A DNA stretch of 64,000 nucleotides from Chryseobacterium daecheongense (GTDB lineage: Bacteria; Bacteroidota; Bacteroidia; Flavobacteriales; Weeksellaceae). The stretch covers positions 2,728,001-2,792,000 of the forward strand of contig CP115858.1 in assembly GCA_027920525.1 (NCBI GenBank), written 5' to 3'. The notes under the pieces were generated by a model. It did no database searches. It worked only from the letters and a program-made list of their open reading frames with translations, and was not told where the DNA came from. The translations under genes and the position numbers were made by a program. Below are positions 1-64,000 of the stretch, piece after piece (position 1 is the first letter of the stretch; each line of letters begins with the position of its first letter).

Positions 1-629
1 ACTCCAAAGCGGTCATTATGAGAAGCGACGATCATAGGATCAGAAACATCATCTCCTTCCATGATATGCAGATATTCATATTGAGGATAGATCTGATATT
101 CTCTGTAATCAGCAGCATTCATAAATTTTGAAGGTTCAATAATTCCGTAAAAGCCATTTAAAATATAGGCTTGATATTGTTGCTGTTTAAATTCCATCTT
201 ACATTGTCCCAGATCGGAATTTTTATACTGATATACTCTTTTTCCGGTTTGATCTATTCTATAAGAAATCAGATCTTTTTCAACTGTAGCATATTCTTTT
301 GTTCCGAATTTTCTGACCTTTTCATTAGGGGAGTACAGTAAATTACAGTCTTCAGCAAAAAAAACAGCAATATGGTATTCAGGCTGAATAATGAATTTTC
401 CTTTTTGGTTCACATAACCGAATTTGCCATCCTTCTTTTGTGGAATCAGAACAGGAATCTCGTCATTAATAACAACCAGATCGGGATTGATTTTTGGTTC
501 GGATGCTTTTTTAACAACCGCTTTGGAAACTTTTTTAACCGGATATTTCTTCACAGATTTAGCCTGTGAAAAAACAAAAATCGAAATAAAAAGGGATAGC
601 AAACCCATTACATTTTTCACTTTCATCAT
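1..629 (-). CDS. WG repeat-containing exported protein (C-terminus cut by window edge)
   Basis: The frame stays open from an ATG at 629 to the left edge, giving the first 209 codons. The N-terminus is a signal peptide (Lys-rich start, hydrophobic stretch, then FSQA), followed by a Lys/Val-rich linker. A segment with the pattern KDGKFGYVNQKGKFIIQPEY is the hallmark of a WG repeat, and a weaker second repeat follows near the window edge. WG-repeat proteins in Bacteroidota are usually exported and of unknown function. A second ATG lies one codon downstream (626). A CAAAAGTA element at 640-647 reads as a -7 box on the minus strand close to the start. The role and total length cannot be judged from this fragment. 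Confidence 0.8.
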   Translation of the reverse strand, partial: MMKVKNVMGLLSLFISIFVFSQAKSVKKYPVKKVSKAVVKKASEPKINPDLVVINDEIPVLIPQKKDGKFGYVNQKGKFIIQPEYHIAVFFAEDCNLLYSPNEKVRKFGTKEYATVEKDLISYRIDQTGKRVYQYKNSDLGQCKMEFKQQQYQAYILNGFYGIIEPSKFMNAADYREYQIYPQYEYLHIMEGDDVSDPMIVASHNDRFG

Positions 630-777
630 TTATTTTTTGCAAAAGTACAGCCAAAATAGAAAATATAAAAATCATATTTATAAAGAATCTAAATAATTTC
701 ATCCTTATAAAATATTAAAAATTCGTACTTTTGGGAGCATTTTTAAATGTTTGATAATTTTAAAACGTCTTTGGAAT

Positions 778-1054
778 ACAAGATTTGATATTGATATGAT
801 CAGAAAGTTTTCCAACGTTACAAAGAGAGTTTTTGCGGCAAGACAGACTACAGGTAAGCCATTTACACTTTTCGATAAGGTCCTTTATACTTAGCTTTGG
901 CATGAAACATTATCTTTCATTTTATAAAAGCAATGTAGATTGTACTTATTTTAACCGGTCCGTGTTACATATCAAAATGCAAAGCTCAAAAACGGCATAT
1001 TATGGTTTAATTCTGACTGGTAAGGAAAAGTGGCGTTATCAATCTACCTTTAAT
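778..1054 (+). pseudogene. Decayed fragment of the 5' end of an aconitase (acnA-like)
   Basis: Translating from 784 gives FDIDMIRK...AARQ..GKP.TL..K.LYT, which lines up with codons 3-39 of the intact acnA at 4175 (FDIDMIKK...AARQ..GKP.TL..K.LYT). I count 20 identities over 37 positions with one codon missing. The start codon is lost: ACA at 778 stands where ATG should be. The codon for His in LYTHLW is TAG (892-894), followed by the conserved Leu-Trp. Further on, weaker similarity resumes in another frame: MQSSKTA from 977 against MQDATAQ of acnA, then TGKEK and QST against AGKAK and PST. The fragment covers roughly the first 90 codons. The short open frame 833-1057 inside it is an accident of this decay. 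Confidence 0.8.
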
Positions 1055-1075
1055 TAATATTGAAAAGACTTCTAT

Positions 1076-3856
1076 ATGAATAATTATAAGGATTACATCA
1101 AAGAGATTGAGGAAAGAAAAAACCAGGGGCTTCATCCAAAGCCGATTGATGGTGCAGAATTGCTAAGCGAAATCATCGCACAAATTAAAGACCCGGCTAA
1201 TGCAGACCGAGCAGATTCTCTTAAGTTTTTCATCTACAATACCCTTCCGGGAACGACCAGTGCAGCAGGTGTTAAAGCAAAATTTTTAAAAGAAATCATT
1301 CTGGGCGAATCTGTAGTAGAGGAGATATCACCTGCATTTGCTTTTGAGCTTCTATCTCACATGAAAGGTGGTCCTTCGATTGAAGTACTCCTTGATCTTG
1401 CTTTAGGAAATGATATTTCTATCGCAAAAGAAGCAGCAAACGTTCTTAAAACACAGGTTTTCCTTTATGACGCAGATACCAACCGTCTGAAAGAAGCATT
1501 CAATAATGGTAATGAAATCGCACAGGAAATTGTTGAAAGCTATGCAAAAGCTGAGTTTTTCACAAAATTACCAGAGATTGCTGACGAAATCAAGATTGTT
1601 ACTTATATTGCCGGTGAAGGTGACATCTCAACAGACTTACTTTCTCCGGGTAACCAGGCTCACTCCAGATCTGACCGTGAGCTTCATGGTAAGTGTATGA
1701 TCACTCCTCAGGCACAGGAAGAAATCAAAGCTCTGCAGGCACAGCATCCTGACAAAAGCGTAATGCTTATTGCAGAAAAAGGTACTATGGGTGTAGGTTC
1801 TTCAAGAATGTCCGGAGTAAATAATGTGGCTTTATGGACAGGTAAGCAGGCAAGTCCATATGTACCGTTTGTAAATATTGCCCCGATTGTTGGAGGTACA
1901 AATGGTATTTCTCCCATATTCCTTACAACCGTAGATGTTACAGGAGGTATAGGTATTGACCTTAAAAACTGGGTGAAAAAACTGGATGAAAATGGCAATC
2001 CTCTTCGTAATGAAAATGGAGAGCCTATCCTTGAGGAAGCCTATTCTGTAGCTACAGGAACTGTACTTACAATCAACATTAAAGAGAAAAAATTATATAA
2101 AGGTGATCAGGAGCTTATTGATATTTCGAAGGCTCTCACACCTCAGAAAATGGAGTTTATTAAAGCCGGAGGCTCATATGCCATTGTTTTTGGTAAAAAA
2201 CTTCAAACATTCGCTGCACAACTTTTAGGAATAGAAACTCCTCTTGTTTTTGCTCCTTCAAAAGAAATTTCCCATGAAGGGCAAGGCCTTACGGCAGTAG
2301 AAAAAATATTCAACAGAAATGCTGTTGGAACAACACCAGGTAAAGTATTACATGCAGGTTCTGATGTTCGTGTACAGGTAAATATCGTTGGATCACAAGA
2401 TACAACAGGTCTTATGACTTCTCAGGAACTTGAGTCGATGGCGGCTACAGTGATCTCTCCGGTAGTAGATGGTGCATACCAATCAGGATGTCATACCGCT
2501 TCAGTATGGGATAAAAAAGCTCAGGCAAACATTCCTAAACTTATGAAGTTCATGAACGAGTTCGGATTGATTACAGCCCGTGATCCTAAAGGTGAATATC
2601 ATGCAATGACCGATGTAATTCATAAAGTTCTTAATGATATCACGGTAGACGAATGGGCAATTATCATCGGTGGTGATTCTCACACGAGAATGTCTAAAGG
2701 TGTTGCTTTCGGGGCTGACTCTGGAACAGTAGCCCTTGCCTTAGCCACAGGTGAAGCATCTATGCCGATTCCTGAATCTGTAAAAGTTACCTTTAAAGGA
2801 AACATGAAAGAACACATGGATTTCCGTGATGTGGTTCATGCAACACAAGCTCAGATGCTGAAACAATTCGGTGGAGAAAATGTGTTCCAGGGTAGAATTA
2901 TTGAAGTCCACATCGGAACTCTTCCTGCTGATCAAGCATTTACCTTTACAGACTGGACTGCTGAAATGAAAGCAAAAGCATCCATCAACATTTCTGAAGA
3001 CAATACCCTGATCGAATCATTGGAAATCGCAAAAAGCAGAATCCAGATTATGATCGATAAAGGAATGGATAATAAAAATCAGGTTCTTCAGGGATTGATC
3101 AATAAAGCAAACAAAAGAATTGCAGAGATCAGATCCGGGGAAAAACCGGCTTTAACTCCTGATGCGAATGCTAAATATTACGCTGAAGTTGTTGTAGATC
3201 TTGATGTTATTGTAGAGCCGATGATCGCTGACCCTGACGTAAACAATGAAGACGTTTCCAAAAGATATACACATGATACCATCAGAGCTCTTTCTTATTA
3301 CGGAGGAGAGAAAAAGGTAGATCTTGGATTTGTAGGATCATGTATGGTTCATAAAGGAGATTTAAAAATTGTTTCCCAAATGCTAAGAAACCTTGAAAAA
3401 CAGCAAGGTAAAGTAGAATTTAATGCTCCTCTTGTAGTAGCTGCTCCCACTTATAACATCATTGATGAACTTAAAGCTGAAGGGGATTGGGAACTACTGG
3501 AAAAATATTCTGCCTTCGAATTTGATGATAATGCTCCTAAGGGAGAAGCCCGTGTAGAATATAAAAACGTAATGTACCTTGAACGCCCGGGATGTAACCT
3601 TTGCATGGGTAATCAGGAAAAAGCAGCTAAAGGAGATACTGTACTGGCAACTTCTACCCGTCTTTTCCAGGGAAGAGTAGTTGAAGATTCAGAACGTAAA
3701 AAAGGAGAATCCCTGCTTGCATCAACACCTGTTGTCGTTCTATCTTCTATCATTGGAAGAATTCCTAATATAGATGAATATAAAGCTGCAGTTGAAGGTA
3801 TTGACCTTACTAAATTTGCTCCACCTATTAAAGAGCTTGTTCAGGTTGGTCATTAA
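1076..3856 (+). CDS. acnB: Aconitate hydratase B (bifunctional aconitase / 2-methylisocitrate dehydratase family)
   Basis: Interconverts citrate and isocitrate in the TCA cycle; AcnB enzymes can also hydrate 2-methylaconitate. The N-terminal ~160 residues are the HEAT-like domain and small swivel domain that sit at the front only in the AcnB type (PKPIDGAELL, LLSHMKGGPSIEVLLDLALG). The 4Fe-4S ligands are visible as Cys756 (GSCMVHKG) and Cys840/Cys843 (PGCNLCMGN). The protein has 926 residues, somewhat longer than the E. coli enzyme (865). It is followed by a hairpin terminator and then by a second, unrelated-type aconitase, AcnA. The decayed acnA fragment directly upstream lies within its 5' leader region. 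No Shine-Dalgarno sequence precedes the ATG. Confidence 0.95.
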   Translation: MNNYKDYIKEIEERKNQGLHPKPIDGAELLSEIIAQIKDPANADRADSLKFFIYNTLPGTTSAAGVKAKFLKEIILGESVVEEISPAFAFELLSHMKGGPSIEVLLDLALGNDISIAKEAANVLKTQVFLYDADTNRLKEAFNNGNEIAQEIVESYAKAEFFTKLPEIADEIKIVTYIAGEGDISTDLLSPGNQAHSRSDRELHGKCMITPQAQEEIKALQAQHPDKSVMLIAEKGTMGVGSSRMSGVNNVALWTGKQASPYVPFVNIAPIVGGTNGISPIFLTTVDVTGGIGIDLKNWVKKLDENGNPLRNENGEPILEEAYSVATGTVLTINIKEKKLYKGDQELIDISKALTPQKMEFIKAGGSYAIVFGKKLQTFAAQLLGIETPLVFAPSKEISHEGQGLTAVEKIFNRNAVGTTPGKVLHAGSDVRVQVNIVGSQDTTGLMTSQELESMAATVISPVVDGAYQSGCHTASVWDKKAQANIPKLMKFMNEFGLITARDPKGEYHAMTDVIHKVLNDITVDEWAIIIGGDSHTRMSKGVAFGADSGTVALALATGEASMPIPESVKVTFKGNMKEHMDFRDVVHATQAQMLKQFGGENVFQGRIIEVHIGTLPADQAFTFTDWTAEMKAKASINISEDNTLIESLEIAKSRIQIMIDKGMDNKNQVLQGLINKANKRIAEIRSGEKPALTPDANAKYYAEVVVDLDVIVEPMIADPDVNNEDVSKRYTHDTIRALSYYGGEKKVDLGFVGSCMVHKGDLKIVSQMLRNLEKQQGKVEFNAPLVVAAPTYNIIDELKAEGDWELLEKYSAFEFDDNAPKGEARVEYKNVMYLERPGCNLCMGNQEKAAKGDTVLATSTRLFQGRVVEDSERKKGESLLASTPVVVLSSIIGRIPNIDEYKAAVEGIDLTKFAPPIKELVQVGH

Positions 3857-3902
3857 GAGCTTGAAATAATAAGTCGAAGGACTCTTTTATATGATAATTT
3901 AA

Positions 3903-3942
3903 GAAAGGTTTTAATCTATTGGATTGAAACCTTTCTTTTTTT
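3903..3942 (+). terminator. Rho-independent terminator after acnB
   Basis: A 14-bp stem (3903-3916 with 3922-3935, one G-T pair) closes a 5-base loop and is followed by a run of seven T. It lies 47 bp after the acnB stop and separates acnB from acnA transcription. Confidence 0.8.
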
Positions 3943-4174
3943 ATTTAGAATCTTTCCATTTAAGAGTGAATAGAATTATTTTAACCTAGGTCAACAACTC
4001 AAAATTTATTTTTTCCTTAACTTGATAGGTATTAAAAATAGTAATGATTCATCTTATTTATGCCATTTTTGGAAGGTAGGAATAGTATTTGATGATTTGC
4101 ACTCGAAGAATTTCCGCTTCTTATTTTTAAATTAAATCCGGAAAAAAAATTGAAAAAGAAAAATTAAAATAGAT
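3943..4174 (+). other. Noncoding spacer upstream of acnA
   Basis: Together with the acnB terminator this makes a gap of about 318 bases. The rest is AT-rich and must hold the acnA promoter. I see no clean TTG...TAnnTTTG pair and no open frame worth calling. It does not obviously resemble the sequence upstream of the acnA remnant at 784. Confidence 0.4.
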
Positions 4175-6442
4175 ATGACTTTCGACATTGATATGATCAA
4201 AAAGGTGTACGAGCGTTACCCTGAAAGAATTGCTGCGGCAAGACAAATCGTTGGAAAACCTCTTACACTTTCAGAAAAAATCTTATACACCCACCTTTGG
4301 GAAGGAAATGCAACTACAGCACATGAAAGAGGAAGCTCTTACGTAGATTTTGCTCCGGATAGAGTAGCTATGCAGGATGCAACAGCACAAATGGCACTTT
4401 TGCAGTTCATGCAAGCCGGCAAAGCCAAAGTTGCCGTTCCCTCTACTGCCCATGCGGATCACCTGATCCAGGCCAGAGTAGGTGCAGAAGCAGATTTACA
4501 GGAAGGTATTAATAAAAACTCTGAAGTTTTCAACTTTTTGAGTTCTGTTTGTGATAAATATGGAATCGGTTTCTGGAAACCTGGAGCCGGTATTATCCAC
4601 CAGGTAGTACTGGAAAATTACGCCTTCCCTGGCGGTATGATGATTGGTACTGATTCGCATACGGTAAATGCAGGAGGACTTGGGATGGTAGCCATCGGAG
4701 TAGGTGGTGCTGATGCTGTAGACGTAATGGCAGGAATGGCATGGGAGCTTAAAATGCCTAAGCTAATCGGTGTAAAATTAACCGGTAAAATGAGTGGCTG
4801 GACTTCTGCAAAAGATGTGATCTTAAAAGTAGCAGGAATCCTTACTGTAAAAGGAGGAACAGGATGCATCGTGGAATATTTCGGAGAAGGAGCAGAATCT
4901 CTTTCTGCAACAGGTAAAGGAACCATCTGTAATATGGGAGCTGAAATTGGAGCTACCACTTCTACTTTCGGGTATGATGACTCCATGAGAAGATATCTGG
5001 CTGCTACAGGAAGACAGGATGTTGTGGATGCTGCTGATAAAATTGCTGAACACCTTACTGGTGACGCCGAAGTATATGCAAATCCTGAACAATATTTTGA
5101 TCAGGTAATTGAAATCAATCTTTCTGAGCTGGCTCCGCACTTAAACGGACCATTTACTCCGGATTTAGCAACTCCTGTTTCTGAGTTCAGAGCAAAGGCA
5201 GAAGCTAACGGATGGCCTTTAGAGGTTGAATGGGCACTGATCGGTTCTTGTACCAATTCGTCTTATGAGGATTTATCAAGAGCTGCTTCTATTGTTGAGG
5301 ATGCTGTGGCAAAAGGAGTAAAACCTAAAGCTATTTTGGGTATCAATCCAGGATCCGAGCAGGTGAAATTCACTGCAGAAAGAGACGGTTTCTTAAATTC
5401 ATTCAGAAAATTTGAAAACGCAAGAATCTTTACAAATGCCTGTGGACCTTGTATAGGGCAATGGGACAGAGAGGGAGCTGATAAAGGAGAGAAAAACTCT
5501 ATTATTCACTCTTTCAACAGGAACTTTGCAAAAAGAGCGGACGGTAACCCGAATACGCATGCTTTCGTAGCTTCACCGGAAATGGTAGCTGCTGTAGCAA
5601 TTTCAGGAAGACTGGACTTTAATCCTATTACCGATACGCTTACTGCAGAGAATGGAGATCAGGTTAAACTAGACGAACCGAAAGGATCTGAGCTACCGGC
5701 AAAAGGGTTTGCTGTAGATGACAATGGGTATCAGGCTCCATCTGAAGATGGTTCTTCAGTGGTAGTAAAAGTAAGCCCTACATCAGACAGACTTCAGTTA
5801 TTAGAAGAATTCCCTGCATGGGATGGTAAAAATATTACAGGAGCTAAAGTTTTAATCAAGGCTTTTGGAAAATGTACAACCGACCACATTTCTATGGCTG
5901 GACCATGGTTAAAATATAGAGGACACCTTGATAATATTTCCAATAACATGTTAATCGGAGCAGTAAATGCTTATAATATGGAAACAAACCATGTTAAAAA
6001 CGAATTAACGGGTGAATACGGTGAAGTTCCGGCTGTTCAAAGAGCTTATAAAGCGGCAGGTATTCCTACCATCGTTGTGGGTGACCAGAATTATGGTGAA
6101 GGATCATCAAGAGAACACGCAGCAATGGAGCCGAGACATCTTGGTGTAAAAGCAGTATTGGTAAAATCATTTGCAAGAATCCACGAAACCAACCTTAAAA
6201 AACAAGGGATGCTGGGATTAACTTTCGCTAATGAGGCAGATTATGATAAAATCCAGGAAGACGATACTGTTAACTTCTTAGATTTAGATCAGTTTGCTCC
6301 CGGAAAACAATTAACACTGGAATTTGTACATGCTGACGGAACCAAGGATATTATTATGGCTAACCACACCTATAATGATCAACAAATCGACTGGTTCAAA
6401 GCTGGTTCAGCATTGAATCTTATTAAACAGCAAGAGGCATAA
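4175..6442 (+). CDS. acnA: Aconitate hydratase A-type (mitochondrial-like)
   Basis: Second aconitase of the window, carrying out the citrate-isocitrate step of the TCA cycle. It has 755 residues, the size of the mitochondrial-type enzymes. The iron-sulfur ligands are Cys359 (GSCTNSS) and Cys423/Cys426 ([10 protein letters not shown]). The C-terminal swivel domain carries [15 protein letters not shown], the substrate-binding loop. An early His pair lies in PSTAHADH, and IGTDSHT is also conserved. It is transcribed alone, between the acnB terminator and its own hairpin. A damaged copy of its first ~90 codons lies 3.4 kb upstream, on the far side of acnB. The start ATG has an A-rich but not G-rich leader. 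Confidence 0.95.
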
Positions 6443-6462
6443 ATAGATTTATGCCCCGATAA

Positions 6463-6497
6463 TAAAAAAAACATCCCGGTCGGGATGTTTTTTTTAT
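6463..6497 (+). terminator. Terminator after acnA
   Basis: A 7-bp GC-rich stem ACATCCC/GGGATGT with loop GGTC (6471-6488) is extended by an A run before it and a T run after it. It ends acnA transcription. Confidence 0.9.
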
Positions 6498-6591
6498 TTA
6501 TATGTATACTTTATATGATAACCTTCAATTTTTATAGGAATATGTAATAAATCTATATAATAAGTTGTTTTAATAATAGTAATAAAATATC

Positions 6592-7425
6592 ATGAAAACA
6601 CTTCTTTACACTCTTCTATTATTTTCCTGCTTTGTTCAGGCTCAAAAAAAACCATCTGATTTCTTCCCTACTCCAAAAACAAAAGTTTTAGTGGTTGGTT
6701 CATTCCATTTTGATTATCCTAATCTGGATGCCCATAAAATCAAAAAACAGGACCAGATCGATGTACTATCTCCTAAAACATCCAAAGAGGTTACCGATCT
6801 GGTAAATTATATTAAGAAGTTCAGGCCAACAAAGATTGCTATTGAAGCTTCACCCGAATGGAACGCCAATCAAAAACTCAAAGAGTATAATGAAGGAAAA
6901 CACCATGATAAAAGAGACGAACGGTATCAGCTTGCCATGAGAATTGCCAATAAACTGAAGATCAATGAACTATTCAGTGTAGACGCCTCTTCCGTATTAG
7001 AAGACCTTACGGAAAAGTTTGGAAAGACTGACTCACTATATTTTAAGAAACTTACAGAGGGATATGATTATAAAAGTGATGACCCCATTTCTCAAAATTT
7101 TACTGATTTCTATAATCATTCAGAAGCCAAAAACTTTAGCTCACTTATGAACACCTTCCAATATCTTAACAGCAAAGAATATCACGAATATGGATATGGC
7201 GCTTATCTGAGTGGAGATTTTAAATTAAGGGATTATGACGGAGCTGATATACTTGCCATGGATTGGTATAGCAGGAATCTGAGAATATTCCGTAATATAC
7301 AGAATATTCCGCATCAAAGTGACGACAGAATTCTAGTAATCATAGGAAACGGACATGCAGCAGTCCTCAGACAACTTTTAACCTGCTCTGCAGAATATGA
7401 ATTCACAGAATTTTCTTCTTTATAA
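6592..7425 (+). CDS. Exported DUF5694 family protein
   Basis: 277 residues with a signal peptide ending near residue 17 (CFVQA-Q). The mature part has the DUF5694 signatures: VLVVGSFHFD (Gly36-Ser37-Phe38-His39-Phe40), KIAIEASPE, and near the C-terminus IGNGHA (Asn253, His255) followed by LRQLL. The GxxHF and GxGHA motifs at the two ends resemble those of the TraB/GumN (Tiki-like) fold, so a metal-dependent hydrolase is possible; this is inference, as no activity is established. It is a single gene between two terminators and convergent with the receptor gene that follows. Confidence 0.8.
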   Translation: MKTLLYTLLLFSCFVQAQKKPSDFFPTPKTKVLVVGSFHFDYPNLDAHKIKKQDQIDVLSPKTSKEVTDLVNYIKKFRPTKIAIEASPEWNANQKLKEYNEGKHHDKRDERYQLAMRIANKLKINELFSVDASSVLEDLTEKFGKTDSLYFKKLTEGYDYKSDDPISQNFTDFYNHSEAKNFSSLMNTFQYLNSKEYHEYGYGAYLSGDFKLRDYDGADILAMDWYSRNLRIFRNIQNIPHQSDDRILVIIGNGHAAVLRQLLTCSAEYEFTEFSSL

Positions 7426-7429
7426 ATAT

Positions 7430-7463
7430 AAAGGCAGAGATTTAAGTTGAAATCTCTGCCTTT
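7430..7463. terminator. Bidirectional terminator between DUF5694 gene and receptor gene
   Basis: A perfect 14-bp stem (7430-7443 with 7450-7463) with a 6-base loop lies between two convergent genes. A/T tracts on both flanks let it serve either strand. Confidence 0.85.
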
Positions 7464-7499
7464 GTTATATGGCTTTATGCTTCAAAGCTTCCAGAGCAT

Positions 7500-10256
7500 T
7501 TAAAACTTAAATTCTACCCTTGCAAACAGAAATCGTCCTCCAATACCATATTGGGAAACCTGTCTGGAGTATACAAACTGATTATCTGCTGTCAGGGAAT
7601 TGATTAGTGGATTTTTGGAAGGCATCACATTGAATATATTATTACTTCCAATGGTTGCAGATATATTTTTACTGAAGTCATAGCCTACTGAAAGATCTGT
7701 TACAAAACGATTATTCAATACAAAGTGTTCCTGTTTTCCTACTACACCATCAAAATTAGCATCCAATACATCAGCGTCGGTTACTTTTCCAAAGAAAGAA
7801 TTCCTCAATAAAATATTAAATCCGGAAACTCTAAGATTATTGGATAGAGTTGCTTTTACACGGGGTACAGCTTCTTCAAAATAAATCCTGTTAGGCTCAG
7901 AAAAGTAACTGTCTATCTGGCTAACTAATTTTGGGGAGGCATGAATATTTCCTATTCTTCTGGTCTGATTCAGATTGAGCCCAAAGTTATTTTCCAGATT
8001 AATTCCTGAACCTAAATTGGATGTCTGGGAAATGGTAAGATCAAGCCCTTTGGTCTGGGAATCTACAGCATTCGCAAAAAAATTGGCGGCACTAGCTCTT
8101 GCAAGGTCAAAAGCATCCTGCAGAATCGCCTGATCCGATCCTTCAGGAAAATCTACACCTCTAGTACCTTTAGGTCTGAAAAACAAATCAGTGAGCACTA
8201 CTCTATCTTTAATTTTAATATAATAAACATCTGCTGTAACCACAAGATTCAAATTTGGAGCTTTCCAAGTAAGTCCTGTACTGTACGACTGAGAGGTTTC
8301 CTGTTTCAGTTTTGGAATCCCAAGCGCCTGTGCAGCCTCGGAATTATTCCTAAAAGTTCCTACCTGGGTAGTATTACCCTGTTGAATTAAGGTTGATGTT
8401 GAGCTATAATAGATCTGGGCTAATGAAGGGGCTCTAAAACCTGTAGAAACAGCACCTCTCCAATTAAAATTATCAGCCAACTTCACATTAGTCGCTAGTT
8501 TATAATTAAAGGTAGATCCAAAGTCTGAATAGTTTTCATAGCGCAAAGCACCTTCTACCAGCCACCAATCCGTTGGTTCCAGCTCCACATCTACATATCC
8601 GGCCACACTATTTCTATTTCCGGAAACAGCATTATCCGGACTAAATCCCGGAAATACCTGGGAACCGGCAGGTCTTGTTACGCCAAAAAAATCAGTCACA
8701 AGCTCATTTTTTGGAGTATTTACGGTCACTACATTTCCATAAATATCATAAGAGGCATAAGAATTCTCGTTACCGGCATTCACCTTATAATTTTCATAAC
8801 GGTATTCCCCTCCAAATGCAATGTTCAGCCCATGCAATACATCATACTTTTTGGAAAAGTCAAGGTTTAGGGTGTTTTGCAAAAACTCAAGTCCACCTGC
8901 ATCAAATCTTCTTGGAGAGTTGTTGACCAATGAAGAATTAAAAGTATTAACAACTCCAAAATTGAAAGTATTCTTTCCAAAAGTGTTACTGAGATCTATA
9001 TTCCAGTCATTCCATTTTCCTTTGATCCCAGCTGCATATGAATAATCATTAATGGTAGACTCAATCTGTGGCAGATATCCGTTGGGTGTTATAAAATTGA
9101 TATTTCTCTCGCTATTAGGCAAACGGAAAAAACCTCCGGCATTCCCCAGCCTGTAGCTATATCCTCCAAAAGAATACACCTTCCAGTCATCATTAATCGG
9201 CATTTCCGAATTATAATAGACCTGTGCTGACTGCAGTTTCGATTGTCCAGCTCTGATACTGAAATCTTTTCGTTGAAGTCCTCTATATGCAAGTTCATCA
9301 TTGGTAACATCCCCTCCTAATAAACCCTGTAAAGTTGAAATGTTATTGGCGTTTGCAATTTTATTCTGTAAATCAGATGAAAAATAATTTACTTTTGTTG
9401 CATATTGTTTAATCGTATTGATAATTTGCTGGCTATTGGAAGTATTATTTATATTCTTATAAAGCCCGTCTATATCTATCCCATCTTGAGCAGCCCTGTA
9501 GTTAATAGCATTATAGGCATTGTATATATCGCCATTCCTCACACCAGCTCGGGAATAAGGATCCCGGTATTGGGTTGATGTGGTAATATTGAAGAAACCC
9601 TGTTTTCCAAGTTTGAATCCATAATTCAGGTCTAAAGAGATGGTTTCTCCATCCAGTCCACCGGAAAAATTGTTGGTAACCGGTGAAGCATATCCTCCCA
9701 AAAATAACTGACCGGATAACCCCAATCTTTTTTTAAGACCTAAATTGACAACTCCTGCAATAGCATCAGATCCGTATTGAGCAGAAGCACCATCCCGAAG
9801 CACTTCAATTTTATCCAGAGCAAAAGCCGGAATAGCATTAAGATCCGTTCCCACCGAACCCCTACCTGGTGTAAGGGTTACATTGATGAGTGAAGACTGA
9901 TGCCTTCTTTTCCCATTAAGTAAAACTAAAACCTGATCGGGACCTAAACCCCTCAACTGTGCAGGATCCACAAAATCCGTCCCGTCATTTACAGTATGCG
10001 ATGTGGAGGAAAAAGAAGGGACAATATAGTTTAGAGCCTGGCTTATATTATTAACCGGGCTTTGTTTCAATATTTTTGAAATGTTAATAACGTCTACCGG
10101 AACCGGAGTATCTGTTAATGATCTACCTGATCCTCTTGAACCGAGAAGAACAACCTCATCGATTTTTTTTGATTTTAGAGTATCAGACTGGGCGAAGTAA
10201 AACGTCGAAATTAAAGTGGCCGAAGCAATGATACTTCTATTTTTAAAATGGCGCAT
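7500..10256 (-). CDS. TonB-dependent outer-membrane receptor under S-box/leader control
   Basis: 918 residues counted from the ATG at 10256. The open frame continues upstream but only to a TTG, whereas MRHFKNRS begins a proper signal peptide ending near FYFAQ. A TonB-box-like stretch (IDEVVLLGSR, about residues 32-41) is followed by a plug domain (LRGLGPDQVLVLLNGKRRH, IEVLRDGASAQYGSDAIAGV) and a 22-strand-type barrel ending in FARVEFKF, an outer-membrane C-terminus with final Phe. It imports a ligand across the outer membrane using TonB energy. The ligand is not shown by the protein itself. The S-box-like RNA and Met/Cys-rich leader frame upstream suggest a sulfur compound such as methionine or a precursor; that is inference. 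Confidence 0.9.
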   Translation of the reverse strand: MRHFKNRSIIASATLISTFYFAQSDTLKSKKIDEVVLLGSRGSGRSLTDTPVPVDVINISKILKQSPVNNISQALNYIVPSFSSTSHTVNDGTDFVDPAQLRGLGPDQVLVLLNGKRRHQSSLINVTLTPGRGSVGTDLNAIPAFALDKIEVLRDGASAQYGSDAIAGVVNLGLKKRLGLSGQLFLGGYASPVTNNFSGGLDGETISLDLNYGFKLGKQGFFNITTSTQYRDPYSRAGVRNGDIYNAYNAINYRAAQDGIDIDGLYKNINNTSNSQQIINTIKQYATKVNYFSSDLQNKIANANNISTLQGLLGGDVTNDELAYRGLQRKDFSIRAGQSKLQSAQVYYNSEMPINDDWKVYSFGGYSYRLGNAGGFFRLPNSERNINFITPNGYLPQIESTINDYSYAAGIKGKWNDWNIDLSNTFGKNTFNFGVVNTFNSSLVNNSPRRFDAGGLEFLQNTLNLDFSKKYDVLHGLNIAFGGEYRYENYKVNAGNENSYASYDIYGNVVTVNTPKNELVTDFFGVTRPAGSQVFPGFSPDNAVSGNRNSVAGYVDVELEPTDWWLVEGALRYENYSDFGSTFNYKLATNVKLADNFNWRGAVSTGFRAPSLAQIYYSSTSTLIQQGNTTQVGTFRNNSEAAQALGIPKLKQETSQSYSTGLTWKAPNLNLVVTADVYYIKIKDRVVLTDLFFRPKGTRGVDFPEGSDQAILQDAFDLARASAANFFANAVDSQTKGLDLTISQTSNLGSGINLENNFGLNLNQTRRIGNIHASPKLVSQIDSYFSEPNRIYFEEAVPRVKATLSNNLRVSGFNILLRNSFFGKVTDADVLDANFDGVVGKQEHFVLNNRFVTDLSVGYDFSKNISATIGSNNIFNVMPSKNPLINSLTADNQFVYSRQVSQYGIGGRFLFARVEFKF

Positions 10257-10292
10257 GTGTTTTATTTTTAAATTTTTATTATAATTTTTTTG

Positions 10293-10314
10293 TTTGCTTA
10301 AAATTTTAAGCAAA
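10293..10314 (-). repeat. 22-bp perfect palindrome in the receptor leader
   Basis: TTTGCTTAAAA/TTTTAAGCAAA is exactly self-complementary and lies 37-58 bases upstream of the receptor ATG. Two further small hairpins sit between it and the leader-peptide stop: CCTTG/CAAGG at 10328-10343 and GGTTT/AAACC at 10364-10386. No T run follows on the transcribed strand, so it is not a terminator. It could be an operator or part of a switch that controls translation. Confidence 0.5.
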
Positions 10315-10391
10315 AAGTATCCTGTAACCTTGAAAACACAAGGCTAAAAGAAAAATGATAAACGGTTTTATTAGTTAATAGAAACCAGAGG

Positions 10392-10490
10392 CTAAGAACA
10401 ACAACACATACACATCACGAAATGCCATGAGTGATCACCAGCATACAGAAGCTTTGCTTCGATATCTGCCGGGCAAAAAGTCAAATTCAT
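10392..10490 (-). CDS. Putative Met/Cys-rich leader peptide (32 aa)
   Basis: An ATG at 10490 opens a 32-codon frame ending at TAG (10392-10394). The peptide begins MNLTFCPAD and ends HFVMCMCCCS. The last seven codons are ATG TGT ATG TGT TGT TGT TCT, so four Cys and two Met lie directly before the stop. It sits between the S-box-like RNA and the receptor gene, 135 bases before the receptor start. Clustered Cys codons just before a stop are the known design of amino-acid-sensing leader peptides in other phyla. Here I infer that slow decoding of Cys or Met codons alters folding of the following RNA. No domain match is expected at this length. The peptide may have no function beyond its translation. 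Confidence 0.6.
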   Translation of the reverse strand: MNLTFCPADIEAKLLYAGDHSWHFVMCMCCCS

Positions 10491-10577
10491 TGTGCTGTAA
10501 TTTTCCCTGTTCTTAAACATTGGTTTTAAATTTTAAACAAAAATTGTAAGATGGGAATGAATAGAAAAACATTTTTT

Positions 10578-10660
10578 CCGGAGCTTGCCGGCTTATCTAT
10601 TTCAGCACCTTGCTTGTTTTGCAGGTTGCTATCCCATCTATGAGATTCTTGATAATTGTG
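10578..10660 (-). promoter_or_regulatory. S-box (SAM-I clan) riboswitch-like RNA
   Basis: Read on the minus strand it has the S-box core in the right order. First TTATCAAGAA, then a short P2 stem (ATCTC/GGGAT), then AGCAACC, a P3 stem (CCTGC/GCAAGG with one bulged A), GGTGCT-AA, and GATAA closing P1 against TTATC. A hairpin CCGG-CAAGCT-CCGG follows. It lacks the long kinked P2 and the P4 arm of classical SAM-I elements, so it is a compact variant. SAM-sensing RNAs of this clan switch off methionine and sulfur genes when SAM is plentiful. No T-run terminator follows, so control may be translational or act on the leader frame downstream. Confidence 0.7.
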
Positions 10661-10663
10661 AGG

Positions 10664-10707
10664 CAAAGATATAACTATTTTACAAATAAAAAAATAATTT
10701 GTAAAAT
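10664..10707 (-). promoter_or_regulatory. Promoter -7 box and inverted-repeat operator of the receptor transcript
   Basis: TATCTTTG on the minus strand (10664-10671) fits the Bacteroidota -7 consensus TAnnTTTG and would start RNA near 10657, at the first base of the riboswitch. Behind it lies a perfect 11-bp inverted repeat, ATTTTACAAAT (10677-10687) and ATTTGTAAAAT (10697-10707), with a 9-base spacer. It covers the position of the -33 element, where no TTG is seen. A repressor or activator site is likely. The remaining 150 bases up to the next gene (10708-10859) are AT-rich, and I see nothing definite in them. Confidence 0.6.
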
Positions 10708-10859
10708 TTTTAAATTAATCGCAAAACCAAGTCGTATGATGATGCAATATGATTATATTCTATTGTGAGGTATTTCATGGAATAAAACAACCCTCTAAAA
10801 ACTTTCCTTGTAACATTTTTTTATTTTAAACGTCTAACTGAATAGTAGTAAAAACCATT

Positions 10860-13082
10860 ATGAAAAAAATTGTACTCGTTTTATTTTCCTTAAGCATTAT
10901 TGTCACAAAGGCTCAGGAAAAAACCAACAACCAGGTCAAGGAAAAGCAGATCGAAGGCGTTGTAATTACCAAAACTAAAAAAGCCGTTGAACAAAAGGCA
11001 GACCGTACTATTTTTGATTTTTCAGAACAGCCCCAGCTGAACAACGGAAATGTTTTAGAGGGTATCAAAAAACTTCCGGGTCTGGTGTCTACTGATATTG
11101 CCGGTATGATGTATCAGGGAAAGATCCTTGATGTTTATCTTAACGGACGCCCTTTAAACATTACTTCCAATGAACTTAATTCATTTTTGGAAGGGATGCC
11201 TGCCAATTCTGTAGACCGAATTGAGGTGATCACTCAACCTGGCGCTGAATTCCCGGCAACTTCCGGGGGCGCAATTATGAATATCATTACGAACAAAAAT
11301 GCTAATAAATATCTTACGGCAACTTATTCAGGAAATTATTCATTTACCAACTACGGTAAGTTGAGAAGCAGAACCAGCAACTCTTTAAATTTAAACGCCC
11401 GTAATAAATATTTCGGATGGCAGCTGAACATCGGACAGAACTATCGGGAAAGTATGCTGAATTCGAATCAAAATGATTTATTATTAAGCAATACGGATAG
11501 AATCGGCCGTGGTTATTTCGCGAAATCAGGCTTAACATTTGATCTGGGACAGGACAGATTATTATTAAATTACGATATCTATCATAATAAAAACAGCAAT
11601 TACACAGATAGTAACGGTTTTGCTGACCTACCGTACATTCCTGTTAAAGACAGTATCAGGGAAGGATATTTTCATGCATTTGATGCCGCCTACACGAATA
11701 ATTTGAGACAGGAAGCGGTAGTAACCTATCAGAAACGCTTTAGTGATAAATCTCAAAAACTGGATTTCCAGTTCGGATATACCAAATCAACGAGTAAATT
11801 TGATCAGAATAATATTTTCAGAGATATCAGTTACATCAATCCTAACGAAAACTTTCCAAGATTTTCGGATGGTCTTTTACTGAACAATGAATCTGACATG
11901 AGAATTGCTAATTTTAAAGTGGATTATTCGCAGCCCATCAAGATCCTTGATGGAGGAAAGGTAAGTTTCGGTGGATTATATGAAAAACAAAACTTCGATA
12001 CCCAAAGCAGAGGTTTGACCAATCTGGACTATCAACGACAGACCGCTTCCACCTATCTTGAGTTCCAGGCTAAATTGAAAAAATTCGATTTCACATTAGG
12101 ATCAAGGGCTGAAAATTATGACATCTCTGGAATTACAAGGGTGATTGACAGTACCGGTGCAATAGTTCAGAAAAATCTGATCCCTTTTAATAAGTTTAAA
12201 TTATTTCCAAATGCAAGTGTTCAGTACAGCTTTATGAATCAGGTTTCTGTTTCAGCAAACTATAACAAGAAAATCAGTCTGCCAAGTATTTCTGCACTTA
12301 ATCCCAATAACACTACATTCCAGGGACCGAATACCCAGGTTACCGGAAATCCGAATCTGCAGCCTACGATCTTTGACAATTATGAAGTAAAACTTTCCGC
12401 CTTTGATTATGCATTCATCGGATATAGTGTAAGTTCTGCTAAAAATCAGGTTGCACAGATCATCAGAAAAAATGGAAAAAACCTGTTTAATGAGCAGATA
12501 AACATTTCCAGCATGAGGATCCACAATTTCAATGTAGGGCTTCCTGTCCCTTTCATGATTTTTAGTAAGCCTATGAGCGAAATCATGAAGTTTGATTTTA
12601 ATCCGGACAAAATCAATTTTATGTATCTGTATGCCGGATATCAGAAACATGATATTGATAATCTAAACAACAAAGGATTCTGGATTTTCAATGTGATGAC
12701 CCAACTTATTCTGCCTAAACAGATTAAGCTAACAGCAAACTACAGCTACCTGACGCCAAAAGCAGGTTATTTCTACTTCACAGCAGAAAAACCATTCAGC
12801 AATTCACTGGATATTACACTGACTAAAAAGTTTTTGGATAATCGTCTTACTGTTTCTGTATTTGCTAATGATATTTTTAACGGACAGGTAATGCAAGTTC
12901 GTTCTAATCCGCCATCCGGAGAAGCGGTTACTTTGAGAACAAAATATGACACAAGAAATTTCGGACTTTCCATTAATTACAAGATCCCAACCAAAAACAA
13001 ACTGGCTAAAGAGGATCCGAATATCTTAAACAGCAGCAAGAAAGAGGATAACGGAGGGGTAATGCAGCAGGATAGTAAATAA
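10860..13082 (+). CDS. Outer membrane beta-barrel family protein (TonB-dependent receptor-like)
   Basis: 740 residues. A signal peptide ends near residue 18 (VTKA-Q). There follows a plug-like domain (IEGVVITKTKKAVEQKADRT, LEGIKKLPGL, DVYLNGRPLN, VDRIEVITQPGAEFPATSGGAIMNIIT) and a long barrel of alternating aromatic strands, the pattern of the outer membrane beta-barrel (CarboxypepD_reg/OMP_b-brl_3) family. It lacks the N-terminal carboxypeptidase-like domain often found in the family. The protein ends in a hydrophilic Lys/Asp tail rather than an aromatic residue. It is transcribed divergently from the S-box-controlled receptor and ends at a shared hairpin with the thiamine operon. The substrate is unknown. 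Confidence 0.85.
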   Translation: MKKIVLVLFSLSIIVTKAQEKTNNQVKEKQIEGVVITKTKKAVEQKADRTIFDFSEQPQLNNGNVLEGIKKLPGLVSTDIAGMMYQGKILDVYLNGRPLNITSNELNSFLEGMPANSVDRIEVITQPGAEFPATSGGAIMNIITNKNANKYLTATYSGNYSFTNYGKLRSRTSNSLNLNARNKYFGWQLNIGQNYRESMLNSNQNDLLLSNTDRIGRGYFAKSGLTFDLGQDRLLLNYDIYHNKNSNYTDSNGFADLPYIPVKDSIREGYFHAFDAAYTNNLRQEAVVTYQKRFSDKSQKLDFQFGYTKSTSKFDQNNIFRDISYINPNENFPRFSDGLLLNNESDMRIANFKVDYSQPIKILDGGKVSFGGLYEKQNFDTQSRGLTNLDYQRQTASTYLEFQAKLKKFDFTLGSRAENYDISGITRVIDSTGAIVQKNLIPFNKFKLFPNASVQYSFMNQVSVSANYNKKISLPSISALNPNNTTFQGPNTQVTGNPNLQPTIFDNYEVKLSAFDYAFIGYSVSSAKNQVAQIIRKNGKNLFNEQINISSMRIHNFNVGLPVPFMIFSKPMSEIMKFDFNPDKINFMYLYAGYQKHDIDNLNNKGFWIFNVMTQLILPKQIKLTANYSYLTPKAGYFYFTAEKPFSNSLDITLTKKFLDNRLTVSVFANDIFNGQVMQVRSNPPSGEAVTLRTKYDTRNFGLSINYKIPTKNKLAKEDPNILNSSKKEDNGGVMQQDSK

Positions 13083-13128
13083 TCCGGTTATAGTCTTTTA
13101 ATACTACATCAACATATCAATTATCATA

Positions 13129-13164
13129 AAATCGGGCAGTAAGAATATTCTTATTGCCCGATTT
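13129..13164. terminator. Bidirectional terminator between receptor gene and thiF
   Basis: A long hairpin (arms AAATCGGGCA / TGCCCGATTT, with the self-complementary TAAGAATATTCTTA between them) lies between two convergent genes. Confidence 0.85.
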
Positions 13165-13181
13165 ATTTAAAAACAATATAA

Positions 13182-13898
13182 TTAAAAATCGATGGTGTGA
13201 AATCTCCAGTCCAGAGTATCGACCAAAGTCAGCTGATTGGTATTCACAGGAAGATCTGTAATTATTTTCAGGCTCAGATGTGCCATCATACTTCCTATTA
13301 TTCCGGGTAATGATCCCAGAACACCTAAACTATCACAATCCGGGGTATCTTCATCCACCGGTGGTTCAGGAAAAAGATCCCTCAGGTTTTTACTCTCTCT
13401 GTAATTAAATACTGCCACCTGACCGGAAAAGCCCAGAATACTTCCATAAACCACCGGTTTTTTTAGTCTCACACAAGCATCATTAATTAAATACCTTGTA
13501 GAAAAGTTATCTGATCCGTCTACAATCAGGTCATATGTGGAAATTATCCTTTCAATATTTGAAAGATCTATCTTTTCATCAATGGGAATAATAGTAATAT
13601 GCCTGTTAAGTGCTTCAACAAATTGTACTGCGCTGGACACTTTGGATATCCCGACACTTTTTTCATTATGAATAATCTGCCTGTTCAGATTATGAAGCTC
13701 TACTTTATCAAAGTCTGCGATCCCTAAAATGCCAACTCCTGCCGCTGCCAAATATTGAATAACAGGACTCCCCAATCCACCAGCCCCCACAACAAGCACT
13801 TTCGCATTAAGTATTTTTCGTTGCCCTGAAGTACCAATCTCATCAATAAAAATTTGACGGCTGTATCTGGAAAACATTTCTTCGCTATTCATGATCAT
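13182..13898 (-). CDS. thiF: ThiF/MoeB family adenylyltransferase (thiamine operon)
   Basis: Activates the C-terminal Gly-Gly of the sulfur carrier ThiS by adenylation. The nucleotide-binding loop GAGGLGS (residues 38-44), the NRQ motif and DGSDNFSTR are all present. A Cys stands at residue 188 in DCDSLGVLGS. The zinc CxxC pairs of many ThiF/MoeB proteins are absent: the first would sit where LRDLFPEPP is. The protein ends without a rhodanese domain. I place the start at the ATG at 13898, four bases after the thiH stop; the open frame reaches back to a GTG at 13913, and another ATG is at 13892. It is the last gene of the thi operon. Because MoeB-type proteins look alike, the name rests partly on position. 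Confidence 0.85.
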   Translation of the reverse strand: MIMNSEEMFSRYSRQIFIDEIGTSGQRKILNAKVLVVGAGGLGSPVIQYLAAAGVGILGIADFDKVELHNLNRQIIHNEKSVGISKVSSAVQFVEALNRHITIIPIDEKIDLSNIERIISTYDLIVDGSDNFSTRYLINDACVRLKKPVVYGSILGFSGQVAVFNYRESKNLRDLFPEPPVDEDTPDCDSLGVLGSLPGIIGSMMAHLSLKIITDLPVNTNQLTLVDTLDWRFHTIDF

Positions 13899-13902
13899 TC
13901 TA

Positions 13903-15021
13903 TTAAAAACCACTGTACACAGAATCCCAATCCTTCATAACAGGATCATATCCCGCATTCCTGATCACATTTTTTATATCCTGCATGCTTCTTTCATCAC
14001 TGGTTTCAAATTGTTCCAACGATTGAGGATCTACAGCATAGCCTCCCGGATTAGTCTTAGATCCGGCACTCATGGAAGTGGCTCCAAGAGATACAATATG
14101 ATTTCTGAAATTTTCATTCTCCCTGGTAGAAATGGAAATTTCAAGATCTTCATTCCATATCCGGTAAGCACAAATGAGTTGCAAAAGCTCTTTATCTTCC
14201 ATAATGAAGTTGGGTTCTATGATTCCCTCAGCGGGCCGTAATCTCGGAAATGATACGGAAAATTTACTTTTCCAATATTGCTTTTGCAGGTAATCAATGT
14301 GGGCTGCATTGAAGAAACTATCGACTCTCCAATCTTCCAATCCTAATAAAACACCTAACCCCATTTTATGGATCCCTGCTCTTCCTATTCGGTCAGGTGT
14401 TTCCAGACGAAAATTAAAATTTGATTTTTTACCTTTCGGATGATACTGCTTATACACTTCCTGATGATAAGTCTCCTGATACACAAGGATTGAATGAACT
14501 CCTTCCTGATGGAGTAATCGGTATTCATCTTCTGACAATGGCTGTACTTCGATAGAAATGTTGGCAAAATGGGATTTTAATAACCGAACAGCATTCAGAA
14601 AGTAGGCAATCCCTACGGTCTTATTCGCTTCACCGCTTACCAGCAATATATGATTTACTCCCATCGCCTTCAGAACCGTTGCTTCTATCATAATCTCAGT
14701 ATCGGAAAGTGTTTTTCTTTTCAGTTTATTGTCTAAGCTAAAACCACAATAGGTACAAATGTTCTGACATTCGTTACTAAGGTATAAAGGTGCATAAAGC
14801 TGGATTACTTTGCCAAAACGTTTTTGGGTAATCGCTCTCGCCATGCCAGCCATCACTTCTAATTTCGGAGCCGCAGCCATTGAAATAAGATTAAGGAAAT
14901 CATCCAATGTTTTCTGCTTCTTCTGAAGGCTGTATTCTACATCGGATAAAGTGACATTTTCCAGTTTTTGTTTAATATCATTCCACTCATAGGATGTGAA
15001 AACCTCCTCAAAATTTTTCAT
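13903..15021 (-). CDS. thiH: 2-iminoacetate synthase (radical SAM, thiamine thiazole pathway)
   Basis: Cleaves tyrosine to dehydroglycine (2-iminoacetate) and p-cresol, supplying the glycine-derived part of the thiazole ring. The radical-SAM cluster motif is CxxxCxxC with Cys85, Cys89 and Cys92 (NECQNICTYCGFS). Other ThiH signatures are LVSGEANKTVG, VYQETYHQEVYKQYHPKGKKS and the C-terminal MSAGSKTNPGGY. With 372 residues it has the usual length. It lies 11 bases after thiG. The tyrosine-dependent enzyme fits an anaerobe-compatible route, as opposed to the glycine oxidase (ThiO) route. Confidence 0.95.
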   Translation of the reverse strand: MKNFEEVFTSYEWNDIKQKLENVTLSDVEYSLQKKQKTLDDFLNLISMAAAPKLEVMAGMARAITQKRFGKVIQLYAPLYLSNECQNICTYCGFSLDNKLKRKTLSDTEIMIEATVLKAMGVNHILLVSGEANKTVGIAYFLNAVRLLKSHFANISIEVQPLSEDEYRLLHQEGVHSILVYQETYHQEVYKQYHPKGKKSNFNFRLETPDRIGRAGIHKMGLGVLLGLEDWRVDSFFNAAHIDYLQKQYWKSKFSVSFPRLRPAEGIIEPNFIMEDKELLQLICAYRIWNEDLEISISTRENENFRNHIVSLGATSMSAGSKTNPGGYAVDPQSLEQFETSDERSMQDIKNVIRNAGYDPVMKDWDSVYSGF

Positions 15022-15032
15022 TCTAATACGAT

Positions 15033-15806
15033 TTATTCAAATAAAAATGAAGTCAAGGGGCTTGATGCCTCAGCATGGGAACTGATCGGGCCCAGTCCGG
15101 CTTCGTAAGCTCTTCTTCCTGCAATAATCCCTTCCTTAAATGCAATTGCCATACTGATCGGATCCTTTGCCACGGCTATAGCAGTATTCACCAACACGGC
15201 ATCAGCACCAATTTCCATGGCCTTTGCCGCATCAGATGGGGCTCCTATTCCTGCATCAACTACCACAGGAACGTTGCTCTGGCTAATGATAATTTCCAGG
15301 AAATCCAACGTCCGAAGACCTTTGTTCGTTCCGATAGGGGCTCCCAATGGCATAACCACTGCTGTCCCTGCGTCTTCTAACCGTTTGCATAAAACGGGAT
15401 CAGCATGAATGTAAGGCATTACAATAAACCCAAGCTTCGCAAGTTCTTCCGTTGCATATAATGTTTCTATAGGATCCGGCAGTAAATATTTAGGGTCCGG
15501 ATGTATTTCCAGTTTCACCCAGTTTGTTTCTAACGCTTCTCTGGCCAATTGCGCAGCCAGTACTGCTTCTTTGGCAGTACGGGCTCCGGAGGTGTTAGGC
15601 AGAAGATGGGTATTGGTGGGCTGCAGTGCCGTGAGAATACCGTCATCCTTAGATTGAGCATCAATTCTTTTCAGTGCCATTGTCACCATATTGCTTTCTG
15701 ATGCAATAATAGATTGTGTCATTTCTGCCAGATTTCCGAATTTACCCGTTCCCAGAAATAGCCTTGATTCGAAATTTCTTCCTGCTATTGTTAGTATTTG
15801 ATTCAT
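15033..15806 (-). CDS. thiG: Thiazole synthase
   Basis: Builds the thiazole phosphate ring from deoxyxylulose 5-phosphate, dehydroglycine and ThiS-thiocarboxylate. 257 residues forming a TIM barrel. Typical stretches are [41 protein letters not shown] (with the Lys that forms the Schiff base), [13 protein letters not shown] and [29 protein letters not shown]. Its start overlaps the thiE stop by four bases, so the two are probably translationally coupled. Confidence 0.97.
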
Positions 15807-16423
15807 TTGAAAGATTTTATAAATTCATTAACGACAGACGGCCTGCCTGTAATTTGTCCGGAGACAGCAACTCCATGGATTCCAATTTTCTGTAATAATT
15901 CTACATCTTCAAGACGTACACCTCCAATTGCATAGATTGCAGGAATTTTAACCGATCTTTTTTCTAAATCCCGGATCAGTTGCTGATACCCTTCAAAGCC
16001 CAGTACCGGACTTAATTTCTCCTTTGTCGGTGTATACCGCAATGGCCCCAAACCGATATAATCACAAGATTCATCAATTCTTTGCAGGACGTCCTCTAAT
16101 GTATTGGCTGTTCCCCCGATTATTTTTTCAGGACCCAGAATCTGTCTTGCCTCAGTGATTGTACCATCATCTAATCCTAAATGTACACCATCAGCATCTA
16201 CGAGTTCTGCCAAATGTATGTGATCATTAATAATACATATTGCCCCGTATTCGGTACATTGTAATTTTGATTTTTCACACAATTCAAAAAGCTCTTTCCC
16301 AGGCGCGTTTTTCCAACGAACCTGCACCCACTTTACACCGGCGTCCAGAGCCCTGTAAATATTCAATTCCTGTTCTTCTTTCGTATTTCCCTGGGAAATA
16401 TATTGTAATTTTTCTTTGACCAA
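15803..16423 (-). CDS. thiE: Thiamine phosphate synthase
   Basis: Joins hydroxymethylpyrimidine diphosphate and thiazole phosphate to give thiamine phosphate. 206 residues with the family motifs [28 protein letters not shown], the loop [15 protein letters not shown] and IYAIGGV. The start is a TTG at 16423: no ATG exists near the expected N-terminus ([12 protein letters not shown]), and the preceding gene stops only three bases before. It lies between the TenI-like gene and thiG in a tightly packed operon. Confidence 0.95.
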
Positions 16424-16426
16424 TTT

Positions 16427-18855
<2,429 letters not shown>

Positions 18856-18864
18856 TTACGAAGA

Positions 18865-19071
18865 TTAGCCGCCCTGTGTTGCGGTAATAATTAAAATTGA
18901 ATCCTGGTCCTGAAGTACAGTATTCTGCCAGGAGGAAATGGGAATAATACGATTGTTTAAGGCAACAGCGATTCCTTTTTTGCGGCCGGGTGCCTCCAGA
19001 GCCATCAAAGCCTCCAGGTTTTCCGGTGGAATATCGAAAGTTTTCCGTGTGTAATTGATTATAAGTTCCAT
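18865..19071 (-). CDS. thiS: Sulfur carrier protein ThiS
   Basis: Small ubiquitin-like protein whose C-terminal Gly-Gly (ATQGG, end of protein) is adenylated by ThiF and converted to a thiocarboxylate that donates sulfur to thiazole. I choose the ATG at 19071 (MELIINYTRKTF), giving 68 residues, the usual length; the open frame continues upstream to a GTG without support. It is the first gene of the thi operon, about 80 bases after the TPP riboswitch. Confidence 0.93.
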   Translation of the reverse strand: MELIINYTRKTFDIPPENLEALMALEAPGRKKGIAVALNNRIIPISSWQNTVLQDQDSILIITATQGG

Positions 19072-19151
19072 TCCAAGATTTTTGTTATAAATCACTTTAG
19101 GAATGGCTATAATTGTACAATAGAAATGTACAGCAAAAAGTCATCTCACTT

Positions 19152-19224
19152 TTCCCTACGCTGGTATGATCCAGATCAGGTTCAAAGGGTAAAGTCTCAG
19201 TCTGCTTGTGAACAGACACCCCTA
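19152..19224 (-). promoter_or_regulatory. TPP riboswitch (THI element)
   Basis: On the minus strand the conserved parts follow in order: AGGGGTG, CTGAGA, ACCCTTTGAACCTGATCTGG, and TACCAGCGTAGGGAA closing P1. A short variable arm (GTCTGTTCACAAGCAGAC) takes the place of P3a. It senses thiamine diphosphate and represses the seven downstream thi genes, probably by masking the thiS start, as no strong terminator follows. Confidence 0.97.
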
Positions 19225-19234
19225 AAGTATGGGA

Positions 19235-19266
19235 CGAAGTTAGTTATTTTTTCAAAACAGGCAAAA
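19235..19266 (-). promoter_or_regulatory. Promoter of the thiamine operon
   Basis: On the minus strand TTTTG (19262-19266) and TAACTTCG (19235-19242) are separated by 19 bases. This matches the Bacteroidota TTG...TAnnTTTG pattern with one mismatch. Transcription would begin just before the riboswitch. Confidence 0.65.
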
Positions 19267-19282
19267 TGATTTCATTAAAAAC

Positions 19283-19314
19283 AAAAAGACCATCTGTTTT
19301 TAGATGGTCTTTTG
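19283..19314 (-). terminator. Terminator after the pseudouridine synthase gene
   Basis: A 12-bp stem AAAAGACCATCT / AGATGGTCTTTT with a 5-base loop, followed on the minus strand by a T-rich tract. It lies between the stop of the pseudouridine synthase gene and the thi promoter. Confidence 0.85.
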
Positions 19315-19358
19315 TATGTTTAATAGTATAATGTTAAGATTAACTTTTATATTCAGAC

Positions 19359-20036
19359 TTATTCTTCGCATGCTCTCCATATGGCATCATTTTGCGGAAC
19401 AGGAGCTACAATTCTGATCTCTTCTTTGGTCACAGGATGGATGAATGTAAGCATCCGTGCATGAAGATTGATCCCTCCGTCCGGATTGGACCTGGGTGCT
19501 CCATATTTCAAGTCCCCTTTTATCGGAACTCCAATCTTGGAAAGTTGAGCCCGGATCTGATGGTGTCTTCCTGTTTCCAGATCAATTTCAAGAAGCATAT
19601 AATTGTCCAGGGTTTTAATAACATTATAAGTTAAAATTGCCTCTTTTGCTCCATCTGTTGCCTTTGGAAAAACAATGGCTTTATTATTTTTCTCGTTTTT
19701 TTTTAAATAATGAACCAGCTTCTGGTGATGCGGAATCATTTCTTTAGCAACAACAGCCCAGTATGTTTTTTTAATTTCCCTGTTTTTAACCATCTGAGTA
19801 AGACGGGAAAGGGCTTTTGAGGTTTTGGCATAAATAACCAAACCTGATGTCGGACGGTCTATACGATGAACCAAACCGAGAAAAACATTTCCCGGTTTAG
19901 CATCCCTTTTCTTTATAAAGTTCTTTATTGATTCTAATAACGATTCATCACCGGTCTTGTCACCCTGTACAAGCTGACCGACTTTTTTATTTACAACCAG
20001 GAGATGGTTGTCTTCATAAGCAATCTGCTCCTCCAT
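19359..20036 (-). CDS. RluA family RNA pseudouridine synthase
   Basis: Converts uridine to pseudouridine in rRNA or tRNA. From the ATG at 20036 the protein has 225 residues: MEEQIAYEDNHLLVVNK, then the RluA motif HRIDRPTSGLVIYAKTSKAL with the catalytic Asp, and LETGRHHQIRAQLS and PHRLDR-like positions as in the family. No S4 domain is present. I start it at 20036 because the longer open frame, back to 20099, would run 56 bases into the neighbouring gene. Which RNA site it modifies cannot be told from sequence. Confidence 0.9.
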   Translation of the reverse strand: MEEQIAYEDNHLLVVNKKVGQLVQGDKTGDESLLESIKNFIKKRDAKPGNVFLGLVHRIDRPTSGLVIYAKTSKALSRLTQMVKNREIKKTYWAVVAKEMIPHHQKLVHYLKKNEKNNKAIVFPKATDGAKEAILTYNVIKTLDNYMLLEIDLETGRHHQIRAQLSKIGVPIKGDLKYGAPRSNPDGGINLHARMLTFIHPVTKEEIRIVAPVPQNDAIWRACEE

Positions 20037-20043
20037 TTTACAT

Positions 20044-20367
20044 TTAATTAGTCTGTCGTCTGTTCGACAAAGAAAGAATAATCCCCGCAAGAAGCCCAAG
20101 TGTTTTCATTGCAGCCAGCCTTGATTCCAATGGAAGAAAAGCGCCAACAATACAAAGGCCTGCGGCAGCATACATTGGATATACAAAATTTCTGTTAGAC
20201 AGAAAAGGAGCCTGAATGGCAAAACTTATTCCTATGACGATGTAAAATACCCTTTTCGAGAGGATATCATTAGTTTCCGGTGAAAAGAAATTGAACCATC
20301 CTACGGCAAGGCAGATCAATGCGATAACGGAAATAACTCCTTGTATAGTCTGTTGATTATCTCTCAT
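20044..20367 (-). CDS. Small membrane protein, unknown function
   Basis: 107 residues with three or four hydrophobic helices (around residues 9-28, 38-58, 63-80 and 86-100) and an Arg/Gln-rich end. I do not recognise a family. Its ATG overlaps the panB stop codon by one base (TAATG), and the pseudouridine synthase follows after seven bases. The three genes are therefore one translationally linked operon, though no functional link is evident. Confidence 0.75.
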   Translation of the reverse strand: MRDNQQTIQGVISVIALICLAVGWFNFFSPETNDILSKRVFYIVIGISFAIQAPFLSNRNFVYPMYAAAGLCIVGAFLPLESRLAAMKTLGLLAGIILSLSNRRQTN

Positions 20368-21182
20368 TAATAGCTTTCTTTTTCATTAGGAAAGGTAACC
20401 TCTTTTACATCTTTTACATATTGTGCAACTGCCCCTGTGATTTCACTGTAAAGATCAAGATATCTTCTCAAAAATTTTGGACTGAATCCCTGGTTCATTC
20501 CTACCATATCATGATAAACCAAAACCTGTCCGTCACAGTCAGGGCCTGCTCCGATTCCGATTGTCGGAATCGAGATACTTTCAGATACTTTTTTAGCCAA
20601 ATCTGCCGGAATTTTTTCTAAAACAACAGAAAAGCACCCTAATTCTTCTAAAAGCTGCGCATCACTGATCAGTTTCTCAGCTTCTGCTTCGTCCTTCGCT
20701 CTTACTTTGTAAGTTCCGAATTTATAAATAGACTGAGGGGTTAATCCTAAATGCCCCATCACAGGAATTCCTGCATTAACAATTTTCTTGATTGATTTTG
20801 AAATCTCTTTACCGCCTTCAATTTTCACAGCATGGGCACCGCCCTCTTTCATCATTCTCACGGCAGACTCTAATGCTTTTTCAGGATTACTCTGATAAGT
20901 TCCAAAAGGAAGGTCAGCAATAACGAGAGCTCTGTCTACTCCACGTACAACGCTTTGAGCATGATAGATCATCTGATCAAGAGTAATAGGCAGCGTAGTT
21001 TCAAAACCTGCCATTACATTGGCTGCAGAATCTCCTATCAAAACAGCATCTACTCCTCCTGCATCTACCATCTTTGCTGTAGTGAAATCATAGGCTGTAA
21101 GCATTGTTATTTTTTCCTTGTCGAACTTCATTTTACGCAAGGTTTCAGTCGTAACTTTTTTTATTTCAGAATGAACAGACAT
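20367..21182 (-). CDS. panB: 3-methyl-2-oxobutanoate hydroxymethyltransferase
   Basis: First committed step of pantothenate synthesis, transferring a hydroxymethyl group from methylene-tetrahydrofolate to ketoisovalerate. 271 residues, the usual length. Family signatures are [36 protein letters not shown] [30 protein letters not shown] and [19 protein letters not shown]. No other pan gene lies nearby. It is the first gene of a small operon. Confidence 0.97.
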
Positions 21183-21207
21183 AATGTATCTATATTTTAA
21201 AAGTTAA

Positions 21208-21240
21208 AAAGTCGGCTTCCGCCGACTTAAATTTTTTTTA
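21208..21240 (-). terminator. Terminator after the Crp/Fnr gene
   Basis: An 8-bp stem AAGTCGGC / GCCGACTT with a 4-base loop (21209-21228), flanked by A/T tracts. It lies between the regulator gene and panB. Confidence 0.8.
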
Positions 21241-21244
21241 TGAT

Positions 21245-21958
21245 TTATAAAACTACGTGACCTAGTTTCATTAGTTTGTCGTGGTTGAGGATCTTGATGT
21301 TTCTTCCGTCCACTTCTATCAGATCATCCTGTTTGAATTCGGAGATCAGACGGATAGCACTCTCGGTAGCTGTCCCGATGATATTGGCAATTTCTTCTCT
21401 TGTTAAAGAAATTTTGATAAACCCTTCCGGATCTACTCCTAATTTCTGTTCCAGAAGCAATAAAATTTCAGCCAATCGCTCTCTTACGGTTTTTTGAGCA
21501 AGGAAAGTAATCGTGTTTGAAGATTCTCCTAATTCATAAGCTATTTTCTGAAGCATTACGAAAGACAATTGAGAATCCACCTCTAAAAGATACATAAATA
21601 CATCTGCAGGTAGAAAAGTACACTCAATATCAGTCATTGCTTCAGCTTTAGCCTGAAAATTTTCTCCGCAAAGTAAAGAACGGTAGCCAATAATATCACC
21701 TTCTTTGATAAACCTTAAGATCTGATCTTTTCCAAAGGCTCCGGATTTAGAAAGTTTAGCAGCACCATTTTCTAAAAAATATACTCCCTTTGGAGTTTCT
21801 CCATCTTCGAAAATAGTATCGTGTTTCTGAAATTTTAATTTCTTTTTTGTGCTAATGTATTTTTCAAAATCTGCGCTTGAAAGTCTTTCCTTAAAAGATT
21901 TATCATTAAAAACTCTGGCGAACCTCTCTTCAATTGCAATCTGTTGTTCCTGCGACAT
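21245..21958 (-). CDS. Crp/Fnr family transcription regulator, divergent from the cbb3 oxidase genes
   Basis: 237 residues from the ATG at 21958 (MSQEQQIAIEERF). The open frame extends further, into the ccoI start, which is implausible. An N-terminal cyclic-nucleotide-type sensor domain (FQKHDTIFEDGETPKGVYFLENGAAKLSK, DIIGYRSLLCGE) is followed by a Crp helix-turn-helix (LTREEIANIIGTATESAIRLISEFKQDDLIE). No Fnr-type N-terminal Cys cluster is present in the chosen frame. It is divergent from ccoI with 84 bases between, so I infer that it controls cbb3 oxidase expression in response to low oxygen or redox state. Confidence 0.88.
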   Translation of the reverse strand: MSQEQQIAIEERFARVFNDKSFKERLSSADFEKYISTKKKLKFQKHDTIFEDGETPKGVYFLENGAAKLSKSGAFGKDQILRFIKEGDIIGYRSLLCGENFQAKAEAMTDIECTFLPADVFMYLLEVDSQLSFVMLQKIAYELGESSNTITFLAQKTVRERLAEILLLLEQKLGVDPEGFIKISLTREEIANIIGTATESAIRLISEFKQDDLIEVDGRNIKILNHDKLMKLGHVVL

Positions 21959-21977
21959 TTTAATATGACATTTATCA

Positions 21978-22028
21978 CAAAAATAGAACATTTTAACTCG
22001 ATAAACAAAAAAATTTGTTATAATTTTG
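21978..22028. promoter_or_regulatory. Divergent promoters and palindrome between the Crp/Fnr gene and ccoI
   Basis: Minus strand: -7 box TATTTTTG (21978-21985) with TTG at 22006-22008, spacer 20, for the regulator. Plus strand: -7 box TAATTTTG (22021-22028), only 14 bases from the ccoI ATG and without a clear -33 TTG. Between them lies an inverted repeat AACAAA-AAAA-TTTGTT (22004-22019), well placed to bind the regulator and affect both promoters. A classical Fnr box (TTGAT-N4-ATCAA) is not present. Confidence 0.5.
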
Positions 22029-22042
22029 TACCTCAATAATTT

Positions 22043-24424
22043 ATGGAGGTGAGCGAGAACTGTTTTCATTGTGGTCAAGGCATAGAAAAAGAACGAATTC
22101 TTTTTGATGAAAAAATTTTTTGTTGCAACGGTTGCAAGTCAGTTTACGAAATTCTGAATACCAACAATCTAAGTAATTTTTATGAACTGAATAAAAGAGC
22201 AGGAATTCGTCCGGACGAAAATTCCTCTCAGTTCGATTATTTGGACACACCGGAAATTTTTGAAAAAGTCACCGATTTTTCAGAAGGCAATACAAGCCTT
22301 GTGACTTTTAAAATCCCTGTAATCCACTGCTCATCTTGCATCTGGCTTTTGGAAAGCCTTCATACCCTGAACGACGGCATTAAATATTCACAGGTCAATT
22401 TTACCAGAAAGACCCTACAGGTTTCTTTCAACCATAACGATCTAAAACTAAGCGAACTCGCTAAATTTTTAACCAACCTCGGATACAAACCGGTCATTAG
22501 CCTGGAAACGGCAGAGAAAAACGTGGATCATCTTGATAAGTCCCTTCTTGTTAAACTTGCCATTGCCGGTTTTGCGTTTGGGAATGGAATGTTCCTTGCT
22601 TTTCCTGAGTATATTGGAGGTGAAGATTATTGGATGCAGCACTACAAAGGACTTTTTAGAACATTAATGTTTCTGCTTGCCATTCCTGTAGTTTTCTATT
22701 CAGCTTCAGATTATTACAAATCGGCCTGGTATGGTTTAAAGAACAAGATCGTTAATATTGACGTTCCTATTGTTTTGGGTATTTTCGTTCTTTTCGGAAG
22801 AAGTATTTATGAGGTAGCAACAGACTACGGACCTGGCTATTTCGATACACTTTGTGGGCTATTATTCTTCATGCTGCTAGGAAAAACCTTTCAGAAAAGA
22901 ACTTATAGCGCTCTTTCATACGACCGTGATTACAAATCTTTTTATCCGATTGCAGTTACCAAAGTCGATTTTAATGGAAAGCAGGACAATATCTTACTTT
23001 CAGAAGTTAAAGTAGGAGACCGGATTCTGGTTAGAAACCAGGAAATCATCCCCGTAGATGCTATTCTTATTAACGGGGAAGGAAATATCGATAACAGTTT
23101 CATCACTGGTGAAAGTGAAAGCATAAGTAAACAACCGGGAGATAAAATTTTTGCCGGTGGAAAACAGATAGGTTCTTCTCTTGAACTTGAAGTGATCAAA
23201 AATGTGGACCAAAGCTACCTTACTCAACTTTGGAATAAGGAAGCATTTAAGAAATACGAAACAGGACTTGACACTCTCACCAATAACATCAGCAAGTATT
23301 TCACATTTATCATCTTAGGCATAGCTTTGATTTCAGGAATTTACTGGTCATTCATTGATCTGGAAAAAATGTTCCAGGTGGTATCTGCCATATTGATCAT
23401 TGCCTGTCCTTGCGCGCTGGCGCTTTCCGCTCCTTTTACTTTCGGGCACATTATGAGGATTTTAGGACGAAATAAATTCTATGTGAAGGATACCCTGACC
23501 ATTGAGAAAATTGCAAAAATCGACACGCTTGTATTTGATAAAACGGGAACCATTACCCACCGCAAAAAAACAAATATCAAGTATGAAGGTTCCACCATTT
23601 CAGAATTCGACTCACTGAATATCAAAACCTTATTAAAAAATTCAAATCACCCGCTTTCAAAATCTTTATACGAATTTATTGATATTAATGATGACTACTT
23701 CCCTGTTGATAATTTCGTTGAGACCTCCGGGAAAGGATATGAGGCTACTGTAAGAGGAGCCCATTATAAGATAGGATCTGCAAAATATAATAATCAGGAA
23801 TCTAAAAATCTTGAAACGGCAGTCTACATCAGTAAAAACAATGAATTTCTAGGTAAATTCATATTCAAAAATGAATATAGAAGTCGCCTTAAAAACTTAT
23901 TCAAAACGCTCAACCATTATAAAATCTTCATTTTAAGCGGCGATAATTCTTCTGAAGAAAATCAGTTAAAGGAAATTATCCCCAACTATCAAGCGATGGC
24001 ATTTAATCAAAGCCCTGAGGATAAATTAAATTACATCAAGCAACTCCAGGATAAAAATTACAAAGTTGCCATGTTGGGAGATGGATTAAATGATGCAGGA
24101 GCATTGAAACAAAGCAATGTAGGAATAGCCATTGCAGATGACACCAATACCTTTACTCCTTCATCTGATGTCATCATGAATGGTGACAAAGTGGTTACCC
24201 TTGACAGGTACCTGAACGTTTGCAAAGGCTCAATTACTATTGTTAAAATGACATTCATAATAAGCTTTTTATACAATATAGTAGGCTTAAGTTACGCTGT
24301 TACAGGCCATATGCATCCGCTATTCGCAGCGATAATCATGCCAATAAGCTCAATCACTGTAGTTGCATTCACTACAATTTCAACCTGGATCTTAGGACGG
24401 AAATACTTTACCAAAGAGGCGTAG
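22043..24424 (+). CDS. ccoI: Copper-translocating P-type ATPase for cbb3 oxidase assembly
   Basis: Inner-membrane ATPase that delivers copper for the CcoN active site. 793 residues. An N-terminal Cys-rich metal-binding domain (CFHCGQG at residues 7-10, FCCNGCKSVYEIL) is followed by a heavy-metal-associated domain with C96-S-S-C99. Then come eight membrane helices with the CPC transport motif (Cys455-Pro-Cys457), the phosphorylation site DKTGT (Asp499), and GDGLNDAGALKQSNVGIA. The Cys-rich front domain is typical of the FixI/CcoI group. It is the first gene of the cco cluster. Confidence 0.95.
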   Translation: MEVSENCFHCGQGIEKERILFDEKIFCCNGCKSVYEILNTNNLSNFYELNKRAGIRPDENSSQFDYLDTPEIFEKVTDFSEGNTSLVTFKIPVIHCSSCIWLLESLHTLNDGIKYSQVNFTRKTLQVSFNHNDLKLSELAKFLTNLGYKPVISLETAEKNVDHLDKSLLVKLAIAGFAFGNGMFLAFPEYIGGEDYWMQHYKGLFRTLMFLLAIPVVFYSASDYYKSAWYGLKNKIVNIDVPIVLGIFVLFGRSIYEVATDYGPGYFDTLCGLLFFMLLGKTFQKRTYSALSYDRDYKSFYPIAVTKVDFNGKQDNILLSEVKVGDRILVRNQEIIPVDAILINGEGNIDNSFITGESESISKQPGDKIFAGGKQIGSSLELEVIKNVDQSYLTQLWNKEAFKKYETGLDTLTNNISKYFTFIILGIALISGIYWSFIDLEKMFQVVSAILIIACPCALALSAPFTFGHIMRILGRNKFYVKDTLTIEKIAKIDTLVFDKTGTITHRKKTNIKYEGSTISEFDSLNIKTLLKNSNHPLSKSLYEFIDINDDYFPVDNFVETSGKGYEATVRGAHYKIGSAKYNNQESKNLETAVYISKNNEFLGKFIFKNEYRSRLKNLFKTLNHYKIFILSGDNSSEENQLKEIIPNYQAMAFNQSPEDKLNYIKQLQDKNYKVAMLGDGLNDAGALKQSNVGIAIADDTNTFTPSSDVIMNGDKVVTLDRYLNVCKGSITIVKMTFIISFLYNIVGLSYAVTGHMHPLFAAIIMPISSITVVAFTTISTWILGRKYFTKEA

Positions 24425-24533
24425 AAGCCCTTATTTAGACTGATTTTAAATTAGCAAGAATCGGTATTTCGTGATGAATGTCATTATTTTTCACTAAATT
24501 TGAACCCCGAAAATAGGTTAATTTTGTTGTCTG

Positions 24534-24758
24534 ATGGATATTCTATATTTAATGATCCTATGCAGTGTTTCTTTAGCTGCAATTTTCTTGGTCGTTTTTA
24601 TAGTTAACGCCCGAAAAGGACAGTTTGAGGATGATGAATCTCCTGCTGTACGAATTCTTTTTGACTCCGGTGAAATAAAGGAGAAAGAGAAAGATGGCAA
24701 CAAAACAGACGAGAAAGAAAAAGGAGAAAATAATAAAATTGAAGAAAAAAGTGAATAG
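24534..24758 (+). CDS. ccoS: cbb3 oxidase assembly protein CcoS
   Basis: 74 residues: one membrane helix (about residues 4-24), then NARKGQFEDDESPAVRILFD, the conserved CcoS motif, and a long Glu/Lys-rich tail that is longer than usual. CcoS is needed to insert cofactors into CcoN. It starts 109 bases after ccoI. TAAATTTG at 24495-24502 and TAATTTTG at 24519-24526 could be -7 boxes of an internal promoter for the structural genes. Confidence 0.92.
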   Translation: MDILYLMILCSVSLAAIFLVVFIVNARKGQFEDDESPAVRILFDSGEIKEKEKDGNKTDEKEKGENNKIEEKSE

Positions 24759-24763
24759 TTGAT

Positions 24764-27025
24764 ATGGAGACACAAAAGTTTAGTTATGACAACAGTATTG
24801 TTCGGGCATTTCTTTATGCGACCATAGTTTTTGGGCTTATAGGGTTTTTGTTCGGGCTTACAGCAGCCTTAATGCTTTTCTACCCTGAACTTCCTGAATT
24901 TTTATTTGGTACAGATGATACTACCATTCAGAGTTTGAAGAGTGGTAACATCCAAGGGCTAATTAATACTCATGGTGCATTTGGTTTTGGTAGAATCAGA
25001 ATGTTGCACACCAACACGGTAATCTTTGCATTCGTTTGTAATATCGTTTATACCGGTATTTATTACTCATTACAGAGATTATTAAAAACAAGAATGTATA
25101 GCGATACATTATCTTGGTTACATTTCTGGACTTGGCAGTTTATGATTGTTGCTACGTTCATTACATTCTTTATGGGGATCAACACCTCTAAAGAATATGC
25201 TGAGCACGAATGGCCAATCGATATATTAATTGCTTTCTCATGGATCATTTTCGGTATCAACATGTTCTTAACTATTGCTAAGAGAAGGGTAAGACACCTT
25301 TATGTAGCTATCTGGTTCTACATTGGTACCTGGATCGCAGTAGCAATGCTTCACATCTTTAATAACTTAGAAGTTCCGTTATCTTTCACAGGATGGAAAT
25401 CATATTCAGCATATGCAGGGGTAAAAGATGCTATCGTACAATGGTGGTATGGTCACAATGCAGTAGCATTCGTATTAACAACTCCGGTTTTAGGTTTGAT
25501 GTATTACTTCTTGCCAAAAGCGGCAGACAGACCGGTTTTCTCATATAAACTGTCTATTATCCACTTCTGGTCATTAATTTTCGTATATATCTGGGCTGGT
25601 CCTCACCACCTTCAGTATACTGCACTTCCTGCATGGGCACAGGCAGTAGGAACAGGGTTCTCTATTATGCTTATCGCTCCGTCATGGGGAGGAATGCTTA
25701 ATGGTCTTCTTACCTTAAGAGGAGCATGGGATAAAGTAAGAGAAAATCCTATCCTTAAATTCTTCGTGGTAGCTGTTACATGTTATGGTATGGCAACTTT
25801 TGAAGGACCGCTTTTAGCAACTAAAAATATCAACAAGATCGGTCACTTTACTGACTGGGTAATCGGACACGTACATTTAGGTGCACTAGGATGGAATGGT
25901 TTCATGGCATTCGGTGTAATCTATTATCTTGTACCTATCCTGTGGAGAACAAAATTATGGTCTGTAAAATTAGCTAACTGGCATTTCTGGTTAGGGACTT
26001 TAGGAATTATTTTCTATGCAGTACCAATGTATATTTCAGGATTTACTCAAGGTTTGATGTGGAAACAGTTCAATCCGGACGGAACACTATTGTGGAAAAA
26101 CTGGTTGGATACTGTAACAGCTATTATCCCTTATTTTAAAATGAGATTCTTAGGAGGATTCTTCTACATTTCAGGAGCTATTTTAATGATCGTAAACGTT
26201 GTTGCAACGGTAAGAAAAGGATCATTCCAGAAAGAAGTTCCTGCAGAAGCTCCTGCTTTAGCAAACATCAGCAAAAACAGAAAAGAAGGAGAAGGAACTC
26301 ACCTTTGGTTAGAAAGAACACCTGTATTATTAGGTATTTTATCTTTCATCACTATTTCTATCGGTAGTTCAGTTGAAATTATACCTACTCTATCACTTAA
26401 GAAAAGTGTACCTACCATTTCAGCAGTGAAGCCTTATTCACCGTTGGAACTTGAAGGTAGAGATATTTATATCCGTGAAGGTTGTAACGCTTGTCACTCT
26501 CAGATGGTAAGACCATTCCGAGATGAGATCGTAAGATTTAACGGTAAAAACGGACAATATTCAAAAGCGGGTGAGTTTGTTTATGACAGACCATTCCTAT
26601 GGGGTTCAAAAAGAACAGGGCCGGATTTACATAGAGAAGGAGGAAAAAACCCTAGTTCTTGGCACTATAAGCACATGTATAACCCAAGATCGACATCAGC
26701 GGGTTCTATCATGCCTCGTTACCCTTGGTTAATCGCTACGAACTTAGACAGATCTAAAATGGTTGATAAAATGTTACTGATGAAAAATACTTTCGATGTA
26801 CCATATACAAAGCCTCAGATAGATTCTGCAAACAAGTGGGCAGATAACCAGGCAGCGAAGATTGTAAAAGATATTTTCTCTGAAGCAAATGACCTGAAAG
26901 AGGCTTATGCGAAGAGACCTAAAGGTGAACTAGAGAAAAAAGAGGTTGTAGCCCTTATCTCTTATCTTCAAAGATTAGGTACTGATATCAAAACAACAGA
27001 AATAAAAACAGCAAGTAATAACTAA
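24764..27025 (+). CDS. ccoNO: cbb3-type cytochrome c oxidase, fused subunits I and II (CcoN-CcoO)
   Basis: 753 residues. Residues 1 to about 490 are CcoN, a 12-helix haem-copper oxidase subunit with the His ligands (NTHGAFGFGRIRMLHT, WWYGHNAVAFVLT, PHHLQYTALPAW, GHVHLGALGWNG). After a membrane helix near residue 530, CcoO begins, with EGRDIYIREGCNACHSQMVRPFRDEIVRF carrying the haem c site Cys574-x2-Cys577-His578, and IMPRYPWL with the Met ligand. The N-O fusion is typical of Bacteroidota. The enzyme reduces oxygen to water at very low oxygen and pumps protons. Confidence 0.97.
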   Translation: METQKFSYDNSIVRAFLYATIVFGLIGFLFGLTAALMLFYPELPEFLFGTDDTTIQSLKSGNIQGLINTHGAFGFGRIRMLHTNTVIFAFVCNIVYTGIYYSLQRLLKTRMYSDTLSWLHFWTWQFMIVATFITFFMGINTSKEYAEHEWPIDILIAFSWIIFGINMFLTIAKRRVRHLYVAIWFYIGTWIAVAMLHIFNNLEVPLSFTGWKSYSAYAGVKDAIVQWWYGHNAVAFVLTTPVLGLMYYFLPKAADRPVFSYKLSIIHFWSLIFVYIWAGPHHLQYTALPAWAQAVGTGFSIMLIAPSWGGMLNGLLTLRGAWDKVRENPILKFFVVAVTCYGMATFEGPLLATKNINKIGHFTDWVIGHVHLGALGWNGFMAFGVIYYLVPILWRTKLWSVKLANWHFWLGTLGIIFYAVPMYISGFTQGLMWKQFNPDGTLLWKNWLDTVTAIIPYFKMRFLGGFFYISGAILMIVNVVATVRKGSFQKEVPAEAPALANISKNRKEGEGTHLWLERTPVLLGILSFITISIGSSVEIIPTLSLKKSVPTISAVKPYSPLELEGRDIYIREGCNACHSQMVRPFRDEIVRFNGKNGQYSKAGEFVYDRPFLWGSKRTGPDLHREGGKNPSSWHYKHMYNPRSTSAGSIMPRYPWLIATNLDRSKMVDKMLLMKNTFDVPYTKPQIDSANKWADNQAAKIVKDIFSEANDLKEAYAKRPKGELEKKEVVALISYLQRLGTDIKTTEIKTASNN

Positions 27026-27041
27026 AAAATATTAAAGCTCA

Positions 27042-27239
27042 ATGATTCCTCAGAACTTTAAAGATATATTATCCAATACAGAAAACGCTGGTTTTTACCA
27101 GACGCTGGCTCTGATTTTCTTTATGCTGTTCTTCGTAGCTTTGGTAATATATGTTTTTAGCAGACCTAAAAAATATTACAAGGAAGAAGAAGAGGCTCCT
27201 CTGCAGGATGACGAAGACGACTTTAATTTAAAAAATTAA
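27042..27239 (+). CDS. ccoQ: cbb3 oxidase subunit IV (CcoQ/FixQ)
   Basis: 65 residues with one membrane helix (about 20-40), then FSRPKKYYKEEEE and an acidic tail. Size, topology and position between ccoNO and ccoP identify it. CcoQ stabilises the assembled complex. Confidence 0.88.
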   Translation: MIPQNFKDILSNTENAGFYQTLALIFFMLFFVALVIYVFSRPKKYYKEEEEAPLQDDEDDFNLKN

Positions 27240-27248
27240 AAATTTATT

Positions 27249-28130
27249 ATGAAACAAAGAACACCGGTTGTTGTAAACATTTTAATAATAATTGGACTTT
27301 TAATAGTTTTTTATTATTTATTTGTACAAAGCTACTCGTTTCTAGCTTCACCATACTTCTGGGGAACTGTTGTGATAAGTGCTATCTTAGCTTATATTCA
27401 TAGCGCCATTGGAGACCTGATTGAAAATAATAGATTCAAAAAATTGTCTCCTGAAGAAAAAGCGGCTTACCTTGCTGAGAAAAAGATTCCTTTCTTAAGA
27501 AGAATGTATGACAGTGCATTCAAAAAGCAATCTGTTACAGAGGAAAAAGACATCCTTATCGACCATGGCTTCGATGGAATTATGGAGCTCGATAATCAAT
27601 TACCAAAATGGTGGGTAGGGTTATTTTATTTTGGGACTGCTTTTTGTATTGTATATATATGTGCATACTCTTTTACAGACTTCGCTCATCCATTAAGCGA
27701 ATATGAAAAAGAATATAAAGAGCAAATCGCAAGTATTGCAGAGTACGAAAAATCTCAGCCTCCTGTAACCATTGAAACAGCGAAATATTCGGCTGATAAT
27801 ATTGCAGATGGTAAAGAGCTTTTCAAAACAAACTGTGCATCTTGCCACGGAGAAGACGGAAGAGGAGGTATTGGTCCGAACTTAACGGATAATTACTGGA
27901 TCAACCAACCAGAGAAGACTTTATTTAAAAATGTTTTCCATATGGACTGGAATGGTTCTCCTACGAACCCTGCCATGAGACCGTTTGGTAAAAATGGTGA
28001 GGTTTCAGGTGCCGAAATTGAGAAAATTGCAGCTTTTGTATATCACATCAATCAGGAACAACCACCAATTACACCGGCTCAAGGTGGAGCAGCTCCTCAG
28101 GGAACAGAAGCTCATTGGGAAAAAGAATAA
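27249..28130 (+). CDS. ccoP: cbb3 oxidase subunit III (CcoP), single-haem form
   Basis: Membrane-anchored cytochrome c that passes electrons to CcoO. 293 residues. Two N-terminal helices (about 9-50) are followed by the CcoP segment DHGFDGIMELDNQLPKWW, another helix (about 122-140), and one cytochrome c domain with Cys196-Ala-Ser-Cys199-His200 and PTNPAMRPFG as probable Met ligand region. Classical proteobacterial CcoP has two haem c motifs; only one is present here, and the protein is otherwise complete. It ends in a Gln/Pro/Ala-rich tail. Confidence 0.95.
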   Translation: MKQRTPVVVNILIIIGLLIVFYYLFVQSYSFLASPYFWGTVVISAILAYIHSAIGDLIENNRFKKLSPEEKAAYLAEKKIPFLRRMYDSAFKKQSVTEEKDILIDHGFDGIMELDNQLPKWWVGLFYFGTAFCIVYICAYSFTDFAHPLSEYEKEYKEQIASIAEYEKSQPPVTIETAKYSADNIADGKELFKTNCASCHGEDGRGGIGPNLTDNYWINQPEKTLFKNVFHMDWNGSPTNPAMRPFGKNGEVSGAEIEKIAAFVYHINQEQPPITPAQGGAAPQGTEAHWEKE

Positions 28131-28152
28131 TTTAAAGAAAATTAAAACATAT

Positions 28153-28212
28153 GAAAAGCATAATTTGTTATTAGAAAAAAAATAGTAACCGATTATGCTT
28201 TTCTTTTTTTAA
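28153..28212 (+). terminator. Stem-loop between ccoP and ccoG
   Basis: A perfect 12-bp stem GAAAAGCATAAT (28153-28164) / ATTATGCTTTTC (28192-28203) with a 27-base loop is followed by seven T. It lies 22 bases after ccoP and 13 before ccoG. As a leaky terminator it would make the assembly genes less abundant than the oxidase subunits. Confidence 0.65.
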
Positions 28213-28224
28213 ATACACTACAAA

Positions 28225-29679
28225 ATGTCAGACATAGAAGAAATAGAAGTACGCGGCGGACAGGGACAGGTTCTGGACCCTGAGACTTACAGGGATTCTA
28301 TAGGGACTATGGAGCAATCCGGAAAAAGAAAATGGGTGTTCCCAAGAAAACCTAAAGGTAAATACACCAACTATAGGAACATTGTAAGTTATACTTTATT
28401 GGTTATATACTTTGCTGTTCCATTCTTAAAAATTAATGGTAACCCTTTCCTTTTATTCAATGTTATCGATAGGGAGTTCTTTATTTTCGGACAGCCTTTC
28501 TATCCTCAGGACTTTTTTATCCTTACTTTGGGTGCTATAGCATCTTTGATATTCATTATTATTTTTACGATTGCATTCGGAAGAATTTTCTGCGGGTGGA
28601 TATGCCCTCAGACAATTTTTATGGAATCGATATTTCGTAAAATAGAATTCCTTATCGAAGGTGACAGAAACAAGCAGATGAAGCTGGACAGACAGCCATG
28701 GGATAGCGAAAAGATCTGGAAAAGAAGTTTAAAGTGGTTTGTATACATTGTAATATCATTGATCATTACCCACTTTATGTTTATGTATATCGTGGGATAT
28801 AAAGAAGTCTTCAGAATTGTTTCTGAAGGTCCTTTTGCCAATCCAACCAATTTCATCGTAATGATTCTTCTAACAGCAGCATTTTACTTTGTGTTTGCTT
28901 GGTTCAGGGAGCAGGTATGTACATTGGTTTGCCCATACGGGAGACTACAAGGTGTATTAATTGATAAAGATACCATCAATGTATTCTACGATTTCAAACG
29001 TGGAGAAAACAGGTCAAAATGGAGAAAAGGCGAGGATAGAAAAGCTGCGGGAAAAGGAGATTGTATAGATTGCCATCAATGTGTCGTAGTTTGTCCTACA
29101 GGAATTGATATCAGAGATGGGCAACAGTTGGAATGTGTGAACTGTACCGCTTGTATTGATGCCTGTGATGAAGTGATGGAGAAAGTAGGTCTTCCGAAAG
29201 GATTGATCCGCTACGCATCTGAAAATGAGATTGAAAATCAAACGCCATTCAAATTTACGGGAAGGATGAAAGGATTTGCCGTTGTTCTCGTACTGCTTGT
29301 TGGATTCCTCGGCTACCTTCTGTACAACCGCGGAGAAATGGAGGCTAAATTCATTAAACCTGCAGGAAGTACATTTTTTGTAAGGGATGGTAAGATCACC
29401 AATACATATAATTACACTTTCTTAAATAAGACAAACGACAAGAAAATTGTAACCATCAAAGTAATAGAGCCTGCTAAAGGTGAAATTATCTACAGTGCAT
29501 CGAGTAAAATTACTGTAGAAAGAGATAAGATATCGAAAGGGACAATCAACATAAGTTTCCCTGAAGATGCCATGAAGTTATCTAAGCAAAACATTACAAT
29601 TGGTGTTTACGATATGAAAGGAAAACTGGTTGATTCTTATAAAACTTATTTCGAAGGACCATTTAAATTAGATTTTTAA
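28225..29679 (+). CDS. ccoG: cbb3 oxidase accessory protein CcoG (RdxA/FixG family)
   Basis: Membrane iron-sulfur protein thought to reduce copper for oxidase assembly. 484 residues with several membrane helices (near 47-65, 90-110, 165-185, 200-220, 340-360). Cys motifs occur in order: CGWICPQT in the second helix region, CTLVCPYGR, then ferredoxin clusters DCIDCHQCVVVCPTG and CVNCTACIDACDEVM. The C-terminal third is a beta-rich periplasmic domain (FixG_C). It follows a stem-loop after ccoP and begins the second half of the cluster. Confidence 0.95.
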   Translation: MSDIEEIEVRGGQGQVLDPETYRDSIGTMEQSGKRKWVFPRKPKGKYTNYRNIVSYTLLVIYFAVPFLKINGNPFLLFNVIDREFFIFGQPFYPQDFFILTLGAIASLIFIIIFTIAFGRIFCGWICPQTIFMESIFRKIEFLIEGDRNKQMKLDRQPWDSEKIWKRSLKWFVYIVISLIITHFMFMYIVGYKEVFRIVSEGPFANPTNFIVMILLTAAFYFVFAWFREQVCTLVCPYGRLQGVLIDKDTINVFYDFKRGENRSKWRKGEDRKAAGKGDCIDCHQCVVVCPTGIDIRDGQQLECVNCTACIDACDEVMEKVGLPKGLIRYASENEIENQTPFKFTGRMKGFAVVLVLLVGFLGYLLYNRGEMEAKFIKPAGSTFFVRDGKITNTYNYTFLNKTNDKKIVTIKVIEPAKGEIIYSASSKITVERDKISKGTINISFPEDAMKLSKQNITIGVYDMKGKLVDSYKTYFEGPFKLDF

Positions 29680-29780
29680 TTCTCAGAAACCTCCATATTT
29701 TCGCATTTATGTAGTCAAATGAAAATGACAGAGGTTTTTTAATGATATACTACAAGACAAATAAAAAAAATCCGGAAGCA

Positions 29781-30233
29781 ATGAAAAACTTTAGTTGGGG
29801 ACACGGTGTTGTATTGGCATTAGCTGCATTTATTATCTTTATTTTATCTATGTTATTTCTTTTCCCGAACGGGCAGAAAAATTCAGAAATGGTAACTGAT
29901 AATTATTACGAAGAAGAATTACAATACCAGGATGTGATAGATGCTAAAAGGAGAGCAGATGAACTTAAGGAAAAACCTGCTTACACTCAAGATACAAATG
30001 GAATTAAAATAGTATTCCCAAAAGATTATAACAATTCCAATACTACTGTAAAGTTTGTTTTAAACAGAACAGATGACCAGAATTTAGATATCAAAAGATC
30101 TGAACAATTGGATGCAAATCAATCGTTTGTTATTCCCTCAAAGGTATTAAAAACCGGAGGTTATACCCTACGATTAATGTGGACAAGAGACAAGGTCAAC
30201 TACAGAATGGATTATGATGTGATATGGAAATAG
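29781..30233 (+). CDS. ccoH: FixH family cbb3 assembly protein (CcoH)
   Basis: 150 residues from the ATG at 29781 (MKNFSWGHGVVLALAAF), preceded by GGAAG. An upstream ATG at 29742 would add 13 Lys/Asn-rich residues and seems less likely. One membrane helix (about 8-28), then SEMVTDNYYEEELQYQDVIDAKRRAD, the FixH signature, and a beta-rich periplasmic domain. CcoH helps late steps of cbb3 assembly. The 62-base spacer after ccoG holds an imperfect hairpin ending in GAGGTTTTTT, perhaps a weak terminator. Confidence 0.88.
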   Translation: MKNFSWGHGVVLALAAFIIFILSMLFLFPNGQKNSEMVTDNYYEEELQYQDVIDAKRRADELKEKPAYTQDTNGIKIVFPKDYNNSNTTVKFVLNRTDDQNLDIKRSEQLDANQSFVIPSKVLKTGGYTLRLMWTRDKVNYRMDYDVIWK

Positions 30234-30949
30234 CACTTATTTTATCGGCAATTGGATTAGGCTTTGCTTCCGGCTTTCACTGTATCGGAATGTGTGGACC
30301 TATTGCATTATCGATGGGATTAACAAAGAAACAGGCTACTAATTTTTATCTTCAGAATCTCACCTATCAGTTTGGAAGAATATTTACGTATTCTCTTTTG
30401 GGTGGTATTCTTGGGATCATTGGGCAAGGATTTGAAATGGCAGGATTTCAGCGGTACTTAACAATCGGTGTTGGAATCCTGTTGATTATTATGGCCATTT
30501 TTTCTTTTGGTGGAAAAGATTTTGCGTCCAAAATTCCTTTTTTCTCCAAATTCCTTTTTTCAGTAAAATCAAATTTAGGAAGGCTCCTTCAAAAAGCAGA
30601 CTACCGTTCAAGATTTACAACGGGTATTTTAAATGGATTTTTACCTTGTGGAATGGTTTATATGGCTCTTACGGCAAGTCTAGCAAGTGGAGGAATATTG
30701 CAGGGAGCTTTATATATGGCTTTATTTGGATTAGGAACACTTCCGTTCATGTTTGCGGTAGTTCTTGTCGGAAATCTCATGAATCAGGCTTTCAGGATGA
30801 AGGTTTTAAAAGCAATCCCTATTATCATGATTATTTTAGGCGGGCTCTTTATCGTTAGAGGACTTGAATTGGGAATTCCTTACATTTCTCCCAAAGCTGA
30901 AGCCATGACAATCCAGAAAGGCCATAATCATGATGTAAACTGTCATTAA
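30224..30949 (+). CDS. TauE/SafE-like (DsbD_2) membrane protein of the cbb3 cluster
   Basis: 241 residues with about six membrane helices. The first helix ends with HCIGMCGP (His19, Cys20, Cys24), a motif of the sulfite-exporter TauE/SafE / UreH-like family often found next to cco genes and suspected in copper handling. LNGFLPCGMVY repeats a Cys in the fourth helix. The tail GHNHDVNCH could bind metal. Its start overlaps the ccoH end by 10 bases. A role in copper or haem supply to the oxidase is inferred from context. Confidence 0.85.
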   Translation: MEIALILSAIGLGFASGFHCIGMCGPIALSMGLTKKQATNFYLQNLTYQFGRIFTYSLLGGILGIIGQGFEMAGFQRYLTIGVGILLIIMAIFSFGGKDFASKIPFFSKFLFSVKSNLGRLLQKADYRSRFTTGILNGFLPCGMVYMALTASLASGGILQGALYMALFGLGTLPFMFAVVLVGNLMNQAFRMKVLKAIPIIMIILGGLFIVRGLELGIPYISPKAEAMTIQKGHNHDVNCH

Positions 30950-30966
30950 AATATCTTACTATACCC

Positions 30967-31704
30967 ATGAAAAAAACATTCCTGTTATTCACGATGTGCC
31001 TTTTGGCATTGCAATCCTGTACCATCAATTCTGAAATAGTTTATTATAAAGATGCTGCGTCCTCTACGGTTATGGATATCGATGTGCGTGAGTTTATGGC
31101 CGAAATGAAAGCCATGACAACGGATTCTTTACAGAAAAAGGAGCTTGGCGAAATGGATAAACTTCCCACAACCTGGACAAGCATGTATGAGTTGGATAAA
31201 GAAAAAAACAAAGGTAAAATCAAGGATCAGGATTCCATAAAAATATTAAAGAAGGTTTTTATGAAATCCAATAAAGAAAATAATGAATATGCAGGATTTT
31301 CTTTAAAACTAGACCATTTCTCAAAACCTGATTATGATGCACTCCATCGTCTTTCCGTAGGCTATCAGCTCCCTGTTGATCAAAATGTATATAATGACTG
31401 GAATGGTAAAACCTTAACGATCAATACAGAAAATCTTAATCTTAAAAATATTGAGGAAGCGCTCAAATCAAAAACACCACAAGAAGAAATCGAGAGTGCT
31501 GAAGGTTTGTTACCTATGCTTTTTAAGAAGATCGGAACTACTCTGAAATTTGAAAACAAAATAAAATCCATTAGCGGAAAGCATGACTGGGTACAGCAGG
31601 TTGATGATCATTCGATTAGGATAGAATACGATATTAAAGCACTTTATGATAAAGAATTTAAGTTCAAACATGATGATAAAATGATCATTATTACAACAGA
31701 ATAA
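30967..31704 (+). CDS. Lipoprotein of unknown function
   Basis: 245 residues with a lipoprotein signal (lipobox LQSC, Cys18). The mature part is hydrophilic, rich in Lys and Asp, with no family I recognise. It follows the TauE-like gene by 17 bases and precedes a strong terminator, so it is probably the last gene of the cco transcript. Whether it serves the oxidase is unknown. Confidence 0.75.
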   Translation: MKKTFLLFTMCLLALQSCTINSEIVYYKDAASSTVMDIDVREFMAEMKAMTTDSLQKKELGEMDKLPTTWTSMYELDKEKNKGKIKDQDSIKILKKVFMKSNKENNEYAGFSLKLDHFSKPDYDALHRLSVGYQLPVDQNVYNDWNGKTLTINTENLNLKNIEEALKSKTPQEEIESAEGLLPMLFKKIGTTLKFENKIKSISGKHDWVQQVDDHSIRIEYDIKALYDKEFKFKHDDKMIIITTE

Positions 31705-31710
31705 AAACAA

Positions 31711-31736
31711 AAAACCACCGGCATGCCGGTGGTTTT
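31711..31736. terminator. Bidirectional terminator
   Basis: A perfect 26-base palindrome AAAACCACCGGCA/TGCCGGTGGTTTT lies between two convergent genes (lipoprotein and serS). Confidence 0.9.
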
Positions 31737-31755
31737 CATATTATATATTTCTGTA

Positions 31756-33024
31756 TTAATTAATCAATTCAAATTTTGCATATTCAGCCACTTTTTTCGG
31801 AAGTCTGATTCCTTCTTCGGTCTGATTATTTTCAAGCAATGCAGCCATAATTCGTGGTAAGGCCATAGCAGAACCATTTAGGGTATGAACCAGCTGAGAC
31901 TTGCCATCTGTTTTATAACGGCATTTTAAACGATTCGCCTGGAATGTTTCAAAATTAGAAACAGAACTTACTTCCAACCATTTTTCCTGAGCAGCACTCC
32001 ATACTTCGAAATCATATGTCATTGCAGACGCAAAACCTGTATCCCCGCCACATAGTCTTAATACCCTGTAAGGAAGTTCAAGATCCGTAAGAATCTCTTT
32101 GATATGTTCAACCATTTCTTCCAAAACGGCATAAGAATTTTCAGGCTTTTCAATTCTTACAATTTCTACTTTTTCAAATTGATGAAGACGGTTCAATCCT
32201 CTTACATGAGCTCCATAACTACCGGCCTCCCTTCTGTAACATTGTGAAAATGCCGTATTTTTAATAGGAAGATCTTTTTCTTCCAGTAAAACATCACGAT
32301 ATAAATTTGTTACCGGAACTTCAGCTGTAGGAATCAAATAGAGATCATCCGCACCGATATGATACATTTGCCCCTCTTTGTCCGGTAATTGTCCGGTACC
32401 ATATCCAGATGCCTCATTAACTACGTGAGGAGGATTTACCTCCATATATCCGGCATCTACATTTTTATCAAGAAAATACTGTACCAATGCTCTTTGCATT
32501 CTTGCCCCTTTTCCTAAATAAACAGGAAAACCTGCTCCTGCAATCTTCACCCCTAATTCGAAATCAATAAGGTTATATTTTTTTGCCAGCTCCCAGTGTG
32601 GAATTGCTCCTTCTCCAAGACCTTCAACTTCATGAGACTGATAAATGATTTCATTATCATCTGCTGATGCTCCGTTCTTTACAAGCTCATTTGGAATATT
32701 CGGAAGTTGATACAGGATATTTAATAAGTCTTTTTCTTTTACATCCAGTTGTGATTGTAATTCTTTACTCGACTCTTTAAATTGTGCTGTTTTAGATTTT
32801 GCTGATTCTGCTTCATCTTTTTTACCCTCTTTCATTAAAAGCCCAATTTCTTTGGAGATTTTATTGATTTCGGAAAGTTGAGAATCTAATTCAAACTGGA
32901 TTTTTTTTCTTTCGTCATCGGTAGCAATAGCTTCGTCTACCAACTCAAGATTTTTGAATTGTCTTTTTTTCAGACCTTCTAAAACGCGCTCTTTGTTATC
33001 GCGTAAAAAATTAACTTGTAACAT
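31756..33024 (-). CDS. serS: Serine--tRNA ligase
   Basis: Charges tRNA-Ser. 422 residues, the usual length. The N-terminal coiled-coil arm (about residues 30-100, Lys/Glu-rich) is followed by the class II core: motif 2 FSQCYRREAGSYGAHVRGLNRLHQFEKVE and motif 3 LNGSAMALPRIMAALLENNQ, plus TAEVPVTN. It is monocistronic, with a promoter inside the end of the preceding lipoprotein gene. Confidence 0.98.
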   Translation of the reverse strand: MLQVNFLRDNKERVLEGLKKRQFKNLELVDEAIATDDERKKIQFELDSQLSEINKISKEIGLLMKEGKKDEAESAKSKTAQFKESSKELQSQLDVKEKDLLNILYQLPNIPNELVKNGASADDNEIIYQSHEVEGLGEGAIPHWELAKKYNLIDFELGVKIAGAGFPVYLGKGARMQRALVQYFLDKNVDAGYMEVNPPHVVNEASGYGTGQLPDKEGQMYHIGADDLYLIPTAEVPVTNLYRDVLLEEKDLPIKNTAFSQCYRREAGSYGAHVRGLNRLHQFEKVEIVRIEKPENSYAVLEEMVEHIKEILTDLELPYRVLRLCGGDTGFASAMTYDFEVWSAAQEKWLEVSSVSNFETFQANRLKCRYKTDGKSQLVHTLNGSAMALPRIMAALLENNQTEEGIRLPKKVAEYAKFELIN

Positions 33025-33085
33025 TTTATTTGGATGTTAGTTGATTAGAATGTTAAACCATAGATCATCCAGGCTAACAGTTTTG

Positions 33086-33116
33086 CAAATTTAAAATTAT
33101 TTTATAATGGTAACAA
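33086..33116 (-). promoter_or_regulatory. serS promoter
   Basis: On the minus strand TTG (33114-33116) and TAAATTTG (33086-33093) stand 20 bases apart, a full match to the Bacteroidota consensus. The RNA would have a leader of about 55 bases. Confidence 0.65.
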
Positions 33117-33600
33117 CATTTGGAGCACCTGGTTGTTTTGTAAACTTCAGCTCATCATTATAAAATACTTTGGAGACTTCGAATACGGAAGGTGTCCAAT
33201 GATATTGGATTCTGAGAACATCATTTGTCACATCATTGGTGGTTTCTGTAAGCTTTTTTGTAAGTGCTAATGTAATACGGGATTCGTAAGTTCGATCTGC
33301 AGGGCTTATTGAATCTACAGTTACTCTTCTGGCTCCCGCAATATACTCAATATAAAGTGTAGAATCTGCCGTAGCCTTTAATGCAAAACTTACCGGAGCA
33401 TTATCGCTGATCCCATTGATATCATTCATTGAAATTGCGGTAAATGAGCCGCTCTTTTTGGCATTCAATAAATCCTGTCCGGCACTGTTCTTCATATACA
33501 GATTAACAATCTGATCTATCCTTTGTATACTATCCTCGTCGCTTCTACAGCTCAGAAGCGCAAAAAAAACTACCAGAATTCCGAATATAACATTTCTCAT
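33097..33600 (-). CDS. Lipoprotein of unknown function
   Basis: 167 residues from the ATG at 33600; the open frame continues three codons further to a TTG. The lipobox is LLSC (Cys18 from this start), and the mature protein is a Thr/Ser-rich beta-type domain ending NVVTIIK. I do not recognise a family. It is the last gene of the surface-polysaccharide group, 23 bases after the flippase gene, but nothing ties it to that pathway. Confidence 0.75.
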   Translation of the reverse strand: MRNVIFGILVVFFALLSCRSDEDSIQRIDQIVNLYMKNSAGQDLLNAKKSGSFTAISMNDINGISDNAPVSFALKATADSTLYIEYIAGARRVTVDSISPADRTYESRITLALTKKLTETTNDVTNDVLRIQYHWTPSVFEVSKVFYNDELKFTKQPGAPNVVTIIK

Positions 33601-33623
33601 TTCGAACAAAGATAAAACATATT

Positions 33624-34886
33624 TTAATTATTTTTTCTTAATACTTTATTCAGCAACAAATTAATTTCAGATTTTGAAATCATAAAATCACGGATATGGA
33701 ACTCTGTCAGTTCATAAAATTTCCAGAACAATAATCCGGATGAAATACAATAGGAAACAGAGGTTATGATACAGGCTCCTGTAATTCCCCACCTTGGAAT
33801 GATAAAAAAGGATGAAACGATCGTAAAAATAAGCCCTATTACAGATTTAATATTTAATATTCTCAGCTTATTCACCCCGGCAAAATAATATCCTATTATA
33901 TTACTTACGGCTATAGCCAGAATGCCGGGAGATAAAAACAGGGTGATCCGTTTGGTTTCGCTAAAATCTTTACCAAAAATCATCACATAGAACTGGGCTG
34001 GTAAAAGCAAAATGATGATAATAAAAAGTAAGGTAACCAGAAAACTGATCTTCAAAGATATCTTTGTTTTTTCAATAGCGATGTTATGATTGCTGGTATT
34101 AACCACATCTGAATATAAAACCACAGAAAGGCTTTTACTTACAGTCCAGATCGCCTCAGAAAAAGCAATTCCGATAGAAAAAACACCAACACTCGTAATC
34201 CCCTTAAAAAATTCTAAAAAGTAAAATGATAACCTGTTATTTAAAAACTGGAGAAAAGCACTTAATTGTGTCTTCCAACCATAATCAAACAGCTTATTAC
34301 GAATTTTTTTAGAAAATGAAATACGGCCAATTTCACAATAACGTAAGATTTGAAAGCTACTGGTTATGAATAAAACGGCAAAGCAACTTAGCTGGGCTAT
34401 AAAGTAAGAAACAACTGACGTAATGTTAATAAGGTATACAATAATTATAATAAAAACAATATGAACTACCTGCTGCAAAATAGTATATAGATTGAACATT
34501 CTGATATTCTGCTGCCCGACAAACAAGTTAATATTAGCGGCAAGAAGTGAAGACAAAACAGACAGTCCAATGAGATAGGATAAATATTCTACCGGACGAA
34601 TAATACTAAAAATAAGCGGAACAGCTATCCCTATTAAAACAGACCATAGATAAGCATACAAAAGAATTTGTTCCGTTTTATATTTTGAGGCAAAATATGT
34701 GACGCTGCTTCCCACAAAAATGTTACAGAAAAAGCCTACAATGGTAAGGTCGGCAATCACAATGGAAATTGTCCCTTTCCCTTCACTGCCCCACATATTG
34801 GTTGTATAAATGACCAGCCCGAAATTTAATATCAATATTAAAAAGCGGGAAATAAACGTTTTCACAATTGTATTTTGCTTCATCAT
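33624..34886 (-). CDS. Polysaccharide flippase-like membrane protein (Wzx/MATE-type)
   Basis: 420 residues, almost entirely hydrophobic with about 12 membrane helices, starting MMKQNTIVKTFISRFLILILNFGLVIYTTNMWGSEGKGTIS-like (opening motif GxxG near residue 35). This pattern, including a polar start and paired helices, is that of lipopolysaccharide/O-antigen flippases, which move lipid-linked sugars across the inner membrane. It starts one base after the stop of the glycosyltransferase gene. The segment 33.6-37.8 kb is more AT-rich than its surroundings, as often found for surface-polysaccharide genes. Confidence 0.82.
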   Translation of the reverse strand: MMKQNTIVKTFISRFLILILNFGLVIYTTNMWGSEGKGTISIVIADLTIVGFFCNIFVGSSVTYFASKYKTEQILLYAYLWSVLIGIAVPLIFSIIRPVEYLSYLIGLSVLSSLLAANINLFVGQQNIRMFNLYTILQQVVHIVFIIIIVYLINITSVVSYFIAQLSCFAVLFITSSFQILRYCEIGRISFSKKIRNKLFDYGWKTQLSAFLQFLNNRLSFYFLEFFKGITSVGVFSIGIAFSEAIWTVSKSLSVVLYSDVVNTSNHNIAIEKTKISLKISFLVTLLFIIIILLLPAQFYVMIFGKDFSETKRITLFLSPGILAIAVSNIIGYYFAGVNKLRILNIKSVIGLIFTIVSSFFIIPRWGITGACIITSVSYCISSGLLFWKFYELTEFHIRDFMISKSEINLLLNKVLRKNN

Positions 34887-34887
34887 A

Positions 34888-36021
34888 TCAATTATGAAGT
34901 GATTGTTTGACGAAGTCTGTAAAACGCTTTTTTATGAGATTCCAGTTGTATTTCTCCTCATACTCTTGTCTGGCATTCAGTGCATGTCTGTTATATACCT
35001 CAGGATGATCTATGTAATTGATAATGGCATCTGAAATAGCATCGTCATCTTCAGGATCAACCAAAACCCCAAACTCAGAAACATCTACGTGCTGCCGGGT
35101 AGCTTTTAAATCGGTATAAATAACAGGTTTTCCAGATGCAGCGTAATAGAATATTTTAATTGGTAAACAATGATGGTTTTCATAGCTCATTTCCCTAAGG
35201 TCAAAACATAAATCAGCTTCAGCATATGCTTCTGTAAAAGTCTCAAAAGAAGCAGGCTTTTTAATGGTTATATTTTCCAACTTGTACTTTGAAAGTAAGT
35301 AAGAAAAATATTTTTCATCCTTTTCCTTTCTTGATGACCCTATAATCAGAATTGCAATCTCCAGTTCCGGTCTTTTTTTTCTTAATGTATCAATAGCTTT
35401 AAAAAAATTTTCAATCCCTTTCTCTTTGGAAATCTGCCCCGTATAACACAATGTTATTTTATTCGGATCTAATTTCTTAATATTCGGATGGATATAAACA
35501 TCATTGGGAAAATAAGGCAAAGTAATATTCCTTTTAAACGGAAAGACATATGCCAGAGGAAATTTTTTGGTGTTTTCCCCAAAAATAAAATGAGTACTTA
35601 TCCATCCTGCATACAATTGAATCATCAAAAATTTAAAAGCATGAATCCCTTTTAGAAAAAATGAGAAGTTTTCAACCATTCTTTTGGAGGGATACCATTC
35701 CGTAATATCATAGATAACACTTATTCCCCGTTCCTTCTTTATCTTTTTTGAAGCTATAACAGCCAGTGGTTCTGAACTTATGATACTGTCCGGCTGGAAA
35801 CTATCACAAACCCTTTTAAAAATCTTAATCTTACTGCTCGTGCTTTGGTCTAAAACCGGATAAGATTCAATTTCTATCCCGTCAATAATTCCCTTGTATC
35901 CGGAGCTCAAACTACAGATTTTCACGTCAAACCCCTTCCCTTTAAGCTCTTTAGCCTGATGATAGAAGATCCTGTCATCATCATATCTATGTGCGGTGGT
36001 TAGAAAAAGTATTTTAGGCAT
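34888..36021 (-). CDS. Glycosyltransferase family 4-like protein
   Basis: 377 residues with a GT-B fold. The N-terminal half begins MPKILFLTTAHRYDDDRIFYHQAKEL, and the C-terminal half carries LCYTGQISKEKGIENFFKAI and the sugar-nucleotide binding part FYYAASGKPVIYTDLKATRQHVDVSEFGVLVDPEDDDAI. The usual EGFP-type Glu is replaced by the sequence HCLPIKIFYYAASG. It probably adds a sugar to a surface polysaccharide or glycolipid. The acceptor is unknown. It is operonic with the flippase downstream. Confidence 0.85.
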   Translation of the reverse strand: MPKILFLTTAHRYDDDRIFYHQAKELKGKGFDVKICSLSSGYKGIIDGIEIESYPVLDQSTSSKIKIFKRVCDSFQPDSIISSEPLAVIASKKIKKERGISVIYDITEWYPSKRMVENFSFFLKGIHAFKFLMIQLYAGWISTHFIFGENTKKFPLAYVFPFKRNITLPYFPNDVYIHPNIKKLDPNKITLCYTGQISKEKGIENFFKAIDTLRKKRPELEIAILIIGSSRKEKDEKYFSYLLSKYKLENITIKKPASFETFTEAYAEADLCFDLREMSYENHHCLPIKIFYYAASGKPVIYTDLKATRQHVDVSEFGVLVDPEDDDAISDAIINYIDHPEVYNRHALNARQEYEEKYNWNLIKKRFTDFVKQSLHN

Positions 36022-36095
36022 GGTTCTGGAAAATGATAGCCGGATAAATAAAATGAGTTAAAAATCCGGTTGGATACAAATATACTTTAAAAAGA

Positions 36096-36119
36096 AAAAA
36101 AGCGGAACAATCCGCTTTT
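36096..36119 (-). terminator. Terminator after the 162-aa protein gene
   Basis: A 9-bp stem AAAAGCGGA / TCCGCTTTT with loop ACAA is followed on the minus strand by a T run interrupted by C. It separates the small gene at 36144 from the glycosyltransferase gene. Confidence 0.85.
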
Positions 36120-36143
36120 CTTTTCTTTTGACTTTCGATAAAT

Positions 36144-36632
36144 TTATTTAATATCAGCAGCCCAGCTCTTATCAAGAGGTAACAGGAAATGACTCAAAAA
36201 ATCAAGGTATGTGTTTTTAGAAAAATCAAATACCTGAATATCCCTTGATAATTCTCCGTTTCTAAGCTTTGTCTTAAAATCGATCAATTTTAATGTTTTG
36301 ATTTCTCCTTCTTCAACGTAACTCGCCTTCATTCTGTCAAATAACCCCAATTCATACTCCGCATCGATTTCTCTCATTACCTTTCCCAAAGCATCGATGC
36401 TGCATCCTGAAGCCATTTCTTTTTCTTCATCTACACAGATCACGATAAACTGATTCTTTTCAATTTTAAAAGATGATGAAAGAGGTTTCCCGTGGGCTGC
36501 CCACCCTGCCAGAAAGTCGTACAGTTTCTCTGTAATAACTTTAGCTTCTTTTGTGGTGAAAGGCCTTGTCGCCGGATATATGATAACTCTGTAATCGCTT
36601 GTTTCTACTATATTGGATTCTTCAATCTTCAT
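36144..36632 (-). CDS. Conserved Bacteroidota protein, function unknown
   Basis: 162 residues, soluble, with no signal peptide. Features are VETSDYRVIIYPATRPFT near the start, LYDFLAGWAAHGKPL, FIVICVDEE and a C-terminal FLLPLDKSWAADIK. Homologues in Flavobacteriia are often labelled ABC transporter ATPase, but no Walker motif is present, so that name is not supported. It starts 23 bases before the end of the preceding membrane protein gene region and ends at its own terminator. Confidence 0.75.
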   Translation of the reverse strand: MKIEESNIVETSDYRVIIYPATRPFTTKEAKVITEKLYDFLAGWAAHGKPLSSSFKIEKNQFIVICVDEEKEMASGCSIDALGKVMREIDAEYELGLFDRMKASYVEEGEIKTLKLIDFKTKLRNGELSRDIQVFDFSKNTYLDFLSHFLLPLDKSWAADIK

Positions 36633-36655
36633 TGCTGTAAATTTAAAGTATAAAA

Positions 36656-37792
36656 TTACACAATTTTATTCAGTTTAAAACCATTGTATTTTTTACTTAA
36701 GGCATACAACAATATTATAAAAAGGAGTATAATGAATCCAAAAAAGAACCTAAGACCCGAAGAATGCGGAAAAAAAATAAATTTAATATAAATATTGGCG
36801 AAAATAAGACATGCAGATAATCTTACCCACTGATCCTTAGAAAGATAAAAAACAGCACCAAGCATACTTAAAGAGATCAAACTTACTTTCTTAAAATAAA
36901 TAATCTTATTTAAAAGAATATGAAGATACTCCTCAATAGTAAACACCGCAGGTTGAGCTGATATTGTTGGTCTTCTGTAGATAAAAGAGTCATAAAAAAG
37001 ATTTTTCCATCCGGGATAATTATAAAACTTGATAATAAACATATACAGACACAAAAGTGCCACTCCCTGGATCAGGATATAGAAATCAATCTTTTTATCC
37101 TTATAATATTCAAATACAATAACACTCATCAGATAGCTCAAAGTAAAAGGAATATAGTCAGGTCGTGTAAATGTAATGCCTAAAAGAATCAAAAACATGA
37201 TCCATTTATTCCAGTGTTTTATCCAACCTATCGCAAAAACAAGTAAAAATTGAAATATAAACATATCCGGTGTGGAAACCCTGGACATATAAGTCATCGG
37301 AGGTAATAGAGCTATTACAATAGTAAGCCCGGCTGCAATGAGATATTTCTGAGGAAATATAATTGTAACGATATAAAATAACAGTAGTCCGGATATAAAA
37401 TAAGAAATAAGGCTTGCTACTAAAACTGCCATAGGAGGAGAAAATCCTATTTCGTAAAAAAAGGAAATCGCCAGGTTATATCCGGCCTTTATCTGGAAGT
37501 AAGGAATTTGTTCGGTAAAAGATTGCGTATCGTTTTTAAAAACCTGTCTTGCCCTGTCTACAGGTTTCAATCCGATGATGTCGTTATACTGCTCTGCGGG
37601 TGCTTCTTTTTCAATAAAACCGAAAGTAAGATTCCTTACTTTTTCAGGAGAATCCGGAAACCGGGAGGTATATAAACACCCCAGATATCCTGGCATATCC
37701 CAATCGTATATTCTGTTTTTATAATTCCAAAACGTAAGGTAAGATAAAATGAGAATTACTAAAAGGAAGGAAACTTTCCATTTTGTCTTCAT
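36656..37792 (-). CDS. Polytopic membrane protein, possibly GT-C-type glycosyltransferase
   Basis: 378 residues with roughly nine hydrophobic helices. After the first helix comes a soluble loop (NRIYDWDMPGYLGCLYTSRFPDSPEKV), as in GT-C glycosyltransferases, where an acidic loop after the first helix holds the catalytic site. No family motif is certain. It lies beside other surface-polysaccharide genes, which supports but does not prove the guess. Confidence 0.65.
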   Translation of the reverse strand: MKTKWKVSFLLVILILSYLTFWNYKNRIYDWDMPGYLGCLYTSRFPDSPEKVRNLTFGFIEKEAPAEQYNDIIGLKPVDRARQVFKNDTQSFTEQIPYFQIKAGYNLAISFFYEIGFSPPMAVLVASLISYFISGLLLFYIVTIIFPQKYLIAAGLTIVIALLPPMTYMSRVSTPDMFIFQFLLVFAIGWIKHWNKWIMFLILLGITFTRPDYIPFTLSYLMSVIVFEYYKDKKIDFYILIQGVALLCLYMFIIKFYNYPGWKNLFYDSFIYRRPTISAQPAVFTIEEYLHILLNKIIYFKKVSLISLSMLGAVFYLSKDQWVRLSACLIFANIYIKFIFFPHSSGLRFFFGFIILLFIILLYALSKKYNGFKLNKIV

Positions 37793-37824
37793 TAAGAATC
37801 AATACATCAGCAATAGATCCGACA

Positions 37825-38610
37825 TTATAAATCTTCTGCCTCGGCAAGAAGCTCTACAATATCTTTTACGGCTACTTCATCATTTTTATTGAAATGTTTC
37901 ACCCCATCCGTCATCATCGTATTACAGAAAGGACAACCTGTGGCTATTACTTTAGGCTCAAAAGACAATGCCTCTTCAGTTCTTTCTATATTAATATCCT
38001 TATTTCCTTTTTCAGGTTCTTTAAACATTTGTGCTCCTCCTGCACCACAACATAGTCCGTTGGTTTTGCAACGTTTCATTTCTACCAACTCAGCATCAAG
38101 TTTTTCCAAAAGTATTCTTGGCGCTTCGTATTCATTATTTGCTCTTCCTAAATAACATGGATCATGGAAGGTAATTTTCTTTCCTTTGAAGGCACCACCT
38201 TCAATTTTCAATCTGCCTTCCTCCATTAAACTTTTAAGAAATTGAGTATGATGTACTACCTCAAAATGTCCACCTAAGCTTGGATATTCATTTTTAAGCG
38301 TATTGAAGCAATGAGGACATGCCGTTACAATTTTCTTCACTTCATAGGCATTGAGGACTTCAATATTCGTTAATGCCATCATTTGGAAAACAAACTCGTT
38401 TCCTGCACGTTTTGCAGGATCTCCTGTACAGCTTTCTTCCTGGCCCAAAACCCCAAATTCAACGCCTATTTTATTTAATATTTTGCAAAAAGCTTTCGTA
38501 ATTTTCTTTGCACGGTCGTCAAAGCTACCAGCGCAACCCACCCAGAATAAAACTTCCGGTGCTTTTCCTTCGGCAGCATATTCTGCCATTGTTTTTATAT
38601 TGAAATCCAT
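37825..38610 (-). CDS. Iron-sulfur protein with two CCG domains (HdrB/GlpC-like)
   Basis: 261 residues with two cysteine-rich CCG domains. The first runs WVGCAGSFDDR ... EESCTGDPAKR ... TACPHCFNTLKNEYP; the second runs FHDPCYLGR ... NGLCCGAGGAQMF ... ATGCPFCNTMM. Such domains bind noncubane or 4Fe-4S clusters in heterodisulfide reductase B, glycolate oxidase GlcF and lactate oxidase LldE. It lies downstream of a membrane iron-sulfur protein, and together they resemble a two-piece HdrE/HdrD-like electron-transfer module. The electron donor is unknown. Confidence 0.88.
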   Translation of the reverse strand: MDFNIKTMAEYAAEGKAPEVLFWVGCAGSFDDRAKKITKAFCKILNKIGVEFGVLGQEESCTGDPAKRAGNEFVFQMMALTNIEVLNAYEVKKIVTACPHCFNTLKNEYPSLGGHFEVVHHTQFLKSLMEEGRLKIEGGAFKGKKITFHDPCYLGRANNEYEAPRILLEKLDAELVEMKRCKTNGLCCGAGGAQMFKEPEKGNKDINIERTEEALSFEPKVIATGCPFCNTMMTDGVKHFNKNDEVAVKDIVELLAEAEDL

Positions 38611-38702
38611 CTTTTCTTACGATTTGAAAAATATGAGGATTTGGAAATTTGAAAATAGGTTGAGTGAAATCAATTTTTCAAATTTTCAAATTGATTAATT
38701 AT

Positions 38703-40034
38703 CTAGTTTTCGTTTGCCCAGTTTAAACGGTCTGCCTGATTATACTGCCAAGGAGCAGCATTATTTTCCACATTAGTCATCATCAAATTCAGTTCCTGTG
38801 GTGCTGCCGATTGCTCCATTACCAGAAATCTTCTCATTTCAAAAATAATGGAAAGCGGATCCAGTAATATAGGACAAGCTTCTGTACAAGCATTACAAGT
38901 AGTACATGCCCAAAGCTCTTCTTTCGTTATATAATCATTCAGTAACTTTTTGCCATCATCTACAAACTTTCCGTTTTTGTCAATATTTCTTCCAACCTCT
39001 TCCATACGGTCTCTGGTCTTCATTAGAATTAACCTTGGAGAAAGCTTTTTACCGGTAATATTTGCAGGACATACAGAAGTACATCGTCCGCATTCCGTAC
39101 ATGAGTAGGCATTCAGTAATTGAACCTGATTCAGATCAAATATATCTTCAGCACCGAACTTGGAAGGAACATCTGCTTCAGCGCCTTCTGCCGGCGCAGC
39201 GTATGGATCAGCATTAGGATCCATCATCAGTTTAATCTCCTTCGTTACAGATTCCAAATTGTTGAATTTCCCCTTTTTCTCCAAATTAGCATACCATGTA
39301 CTTGGGAATGCCAGGATAATATGAAGGTGCTTAGAATAATAAAGGTAATTCATGAAGAACAAAATTCCCACAAAATGAAACCACCAGGCTGCTTTTTCTG
39401 TGAAAAACAAAAAGCCATCACTAAAATTGCTGAAGATAGGTCCCAATAATGTTGAACTAACTGGAAAACTTCCATGCTCGGGAAGAAGCCCTCTTTGCTG
39501 AAGTACCCAATCTGCTGTATTCATTTTAAGGAAAGCAATCATAAGTGCAAACTCAATAATAAGAATCCAGTTGGCATCGTGTTTTGGCCATCCAAACAAT
39601 TCTTTCATTGTTAATCTCTTTACTCCATAAAAATTTCTACGGATAAAAAAGACAACAACTCCAATGATGACCAATAATGCCAATACTTCCAGGGTTGCCG
39701 TAAAGAAGCTATAGAAGCTATGGCCAAAAACCGAAGCAAGGAACCTGTGAGTACCGAATATCCCATCGACAATAATCTCGATAAGTTCTATGTTGATAAT
39801 AATAAAACCAACATAAACAAAAAGGTGTAAAATACCCGCTACAGGTCTCTTTACCATTTTACTCTGCCCCATTGCAACCCGTGCCATGGTTTCCCAGCGC
39901 TCGGACTTTTTATCACTTCGGTTGATTTCTTTGCCTAACTGAATATTTCTGTAAATTTTCATCAGGCTTTTAGCAAACAACCCAAACCCAGCAATTAATA
40001 AAATCAGAAAAATAACGTTATCGATGTACTGCAT
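38703..40034 (-). CDS. Membrane-bound (Fe-S) electron-transfer protein
   Basis: 443 residues. About five or six membrane helices occupy the first 230 residues (with His residues suited to haem b, as in nitrate-reductase gamma/HdrE-like proteins), followed by a soluble part with two 4Fe-4S motifs: CTECGRCTSVCPANITGKKLSP and CTTCNACTEACPILLDP. It is probably a quinone-linked oxidoreductase subunit working with the CCG-domain protein encoded after it. It lies 12 bases downstream of the MlaD gene, so all three genes share a transcript. Confidence 0.87.
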   Translation of the reverse strand: MQYIDNVIFLILLIAGFGLFAKSLMKIYRNIQLGKEINRSDKKSERWETMARVAMGQSKMVKRPVAGILHLFVYVGFIIINIELIEIIVDGIFGTHRFLASVFGHSFYSFFTATLEVLALLVIIGVVVFFIRRNFYGVKRLTMKELFGWPKHDANWILIIEFALMIAFLKMNTADWVLQQRGLLPEHGSFPVSSTLLGPIFSNFSDGFLFFTEKAAWWFHFVGILFFMNYLYYSKHLHIILAFPSTWYANLEKKGKFNNLESVTKEIKLMMDPNADPYAAPAEGAEADVPSKFGAEDIFDLNQVQLLNAYSCTECGRCTSVCPANITGKKLSPRLILMKTRDRMEEVGRNIDKNGKFVDDGKKLLNDYITKEELWACTTCNACTEACPILLDPLSIIFEMRRFLVMEQSAAPQELNLMMTNVENNAAPWQYNQADRLNWANEN

Positions 40035-40046
40035 AAGGTGTAAATA

Positions 40047-40997
40047 TTAGTCTTTATTATTCTTACCAAAAACGGAGAAATTGATATATCTCTTAGGATT
40101 GGCTTTCATGTCTTCAATTAACGAATTAAGATTCGTAGATGCAGAGTTCAAATTATTATACAGCTGTTCATCTTTCATCAACTTCCCTAAACTCCCTTGT
40201 CCGTTGTCTATTCCTCCGATTACCTGGTTAAGTTTACCAACGGTAGCATCCAGATTAGCAATGGTAGCATTCAACCTTTTAGTATCAATGCTCTCTGCCA
40301 GGTTGCCATATTTATCTAAAGTCACTTTCCCACTTTGCATGGTTAAGCTCGCATCATCTAAAACTTTCTGAAGTTTAGGATCATTGTGTCCAACTAAATT
40401 GTTAACGCTTCCTGCTGTTGTTTGTAATGCGCCTACAGTTTTATTAAGATTGGATAGCAAAGCTTTGATCTCTGCCCTGTTTTGCCCATCGACAATCATA
40501 TTGGCATTGGCCATCAAAGAATCAACACGATGTAAAACAGATTGCAATTGATCCTTAACCGGTCCTACCTGTGAAGAAAGGCTTCCCAATGTCCCCAATT
40601 TGAAAGCTCCTTTTAAAGTGTCCCCATCTTTTGCCGTTGCCCCTCCATATACAAGGTTAACACGCATTTCTTTACCAGACATTAATCCCGGCTCAAAAAT
40701 TTCAAGAGTAGAGTTCTTTGAAAACTCAAATTTATTATCTACCGTAATTTTAACAACAAAATTGATTTTCCCATCTTTGCTTGTCTGAGGAATGATCTTA
40801 TCAACCTGCCCTACTTTCAAGCCATTGATGGATACTGCTGAGGATTGTGCCAACCCTTCAACATTATCATATTTCGCGTAAAATATATTATCGGTAGTAA
40901 AAAGGCTACGGCCTTTCATAAATTGAAATAATAACACAAAGCCTACGATAGCTAAAAGTGCAATTACACCAGCTTTTAATTCTTTACTGAACTTCAC
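40047..40997 (-). CDS. mlaD: MlaD family protein (MCE domain), lipid transport
   Basis: 316 residues with one N-terminal helix (about 9-27) and an MCE domain (about residues 38-115: FYAKYDNVEGLAQSSAVSINGLKVGQV). A long helical, Asn/Leu-rich C-terminus follows (residues 150-300). The start codon is GTG at 40997; no ATG is near. MlaD binds phospholipid between the inner and outer membranes and works with an MlaE permease and MlaF ATPase. Those partners are encoded 17 kb away at 57.1-58.7 kb, whereas here the gene shares an operon with iron-sulfur proteins. Confidence 0.9.
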   Translation of the reverse strand: MKFSKELKAGVIALLAIVGFVLLFQFMKGRSLFTTDNIFYAKYDNVEGLAQSSAVSINGLKVGQVDKIIPQTSKDGKINFVVKITVDNKFEFSKNSTLEIFEPGLMSGKEMRVNLVYGGATAKDGDTLKGAFKLGTLGSLSSQVGPVKDQLQSVLHRVDSLMANANMIVDGQNRAEIKALLSNLNKTVGALQTTAGSVNNLVGHNDPKLQKVLDDASLTMQSGKVTLDKYGNLAESIDTKRLNATIANLDATVGKLNQVIGGIDNGQGSLGKLMKDEQLYNNLNSASTNLNSLIEDMKANPKRYINFSVFGKNNKD

Positions 40998-41072
40998 TTG
41001 CTAATTTTTTTCTAATGAGCAAATATAGCACATTTTAAATTAATCTTTCTGTTTATTCCTCTGCGTTAAATA

Positions 41073-41107
41073 CAAAAAAAGCGGCATTTTTTATGCCGCT
41101 TTTTGTA
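41073..41107 (-). terminator. Terminator after the PpiD-like gene
   Basis: An 11-bp stem AAAAGCGGCAT / ATGCCGCTTTT with a 5-base loop and long A/T flanks, 21 bases after the PpiD-like stop. It isolates that gene from mlaD. Confidence 0.85.
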
Positions 41108-41127
41108 TCTATAAAATTACTTTTTTA

Positions 41128-43278
41128 TTAATGCTGATTTCCCAGCTTATTCCAGATTTCAATTCTGTAATCATCGATATCAGCATTGTCCTGCAAGCTT
41201 TTTAACCAAGCCTGTCCGAACATTCCTGCACTTCTTTGAGTAACAGACTCTGTAAATTGCTTCAGATCTCCAGGTTGTTTATTTACAGTTTCATTCTTTT
41301 TGATCAGAACATAAACTCCCGTTCCTCCTTCTACAGGTTTAGAAAGTTGAGATTTCTTAACTCCAAAAGCAGCACCGGCAACTTTAGGCTCCATAGATCC
41401 GGCTACTGAAGGATTTAATAGATTCACCTGAGCACTTTGTTTTGTAGTGGCAAACATTTTTGCAATCTGATCAAGATTTGAAGCTTTAGCTGCCGTAATC
41501 TTATCAGCTATCTGTTTTGCAGCCAGCTTATTTTTCACAACCACCTCGATCTGATCTCTTACAGACTCAGGATCTGCCAATCCTTTCTCCTGTTTCCCAT
41601 TAAGGTATACTACAATTTTATCACCCGTTCCGTCTACTGTAAAGAATTCTGTATCTCCTTTAGATCTCTTCTTATCAAAAGCCCACGCAAGAATATCACC
41701 GTCTTTTTCAGTTCCTAAGCCTTGTAACTGACCATCGAATCTTTTGGCAGCCTTAGGATTTGAGAATTGATAATTTCCTTTCTTAGCAATATTCACGAAA
41801 TCGTTGAAAGATTTACCCTGAACCTGCTGAATGAATCTTCTTGCTTTTTTATCAACATCTGCTTCCGTAGCATCAGAAGCTTTGATTGCTTTTACAACAT
41901 TCGCTACTTTATATCCTAATGCACCAGGCTTTTTATCTTCAATGTTGATGATATGATATCCAAACTGCGTTTCTACAACACCTGTTGCTCCTTTTGGATT
42001 ATTAGCCAAATAAGTAAGGAACTCAGGAACGAAAGGAGTTTCCGGAGTAGTCCATCCTAAACTTCCTCCTTGAGCGGCAGAATTAGGATCGCTGGAAAGC
42101 TTTAAGAATTCTGTGAATTTAGCAGGATTTGCTTTTACAATAGCTCCGATAGAGTCCGCTAATTTTTTAGCTTCTTCTTTGGATCTTGTAACACCTTCTC
42201 CTGCAGGACTTCCTTTGAATGCTATAAGGATATGTCTTGATAGTGTAGAATCTGAAGTCTTTTTACCTAAAAGCTTAGAAACCACATAGAAATTTTGCTC
42301 TTTATAAGGACCAAAAGTCTGTCCGACAGCTGCAGTTGTAATCTGTGACTGTATTGTCTGTGGCAATTGATTAGGCTTCAAATATTGGCTATTGAAAGGC
42401 ATATCAGAGTTGGCCATTACAAACATAGAGTCATTGGTTGTATTTTGGAAATTTTCTTTCCCACCGCTTGCATCAGTTCCTCCTGAGAATATTTTATTGA
42501 TTTCTTTTAAAGCTGCTGCATCATCAGCTGCACTCGGTTGAGAAGGAAAGAAAGCAATACCAATATTTCTGCTTGCTTCAGTCTTAAACATCACCGGATG
42601 TTGCTTAATATAATCAGCAAGGTCCTCTGTCTTAACTTTAATATTATTTTTCTGAAGGTAAGATGTGTAATCTACTTTCACAAAATCGATATCAGCCATC
42701 TGATCTCTTTGTCTCATCAACTCTTCAGCTTCTTTCTTACCTGTAGTGATCCCTGTAGAAATATTAGCAAAAACCTGTCTTGCCATAATTCTGTATTCAA
42801 CAGATTTTCTGGTTTTCAACCACTGATTGTATCCTTCAGCACTTGTTGTTTTTAATTCCTCAACTTGTTTCTTAAGCTCTTGAGTCTTAAAATTACCTTT
42901 CTCATCAAAGAATTGTTTGTTTTGAGCAAACATCTGATCATACTGAATCTGACTCCAGAAGTAATCATCTGTCATTTCAAACCCCATCTTATCAAACTGC
43001 TGCTTGATAAGCTTTGATTGAACCAACAACTGCCAAGCTTGTTCTTCAAGACCATTTTTGGGCTGACCTTGTTGCTCTGCCTGCTGTTGCAATACGAAAA
43101 GTTGATCGTTAAACTCTTCACGGGTAATCTTTTCACCATTTACTTTTCCTAAAACATCAGGATTTTTTCCAAAAACCTTATCAATGCTATCAGGATTAAC
43201 TAAAAACGCTAAAAGCGCCAGTGCAATTACTCCCATCAAAAGCCAAGGTCTATTCCTAATCTGTCCTAAAATTGCCAT
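41128..43278 (-). CDS. PpiD-like periplasmic peptidylprolyl isomerase / chaperone
   Basis: 716 residues: one N-terminal membrane helix (about 13-30), a SurA/PpiD N-domain (LGKVNGEKITREEFNDQLFVLQQQ, VQSKLIKQQFDKMGFEM), and a parvulin domain around residues 340-455 (SRHILIAFKG, AKKLADSIGAIV, QGGSLGWTTPETPFVPEFLTYL, VETQFGYHIINI). It is a membrane-anchored folding helper for proteins leaving the Sec translocon. The length and layout match PpiD more than SurA. It is monocistronic, divergent from lon, with 258 bases between them. Confidence 0.9.
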   Translation of the reverse strand: MAILGQIRNRPWLLMGVIALALLAFLVNPDSIDKVFGKNPDVLGKVNGEKITREEFNDQLFVLQQQAEQQGQPKNGLEEQAWQLLVQSKLIKQQFDKMGFEMTDDYFWSQIQYDQMFAQNKQFFDEKGNFKTQELKKQVEELKTTSAEGYNQWLKTRKSVEYRIMARQVFANISTGITTGKKEAEELMRQRDQMADIDFVKVDYTSYLQKNNIKVKTEDLADYIKQHPVMFKTEASRNIGIAFFPSQPSAADDAAALKEINKIFSGGTDASGGKENFQNTTNDSMFVMANSDMPFNSQYLKPNQLPQTIQSQITTAAVGQTFGPYKEQNFYVVSKLLGKKTSDSTLSRHILIAFKGSPAGEGVTRSKEEAKKLADSIGAIVKANPAKFTEFLKLSSDPNSAAQGGSLGWTTPETPFVPEFLTYLANNPKGATGVVETQFGYHIINIEDKKPGALGYKVANVVKAIKASDATEADVDKKARRFIQQVQGKSFNDFVNIAKKGNYQFSNPKAAKRFDGQLQGLGTEKDGDILAWAFDKKRSKGDTEFFTVDGTGDKIVVYLNGKQEKGLADPESVRDQIEVVVKNKLAAKQIADKITAAKASNLDQIAKMFATTKQSAQVNLLNPSVAGSMEPKVAGAAFGVKKSQLSKPVEGGTGVYVLIKKNETVNKQPGDLKQFTESVTQRSAGMFGQAWLKSLQDNADIDDYRIEIWNKLGNQH

Positions 43279-43471
43279 TTTATAAATTATAGTTTTTTAT
43301 CAGGTTGCGAAAATACACATTTTTAAGAAATTACAGAAATCCAAGTGCTTTTTTTAATTTTTAAAATTCAAATTTCATAAAAAAGGAAATTTTGACCATA
43401 TTTTTTAATGAAAAACAAATGGCATAGGTATTGTGCATCTTACATTAACATAATATACTAGGTATTTTCTT

Positions 43472-43526
43472 AGCATATTATGCTTAATCACTTTAACGAT
43501 TTAAAACGAGAATGACAATTTGTCAT
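43472..43526 (+). repeat. Two small palindromes upstream of lon
   Basis: AGCATA-T-TATGCT (43472-43484) and ATGACAA-T-TTGTCAT (43512-43526) are inverted repeats with a one-base centre, the second ending 10 bases before the lon ATG. They could be operators for a stress regulator. No CIRCE heat-shock element and no clear TAnnTTTG box were seen in the 258-base gap. Confidence 0.4.
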
Positions 43527-43536
43527 TTGATTTACT

Positions 43537-45942
43537 ATGACAGAATTTGAAGATATTAGTTTGGAGGAAATGATTAGCGATGGATTTGATATTGTGGCGG
43601 AAGAGATAAATCTTTCCGACTTTTCGGAAACTGATAAAAATTCCGAACAAAAAATATTTCCTATTCTTCCTGTGAGGAACATGGTTATGTTTCCAAATGT
43701 AGTAATACCTATTACCGCGGGAAGAAAAGCATCTATACAGCTTCTTGAAGAAGCTCAGAAAAATGGAGATTTCATTGGGATTGTAAGTCAAAAAAACTCA
43801 GAACTAGAACAGCCTACTGAAAAAGACTTATATCAAACAGGAACTCTGGCGAAGATCATAAAGATCATCAAACTTCCTGAAGGAAATATTACTGCTATTA
43901 CTAAAGGTTTTCACCGCTTTAAGGTCAAAAAATTTATTGAAACACAACCTTATTTTAAGGCTGAAATTTCTAAATTAAAAGATACCAAAGCCAAAAACCA
44001 GGATGAATATGATGCTTTACTGGAAAATATTAAGGATTTAGCTTTAAAAATAATTGAGCTTGATCCAAATATTCCAAACGCAGCTAATTTTGCAATAAAA
44101 AACATCAACAATAACGATGATTTATTGAATTTTATTTGCACCAATGCCAGTTTCCCTTCTGTAGAAAAGCAAAAGCTTCTTGAAGAAAAAAGCCTGATGG
44201 CAAGAGCCAACAGCTGTTATGAAAAGATGCACGAGGACTACCGAAAACTGGAATTAAGAAACCAGATCCATCAGAAAACATCAAAAGATCTTGACAAGCA
44301 GCAGAGAGAATACTTCCTTAACCAACAGATCAGAACGATCCAGGAAGAACTTGGAGGTGGAGCAGAAGGAGATGTAGAAGATCTTATCAACAAGGCAAAG
44401 ACTAAAAAATGGAGCAAGGAGGTTGAAGAACATTTTCAAAAAGAAATCAACAGACTACAAAGACAAAACCCTAATTCTCCGGACTATAATGTTCAGAGAA
44501 ATTATCTAGATTTCTTCACGGACCTTCCATGGGAAACTTATACAAAAGATGTTTTCGACATTGTAAAAGCTGAAAAAGTTCTTGAAAAAGCACATTTCGG
44601 GCTGGAAGACATAAAGAAAAGAATCCTTGAACACATGGCTGTTTTAAAATTAAAAAACAACATGAAATCTCCGATTTTACTTCTTGTAGGTCCTCCCGGA
44701 GTAGGTAAAACTTCTTTAGGAAAATCTGTTGCAGATGCCCTGGGAAGAAAATATGTACGGTTATCTTTAGGTGGTCTTCATGATGAAAGTGAGATTCGCG
44801 GACACAGAAAAACCTACATAGGAGCAATGGCAGGAAGAATTCTTCAGTCCATAAAAAAATCAGGAACGTCTAATCCGGTTATTGTATTGGATGAAATTGA
44901 TAAAGTAGGACAGGGAATCCATGGAGACCCAAGTTCCGCACTTTTAGAGGTTCTGGATCCTGAACAAAACAATGCATTCTATGATAATTTCCTGGAAATG
45001 GGTTATGATTTGTCTAAAGTAATGTTCATTGCTACAGCTAATTCTCTCTCTACCATACAAACCCCGCTTCTTGACAGAATGGAGATCATCCAGATTGCAG
45101 GGTATACCATGGAGGAAAAAACAGAAATCGCAAAAAGGCATCTTATCAAAAAACAACAGGAAGAAAACGGCTTAACTTCAAAATCTTTCAAGCTTGGAAA
45201 TCCTGAACTTAAACATATTATAGAGGCTCACACTTCAGAAAGCGGAGTAAGGACATTAGAAAAAAGGATAGCTTCTATTGCAAGATGGGTGGCATTACAA
45301 ACCGCATTGCTTAAAGATTATGATCCTAAGATAACTGTTGAAAAAATAGATGAAATCCTTGGTGTCCCAAGACCTAAAAGTTTATCCGAGATCACAGGAG
45401 TTCCAGGAGTAGTTACAGGATTGGCCTGGACAAGTGTGGGAGGAGATATTTTATTTATCGAAAGTATTCTCAGCAATGGAAAGGGCACACTGACAATGAC
45501 AGGGAACCTGGGAACGGTAATGAAAGAGTCTGCGACAATAGCATTGGAGTATATCAAAGCAAAACATAAAGAATTAGGAATCGATCAGGAAGATATCGAA
45601 AAGAAAAACATTCACGTTCACGTTCCTGAAGGCGCCACTCCAAAAGACGGGCCTTCCGCGGGAATTGCCATGCTAACCTCAATGGTTTCTTCTTTTAAAA
45701 ACAAGAAAGTTAAACCTCACCTGGCCATGACGGGAGAAATTACCCTCAGAGGAAAAGTGCTTCCTGTAGGAGGTATCAAAGAAAAACTTCTCGCAGCTAC
45801 AAGGGCAGGTATTAAAGATGTTATTCTTTGCGAAGCTAACAGAAAAGATGTGGAAGAAATCAAAAAAGATTATCTGAAAGACCTTAACGTTCATTACGTT
45901 AACAAAATGGAAGATGTTATTGATATTGCCATAGAAAAGTAA
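43537..45942 (+). CDS. lon: ATP-dependent protease La
   Basis: Degrades misfolded and regulatory proteins in the cytoplasm. 801 residues. N-terminal LON domain ([19 protein letters not shown]), AAA+ module with Walker A GPPGVGKT (residues 385-392) and Walker [12 protein letters not shown], and a C-terminal protease domain with the catalytic Ser707 (PKDGPSAG) and Lys750 ([10 protein letters not shown]). An acidic N-terminal extension of about 40 residues precedes the LON domain. It has its own terminator. Confidence 0.98.
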
Positions 45943-45964
45943 TATTATCATATAGTCAATAAAC

Positions 45965-45999
45965 AAAAAAACACGTCTCAGTTTTGAGATGTGTTTTTG
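45965..45999 (+). terminator. Terminator after lon
   Basis: A stem AAAAACACGTCTCA / TGAGATGTGTTTTT (one G-T pair) with a 4-base loop and T-rich tail. The following 175 bases to the next gene show nothing definite. Confidence 0.85.
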
Positions 46000-46175
46000 T
46001 TTAAAAGTATGGCATGCAGTTATAAGTCTTCCTAAAAGAATTACTCAGGATTCAGAAGTTAGATACCACATCTTTAATCAAATTAATTTATATTCTGAAA
46101 AGAATTCAAGTTAATTGAATAAAAAGCCTTTCAATTCAATGGGTTTTACTAATTTTATAAAACAGATTATGAGTT

Positions 46176-47288
46176 ATGAATTTTTTTAAGCTTCCCTTCC
46201 TTTTAAAACTAACCCTTGTTATTATTTCAATTATAGGTATCGGATACCTTATAGAGTTAGGACAAAGCATCCTGGCTCCTTTCTTTCTTGCTTTTTTAAT
46301 GGCAATGTTATTTTTGCCTTTTTCTACATTCTTAGAAAGAAAATTAAGATTTCCACGCTCTGTTTCCACAATGATATCTGTTCTTTGTATGTTGGTGATC
46401 TTAGCAGGATTAATATTTTTCTTTGGATCTCAACTTTCAAGTTTTACCAAGGACCTCCCACACCTAAGAATGCAATTCGACACCGTTTTCAACGGTCTTC
46501 AAAAATGGGTATATCATACATTCAATGTTAAGATTCATGAGCAACTCGACTACATTGATCAAGCTTTAAATAAACTGTTATCATCCTCAGGAGTTATTCT
46601 GGGATTTACTTTTGGAATCTTTTCTACAGGCCTAGGCTTCCTTGTATTTTTTATATTGTTTTTCATCTTCATTTTAAATTACAGAAGAATCCTTAACAAC
46701 TTTATTGTTAATGTCTTTAGTGAAAAACATAAAGCAAGTGTACAGGAAGTAGTATCTGAGGTTCGCGTCATGACGAAAAAGTACATTATTGGCCTTTGCA
46801 TACAGATTATTATTGTATCCAGCCTTACGTCAATTATCCTGGCAATTTTAGGCGTTAAATATGCTATTTTATTAGGTGTGTTAACAGGATTGCTCAACGT
46901 TATTCCTTATCTGGGAATTTGTATTTCCTTAGTCATTTCTTGTTTTATAGCTTTTGCAACGACTACTCCTTCTACTTGTATATATGTAATTATCGGTTAC
47001 ATAGGAGTGCATGTGGTGGATGGAAATATTGTACTTCCTTTTGTGGTAGGTTCGAAAGTAAAGATCAACGCATTATTTTCTTTCATAGGGATTATTGTTG
47101 GGGAACATCTGTGGGGAATATCAGGAATGTTCCTTTGTATTCCTGCAATTGCTATTATTAAAATCATCTTTGAGAGAGTGGATGGATTACAGCCATGGGG
47201 AAAATTACTGGGTGAAGATGAAAAGCCTAATAAAAAGAAAAAGAGTTATAAAATTTCGAAGAATATTACTTTAAAAGAAATGGACTGA
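46176..47288 (+). CDS. AI-2E family transporter (PerM-like)
   Basis: 370 residues with about eight membrane helices in the family pattern: two helix pairs, a cytoplasmic or periplasmic amphipathic stretch around residues 90-140, then the conserved GLLNVIPYLG and VVDGNIVLPFVVGSKVKINALFSFIGIIVGEHLWGISGM. Members of this family are called autoinducer-2 exporters, but several act as permeases or cation/proton antiporters; the substrate here is open. The Lys-rich C-terminus is hydrophilic. Confidence 0.9.
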   Translation: MNFFKLPFLLKLTLVIISIIGIGYLIELGQSILAPFFLAFLMAMLFLPFSTFLERKLRFPRSVSTMISVLCMLVILAGLIFFFGSQLSSFTKDLPHLRMQFDTVFNGLQKWVYHTFNVKIHEQLDYIDQALNKLLSSSGVILGFTFGIFSTGLGFLVFFILFFIFILNYRRILNNFIVNVFSEKHKASVQEVVSEVRVMTKKYIIGLCIQIIIVSSLTSIILAILGVKYAILLGVLTGLLNVIPYLGICISLVISCFIAFATTTPSTCIYVIIGYIGVHVVDGNIVLPFVVGSKVKINALFSFIGIIVGEHLWGISGMFLCIPAIAIIKIIFERVDGLQPWGKLLGEDEKPNKKKKSYKISKNITLKEMD

Positions 47289-47388
47289 ACACCAATTTAC
47301 CATTAAAGAATAATCAACATTTAATCTACAATCAAATTACTTTCATTAGATTTAAAGATATTTTTAATCAATTTCTTGTATTTTTATG

Positions 47389-47396
47389 TAAATTTG
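47389..47396 (+). promoter_or_regulatory. Possible -7 box of the DoxX gene
   Basis: TAAATTTG, 17 bases before the ATG, fits the -7 consensus. No TTG stands at the right distance upstream. Confidence 0.4.
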
Positions 47397-47413
47397 ATGA
47401 AAATCCATCAATC

Positions 47414-47791
47414 ATGAAAGTCATAAAATTCATTCTTTGCCTACTGTTCGGACTTATGTTTCTGAATGCAGGGCTCGACAAATTTCTGCACTACAATCCG
47501 GCACCCAAACTTACCGAAGCACAAATAAAGTTATATACTGCATTTGGTGAAATCGGCTGGCTGCTGCCTTTAGTGGGGGTAGTAGAAATTATTGGGGGAT
47601 TACTTTTTATCTTTCCAAAAACAAGAGCTTTAGGAGCAATTGTAATTTTACCCGTCATGGTGGGTATTGTATTGCATAATACATACAGAGACCCATCTTC
47701 AACAGGGATTGCGATTTCCCTGGTCCTTTTCCTAATTAACATCTGGATAATCGCAGATAACAGCAAAAAATACAAAGCTTTAGTAAGCTAA
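47414..47791 (+). CDS. DoxX family membrane protein
   Basis: 125 residues with four helices (about 4-20, 45-65, 70-90, 97-115). The family features are the opening helix with FLNAGLDKF, the GEIGWLLPLVGVVEIIGGLLF core and ALGAIVILPVMVGIVLHN. DoxX-like proteins are small redox or quinone-associated membrane proteins of unclear function. The gene ends at a palindromic terminator. Confidence 0.88.
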   Translation: MKVIKFILCLLFGLMFLNAGLDKFLHYNPAPKLTEAQIKLYTAFGEIGWLLPLVGVVEIIGGLLFIFPKTRALGAIVILPVMVGIVLHNTYRDPSSTGIAISLVLFLINIWIIADNSKKYKALVS

Positions 47792-47817
47792 AAAAGACTG
47801 CAATTGCAGTCTTTTTT
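47790..47817. terminator. Bidirectional terminator
   Basis: AAAAAGACTGCAA/TTGCAGTCTTTTT is a perfect palindrome between two convergent genes; the stop codon of the acyl-CoA dehydrogenase gene touches its end. Confidence 0.9.
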
Positions 47818-49175
47818 TATACAAATGCACTAAAACCTGTTATAGACCTACCGACAATTAGTGAATTGATTTCTTTAGTTCCTTCATAAGAATATATCGC
47901 CTCGGCATCTGCCACAAATCTTGCAACATCATATTCTAACAGGATCCCATTCCCACCCATTACCTCACGGGCTCTGGATACAATATCCCTTGTACGTAAA
48001 GTACAAAAAACCTTTGCCAGTGAAGCATGTTCATCCTTTAAAATCCCTTCGTCCTGCATTTCAGAAAGCCTGAAAACCAACGTCTGCATCGCAGTAAGAT
48101 TAGATAGCATTTCTACCAAATGCCCCTGAATCATCTGAAAAGAAGCAATGGGTCTTCCAAACTGTTCTCTTTTCCTGGTATAGTCTAATGCACTTTCATA
48201 AGCACCTCTTGCGCAACCTGTCGCCATCCAGGCCACGCCGGCCCTTGTCATTCTCAATACTTTACCTGTATCTTTAAAAGAATTAGCATTTTGAAGTCTG
48301 TTTTCTTCAGTTACAAGACAATCTTTTAAAGTGATTAATCCGTTTTGTACGATACGAAGAGCCATTTTTCCCTTAATTTTTTCAACAGAGAACCCCGGAT
48401 TATCTTTTTCTACAATAAATCCTTTCACCTCTCCGCTATCGACATCTCTTGCCCAGATAATCACCAAGTCAGCGAACGTAGCATTTCCAATCCATTTTTT
48501 CTCTCCGTTAAGAATCCATCCTTCAGGCGTTTTCTTGCATGTAGCAGTTAATCCTCCTGCTGCGCCGGATCCTACTTCAGGTTCCGTTAATCCGAAAGCT
48601 CCTATTTTTTCAAACTTTTGCATCTGAGGAAGCCATTTTTGCTTTTGCTCTTCAGAACCACATATATAAATGGATCCCATTGCCAATCCTGACTGCACCC
48701 CAAAAAAAGTAGCTATTGAAGCATCAATTCTCGCCATCTCCATTGCAATAACCCCCTCCATTAGGAAAGGCATTCCGGGGCAACCATATCCTTCATAGGT
48801 GACCCCGCAAATATTCAGTTTCTGGAATTTAGGTATCAGTTCAAAAGGAAATTCATCTCTTAACCAATAATGATTAACCAAAGGCTTAACTTCCTTTTCC
48901 ATAAATGCCCTCACCTTTAGCTGTATTTCTCTTTGTTCAGGCGTAAGCGTATGATAAATATCGTAAAAATCACCGTCAATGGGCGGTAGCTCTCTCTTCT
49001 TTTTATCGGAATCCAGCATTTTCATTAAACCTCCTAATTGTTTGTCATCTAATTTTGAGAAATTATGCATCAGCTTCGGAAGATCTACTTTTCTGGATAT
49101 TGCGCTTAACTGATCAAAATCTATTGATCTGAATAATTCTATAGCATTTCTGATTTTGGAAAAAGTATTCGACAT
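47817..49175 (-). CDS. Acyl-CoA dehydrogenase (glutaryl-CoA dehydrogenase-like)
   Basis: 452 residues. After an N-terminal extension of about 60 residues that is not part of the core, the dehydrogenase domains follow: GCPGMPFLMEGVIAMEMARIDASIATFFGVQSGLAMG, FGLTEPEVGSGAAGGLTATCKK, NGEKKWIGNATFADLVIIWARD and EQFGRPIASFQMIQGHLVEM. The probable catalytic base is Glu431 in SYEGTKEIN. The sequence pattern is closest to glutaryl-CoA dehydrogenases, which act in lysine and tryptophan breakdown, but substrate choice cannot be settled. The upstream region shares a cluster of TTTACAAA motifs with the divergent DUF4349 gene. Confidence 0.9.
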   Translation of the reverse strand: MSNTFSKIRNAIELFRSIDFDQLSAISRKVDLPKLMHNFSKLDDKQLGGLMKMLDSDKKKRELPPIDGDFYDIYHTLTPEQREIQLKVRAFMEKEVKPLVNHYWLRDEFPFELIPKFQKLNICGVTYEGYGCPGMPFLMEGVIAMEMARIDASIATFFGVQSGLAMGSIYICGSEEQKQKWLPQMQKFEKIGAFGLTEPEVGSGAAGGLTATCKKTPEGWILNGEKKWIGNATFADLVIIWARDVDSGEVKGFIVEKDNPGFSVEKIKGKMALRIVQNGLITLKDCLVTEENRLQNANSFKDTGKVLRMTRAGVAWMATGCARGAYESALDYTRKREQFGRPIASFQMIQGHLVEMLSNLTAMQTLVFRLSEMQDEGILKDEHASLAKVFCTLRTRDIVSRAREVMGGNGILLEYDVARFVADAEAIYSYEGTKEINSLIVGRSITGFSAFV

Positions 49176-49194
49176 ATTTACAGTTGTGATTTAA

Positions 49195-49332
49195 TTTGTA
49201 AAAGATATACAAAAATCACTCCGAAATTTAATTCTTACAACCATCTTTATTTTACAAATACATGACTTACAATGAATTAAATATCATTTTCTATTTACAA
49301 AGTTTTTACTTGTGATTTTCAAACTTTACAAA
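49195..49332. repeat. Four copies of TTTACAAA in the divergent spacer
   Basis: TTTGTAAA at 49195-49202 and TTTACAAA at 49251-49258, 49294-49301 and 49325-49332 all fall in the 197-base gap between the acyl-CoA dehydrogenase and DUF4349 genes. The same octamer forms the arms of the inverted repeat at 10677-10707. They may be binding sites of one regulator. Confidence 0.45.
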
Positions 49333-49372
49333 CCATTCCATCTGAACTTTGGTATCAACAAAAATAAATATT

Positions 49373-50281
49373 ATGAAAACTACTTACATTAAATTATCTA
49401 TGGCTGCTGTTCTTTTATTAGGTATTTACTCGTGTAAAAAAGGAGAAGCGGTAGCAGCAGATTACGAAACGGCAAATGCTACAGACTCTGCTTCGTTCAT
49501 GGTATCCGATAGTGTATCTTCTGCTGCAACAATGAAGATAAAAGACAAACAGTTCATTAAAACTGCAGATGTCAATATGGAGGTAAAAGACGTTTATGAT
49601 GCAACCGTTTCAATTGAAAAATCAGTGCAGGATCTGGGAGGATTTGTTACACATAGTAACTTACGAAGCAATATAATTTCAGAGGACACTTATAATACTT
49701 CCAATGAAGACGCCATACTTGTAAAAAAATACCAGACTGAAAATGCTATGCAGGTACGTATTCCTACGCCAAAATTAGGAGAATTCTTAACCTTGATTAA
49801 CAACAAAAAGCTATTCCTAAACTTTCGATCAATCAATGCAGAAGATGTAACATCGAGCATAAAATACGCAGAACTAGAAGGAAGAAGGATCAAAAAAACA
49901 GGTGAAAATATCACTCAGCTGAAGAACAACAAGGATAAGGTAAAACTGGACGACGACAATATGTCGGAAGGCAATCTTCAGCAACTTGCTAATCTTGAAG
50001 TTACTGACAATCTGAAATATAGTACAATTGACATTTACATTAAAGAACCTAAGTACCGGATTGCGGAAATTGCCATAACGAATACTAAAAATATTGATAA
50101 TAAATACAAATTCAATTTTATCTATGATGCTAAGAATGCCTTTGTAGAAGGGTTTTATCTTATTCAAAAAATTGCAGTGGGACTGATCACCATTTGGCCG
50201 GTTTTATTAATCGCAGCAGTGATCATCTATTGTATCAGAAGACGAAAACCTATTCAAAAGACGAACCCACCCATTTCATAA
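49373..50281 (+). CDS. DUF4349 domain-containing lipoprotein
   Basis: 302 residues from the ATG at 49373; the open frame begins at a TTG eight codons earlier, which overlaps a TGAACTTTG promoter-like box. A lipobox IYSC (Cys21) is followed by a polar linker, then the DUF4349 domain (KTADVNMEVKDVYDATVSIEKSVQDLGGFVTHSN, VRIPTPKLGEFL) with a helical hairpin near residues 165-205. A C-terminal membrane helix (about 265-290) precedes a basic tail. The function of the family is unknown. Having both a lipid anchor and a C-terminal helix suggests it bridges or folds back on a membrane. Confidence 0.85.
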   Translation: MKTTYIKLSMAAVLLLGIYSCKKGEAVAADYETANATDSASFMVSDSVSSAATMKIKDKQFIKTADVNMEVKDVYDATVSIEKSVQDLGGFVTHSNLRSNIISEDTYNTSNEDAILVKKYQTENAMQVRIPTPKLGEFLTLINNKKLFLNFRSINAEDVTSSIKYAELEGRRIKKTGENITQLKNNKDKVKLDDDNMSEGNLQQLANLEVTDNLKYSTIDIYIKEPKYRIAEIAITNTKNIDNKYKFNFIYDAKNAFVEGFYLIQKIAVGLITIWPVLLIAAVIIYCIRRRKPIQKTNPPIS

Positions 50282-50310
50282 TAACACAATGCTATCCTAA
50301 CCTTTGGGTT

Positions 50311-50360
50311 ATCACCATAATTTTAGATTTAAAAAACCTCCGATTTTATTCGGAGGTTTT
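50311..50360 (+). repeat. Left copy of a ~50-bp direct repeat flanking the beta-helix gene
   Basis: Begins ATCACCATAATTTTA and ends CGGAGGTTTT. The right copy is at 52340-52388 with the same two ends and nearly the same spacing (40 against 39 bases). This copy also contains the terminator hairpin. Confidence 0.65.
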
Positions 50361-50366
50361 CTTTTA
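50331..50366. terminator. Terminator between DUF4349 and beta-helix genes
   Basis: A 10-bp stem AAAACCTCCG / CGGAGGTTTT with an 8-base loop and T-rich flanks, between convergent genes. Confidence 0.88.
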
Positions 50367-50380
50367 TTTACATGATCTCC

Positions 50381-52120
50381 TTATTTTTTTATTATAATTT
50401 TTTTAGAAGACACTCCATTCTTATTTTGCATTTTAACAAAGTAAGTCCCCTCCGTAAGCCATGATAAGTCTATGGAAAATCGGTTCGTTAAAAAGTTATA
50501 ATTTTTTAATTCTTGTCCACCCATATTATATACAGTTATAAAATACGGCTTTTTATCTGCATCTAATTCAAAATTAAAAATACCACTTGATGGGTTAGGG
50601 GAAATCGTTCCAAAATTTAAAATTTCATTGGTTGTAGTCCCTAATGTAGCACTATACTCACTTGCCCCTATATCGATAATTGTATTTGAAATTCTTCCAG
50701 CTCCATAAAAATCCAATTCTCCTGAAGTAATAGCAGTAGTTGGTTTTCCCTTATTTATACAAACACTTGCTGCGTTTAATTTTACAATAGGTGGTGTACT
50801 TGAAATGGATACTAAACTTGGATTAGCATAAAGAGAATTGGCGTCCTGGCCAGTTGCAGATCTATACGCTGCAAATGTATCATACGTTGTTCCTCTCCAA
50901 TCTACTGCGATATCATTTTGATCATTATTTGGAGTATACCAACAATTATAATTAAAAGTATTGTTCGATTGTGGACTCTTGTTATCTATAAACATCAATA
51001 AATTTTCCGGGCCAGTGTAAAAAATATTGTTCTCAAAAGTACAATTAGAAGCTTTGCTCATCGAAATTTCTCCAGATCCTTTATTCGCAGTGTCGTTTTG
51101 TAAGAATGTATTGTTTCGGATAACACTATTAATAACCTGACCTGTAGTATTATCATCAAACCCTCCTATCGAAAGCCCTGCTTCTTTATTTTTATATATT
51201 AAATTGTTTTTTACAGTAATTTGCTGAACAATCCCATCTCGCTCAGCTCCGACCTCAATTCCATATCCATTTTGATAACTTTTATTTCTTTCTATAGTAA
51301 TATTCCTCGCGCCATCAACATAAATCCCTGCGGAAGTTGCATACTTTGCAACATTATTATAACACTCATTATTAATCACTACTCCATTTCTGGCTTCATC
51401 TAATGATGTATTTGATGCTGTACCCTCATGTCCTAGGATATCAATTCCGATATTTGTATTATCATATACCTTGCAATTTTTGACTATAAATCCATCTATA
51501 TTTCCATTTACAGCCAATGCTTCACTATAACCCAAAATATTATTAAACACCTTACATTCGTCTATCGTAAGATTGGTAATTCCGCCATTACGACCATACA
51601 CAATAAAGCCCTGCGCATTATTATTAGGATTAACCGGTATATCTTTATTTGCATTCCAATTAATTTTTGTAACCGTTATGTTTTTGAACGTGAGATCTGT
51701 AGATGAACCGATTCCCGTTGTTTGAACAAGCACTCCCTGCGCATCATTTACTGTTTTGTTTTGGATGGTCAGGTTTTCAAATTTCAGAAAACTTTTATTC
51801 GTCACCGTCAACAGAGTACTTCCCGGGGTATTTGTTCCGTCAATGATTACATTATCATTGGCATAATTTTTAAAAGTAATATAGTTTCCACTGGTTCCAC
51901 TTACGTTGATAACTACATTTTCGTAATAAGTACCTGCCTTAATATTCACAATACTGTTTGGGGTAGCCTTAGTGGCTGCTTTTTGTATTGTTTTCCATGG
52001 AGCGGTGCTGCTTCCGTTATTGTTATCGTTTCCGTTTGTTTTATCTACATAATAATTGGTCTGGCCGAATCCCAGGTTATACACCAGTAATAATACTGTG
52101 ATTTTAATAATTTTTTTCAT
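50381..52120 (-). CDS. Secreted right-handed beta-helix protein with T9SS sorting domain
   Basis: 579 residues. A signal peptide ends near residue 19 (NLGFG-Q). YYVDKTNGNDNNNGSSTAPWKTIQKA is the DUF1565-like opening common to parallel beta-helix proteins. Many short rungs follow (NLTIDECKVFNN, GFIVKNCKVYDN, ITIERNKSYQNGYGIEV, VKNNLIYKN). The last ~75 residues (NPSSGIFNFELD ... LTEGTYFVKMQNKNGVSSKKIIIKK) are a type A T9SS C-terminal sorting domain, so the protein is exported by the type IX system. Such folds often bind or cleave polysaccharides; no lyase catalytic residues can be named. The gene is flanked by direct repeats. Confidence 0.9.
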   Translation of the reverse strand: MKKIIKITVLLLVYNLGFGQTNYYVDKTNGNDNNNGSSTAPWKTIQKAATKATPNSIVNIKAGTYYENVVINVSGTSGNYITFKNYANDNVIIDGTNTPGSTLLTVTNKSFLKFENLTIQNKTVNDAQGVLVQTTGIGSSTDLTFKNITVTKINWNANKDIPVNPNNNAQGFIVYGRNGGITNLTIDECKVFNNILGYSEALAVNGNIDGFIVKNCKVYDNTNIGIDILGHEGTASNTSLDEARNGVVINNECYNNVAKYATSAGIYVDGARNITIERNKSYQNGYGIEVGAERDGIVQQITVKNNLIYKNKEAGLSIGGFDDNTTGQVINSVIRNNTFLQNDTANKGSGEISMSKASNCTFENNIFYTGPENLLMFIDNKSPQSNNTFNYNCWYTPNNDQNDIAVDWRGTTYDTFAAYRSATGQDANSLYANPSLVSISSTPPIVKLNAASVCINKGKPTTAITSGELDFYGAGRISNTIIDIGASEYSATLGTTTNEILNFGTISPNPSSGIFNFELDADKKPYFITVYNMGGQELKNYNFLTNRFSIDLSWLTEGTYFVKMQNKNGVSSKKIIIKK

Positions 52121-52339
52121 TTAACGATATATTTAAGTGATATGTATTCACGGTTTCACCTCTTTTAAAAGGCTTTGTGGTAATGCGAGAGATGCATTAT
52201 TCAGAATTACGTAACGGCGTATAAATATACAAAGGTTCCCGTAAAAAACTAATTATCAATTTATAATATATTGAAAATTAACAAATATTAATCTCACTTC
52301 CTGGCTCAACAATCATGAAAAGGATACAACATCAGGATG
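52121..52339 (-). other. Leader and upstream region of the beta-helix gene
   Basis: On the minus strand a promoter-like pair TTG (52257-52259) and AACCTTTG (52230-52237), spacer 19, would give a leader of about 110 bases. The stretch up to the right repeat copy at 52340 holds no convincing open frame or RNA. The whole gap to pgi is 349 bases. Confidence 0.45.
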
Positions 52340-52388
52340 ATCACCATAATTTTACATTTTACCATGGCCAATTTTTCCCGGAGGTTTT
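52340..52388 (+). repeat. Right copy of the direct repeat flanking the beta-helix gene
   Basis: Shares ATCACCATAATTTTA (15 bases) and CGGAGGTTTT with the copy at 50311-50360. Its middle has diverged and no longer forms a hairpin. Confidence 0.65.
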
Positions 52389-52397
52389 ATTTTTCCT

Positions 52398-52405
52398 TAA
52401 ATTTG
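52398..52405 (+). promoter_or_regulatory. Probable -7 box of pgi
   Basis: TAAATTTG, 64 bases before the pgi ATG, fits the -7 consensus. No TTG stands at -33; the right repeat copy lies there instead. Confidence 0.45.
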
Positions 52406-52469
52406 CATTTTAATCTCAAGATTCCATTAAAATTATTGATTCTCAACCTAGAATTTTAACTTTGAACAT

Positions 52470-54110
52470 ATGCTATCAAAAATAAATCCCATACACACCA
52501 ACAGCTGGAAAGCCCTTGATGAACACTTTGCAGGAAATGATTTCGACTTAAGAACCCTTTTCGCATACAATGAAAATCGTTTTGAAGAGTTCTCAATAAA
52601 AAAAGAAAATTTTCTTTTTGATTACTCTAAAAACCTGATGGATTCAAGGACTAAAGAATTGTTGTTGAATTTAGCTGAAGAATGCCAGCTAAAAGACGCC
52701 ATTTCTAAAATGTTTAGTGGTGACAAAATCAATGAAACAGAAGGGAGAGCAGTTCTTCATACAGCTTTAAGGGATTTTTCGGATAAGGAAATTTTGGTAG
52801 ATGGAGAAAATGTAAAGCCTCACATCAGAAGAGTCCTTGACCATATGAAATCTTTTTCCGAGAAAATAATTTCCGGAGAGCATAAAGGATTCAGCGGAAA
52901 AGAAATCACGGATGTAGTTAATATCGGAATCGGAGGCTCTGACCTTGGTCCTGTGATGGTATGCTCTGCGCTAAAACACTTCAAAACAAGGCTGGACGTT
53001 CATTTCGTATCTAATGTGGACGGAAACCATATTGCAGAAGTCGTTAAAAATTTAAATCCTGAAACAACTCTGTTTATCGTTGCTTCCAAAACTTTTACAA
53101 CCCAGGAAACAATGACTAATGCCAACTCTGCAAAAGATTGGTTTTTACAAGCTGGAAAGCAGGATGACGTTGCCAAACATTTCGTAGCTTTATCCACTAA
53201 TATTGAAGCAGTTAAAAGCTTCGGAATCGCAGAAGATAATATCTTTGAATTCTGGGACTGGGTTGGCGGAAGATATTCTCTTTGGAGTGCTATCGGACTA
53301 AGTATTGTTCTGGCAGTAGGTTATGAAAACTTCGAAGAATTGTTAAAAGGAGCTTTTGATACTGATCAACATTTCCAGAACACAGACTTTTCAGAAAACA
53401 TTCCGGTTTTAATGGGTCTCATTGGCATCTGGTACCGTAATTTTTATGCTGCAACTACTTATGCTATTTTGCCTTATTCCCAGTATCTTGACAGATTTGC
53501 TGCGTACTTACAACAGGGAGATATGGAAAGCAACGGAAAATGCGTAGACAGAAATGGTGAATTTGTGGAATATGAAACAGGTCCTATTATCTGGGGAGAG
53601 CCAGGAACAAATGGACAGCATGCATTCTATCAGCTGATCCACCAGGGTACGGAATTAATTCCTGCTGATTTTATAGCCTATGCAAAAAGTAGTAATAAGG
53701 TTTCTGATCACCAGGACAAACTACTGGCTAACTTTTTCGCTCAGACGGAAGCGCTTGCTTTTGGAAAAAATGAAGAAGAAGTAGAGGAAGAATTAAGAAA
53801 TTCAGGAAAATCGGATGAGGAAATAGAAAGGCTGTTAAACTTCAAGGTCTTCCACGGAAACACACCAACTAACTCCATATTATTCAAAGAATTAACTCCT
53901 TTTTCATTAGGCCAGTTAATAGCAATGTATGAGCATAAAATCTTTGTTCAGGGAGTGATCTGGAATATCTTCAGTTTTGATCAATTCGGAGTAGAGCTTG
54001 GAAAGGTATTAGCCAACAAAATTCTACCTGAACTGGAGAATGATGCAACTATTGGGTCACACGATAGTTCGACTAACGGGCTGATCAATTATTATAAGGA
54101 CAATAAATAA
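52470..54110 (+). CDS. pgi: Glucose-6-phosphate isomerase
   Basis: Interconverts glucose 6-phosphate and fructose 6-phosphate. 546 residues, the usual size. Signatures are [16 protein letters not shown], the [15 protein letters not shown] motif and [19 protein letters not shown], and the late [14 protein letters not shown] and [18 protein letters not shown] with the catalytic Lys region. It is followed by folD after 28 bases and is probably co-transcribed with it. Confidence 0.98.
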
Positions 54111-54138
54111 AGAAAGTAATATCTAATAAAAAAGTAAA

Positions 54139-55023
54139 ATGGCAGAAATTCTTGACGGACTAAAAGTATCCAAAGAAATAAAAGCAGAAATCAAGACAGA
54201 AGTTGAAAAGATTCTTGAAAGCAAAAGAAGAGCACCTCATTTGGTGGCCATCCTTGTTGGAAACAACGGAGCAAGCAAGGCTTATGTAAATGCTAAAGTA
54301 AAGGATTGCGAGGAAGTAGGTTTTCAATCCAGCCTTATTAAATTCCCGAGTACGGTTTCCGAATCTGAATTACTGGAAAAAATCGATGAGCTGAATAAAT
54401 CTAAAGCTGTGGATGGATTCATCGTTCAGTTACCTTTACCGGATCAGATTGATCAGGAGAAAATCATTAATGCTATTGATCCAAGAAAAGATGTTGATGG
54501 ATTCCATCCTGAAAATTTCGGGAAAATGGCATTGGAAATGGATACCTTCTTACCTGCTACCCCTTTTGGAATTTTAACATTATTAGAAAGATATAATATT
54601 GAAACTAAAGGTAAAGACTGTGTAATTATCGGAAGAAGTAAAATCGTAGGGAGACCCATGAGTATTTTGATGGGAAGAAAAGACTTCCCTGGAAATTCTA
54701 CTGTTACCCTTACACACTCTTATACTAAGGACATTGAAGAATATACTAAAAAAGCGGACATTGTCATTACGGCTTTGGGAGATCCTCATTTCTTAAAGGG
54801 AGAAATGATTAAAGACGGTGCTGTAATTGTAGATGTAGGAATTACCAGAGTGGATGATGACTCTCCAAAAGGATATTATCTGGCAGGTGATGTAGATTTT
54901 GATAGCTGTGCTGCAAAAGCGAGCTGGATTACACCTGTTCCCGGAGGAGTTGGTCCCATGACAAGAGCTATGTTGATGAAAAACACCATCATTGCTTATA
55001 AAACTTCAGTCTATAACGACTAA
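54139..55023 (+). CDS. folD: Methylenetetrahydrofolate dehydrogenase / cyclohydrolase
   Basis: Bifunctional one-carbon enzyme converting 5,10-methylene- to 10-formyl-tetrahydrofolate. 294 residues. The active-site Lys lies in SKAYVNAKVKDCEEVG. Other motifs are GFIVQLPLPDQID, DPRKDVDGFHPENFG, the NADP-binding VIIGRSKIVGRPMS and TPVPGGVGPMTRAMLM. It lies between pgi and queE in the same direction. Confidence 0.98.
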   Translation: MAEILDGLKVSKEIKAEIKTEVEKILESKRRAPHLVAILVGNNGASKAYVNAKVKDCEEVGFQSSLIKFPSTVSESELLEKIDELNKSKAVDGFIVQLPLPDQIDQEKIINAIDPRKDVDGFHPENFGKMALEMDTFLPATPFGILTLLERYNIETKGKDCVIIGRSKIVGRPMSILMGRKDFPGNSTVTLTHSYTKDIEEYTKKADIVITALGDPHFLKGEMIKDGAVIVDVGITRVDDDSPKGYYLAGDVDFDSCAAKASWITPVPGGVGPMTRAMLMKNTIIAYKTSVYND

Positions 55024-55030
55024 TTTAAAA

Positions 55031-55660
55031 ATGAATAAAGAAGAAGATATTTTATTAAATGAAGGTAAAATGCTCCCTGTGATGGAGCATTTTTACACTT
55101 TACAAGGTGAAGGAGCACACACAGGAAAAGCCGCTTATTTTATACGATTGGGTGGCTGCGATGTAGGTTGCCATTGGTGTGATGTAAAGGAAAGCTGGAA
55201 TCCTGATCTTCACCCATTGATGAATGCGGAAGAAATTGCAGAAACAGCAGCAAAACATTGTAAAACCATAGTTTTAACCGGTGGTGAACCTTTGATGTGG
55301 AATCTGGATATTTTAACCTCCAAGCTAAAGGGCTTGGGATGTACCATACACATTGAAACTTCGGGGGCTTATCCTGTAAGCGGACAACTGGACTGGATCA
55401 CCCTTTCTCCAAAGAAAACAGGTCTTCCAAAAGAAGATGTATATGAGAAAGCCAGTGAACTGAAGGTAATTATTTTCAATAATCACGATTTTGCATTTGC
55501 ACAGGAGCAAGCTGCTAAGGTTTCAAAAGATTGTAAGCTGTATCTTCAAAGTGAATGGAGTAAACGTGATGAAATGTATCCGAAAATTACTGATTTTATT
55601 TTAGCAAATCCGGAATGGCAGGCCTCAGTTCAGACGCATAAATATCTTAATATCCCGTAA
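55031..55660 (+). CDS. queE: 7-carboxy-7-deazaguanine synthase
   Basis: Radical-SAM enzyme of queuosine synthesis that forms the deazaguanine ring from carboxytetrahydropterin. From the ATG at 55031 the protein has 209 residues; the longer open frame would overlap folD. Motifs: FYTLQGEGAHTGKAAYFIRL, the cluster site CxxxCxxC at Cys43, Cys47 and Cys50 (GGCDVGCHWCD), and LTGGEPLMW. Other queuosine genes are not in the window. Confidence 0.95.
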   Translation: MNKEEDILLNEGKMLPVMEHFYTLQGEGAHTGKAAYFIRLGGCDVGCHWCDVKESWNPDLHPLMNAEEIAETAAKHCKTIVLTGGEPLMWNLDILTSKLKGLGCTIHIETSGAYPVSGQLDWITLSPKKTGLPKEDVYEKASELKVIIFNNHDFAFAQEQAAKVSKDCKLYLQSEWSKRDEMYPKITDFILANPEWQASVQTHKYLNIP

Positions 55661-55703
55661 AAATTACATATCTTAGCTCCTGACATCCCTTATATAGCGA
55701 TAG

Positions 55704-57074
55704 ATGCAGAGAATTCGATACTCTAGATATTTAAAATCGATTATCCTTTTGCTTGACCTTTTGGTTATTGCATCTGTTTTTATTTTCTTTTTTTTAAGCA
55801 GAAACCGGGATCTTATACACGACAAGGATATTTGGTACGAAAATTCGTTCCCCTTGCTTTTGTTGATCTCTTTTTGGATTCTGCTGAGTGGAAGAACCAA
55901 AATTTACAATATAAGAAGAAACCTTACCTACACAACTTTTATAGAACGTATCGTTACTCATTTTATATTGTTTGTAATTGGTCTTGTATTAATAAGAAAG
56001 GTAAGTAATAATAAATTTTTCAGCTCAGAGCTTTCTTGGTTGTCGCTGTACCTGTTTTCTTTTATATTGATTACAAAATCCATTATTTATTTTGGAATAA
56101 AATATCTGAGATCTATAGGAATTAACAACAGGAATGTGATGTTTCTAAGTGAGAACAGCTCTACGAATGTTTTGAAAAACATATTGAATGAAAGGAAAGA
56201 TTTCGGATACAGAATTTTTGAATACCCTACTGAAATAATTCAGACCCAAGAGCTTCAGTCCTTCTGGAAGAGCAATGGAATACATACATTATTTCTGCCA
56301 CTGGAAAATACATTTACCTCTCAGATGGAGGATGAAATTTTCAGATTAGCTGAAGCAAGCAAGGTGCATATTTCGCTGATCCCTAATATATCTCAGACTG
56401 ATCTTTTTGCTTACGACCTGGGATATGTAGAGACTCAGCCGGTTCTCAATCAGGCAAAGTATCCTTTGGATTATTATTCCAATTACCTTTTAAAAAGATT
56501 GTTTGATATCGTTTTTTCACTTGTGGTTATGATAGGTATCTGCTTGTGGCTATTTCCGATAATTGCAATTTTTATCAAGCTGACGTCAAAAGGGCCTGTT
56601 TTTTTCATACAGAAAAGATATGGTTTTCATGAGGAAGTATTTAGCTGTATAAAATTCAGAACAATGGTGGTGAATGATGAGTCAACAACGAGAACAACAT
56701 CGGAAAATGACGCAAGGATCACAGGGATTGGTAAGTTTCTCAGAAAAACAAGCTTGGATGAGATGCCACAGTTTATTAATGTATTAAGGGGAGAGATGTC
56801 AATTGTAGGACCTCGTCCTCATATGCTGGCAGTAGATAATTATTATAAACCCAAAATAGGAAGATATAGTCTTAGAAGTACTGTAAATCCAGGGATTACA
56901 GGTCTTGCACAGGTAAACGGGCTCAGGGGTGATTCCGGGGATGTGGAGGTTGAAATGAAAAAGCGGATACTGGCTGATGCCTTCTATGTAAGAAACTGGA
57001 GCTTCATCCTGGATCTTATCATCATTTTGAAAACTATTTTACTGGTTTTAGGTGGAGATAAAAACGCAAAATAA
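55704..57074 (+). CDS. Polyprenyl-phosphate sugar-1-phosphate transferase (initiating glycosyltransferase)
   Basis: 456 residues. Four membrane helices in the first ~130 residues and a CoA-binding-like middle domain (about 140-255) precede a further helix near 275-295 and the bacterial sugar transferase domain: FIKLTSKGPVFFIQKRYG, FSCIKFRTM, GKFLRKTSLDEMPQFINVLRGEMSIVGPRPH and GITGLAQVNGLRGD. It loads the first sugar phosphate onto undecaprenyl phosphate to start capsule, exopolysaccharide or glycan synthesis. No export or polymerase genes are adjacent, so it may be the initiator for a cluster elsewhere. Confidence 0.93.
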   Translation: MQRIRYSRYLKSIILLLDLLVIASVFIFFFLSRNRDLIHDKDIWYENSFPLLLLISFWILLSGRTKIYNIRRNLTYTTFIERIVTHFILFVIGLVLIRKVSNNKFFSSELSWLSLYLFSFILITKSIIYFGIKYLRSIGINNRNVMFLSENSSTNVLKNILNERKDFGYRIFEYPTEIIQTQELQSFWKSNGIHTLFLPLENTFTSQMEDEIFRLAEASKVHISLIPNISQTDLFAYDLGYVETQPVLNQAKYPLDYYSNYLLKRLFDIVFSLVVMIGICLWLFPIIAIFIKLTSKGPVFFIQKRYGFHEEVFSCIKFRTMVVNDESTTRTTSENDARITGIGKFLRKTSLDEMPQFINVLRGEMSIVGPRPHMLAVDNYYKPKIGRYSLRSTVNPGITGLAQVNGLRGDSGDVEVEMKKRILADAFYVRNWSFILDLIIILKTILLVLGGDKNAK

Positions 57075-57108
57075 AGAATGCTTAATAAAAAAAGTCTAAT
57101 TTAGCAGA

Positions 57109-57861
57109 ATGTTAAAAAAGTTTTTCACAGCCGTAGGGGAATACATTATTCTTCTTGGTAAATCTATGCAAAAACCTCAGAAAATGAGGGTTTTCTGGAA
57201 GCTGTTCATGAGAGAAATCAATGATTTAGGAGTCAACTCATTCGGGTTGGTTATCTTTACATCTATATTCGTGGGAGCAGTAGTTGCCATCCAAATGTTC
57301 AACAACTTTGATGCTTCTTCATTTCCCATTCCTACTTCGTTCGTGGGATACGCTACAAAAGCAGTACTTGTACTGGAATTTTCACCCACCATTATCAGTT
57401 TGATTCTGGCGGGAAAAGTAGGCTCATATATTGCATCCAGTATAGGTACAATGAGGGTTTCAGAACAAATCGATGCATTGGATATCATGGGAGTTAACTC
57501 ACCCAATTTTCTGATACTCCCTAAAATAATTGCGTGTATCATTTTTAACCCGCTTCTTATTGCAATCAGTATTGTGTTTGGTATAGGCGGTGGATATATT
57601 GCCGGAATTTTAACAGGAAACTGGACGGAATCCGATTATATTACGGGGATACAGATGTATATGCCTAATTTATTCGTTTACTATGCATTTATAAAAACGA
57701 TCGTTTTCGCTTTTGTTATTGCAACAGTTCCTTCATACTTCGGTTACTTCGTAAAAGGTGGTTCACTGGAAGTAGGTAGAGCGAGTACACAAGCCGTGGT
57801 TTGGACAATGGTATTTATTATCATTTCCGAATTAATATTAACCCAATTAATATTAAGCTAA
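57109..57861 (+). CDS. mlaE: MlaE family lipid ABC transporter permease
   Basis: 250 residues with five or six helices. The family pattern is LWKLFMREI-like start, GAVVAIQMFNNF, VLVLEFSPTIISLILAGKVGSYIASSIGTMRVSEQIDALDIMGVNSPNFLILPKIIA, and the C-terminal helix. It forms the membrane channel for phospholipid transport between the membranes, with the ATPase encoded next. The stop codon overlaps the mlaF start (TAATG). Confidence 0.95.
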   Translation: MLKKFFTAVGEYIILLGKSMQKPQKMRVFWKLFMREINDLGVNSFGLVIFTSIFVGAVVAIQMFNNFDASSFPIPTSFVGYATKAVLVLEFSPTIISLILAGKVGSYIASSIGTMRVSEQIDALDIMGVNSPNFLILPKIIACIIFNPLLIAISIVFGIGGGYIAGILTGNWTESDYITGIQMYMPNLFVYYAFIKTIVFAFVIATVPSYFGYFVKGGSLEVGRASTQAVVWTMVFIIISELILTQLILS

Positions 57862-58676
57862 TGATTGAGGTAAAAAATCTTAAAAAAAGTTTTGATGATG
57901 TTGAAGTACTTAAAGGAATTTCAACTTCTTTTGATAAAGGGAAAGTAAATCTGATTATCGGGCAAAGTGGATCGGGAAAAACAGTATTTCTTAAGAGTTT
58001 ATTAAATGTATATCAGCCTTCTTCAGGTGAAATTCTTTTTGATGGTAAAGACATCAATACAATGACCCGTGAAGAAAAGCAGCACCTGCGATCGGAAATC
58101 GGAACGGTATTCCAGGGAAGCGCTTTGTTTGACTCTCTGACAGTGGAGGAAAACATTATGTTTCCTCTTGATATGTTTACCAATTTAAGTTTCAGGGAAA
58201 AGAAAAAAAGAGTTTTTGAAGTTATTGGAAGAGTACATCTCGATAAAGCCAACAAAAAATTTCCATCCGAAATTTCCGGAGGAATGCAAAAACGGGTGGC
58301 CATTGCAAGAGCCATTGTGAACAATCCTAAATACTTGTTTTGTGATGAGCCAAATTCAGGACTGGATCCCTATACATCCAATGTAATAGATGATCTACTG
58401 CTCGAAATAACAAAAGAATATAACACAACAACGATCATTAATACACACGATATGAACTCCGTAATGACGATAGGTGAAAAGATTGTCTATCTGAGATTAG
58501 GAATTAAAGAGTGGGAAGGAAATAAAGACATTCTGATTACAGCAGGCAATAAAAATCTTATTGACTTCGTTTATTCTTCAGAGCTATTTAAAGAATTGAG
58601 AGTGTATTTACTTGAAAATAATAAAACTATTGATAATACGATCACAAAACTAGACGAAAATGAAACAAATATTTAG
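57861..58676 (+). CDS. mlaF: Lipid transport ABC ATPase (MlaF family)
   Basis: 271 residues from the ATG at 57861, which overlaps the mlaE stop by one base. Walker A GQSGSGKT (residues 34-41), ABC signature ISGGMQKRVAIARA and Walker B YLFCDEPNSGLDPYTS. The NSGLD form is typical of MlaF. It energises phospholipid transport with MlaE and an MCE protein; the MlaD homologue of this window is at 40.0 kb. The porin-like gene that follows overlaps its end by 17 bases. Confidence 0.95.
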   Translation: MIEVKNLKKSFDDVEVLKGISTSFDKGKVNLIIGQSGSGKTVFLKSLLNVYQPSSGEILFDGKDINTMTREEKQHLRSEIGTVFQGSALFDSLTVEENIMFPLDMFTNLSFREKKKRVFEVIGRVHLDKANKKFPSEISGGMQKRVAIARAIVNNPKYLFCDEPNSGLDPYTSNVIDDLLLEITKEYNTTTIINTHDMNSVMTIGEKIVYLRLGIKEWEGNKDILITAGNKNLIDFVYSSELFKELRVYLLENNKTIDNTITKLDENETNI

Positions 58677-59277
58677 TATAGCGCTATTAAGCCTTTCGAT
58701 GTTTGCTTCTGCACAGATTTCTCTTGCAGGTAAGGCAAACTTAATTTTTCCAACAGGATCTCCATCGTGGAAAAATATCTCCAATACGGCAAGTGCGGCA
58801 ATAGACAATAAGGGAAAGAATAATGTAGGATTTAATATTGGACTTTCATTAAAAGCTAACCTTCCGATGGCATTTTTCCTGATGCCGGAATTGTATTACA
58901 CCACCTTTAAAAATGAATTCACGGATCCTGTTTCCAATACTACATTCGATGTTAAAAACAACCGTATCGATTTACCGGTACTTGTAGGTCATAAAGTATT
59001 AGGGGATATGCTGGGTGTATTCATTGGACCTGTTGCCAGCTATAACCTGGCTAAGGAGGATACATTTAATGATTTTAAAGAAAATGCAAGAGATAATTTT
59101 ACTGTAGGATACCAGTTCGGAGCTCAGCTTGAAATTAAAAAACTTCTTATCAACGCAAGATATGAAGGTGCATTTAGTAAAGATCAAAGAAATTTTGTAA
59201 ACAGAGTATCTGGTGAAGAAATCAGATATGATAATCGCCCTAATCTCTTTATGGTAGGTTTGGGTTATAAATTTTAA
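58660..59277 (+). CDS. Outer-membrane beta-barrel protein (porin family)
   Basis: 205 residues with a signal peptide (MKQIFSIALLSLSMFASA-Q) and alternating strands of an eight-stranded-type barrel, ending MVGLGYKF, the aromatic C-terminus of outer-membrane proteins. It overlaps mlaF by 17 bases in another frame, so it is made from the same transcript. This suggests, without proof, that it belongs to the lipid transport system. Confidence 0.85.
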   Translation: MKQIFSIALLSLSMFASAQISLAGKANLIFPTGSPSWKNISNTASAAIDNKGKNNVGFNIGLSLKANLPMAFFLMPELYYTTFKNEFTDPVSNTTFDVKNNRIDLPVLVGHKVLGDMLGVFIGPVASYNLAKEDTFNDFKENARDNFTVGYQFGAQLEIKKLLINARYEGAFSKDQRNFVNRVSGEEIRYDNRPNLFMVGLGYKF

Positions 59278-59300
59278 CCGAAAGAAAATAACAACTATTA

Positions 59301-59333
59301 AAAAATCCTCAGGTATTATACCTGAGGATTTTT
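59301..59333. terminator. Bidirectional terminator overlapping the end of the next gene
   Basis: A 16-bp stem AAAAATCCTCAGGTAT / ATACCTGAGGATTTTT. Its centre contains the stop codon (59316-59318) of the minus-strand gene, so one arm encodes that protein's last residues (NKNPQV). Confidence 0.88.
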
Positions 59334-59627
59334 ATTTTGGTTTTCTAATTCTGTTTGTCGTTTTGCAATTTCCACAGCTTGTTTTTCCAACTCTTCTTTC
59401 TCTTTCTGTAGCTGCTTAAATTCCCTTCTTCTTTGCTCTTCTTTAATAGCAGATCCTTTACTCAGATAGCCTACCATTCCACCTATGATAAGCCCGATCC
59501 CAATTCCCCCCATAATTCCCATAATATGAGAAAGCTTGATCTGTTCAACAGCAAAGTCTGTTGTTAAATAAAAAAGTAAAGCTGATACTGCTAAAAGTAT
59601 AAGGCCTGTAATTGATATACTTTTCAT
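59316..59627 (-). CDS. Small membrane protein with C-terminal coiled coil
   Basis: 103 residues: two membrane helices (about 6-25 and 33-53, the second with GGIGIGLIIGGMVGYL), then a Lys/Glu/Gln-rich helix (EEQRRREFKQLQKEKEELEKQAVEI) that should form a coiled coil. No family recognised. The last six residues are encoded by an arm of the shared terminator. Confidence 0.75.
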   Translation of the reverse strand: MKSISITGLILLAVSALLFYLTTDFAVEQIKLSHIMGIMGGIGIGLIIGGMVGYLSKGSAIKEEQRRREFKQLQKEKEELEKQAVEIAKRQTELENQNKNPQV

Positions 59628-59692
59628 AATGTTGTGTTTTTGGTGATTTAGTCTTTACTAATGTAGTGAAATTTTAGCAAAGCTGAATTTGA

Positions 59693-60499
59693 TTAAATTT
59701 TCCCACCTGCATTTTTGTAATATTCCAATGCTTTTGGTAAATCTTTTTGAATATCTGATATTCTCGTTCCCGGACTTGGGTGAGTAGAAAGAAACTCCGG
59801 CTGTCTGCTTCCAGAAGATGCAGCTTCCATTCTGTTCCAGAAAGGAATTGCCTCCCTTGGATCATATCCGGCCATAGACATCAGATACAATCCCATCTGA
59901 TCAGCTTCCGACTCCTGATTTCTTCCATATTTTAACAAAGCAACCTGCGAACCAATCGGATATACTTTCTGGAAAATATTAGCCCATTGGGAATTAGAAA
60001 TAGTTCCGCCTAATATAGTCCCGCCGTATTGCGCTACCATTGCCTGGGAAATTCTTTCATTTCCATGTCCTGCTAAAGCATGAGAAACCTCATGGCCTAA
60101 AACTACTGCCAGTCCGTTATCATTTTTAGTTACCGGTAATATTCCTGTATATACAGCTACCTTTCCACCAGGCATACACCAGGCGTTTAATTCATTACTC
60201 TGAAGAAGGTTAAACTCCCAGCTATAGTTTGCCAGATCTGCAGATCTTCCGATACTCTGATAGTATCTTTCAGCAGCTCCTTTTATTCTTGTTCCTACAT
60301 TTACCACTCTTTTAGCATCTGCCGTCCCTGATATAATCTTTGATTTGGACAATGTTGTTCTATACTCCTGAGATGACATCGTTAATATTTCAGAATTATT
60401 TGCCAACTGCAACGAAGATCTACCCGTAATAGGGTTCGTGGTACAAGCTACAACTGATAAAGCAATTGCTCCTATTCCTAATAGATAAGTTAATTTCAT
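59693..60499 (-). CDS. M48 family metalloprotease (lipoprotein)
   Basis: 268 residues with a lipobox VVAC (Cys19). The zinc site is His136-Glu137-x2-His140 in GHEVSHALAGHGNER, with Glu198 in QESEADQMGLYLM as third ligand. Downstream PEFLSTHPSPGTRI is also conserved. It resembles periplasmic M48 peptidases such as LoiP/BepA, which act in outer-membrane protein quality control; it lacks the TPR domain of BepA. Confidence 0.93.
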   Translation of the reverse strand: MKLTYLLGIGAIALSVVACTTNPITGRSSLQLANNSEILTMSSQEYRTTLSKSKIISGTADAKRVVNVGTRIKGAAERYYQSIGRSADLANYSWEFNLLQSNELNAWCMPGGKVAVYTGILPVTKNDNGLAVVLGHEVSHALAGHGNERISQAMVAQYGGTILGGTISNSQWANIFQKVYPIGSQVALLKYGRNQESEADQMGLYLMSMAGYDPREAIPFWNRMEAASSGSRQPEFLSTHPSPGTRISDIQKDLPKALEYYKNAGGKI

Positions 60500-60558
60500 A
60501 GTTTAAGTGTTAATAATTCAACTTTAACAATTATTATTCCAAAAAGTTTTACAACCCA

Positions 60559-60566
60559 TATATTTG
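60559..60566 (+). promoter_or_regulatory. Possible -7 box of the DUF4251 gene
   Basis: TATATTTG, 39 bases before the ATG at 60606, fits the -7 consensus; no TTG at -33 was found. Confidence 0.4.
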
Positions 60567-60605
60567 CATACATTTTGCTATTTAAATTTAATAATTATTA
60601 AGGTC

Positions 60606-61145
60606 ATGAAAAAATATATTTCACTTATATATATTTTGGGATTTATCTTCTTTTTTCAAAGTTGTGCTTCTCAAAATACCGGCGATTCTAAAACTACAGA
60701 TTCGCTGATTAATTCGCAGGAATTTACATTCCACGCAGAACGGGCAAACCCTACCAACTATGACGTCATCAACATTATGAATTCTATGCCCAACTCAACA
60801 TCGACAAGAATTCTTCAGCTTAACGGCAACTACACGGTAGAGCTGAGAAAAAACAAGTTAGAAGTTACCCTTCCTTATTTCGGAAGACTATTTAACCCCA
60901 CTTATGGTAATACCAGCAGCAACAGCTACAGGTTCACTTCGAAAGATTATACGGTGAATAAATCCCAGAATAAAAAAGGAAACTGGATTGTAAGAGTTAA
61001 GCCTAATGATGTAAACAATGTAGACGAGATCATTATTGAGGTTTATAAAAACGGAAAAGCATTTACTTCTGTACGAAGTAATGACAGACAGCCTATATCA
61101 TATGATGGATTTGTTTCTAAGAACGAGCCTGAACCCGCTCCTTAA
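60606..61145 (+). CDS. DUF4251 domain-containing lipoprotein
   Basis: 179 residues from the ATG at 60606 (MKKYISLIYIL); an open frame 14 codons longer has no support. Lipobox FQSC (Cys19). The DUF4251 pattern follows: FTFHAERANPTNYDVINIMNSMP, LNGNYTVELRKNKLEVTLPYFGRLFNPTYGN and a beta-rich C-terminal half. The function is unknown. Its stop overlaps the end of convergent meaB by four bases, with no terminator between them. Confidence 0.88.
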   Translation: MKKYISLIYILGFIFFFQSCASQNTGDSKTTDSLINSQEFTFHAERANPTNYDVINIMNSMPNSTSTRILQLNGNYTVELRKNKLEVTLPYFGRLFNPTYGNTSSNSYRFTSKDYTVNKSQNKKGNWIVRVKPNDVNNVDEIIIEVYKNGKAFTSVRSNDRQPISYDGFVSKNEPEPAP

Positions 61146-62137
61146 TCTTCACGGGTCCCGTTAGATAAAAATCTTTCTACAAACAATTTAGCTTCAGTAC
61201 TTGGGTTGGAAACCATTCCTGAAGCATTTTTTTTATGATGCAAATAAGCTTCTTCTACGGAATCACTCTTCTTCATCATGGCTAAAATATATTCCTGAAC
61301 CCAATATTCAAAACGTTTTTCAGCCTGTTGAACTCTGATTTCATCAAATGTTCCGGCCTTCTTTTTAAGATCAATAAATTCAGCTATTGTATCGTAGATT
61401 TCACCCAGTCCTTCATTATGAAGTGCAGAACCTAATAAAATAGGAACTTTCCAGCCTTTTTCTTTTGGGGGAATAAAATCGAGCGCCCTTTTTAATTCAA
61501 GTTTGGTGGTTTTGGCTTTTTGTAAATTACTTTCTTCAACTTTGTTAATAAAAATAATATCTACCATCTCCATGATCCCTCTTTTAATTCCCTGAAGCTC
61601 ATCTCCTCCACCAATAATCTTAAGAAACAGGAATACGTCTGTAATATCGGCAACCAGAACCTCAGATTGTCCTACCCCTACAGTTTCAATAAGGATATAA
61701 TCATATCCGGCAGCTTCACAGATCATCATGGTTTCAAAGGTTGTATTGGCAACACCTCCTAAAAACCCGGAACTCGGGGAAGGCCTGATAAAAGCGTTTT
61801 CTTCTTTTGCCAGCTCTTCCATCCTTGTTTTATCTCCAAGAATGCTTCCTTTGTTGATTGCCGAACTCGGGTCAATAGCAAGAACTGCCACTTTTTTATC
61901 ATGAGCAATAGCCAGTCGTCCAAAATTTTCAATGAAAGTAGATTTTCCTGCCCCCGGAACTCCAGTAATTCCGATCCGTATGGAATTTCCTGTAAATGGC
62001 ATAATTGCCTTCAGTAATTCGTCTGCCTGGAGGCGATGTTCGGCTTTTTTGCTTTCAACTAAAGTAATAGCTTTTGCGATCAGACGTTTATTTCCTGATC
62101 GTATTCCTTCCACCAAGTCTTCTGTTGAAAATTTCAT
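61142..62137 (-). CDS. meaB: Methylmalonyl-CoA mutase-associated GTPase
   Basis: G3E-family GTPase that protects and reloads the adenosylcobalamin cofactor of methylmalonyl-CoA mutase. 331 residues. P-loop GVPGAGKST (about residues 59-67), AIDPSSAINKGSILGDKTRM, ETVGVGQSE, and the guanine-specificity motif FINKVEE in the form NKVE. The mutase genes are not in the window. CAAAAATA at 62143-62150 (minus strand TATTTTTG) is a possible -7 box next to the start. Confidence 0.95.
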   Translation of the reverse strand: MKFSTEDLVEGIRSGNKRLIAKAITLVESKKAEHRLQADELLKAIMPFTGNSIRIGITGVPGAGKSTFIENFGRLAIAHDKKVAVLAIDPSSAINKGSILGDKTRMEELAKEENAFIRPSPSSGFLGGVANTTFETMMICEAAGYDYILIETVGVGQSEVLVADITDVFLFLKIIGGGDELQGIKRGIMEMVDIIFINKVEESNLQKAKTTKLELKRALDFIPPKEKGWKVPILLGSALHNEGLGEIYDTIAEFIDLKKKAGTFDEIRVQQAEKRFEYWVQEYILAMMKKSDSVEEAYLHHKKNASGMVSNPSTEAKLFVERFLSNGTRED

Positions 62138-62247
62138 TAGGTCAAAAATATAAAAATAAGCATCAAACTACCTCATAAAGCTCTTTTAATTTTATTTCTT
62201 CTAAATTAAAACTACACCTGATTTTATCAATAGCATAAGGAATTTGC

Positions 62248-62255
62248 TACATTTG
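62248..62255 (+). promoter_or_regulatory. Possible -7 box of the cytochrome c pair
   Basis: TACATTTG, 23 bases before the first cytochrome ATG, fits the -7 consensus; no TTG at -33. Confidence 0.4.
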
Positions 62256-62278
62256 TTATCAATCAAATATAAGAAACA

Positions 62279-62572
62279 ATGAAAAAAATAATCGCTATAG
62301 CATTTTTTACTGCTGTTCTGGTATCATCATGCACCTCAAAATCATCAACGGCAACTTCAGCTATAGGCCCTGCAGTATCTACTGCTGAACAAATCGCTCA
62401 GGGAAAGACCATTTTTGAAAGCTCTTGTACGAGATGTCATAAACTACCGGATCCCACATCACATAATCCGGTTCAATGGGTAGGAATTATGAACTCTATG
62501 GCTCCAAAAGCAAAACTCACTGACGAGCAGCATCAATGGGTATATGATTATATTGTTTCTGTAAAAAAATAA
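62279..62572 (+). CDS. Small cytochrome c lipoprotein (first of a pair)
   Basis: 97 residues. Lipobox VSSC (Cys18), a Ser/Thr/Ala linker, then a short cytochrome c domain: GKTIFESSCTRCHKLPDP with one haem site CTRCH, and MAPKAKLTDEQ with a probable Met ligand. A small membrane-anchored electron carrier. It is followed after 20 bases by a close paralogue. The respiratory partner is unknown; the cbb3 oxidase 35 kb away is one candidate. Confidence 0.9.
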   Translation: MKKIIAIAFFTAVLVSSCTSKSSTATSAIGPAVSTAEQIAQGKTIFESSCTRCHKLPDPTSHNPVQWVGIMNSMAPKAKLTDEQHQWVYDYIVSVKK

Positions 62573-62592
62573 TCATATCTAAAAATATTACA

Positions 62593-62880
62593 ATGAAAAA
62601 GTTAGTTTTAAGTATTGTTTTAGGATCTGCATTTATGGTTTCGTGCGGACCGAAAAGTGTAGCAGTAACAGGACCTAAATATACAGCTTCTGAACAACTG
62701 ACTCAGGGAAAAACCATTTTTGAAAATTCCTGCAACAAATGCCATCAATTACCGGATCCTGCAAAACACGACGACCAGGGATGGATCAAAACGTTAAGCA
62801 GAATGGCTCCAAAAGCTAAACTGACTGATGATCAGCATCAAATGGTGTATGATTATCTGATTTCTGTAAATAAAAAATAA
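62593..62880 (+). CDS. Small cytochrome c lipoprotein (second of a pair)
   Basis: 95 residues. Lipobox MVSC (Cys18), linker, then GKTIFENSCNKCHQLPDP (haem site CNKCH) and MAPKAKLTDDQH, nearly the same as the preceding protein. The two are a tandem duplication whose haem domains are conserved while the linkers differ. The gene ends inside a hairpin shared with the convergent epimerase gene. Confidence 0.9.
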   Translation: MKKLVLSIVLGSAFMVSCGPKSVAVTGPKYTASEQLTQGKTIFENSCNKCHQLPDPAKHDDQGWIKTLSRMAPKAKLTDDQHQMVYDYLISVNKK

Positions 62881-62908
62881 GCTTTCAAATGAAAGCTTAT
62901 TTTTTTAA
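62877..62908. terminator. Bidirectional terminator
   Basis: ATAAGCTTTC-AAAT-GAAAGCTTAT followed by a T run. The stop codons of both convergent genes lie within its arms. Confidence 0.85.
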
Positions 62909-63892
62909 CTCTATTCCCAATCCAGGTTTCTCCGATAAAATTATGATACCCTTTTCTACAAAGTTCCCAGTAGCATAATCATTGGAGATCAGATTTGCCC
63001 CGTCGAGATCAACGTAATCGACAAGTCCGGTTAAAACACACCCTGCAGAAATCCCAACTGTAGATTCTGTCATGCATCCTATCATTACTTTGTAACATGA
63101 ACTTCTGGCTTTTCTTATCATTTCTAAAGCAGGGGTCAAACCTCCGCATTTCATTAATTTGATATTGACACTTCTATAATAAGGTATTAAAGCTTCTAAA
63201 GAATCCATCTCCTGACAGTCCTCGTCTGCCATCCAGTTAGCATAAGCATTTTTTTCTAAAACCTGATAATGGCCGACTGGTCTCGGCTGCTCAAGGTATG
63301 TGAATTTTTGCACATCGGAATTTCCCTGAAGCCATAAACAATCATCATCCGTAAAGCTGGCATTCGAATCCAGAGCGATATTCCTGTCCAATTGTAAAAG
63401 TCTGGTTACACCATCCTTTTGTAAACCACTGCATTTCACCTTAAACTTATTCCAGATGCTTTTTTCGATTTTTTCGATTTGCTCACCTATAGTTCCTACA
63501 GATATAGTAATGGAACTATCCACTAATTTTTTTGAAGAAAGATCATTGAGCTCCATAAAACTCTTATTTTCAAGTTTTCCGAAAAGGTCCCAATAGGCGC
63601 AATCTAAGGCAGATTTTAAAAAGGGGTGTAAATCTGAAAAAGAAAGAAATTGATAAAATTCTTTTGGGTGTTCAATTTTTCGTGCTTCAATTCCGGAACG
63701 GATTTCATTTAATTTTGAAACCAACATGGTCAGATTAATCTTATAATAATCAATGGCAACACACTCTCCATATCCTTTACAATTATGGTGAGATAATTCG
63801 ATAAGCAAACTTTCTCTGGTGTTATAATTACCATAAGCTATTGAGAAAGTTTCTTTTAATCGAAGGGATTTGATTTCAAAACGCAGTTCCAT
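62897..63892 (-). CDS. Dipeptide epimerase (enolase superfamily)
   Basis: 331 residues of the mandelate racemase/muconate lactonising branch. The acid-base lysines are Lys151/Lys153 (FKVKCSG) and Lys248 (IKLMKCGG). The metal ligands are Asp175 (LDSNASF), Glu201 (YLEQP) and Asp223 (WMADED). This pattern with DLDGANLI near the C-terminus fits L-Ala-D/L-Glu epimerases, which help recycle murein peptides. The exact dipeptide is not decided by sequence alone. Confidence 0.9.
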   Translation of the reverse strand: MELRFEIKSLRLKETFSIAYGNYNTRESLLIELSHHNCKGYGECVAIDYYKINLTMLVSKLNEIRSGIEARKIEHPKEFYQFLSFSDLHPFLKSALDCAYWDLFGKLENKSFMELNDLSSKKLVDSSITISVGTIGEQIEKIEKSIWNKFKVKCSGLQKDGVTRLLQLDRNIALDSNASFTDDDCLWLQGNSDVQKFTYLEQPRPVGHYQVLEKNAYANWMADEDCQEMDSLEALIPYYRSVNIKLMKCGGLTPALEMIRKARSSCYKVMIGCMTESTVGISAGCVLTGLVDYVDLDGANLISNDYATGNFVEKGIIILSEKPGLGIELKK

Positions 63893-64000
63893 ACATTAAA
63901 GCTACAAAAAAAGCTGTCTCAAAAGATCAACAATACTCTCCAATCTCCAGAATGACAAAGCCATCAGACAGAATTTCGAAAGTAAAAGTGTTCTTGAAAC
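63893..64000. other. Noncoding end of the window
   Basis: About 108 bases upstream of the epimerase gene. No convincing frame or promoter was seen; the neighbouring gene lies outside. Confidence 0.4.

Follow-up and report, generated by a model that had tools for sequence, protein, structure and literature searches.

A putative two-input leader RNA precedes the gene for a TonB-dependent receptor in the window, the 64,000-nucleotide stretch of the Chryseobacterium daecheongense contig CP115858.1 analysed here. We consider it likely, with a probability of roughly two in three, that this RNA controls the receptor through a SAM-I/IV riboswitch that gates the start of a leader frame and through a tail of that frame that reads Cys-tRNA. 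On the minus strand the order of elements is a TAnnTTTG box, a SAM-clan aptamer, a frame ending in Met and Cys codons, small hairpins and the receptor gene (Table 1). Two distinct sensor elements are thereby found in one leader before one gene, the aptamer in 52 of 52 receptor orthologues and the frame in 36 of 36 named loci. Comparison among relatives brings out the aptamer, the constrained frame, its conserved Cys tail, the linkage of these elements and their recurrence before sulfur genes.

Table 1. Features of the leader and of the receptor gene, in minus-strand order; positions are those of the window.
Feature	Position	Strand	Details
Inverted repeat, earlier proposed as an operator	10678..10706	-	arms 10706-10697 / 10687-10678
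Promoter-like -7 box TATCTTTG (TAnnTTTG)	10664..10671	-	transcription start expected near 10659
SAM-I/IV riboswitch aptamer (RF01725)	10562..10660	-	cmscan 56.4 bits, E 1.3e-6
5' arms of predicted alternative fold	10632..10651	-	CAAGAAU 10651-10645, AGAUGGGA 10639-10632
3' arms of predicted alternative fold	10538..10556	-	UCCCAUCU 10556-10549, AUUUUUG 10544-10538
Leader peptide frame, 42 codons + stop, MFKNRENYSTMNLTFCPADIEAKLLYAGDHSWHFVMCMCCCS	10392..10520	-	dN/dS 0.30, 45 types
Met-Cys-Met-Cys-Cys-Cys codons of leader	10398..10415	-	column conservation in 45 types
Hairpin TAGCCTTG-TGTTTT-CAAGGTTA	10325..10346	-	between leader and receptor
Second small A/T-rich hairpin TTTGCTTAAAATTTTAAGCAAA	10293..10314	-	fold; counterparts in L061, L062, L093
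TonB-dependent receptor, 918 residues	7500..10256	-	Pfam TonB_dep_Rec_b-barrel + Plug; ORF list; ATG at 10256

The preliminary description had seen an S-box-like RNA upstream of the receptor and had called for a search with SAM-clan covariance models. This search returned a match to RF01725 that covers model positions 1-99 of 99 and exceeds the curated cut-off of 41.1 bits. No further RF01725 match turned up in the 4.86 Mb genome, and when the whole window was run through cmscan this was one of two matches above curated cut-offs (TPP and SAM-I/IV). In the cmscan alignment P2 has no internal loop, and one model position is deleted at the base of P2; a P2 without the internal loop of SAM-I and SAM-IV is the criterion given for SAM-I/IV in the accessible text of Weinberg 2010 (PMC2864571). 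The SAM-clan assignment thus stands and the class is SAM-I/IV, not the classical S-box. By covariance model and alignment the RNA is a SAM-I/IV riboswitch aptamer, which would bind SAM. We also considered the spermidine variant of the SAM-I aptamer, whose changes are placed in J1/2 and the P3 internal loop by the accessible part of PMC10853860, and set it aside on sequence grounds: both stretches are invariant over 29 aligned rows and follow the SAM-I/IV consensus.

The second element, the Met/Cys frame, was compared in 142 fetched leader copies, many of them redundant, which represent 50 distinct leader frames. All 45 Chryseobacterium types used begin ATG-TTT-AAR, so the start codon in the window is the ATG at 10520. 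The frame and its Met/Cys tail, ending MCMCCCS-stop with the stop codon at 10394-10392, are therefore as first described, whereas the start at 10489 and the length of 32 residues are replaced by 10520 and 42. The cross-species alignment that the preliminary description had asked for revealed conservation of both the frame and its Cys codons. Counted by an NG86-type procedure over the 45 types, dN/dS falls from the overall value in Table 1 to 0.06 over the last eight codons; the L025/L040/L113 type, with its broken N-terminus, and the four Elizabethkingia types were left out of this count. Stops occur in the leader's own frame in none of the 45 sequences, compared with 41 and 45 of 45 in the two shifted frames. 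For 23 of the 45 sequences, pN/pS is 0.415 in frame; the shifted frames give 0.915 and 1.034, and 60 column shuffles a mean of 0.856 with a minimum of 0.469. Both Met columns are occupied by Met in 45 of 45 types and the last three Cys columns by Cys in 44, 45 and 45, encoded interchangeably by TGT or TGC. Between the two Met stands Arg (n = 33), Cys (n = 10), His (n = 1) or Gly (n = 1). By these measures the Met/Cys frame is under coding constraint, strongest at its tail. L015 departs at the first of these three Cys, where it carries Gly, and at one locus (L025/L113) the broken leader N-terminus lies next to a broken receptor. In the four Elizabethkingia types the body is unrelated and hydrophobic, and the tails read MHSMCCCY (two types), MHSMYCCC and MHSMCCCL. 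For one Elizabethkingia leader (L049), Pfam matches the body to MauE below threshold (E 0.0033); it looks as though part of a membrane protein had become a leader body to which a Cys tail was added.

Both elements stay with the receptor among relatives. RF01725 matched in 100 of 296 genomes of the family at E 0.001 (96 above the cut-off) and in 21 of 76 sampled Chryseobacterium genomes; each of those 21 genus loci has a similar frame about 100 bases past the aptamer core. Among the matches listed for the 296 family genomes, receptor orthologues of at least 66% identity number 52 (48 from Chryseobacterium, four from Elizabethkingia), and in all 52 listed the aptamer lies 287-547 bases upstream on the same strand. 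This comparison of aptamer and receptor took in the 52 places, the RF01725 places of both genera that had been listed (G099 excepted) and two from elsewhere. Of 61 named loci, the 36 whose receptors reach 66% identity all have both the aptamer core and a frame ending in Cys (in L113 with a broken leader N-terminus). A pattern search found no core in the 25 remaining, more distant relatives of the receptor; a single one of these, L127, has a Cys-Cys-Cys frame, ending Gly-Cys-Cys-Cys-Gln and lacking a Met start. In ten of the 25, cmscan listed tRNAs and no SAM-clan RNA, so their context offers no clue to the substrate. Conversely, a Cys-Cys-Cys-ending frame follows within 550 bases after none of the 17 SAM-I/IV aptamers read that precede other genes in the family. 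On these counts the pairing of aptamer and frame at the receptor is more than chance. Other Cys-run leaders in the family were sought with ATGTGYTGYTGYNNNTAR, which matched in 72 of 296 genomes; 27 of the places away from the receptor were loaded, and the 24 of these that were judged lie mostly inside or antisense to genes by eye and were taken as chance; the distance filter excluded the other three, L200, L201 and L205.

Transcription probably begins at the very start of the aptamer. The TAnnTTTG box is present at the matching place, within about three bases, in all 50 leader types (as TATATTTG in Elizabethkingia), and no second TAnnTTTG was found within the leader in any of 29 aligned sequences. 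TAnnTTTG at -12 to -5 is the consensus given for Flavobacterium psychrophilum in the available text of PMC9723704. A transcription start downstream of both elements, one of three outcomes that the preliminary description had set against its own reading, was not seen, the conserved promoter-like box lying directly upstream of the aptamer. With the SAM-clan match and the conserved frame and Cys codons added, none of the three was encountered. The proposed inverted-repeat operator fared differently. The repeat is perfect in the window, has one mismatch in the 99%-identical L075 and is shorter in L061 (by eye); it was not seen by eye in the upstream sequences of the other relatives compared, and the operator was rejected since the repeat is not conserved. 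A sigma-70 scan reads the repeat on both strands as a promoter-like site. It probably lies outside the system.

How the two elements might be joined is suggested by predicted folds. In the unforced minimum-energy fold, pairs between AGAUGGGA and UCCCAUCU and between CAAGAAU and AUUUUUG break the aptamer stems P1 and P2, and the RNAalifold consensus of 29 rows takes the alternative fold likewise; the 3' arms are mostly invariant in the same alignment. Once freed, these 3' arms should, by the same prediction, form pairs on and about the start codon of the leader. With the aptamer forced, the mean unpaired probability around the start drops from 0.52 to 0.29 (33 sequences) and that of the start codon alone from 0.47 to 0.30, in a calculation that ignores pseudoknots and co-transcriptional folding. 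The change is not uniform: for the region around the start, L021 shows an increase and L022, L067 and L080 a decrease of less than 0.05, and when the start codon is taken by itself L024, L062 and L138 show an increase. Among the four Elizabethkingia sequences, the unforced fold breaks the aptamer in two, with CAAGAACUUC:GAGUUCUUG pairing instead, and keeps aptamer P2 in the other two.

We propose that the first sensor is the SAM-I/IV riboswitch at the very 5' end of the transcript. When SAM is scarce, the alternative helix would destroy the aptamer and leave the leader start codon more open; when SAM is bound, the released strand would pair around the start codon and shut the frame. The second sensor would come into play as ribosomes reach Met-(Arg/Cys)-Met-Cys-Cys-Cys just before the stop, where a shortage of Cys-tRNA would make them stall. 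A stalled ribosome would allow the receptor message to be completed or used, and a leader left untranslated or finished normally would give low receptor output, probably via Rho or message decay, so that output would be highest when SAM and cysteine are both low. Ligand binding, the start-codon switch, stalling, the sign of the response, the downstream step and the receptor substrate are what we infer here. If the gate is truly nested, the riboswitch controls leader initiation and the codon sensor is read only at low SAM.

Rho or message decay is proposed because no intrinsic terminator was found in the window leader by a terminator scan, the region holding only hairpins without an adjoining T-run. 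A classical terminator/antiterminator attenuator was rejected for the window, where no terminator-like site was seen. Three small hairpins had been described between leader and receptor; the two in Table 1 were confirmed and the third was not. The one nearer the leader has a counterpart in 37 of 50 leader types, with compensatory changes in its arms (GTAACCTT/AAGGTTAC, GCGACCTG/CAGGTTGC and GTAACCTC/GAGGTTAC); the search missed it in 13 types, all four Elizabethkingia types included. The counterparts of the second hairpin are in the window's close clade, and no strong consensus structure emerged when the post-leader region was folded with RNAalifold. In five types (L008, L010, L012, L014 and L066) a repeat of about 244 bases lies between leader and hairpin, which means that downstream coupling tolerates distance or is broken there. 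The Cys tail is intact in all five, which argues against a mechanism that depends on tight spacing and would favour Rho or decay. The repeat has 16-53 matches per genome, partial ones counted, in six of seven genomes searched, and no match in the window's genome; by eye the repeat (also L291:1056-1299) has GGATCA/TGATCC ends and an AGACTT duplication.

The combination of SAM riboswitch and Met/Cys leader recurs elsewhere in the phylum. When 395 genomes were scanned for Met-x-Met-Cys-Cys-Cys with nGn as the middle codon, 30 of them gave 31 places, compared with one match for the reversed control pattern. Ten of the 31 precede receptor, O-acetylhomoserine (OAH) sulfhydrylase or sulfurtransferase genes, six are poly-Cys frames before PhyH-type genes and one is without a locus; the remaining 14 were taken as chance or unclear. 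MCMCCC was found in 8 of 151 genomes of a further family of the same class and in 11 of 92 genomes of a family of another class. In the same-class family the order is SAM-I riboswitch, leader, OAH sulfhydrylase (L259, L260, L277, L278, L279 and L281), and in the other class it is leader, SAM-I riboswitch, OAH sulfhydrylase (L270, L272, L273, L285, L286 and L287), with more room between the elements and, at least in L285, another frame between them. The SAM-I matches at these loci score 72-82 bits against a cut-off of 44.4. Four further leaders of the other-class family precede a sulfurtransferase gene without a riboswitch (L267, L268, L283 and L284). Of these enzymes NCBIfam names two as OAH sulfhydrylase (L259, L272) and one as sulfurtransferase (L267); at the other loci the enzymes were identified by visibly similar N-termini. 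L280 and L282 of the same-class family and L288 of the other class have the MCMCCC pattern without a SAM riboswitch, and that of L288 is probably a chance match; the leader of L280 precedes an AhpC/TSA gene and that of L282 a SusC/RagA-type TonB receptor.

In all six leader-first loci the frame is followed by GCCCTCTG...CAG..GGGC-TTTT, a terminator-like hairpin with a T-run that starts 40-45 bases past the stop. CAGAGGG-type letters directly after the stop can pair with CCCTCTG, the 5' arm of this hairpin, in all six (there was no shuffled control), and the same segment can pair with codons before the Cys run, clearly in four loci and weakly in two. Judged from these pairings, the leader-first loci have the layout of a classical attenuator. 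A terminator scan that allows no bulge listed none in L272, and none in L259. In Chryseobacterium, a related frame, RMC(M/V)CC, separates a sulfite-reductase stretch from a different TonB receptor downstream at 30 of 30 loci read, the best 30 of 45 genomes and including the window's own; the reductase was recognised by the motif GCPNGCGR and is named by NCBIfam in L005. Because the pairing of riboswitch and leader recurs before sulfur genes of distant relatives, two-input control looks real, and the idea of a dual sensor advanced in the preliminary description gains in strength. We suggest more tentatively, at somewhat less than even odds, that a SAM-clan riboswitch and Met/Cys leader form a recurrent gate on sulfur acquisition in Bacteroidota, in at least three architectures, the nested one in Chryseobacterium and Elizabethkingia.

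The same elements could be independent controls in series, with the riboswitch acting on the whole message and the leader serving as a separate Cys attenuator whose start codon is not gated. The leader-first order of the other class speaks for this: in that arrangement, local pairing of the kind proposed here could not place the leader under the riboswitch's control. In Chryseobacterium, however, the freed strand lies beside the leader start, which it would cover in most sequences according to the predicted folds, and the window has no terminator-like site after the aptamer; we regard serial control as rather unlikely. Far less credence is due to a frame that is a chance or passenger ORF beside a riboswitch that alone matters. 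The aptamer is indeed better conserved than the frame at base level, but the coding constraint, the conserved tail, the recurrence and the lack of such a frame at the 17 other SAM-I/IV aptamers make this reading very improbable.

Two further alternatives accept the frame as functional and dispute what its tail does. Nascent-peptide arrest, or a role as a small protein, in which the Cys codons are not hungry codons, would account for the S-D-H-E and F-S-C-H residues upstream of the tail, which are also well conserved in Chryseobacterium leaders; yet Elizabethkingia has a different body, the other leaders have unrelated ones, and only the Met/Cys tail recurs, so we hold this to be unlikely. The tail might instead sense a metal such as Cu(I), or redox state, by analogy with CruR of Bordetella, an upstream frame that controls a TonB-dependent transporter and for which the accessible text of PMC9973294 reports action through Rho. 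A Met/Cys-rich tail before a TonB receptor and the hydrophobic Elizabethkingia leader would fit such a sensor. CruR is a metal-sensing protein, whereas neither of two Chryseobacterium leaders tried matches a Pfam or NCBIfam family, and the same tail stands before OAH sulfhydrylase and sulfurtransferase genes, paired with SAM riboswitches; metal or redox sensing is accordingly more doubtful still than peptide arrest. The nested reading, with SAM gating the leader start and Cys-tRNA read at the tail, is the one we prefer.

The leaders of Salmonella mgtA and mgtCBR combine a Mg2+-sensing RNA with a proline-codon leader peptide. The present leader resembles them in joining a sensing RNA and a codon-run leader peptide before one transporter gene and differs in ligand and amino acid, a SAM aptamer and Cys/Met codons reporting on connected sulfur pools. 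No description of a SAM riboswitch joined to a cysteine leader was found in the open-licence literature (titles and starts of abstracts, with most subscription papers outside), in agreement with the earlier statement that no such system was known. The parts are each known in kind; what appears new is their stacking, the recurrence of the stack and its nesting.

Compared with the RF01725 family as presented in the accessible text of PMC2864571, the aptamer is alike in its full-length match above the cut-off and its P2 without an internal loop, and it differs in that a leader frame, not a structural gene, adjoins it. The Cys leaders of Actinobacteria (Seliverstov 2005, PMC1262725) likewise have a Cys run near the stop, precede sulfur genes and show no obvious terminator; they belong to another phylum and to cys operons and cbs, and the available part of that report notes no riboswitch in the leader. 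In Rhodobacterales, uORFC-8-2 before cysS (PMC8632094) is also a tandem-Cys upstream frame and a proposed ribosome-mediated attenuator, with two Cys codons and a U run after the last stem as its own features; its available description mentions no SAM riboswitch. Attenuation by leader peptides has left clues before amino-acid biosynthesis operons of Flavobacterium psychrophilum, of the same phylum, and the accessible text (PMC9723704) names neither a Cys leader nor a joined riboswitch among them. Tandem riboswitches such as SAM-I plus AdoCbl before metE (PMC9481103, PMC2258182) share the use of two OFF-type sensors in a NOR-like gate, whereas the second sensor here is a translated leader and not an aptamer; as far as the excerpted review goes, tandem domains were counted only without an intervening ORF. 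The two-input RNA leaders in that review join ligand aptamers, and the present one would join a metabolite aptamer to a codon-reading sensor. A single message would then report on SAM and on charged Cys-tRNA, the two ends of sulfur metabolism. Since the linkage holds in two genera and recurs with another gene in two lineages, the proposal is directly testable. It further suggests attenuation by runs of Cys codons in a phylum for which we found little of the kind described.

For the receptor itself the proposal offers a handle on an outer-membrane protein, predicting a sulfur-containing ligand. Its best PDB and NCBIfam matches are weak and are siderophore receptors, far under the curated NCBIfam cut-offs. 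The next gene past the receptor (6592-7425) is on the opposite strand in the ORF list. A receptor paralogue in the same genome (58%) has no leader by eye, and no second RF01725 match was found in the genome.

The genome carries a second Met/Cys leader, MTQPFYRQKQTKKQNHSILGKRMCMCMCMCC, at G000:C1:954710 (L242, L290), between a frame with the sulfite-reductase motif and a TonB receptor; L242 gave no Rfam match. Short frames ending MRMCCCC or in longer Cys runs (up to nine) stand immediately ahead of a PhyH-type gene (Pfam run on L254) in six genomes of the class, at L254, L255, L256, L257, L258 and L261. Elsewhere in the window, the TPP riboswitch (19136-19233, minus strand) scores 77.8 bits, above its curated cut-off, and frames at 13182-16423 on the same strand resemble thiamine biosynthesis genes by eye.
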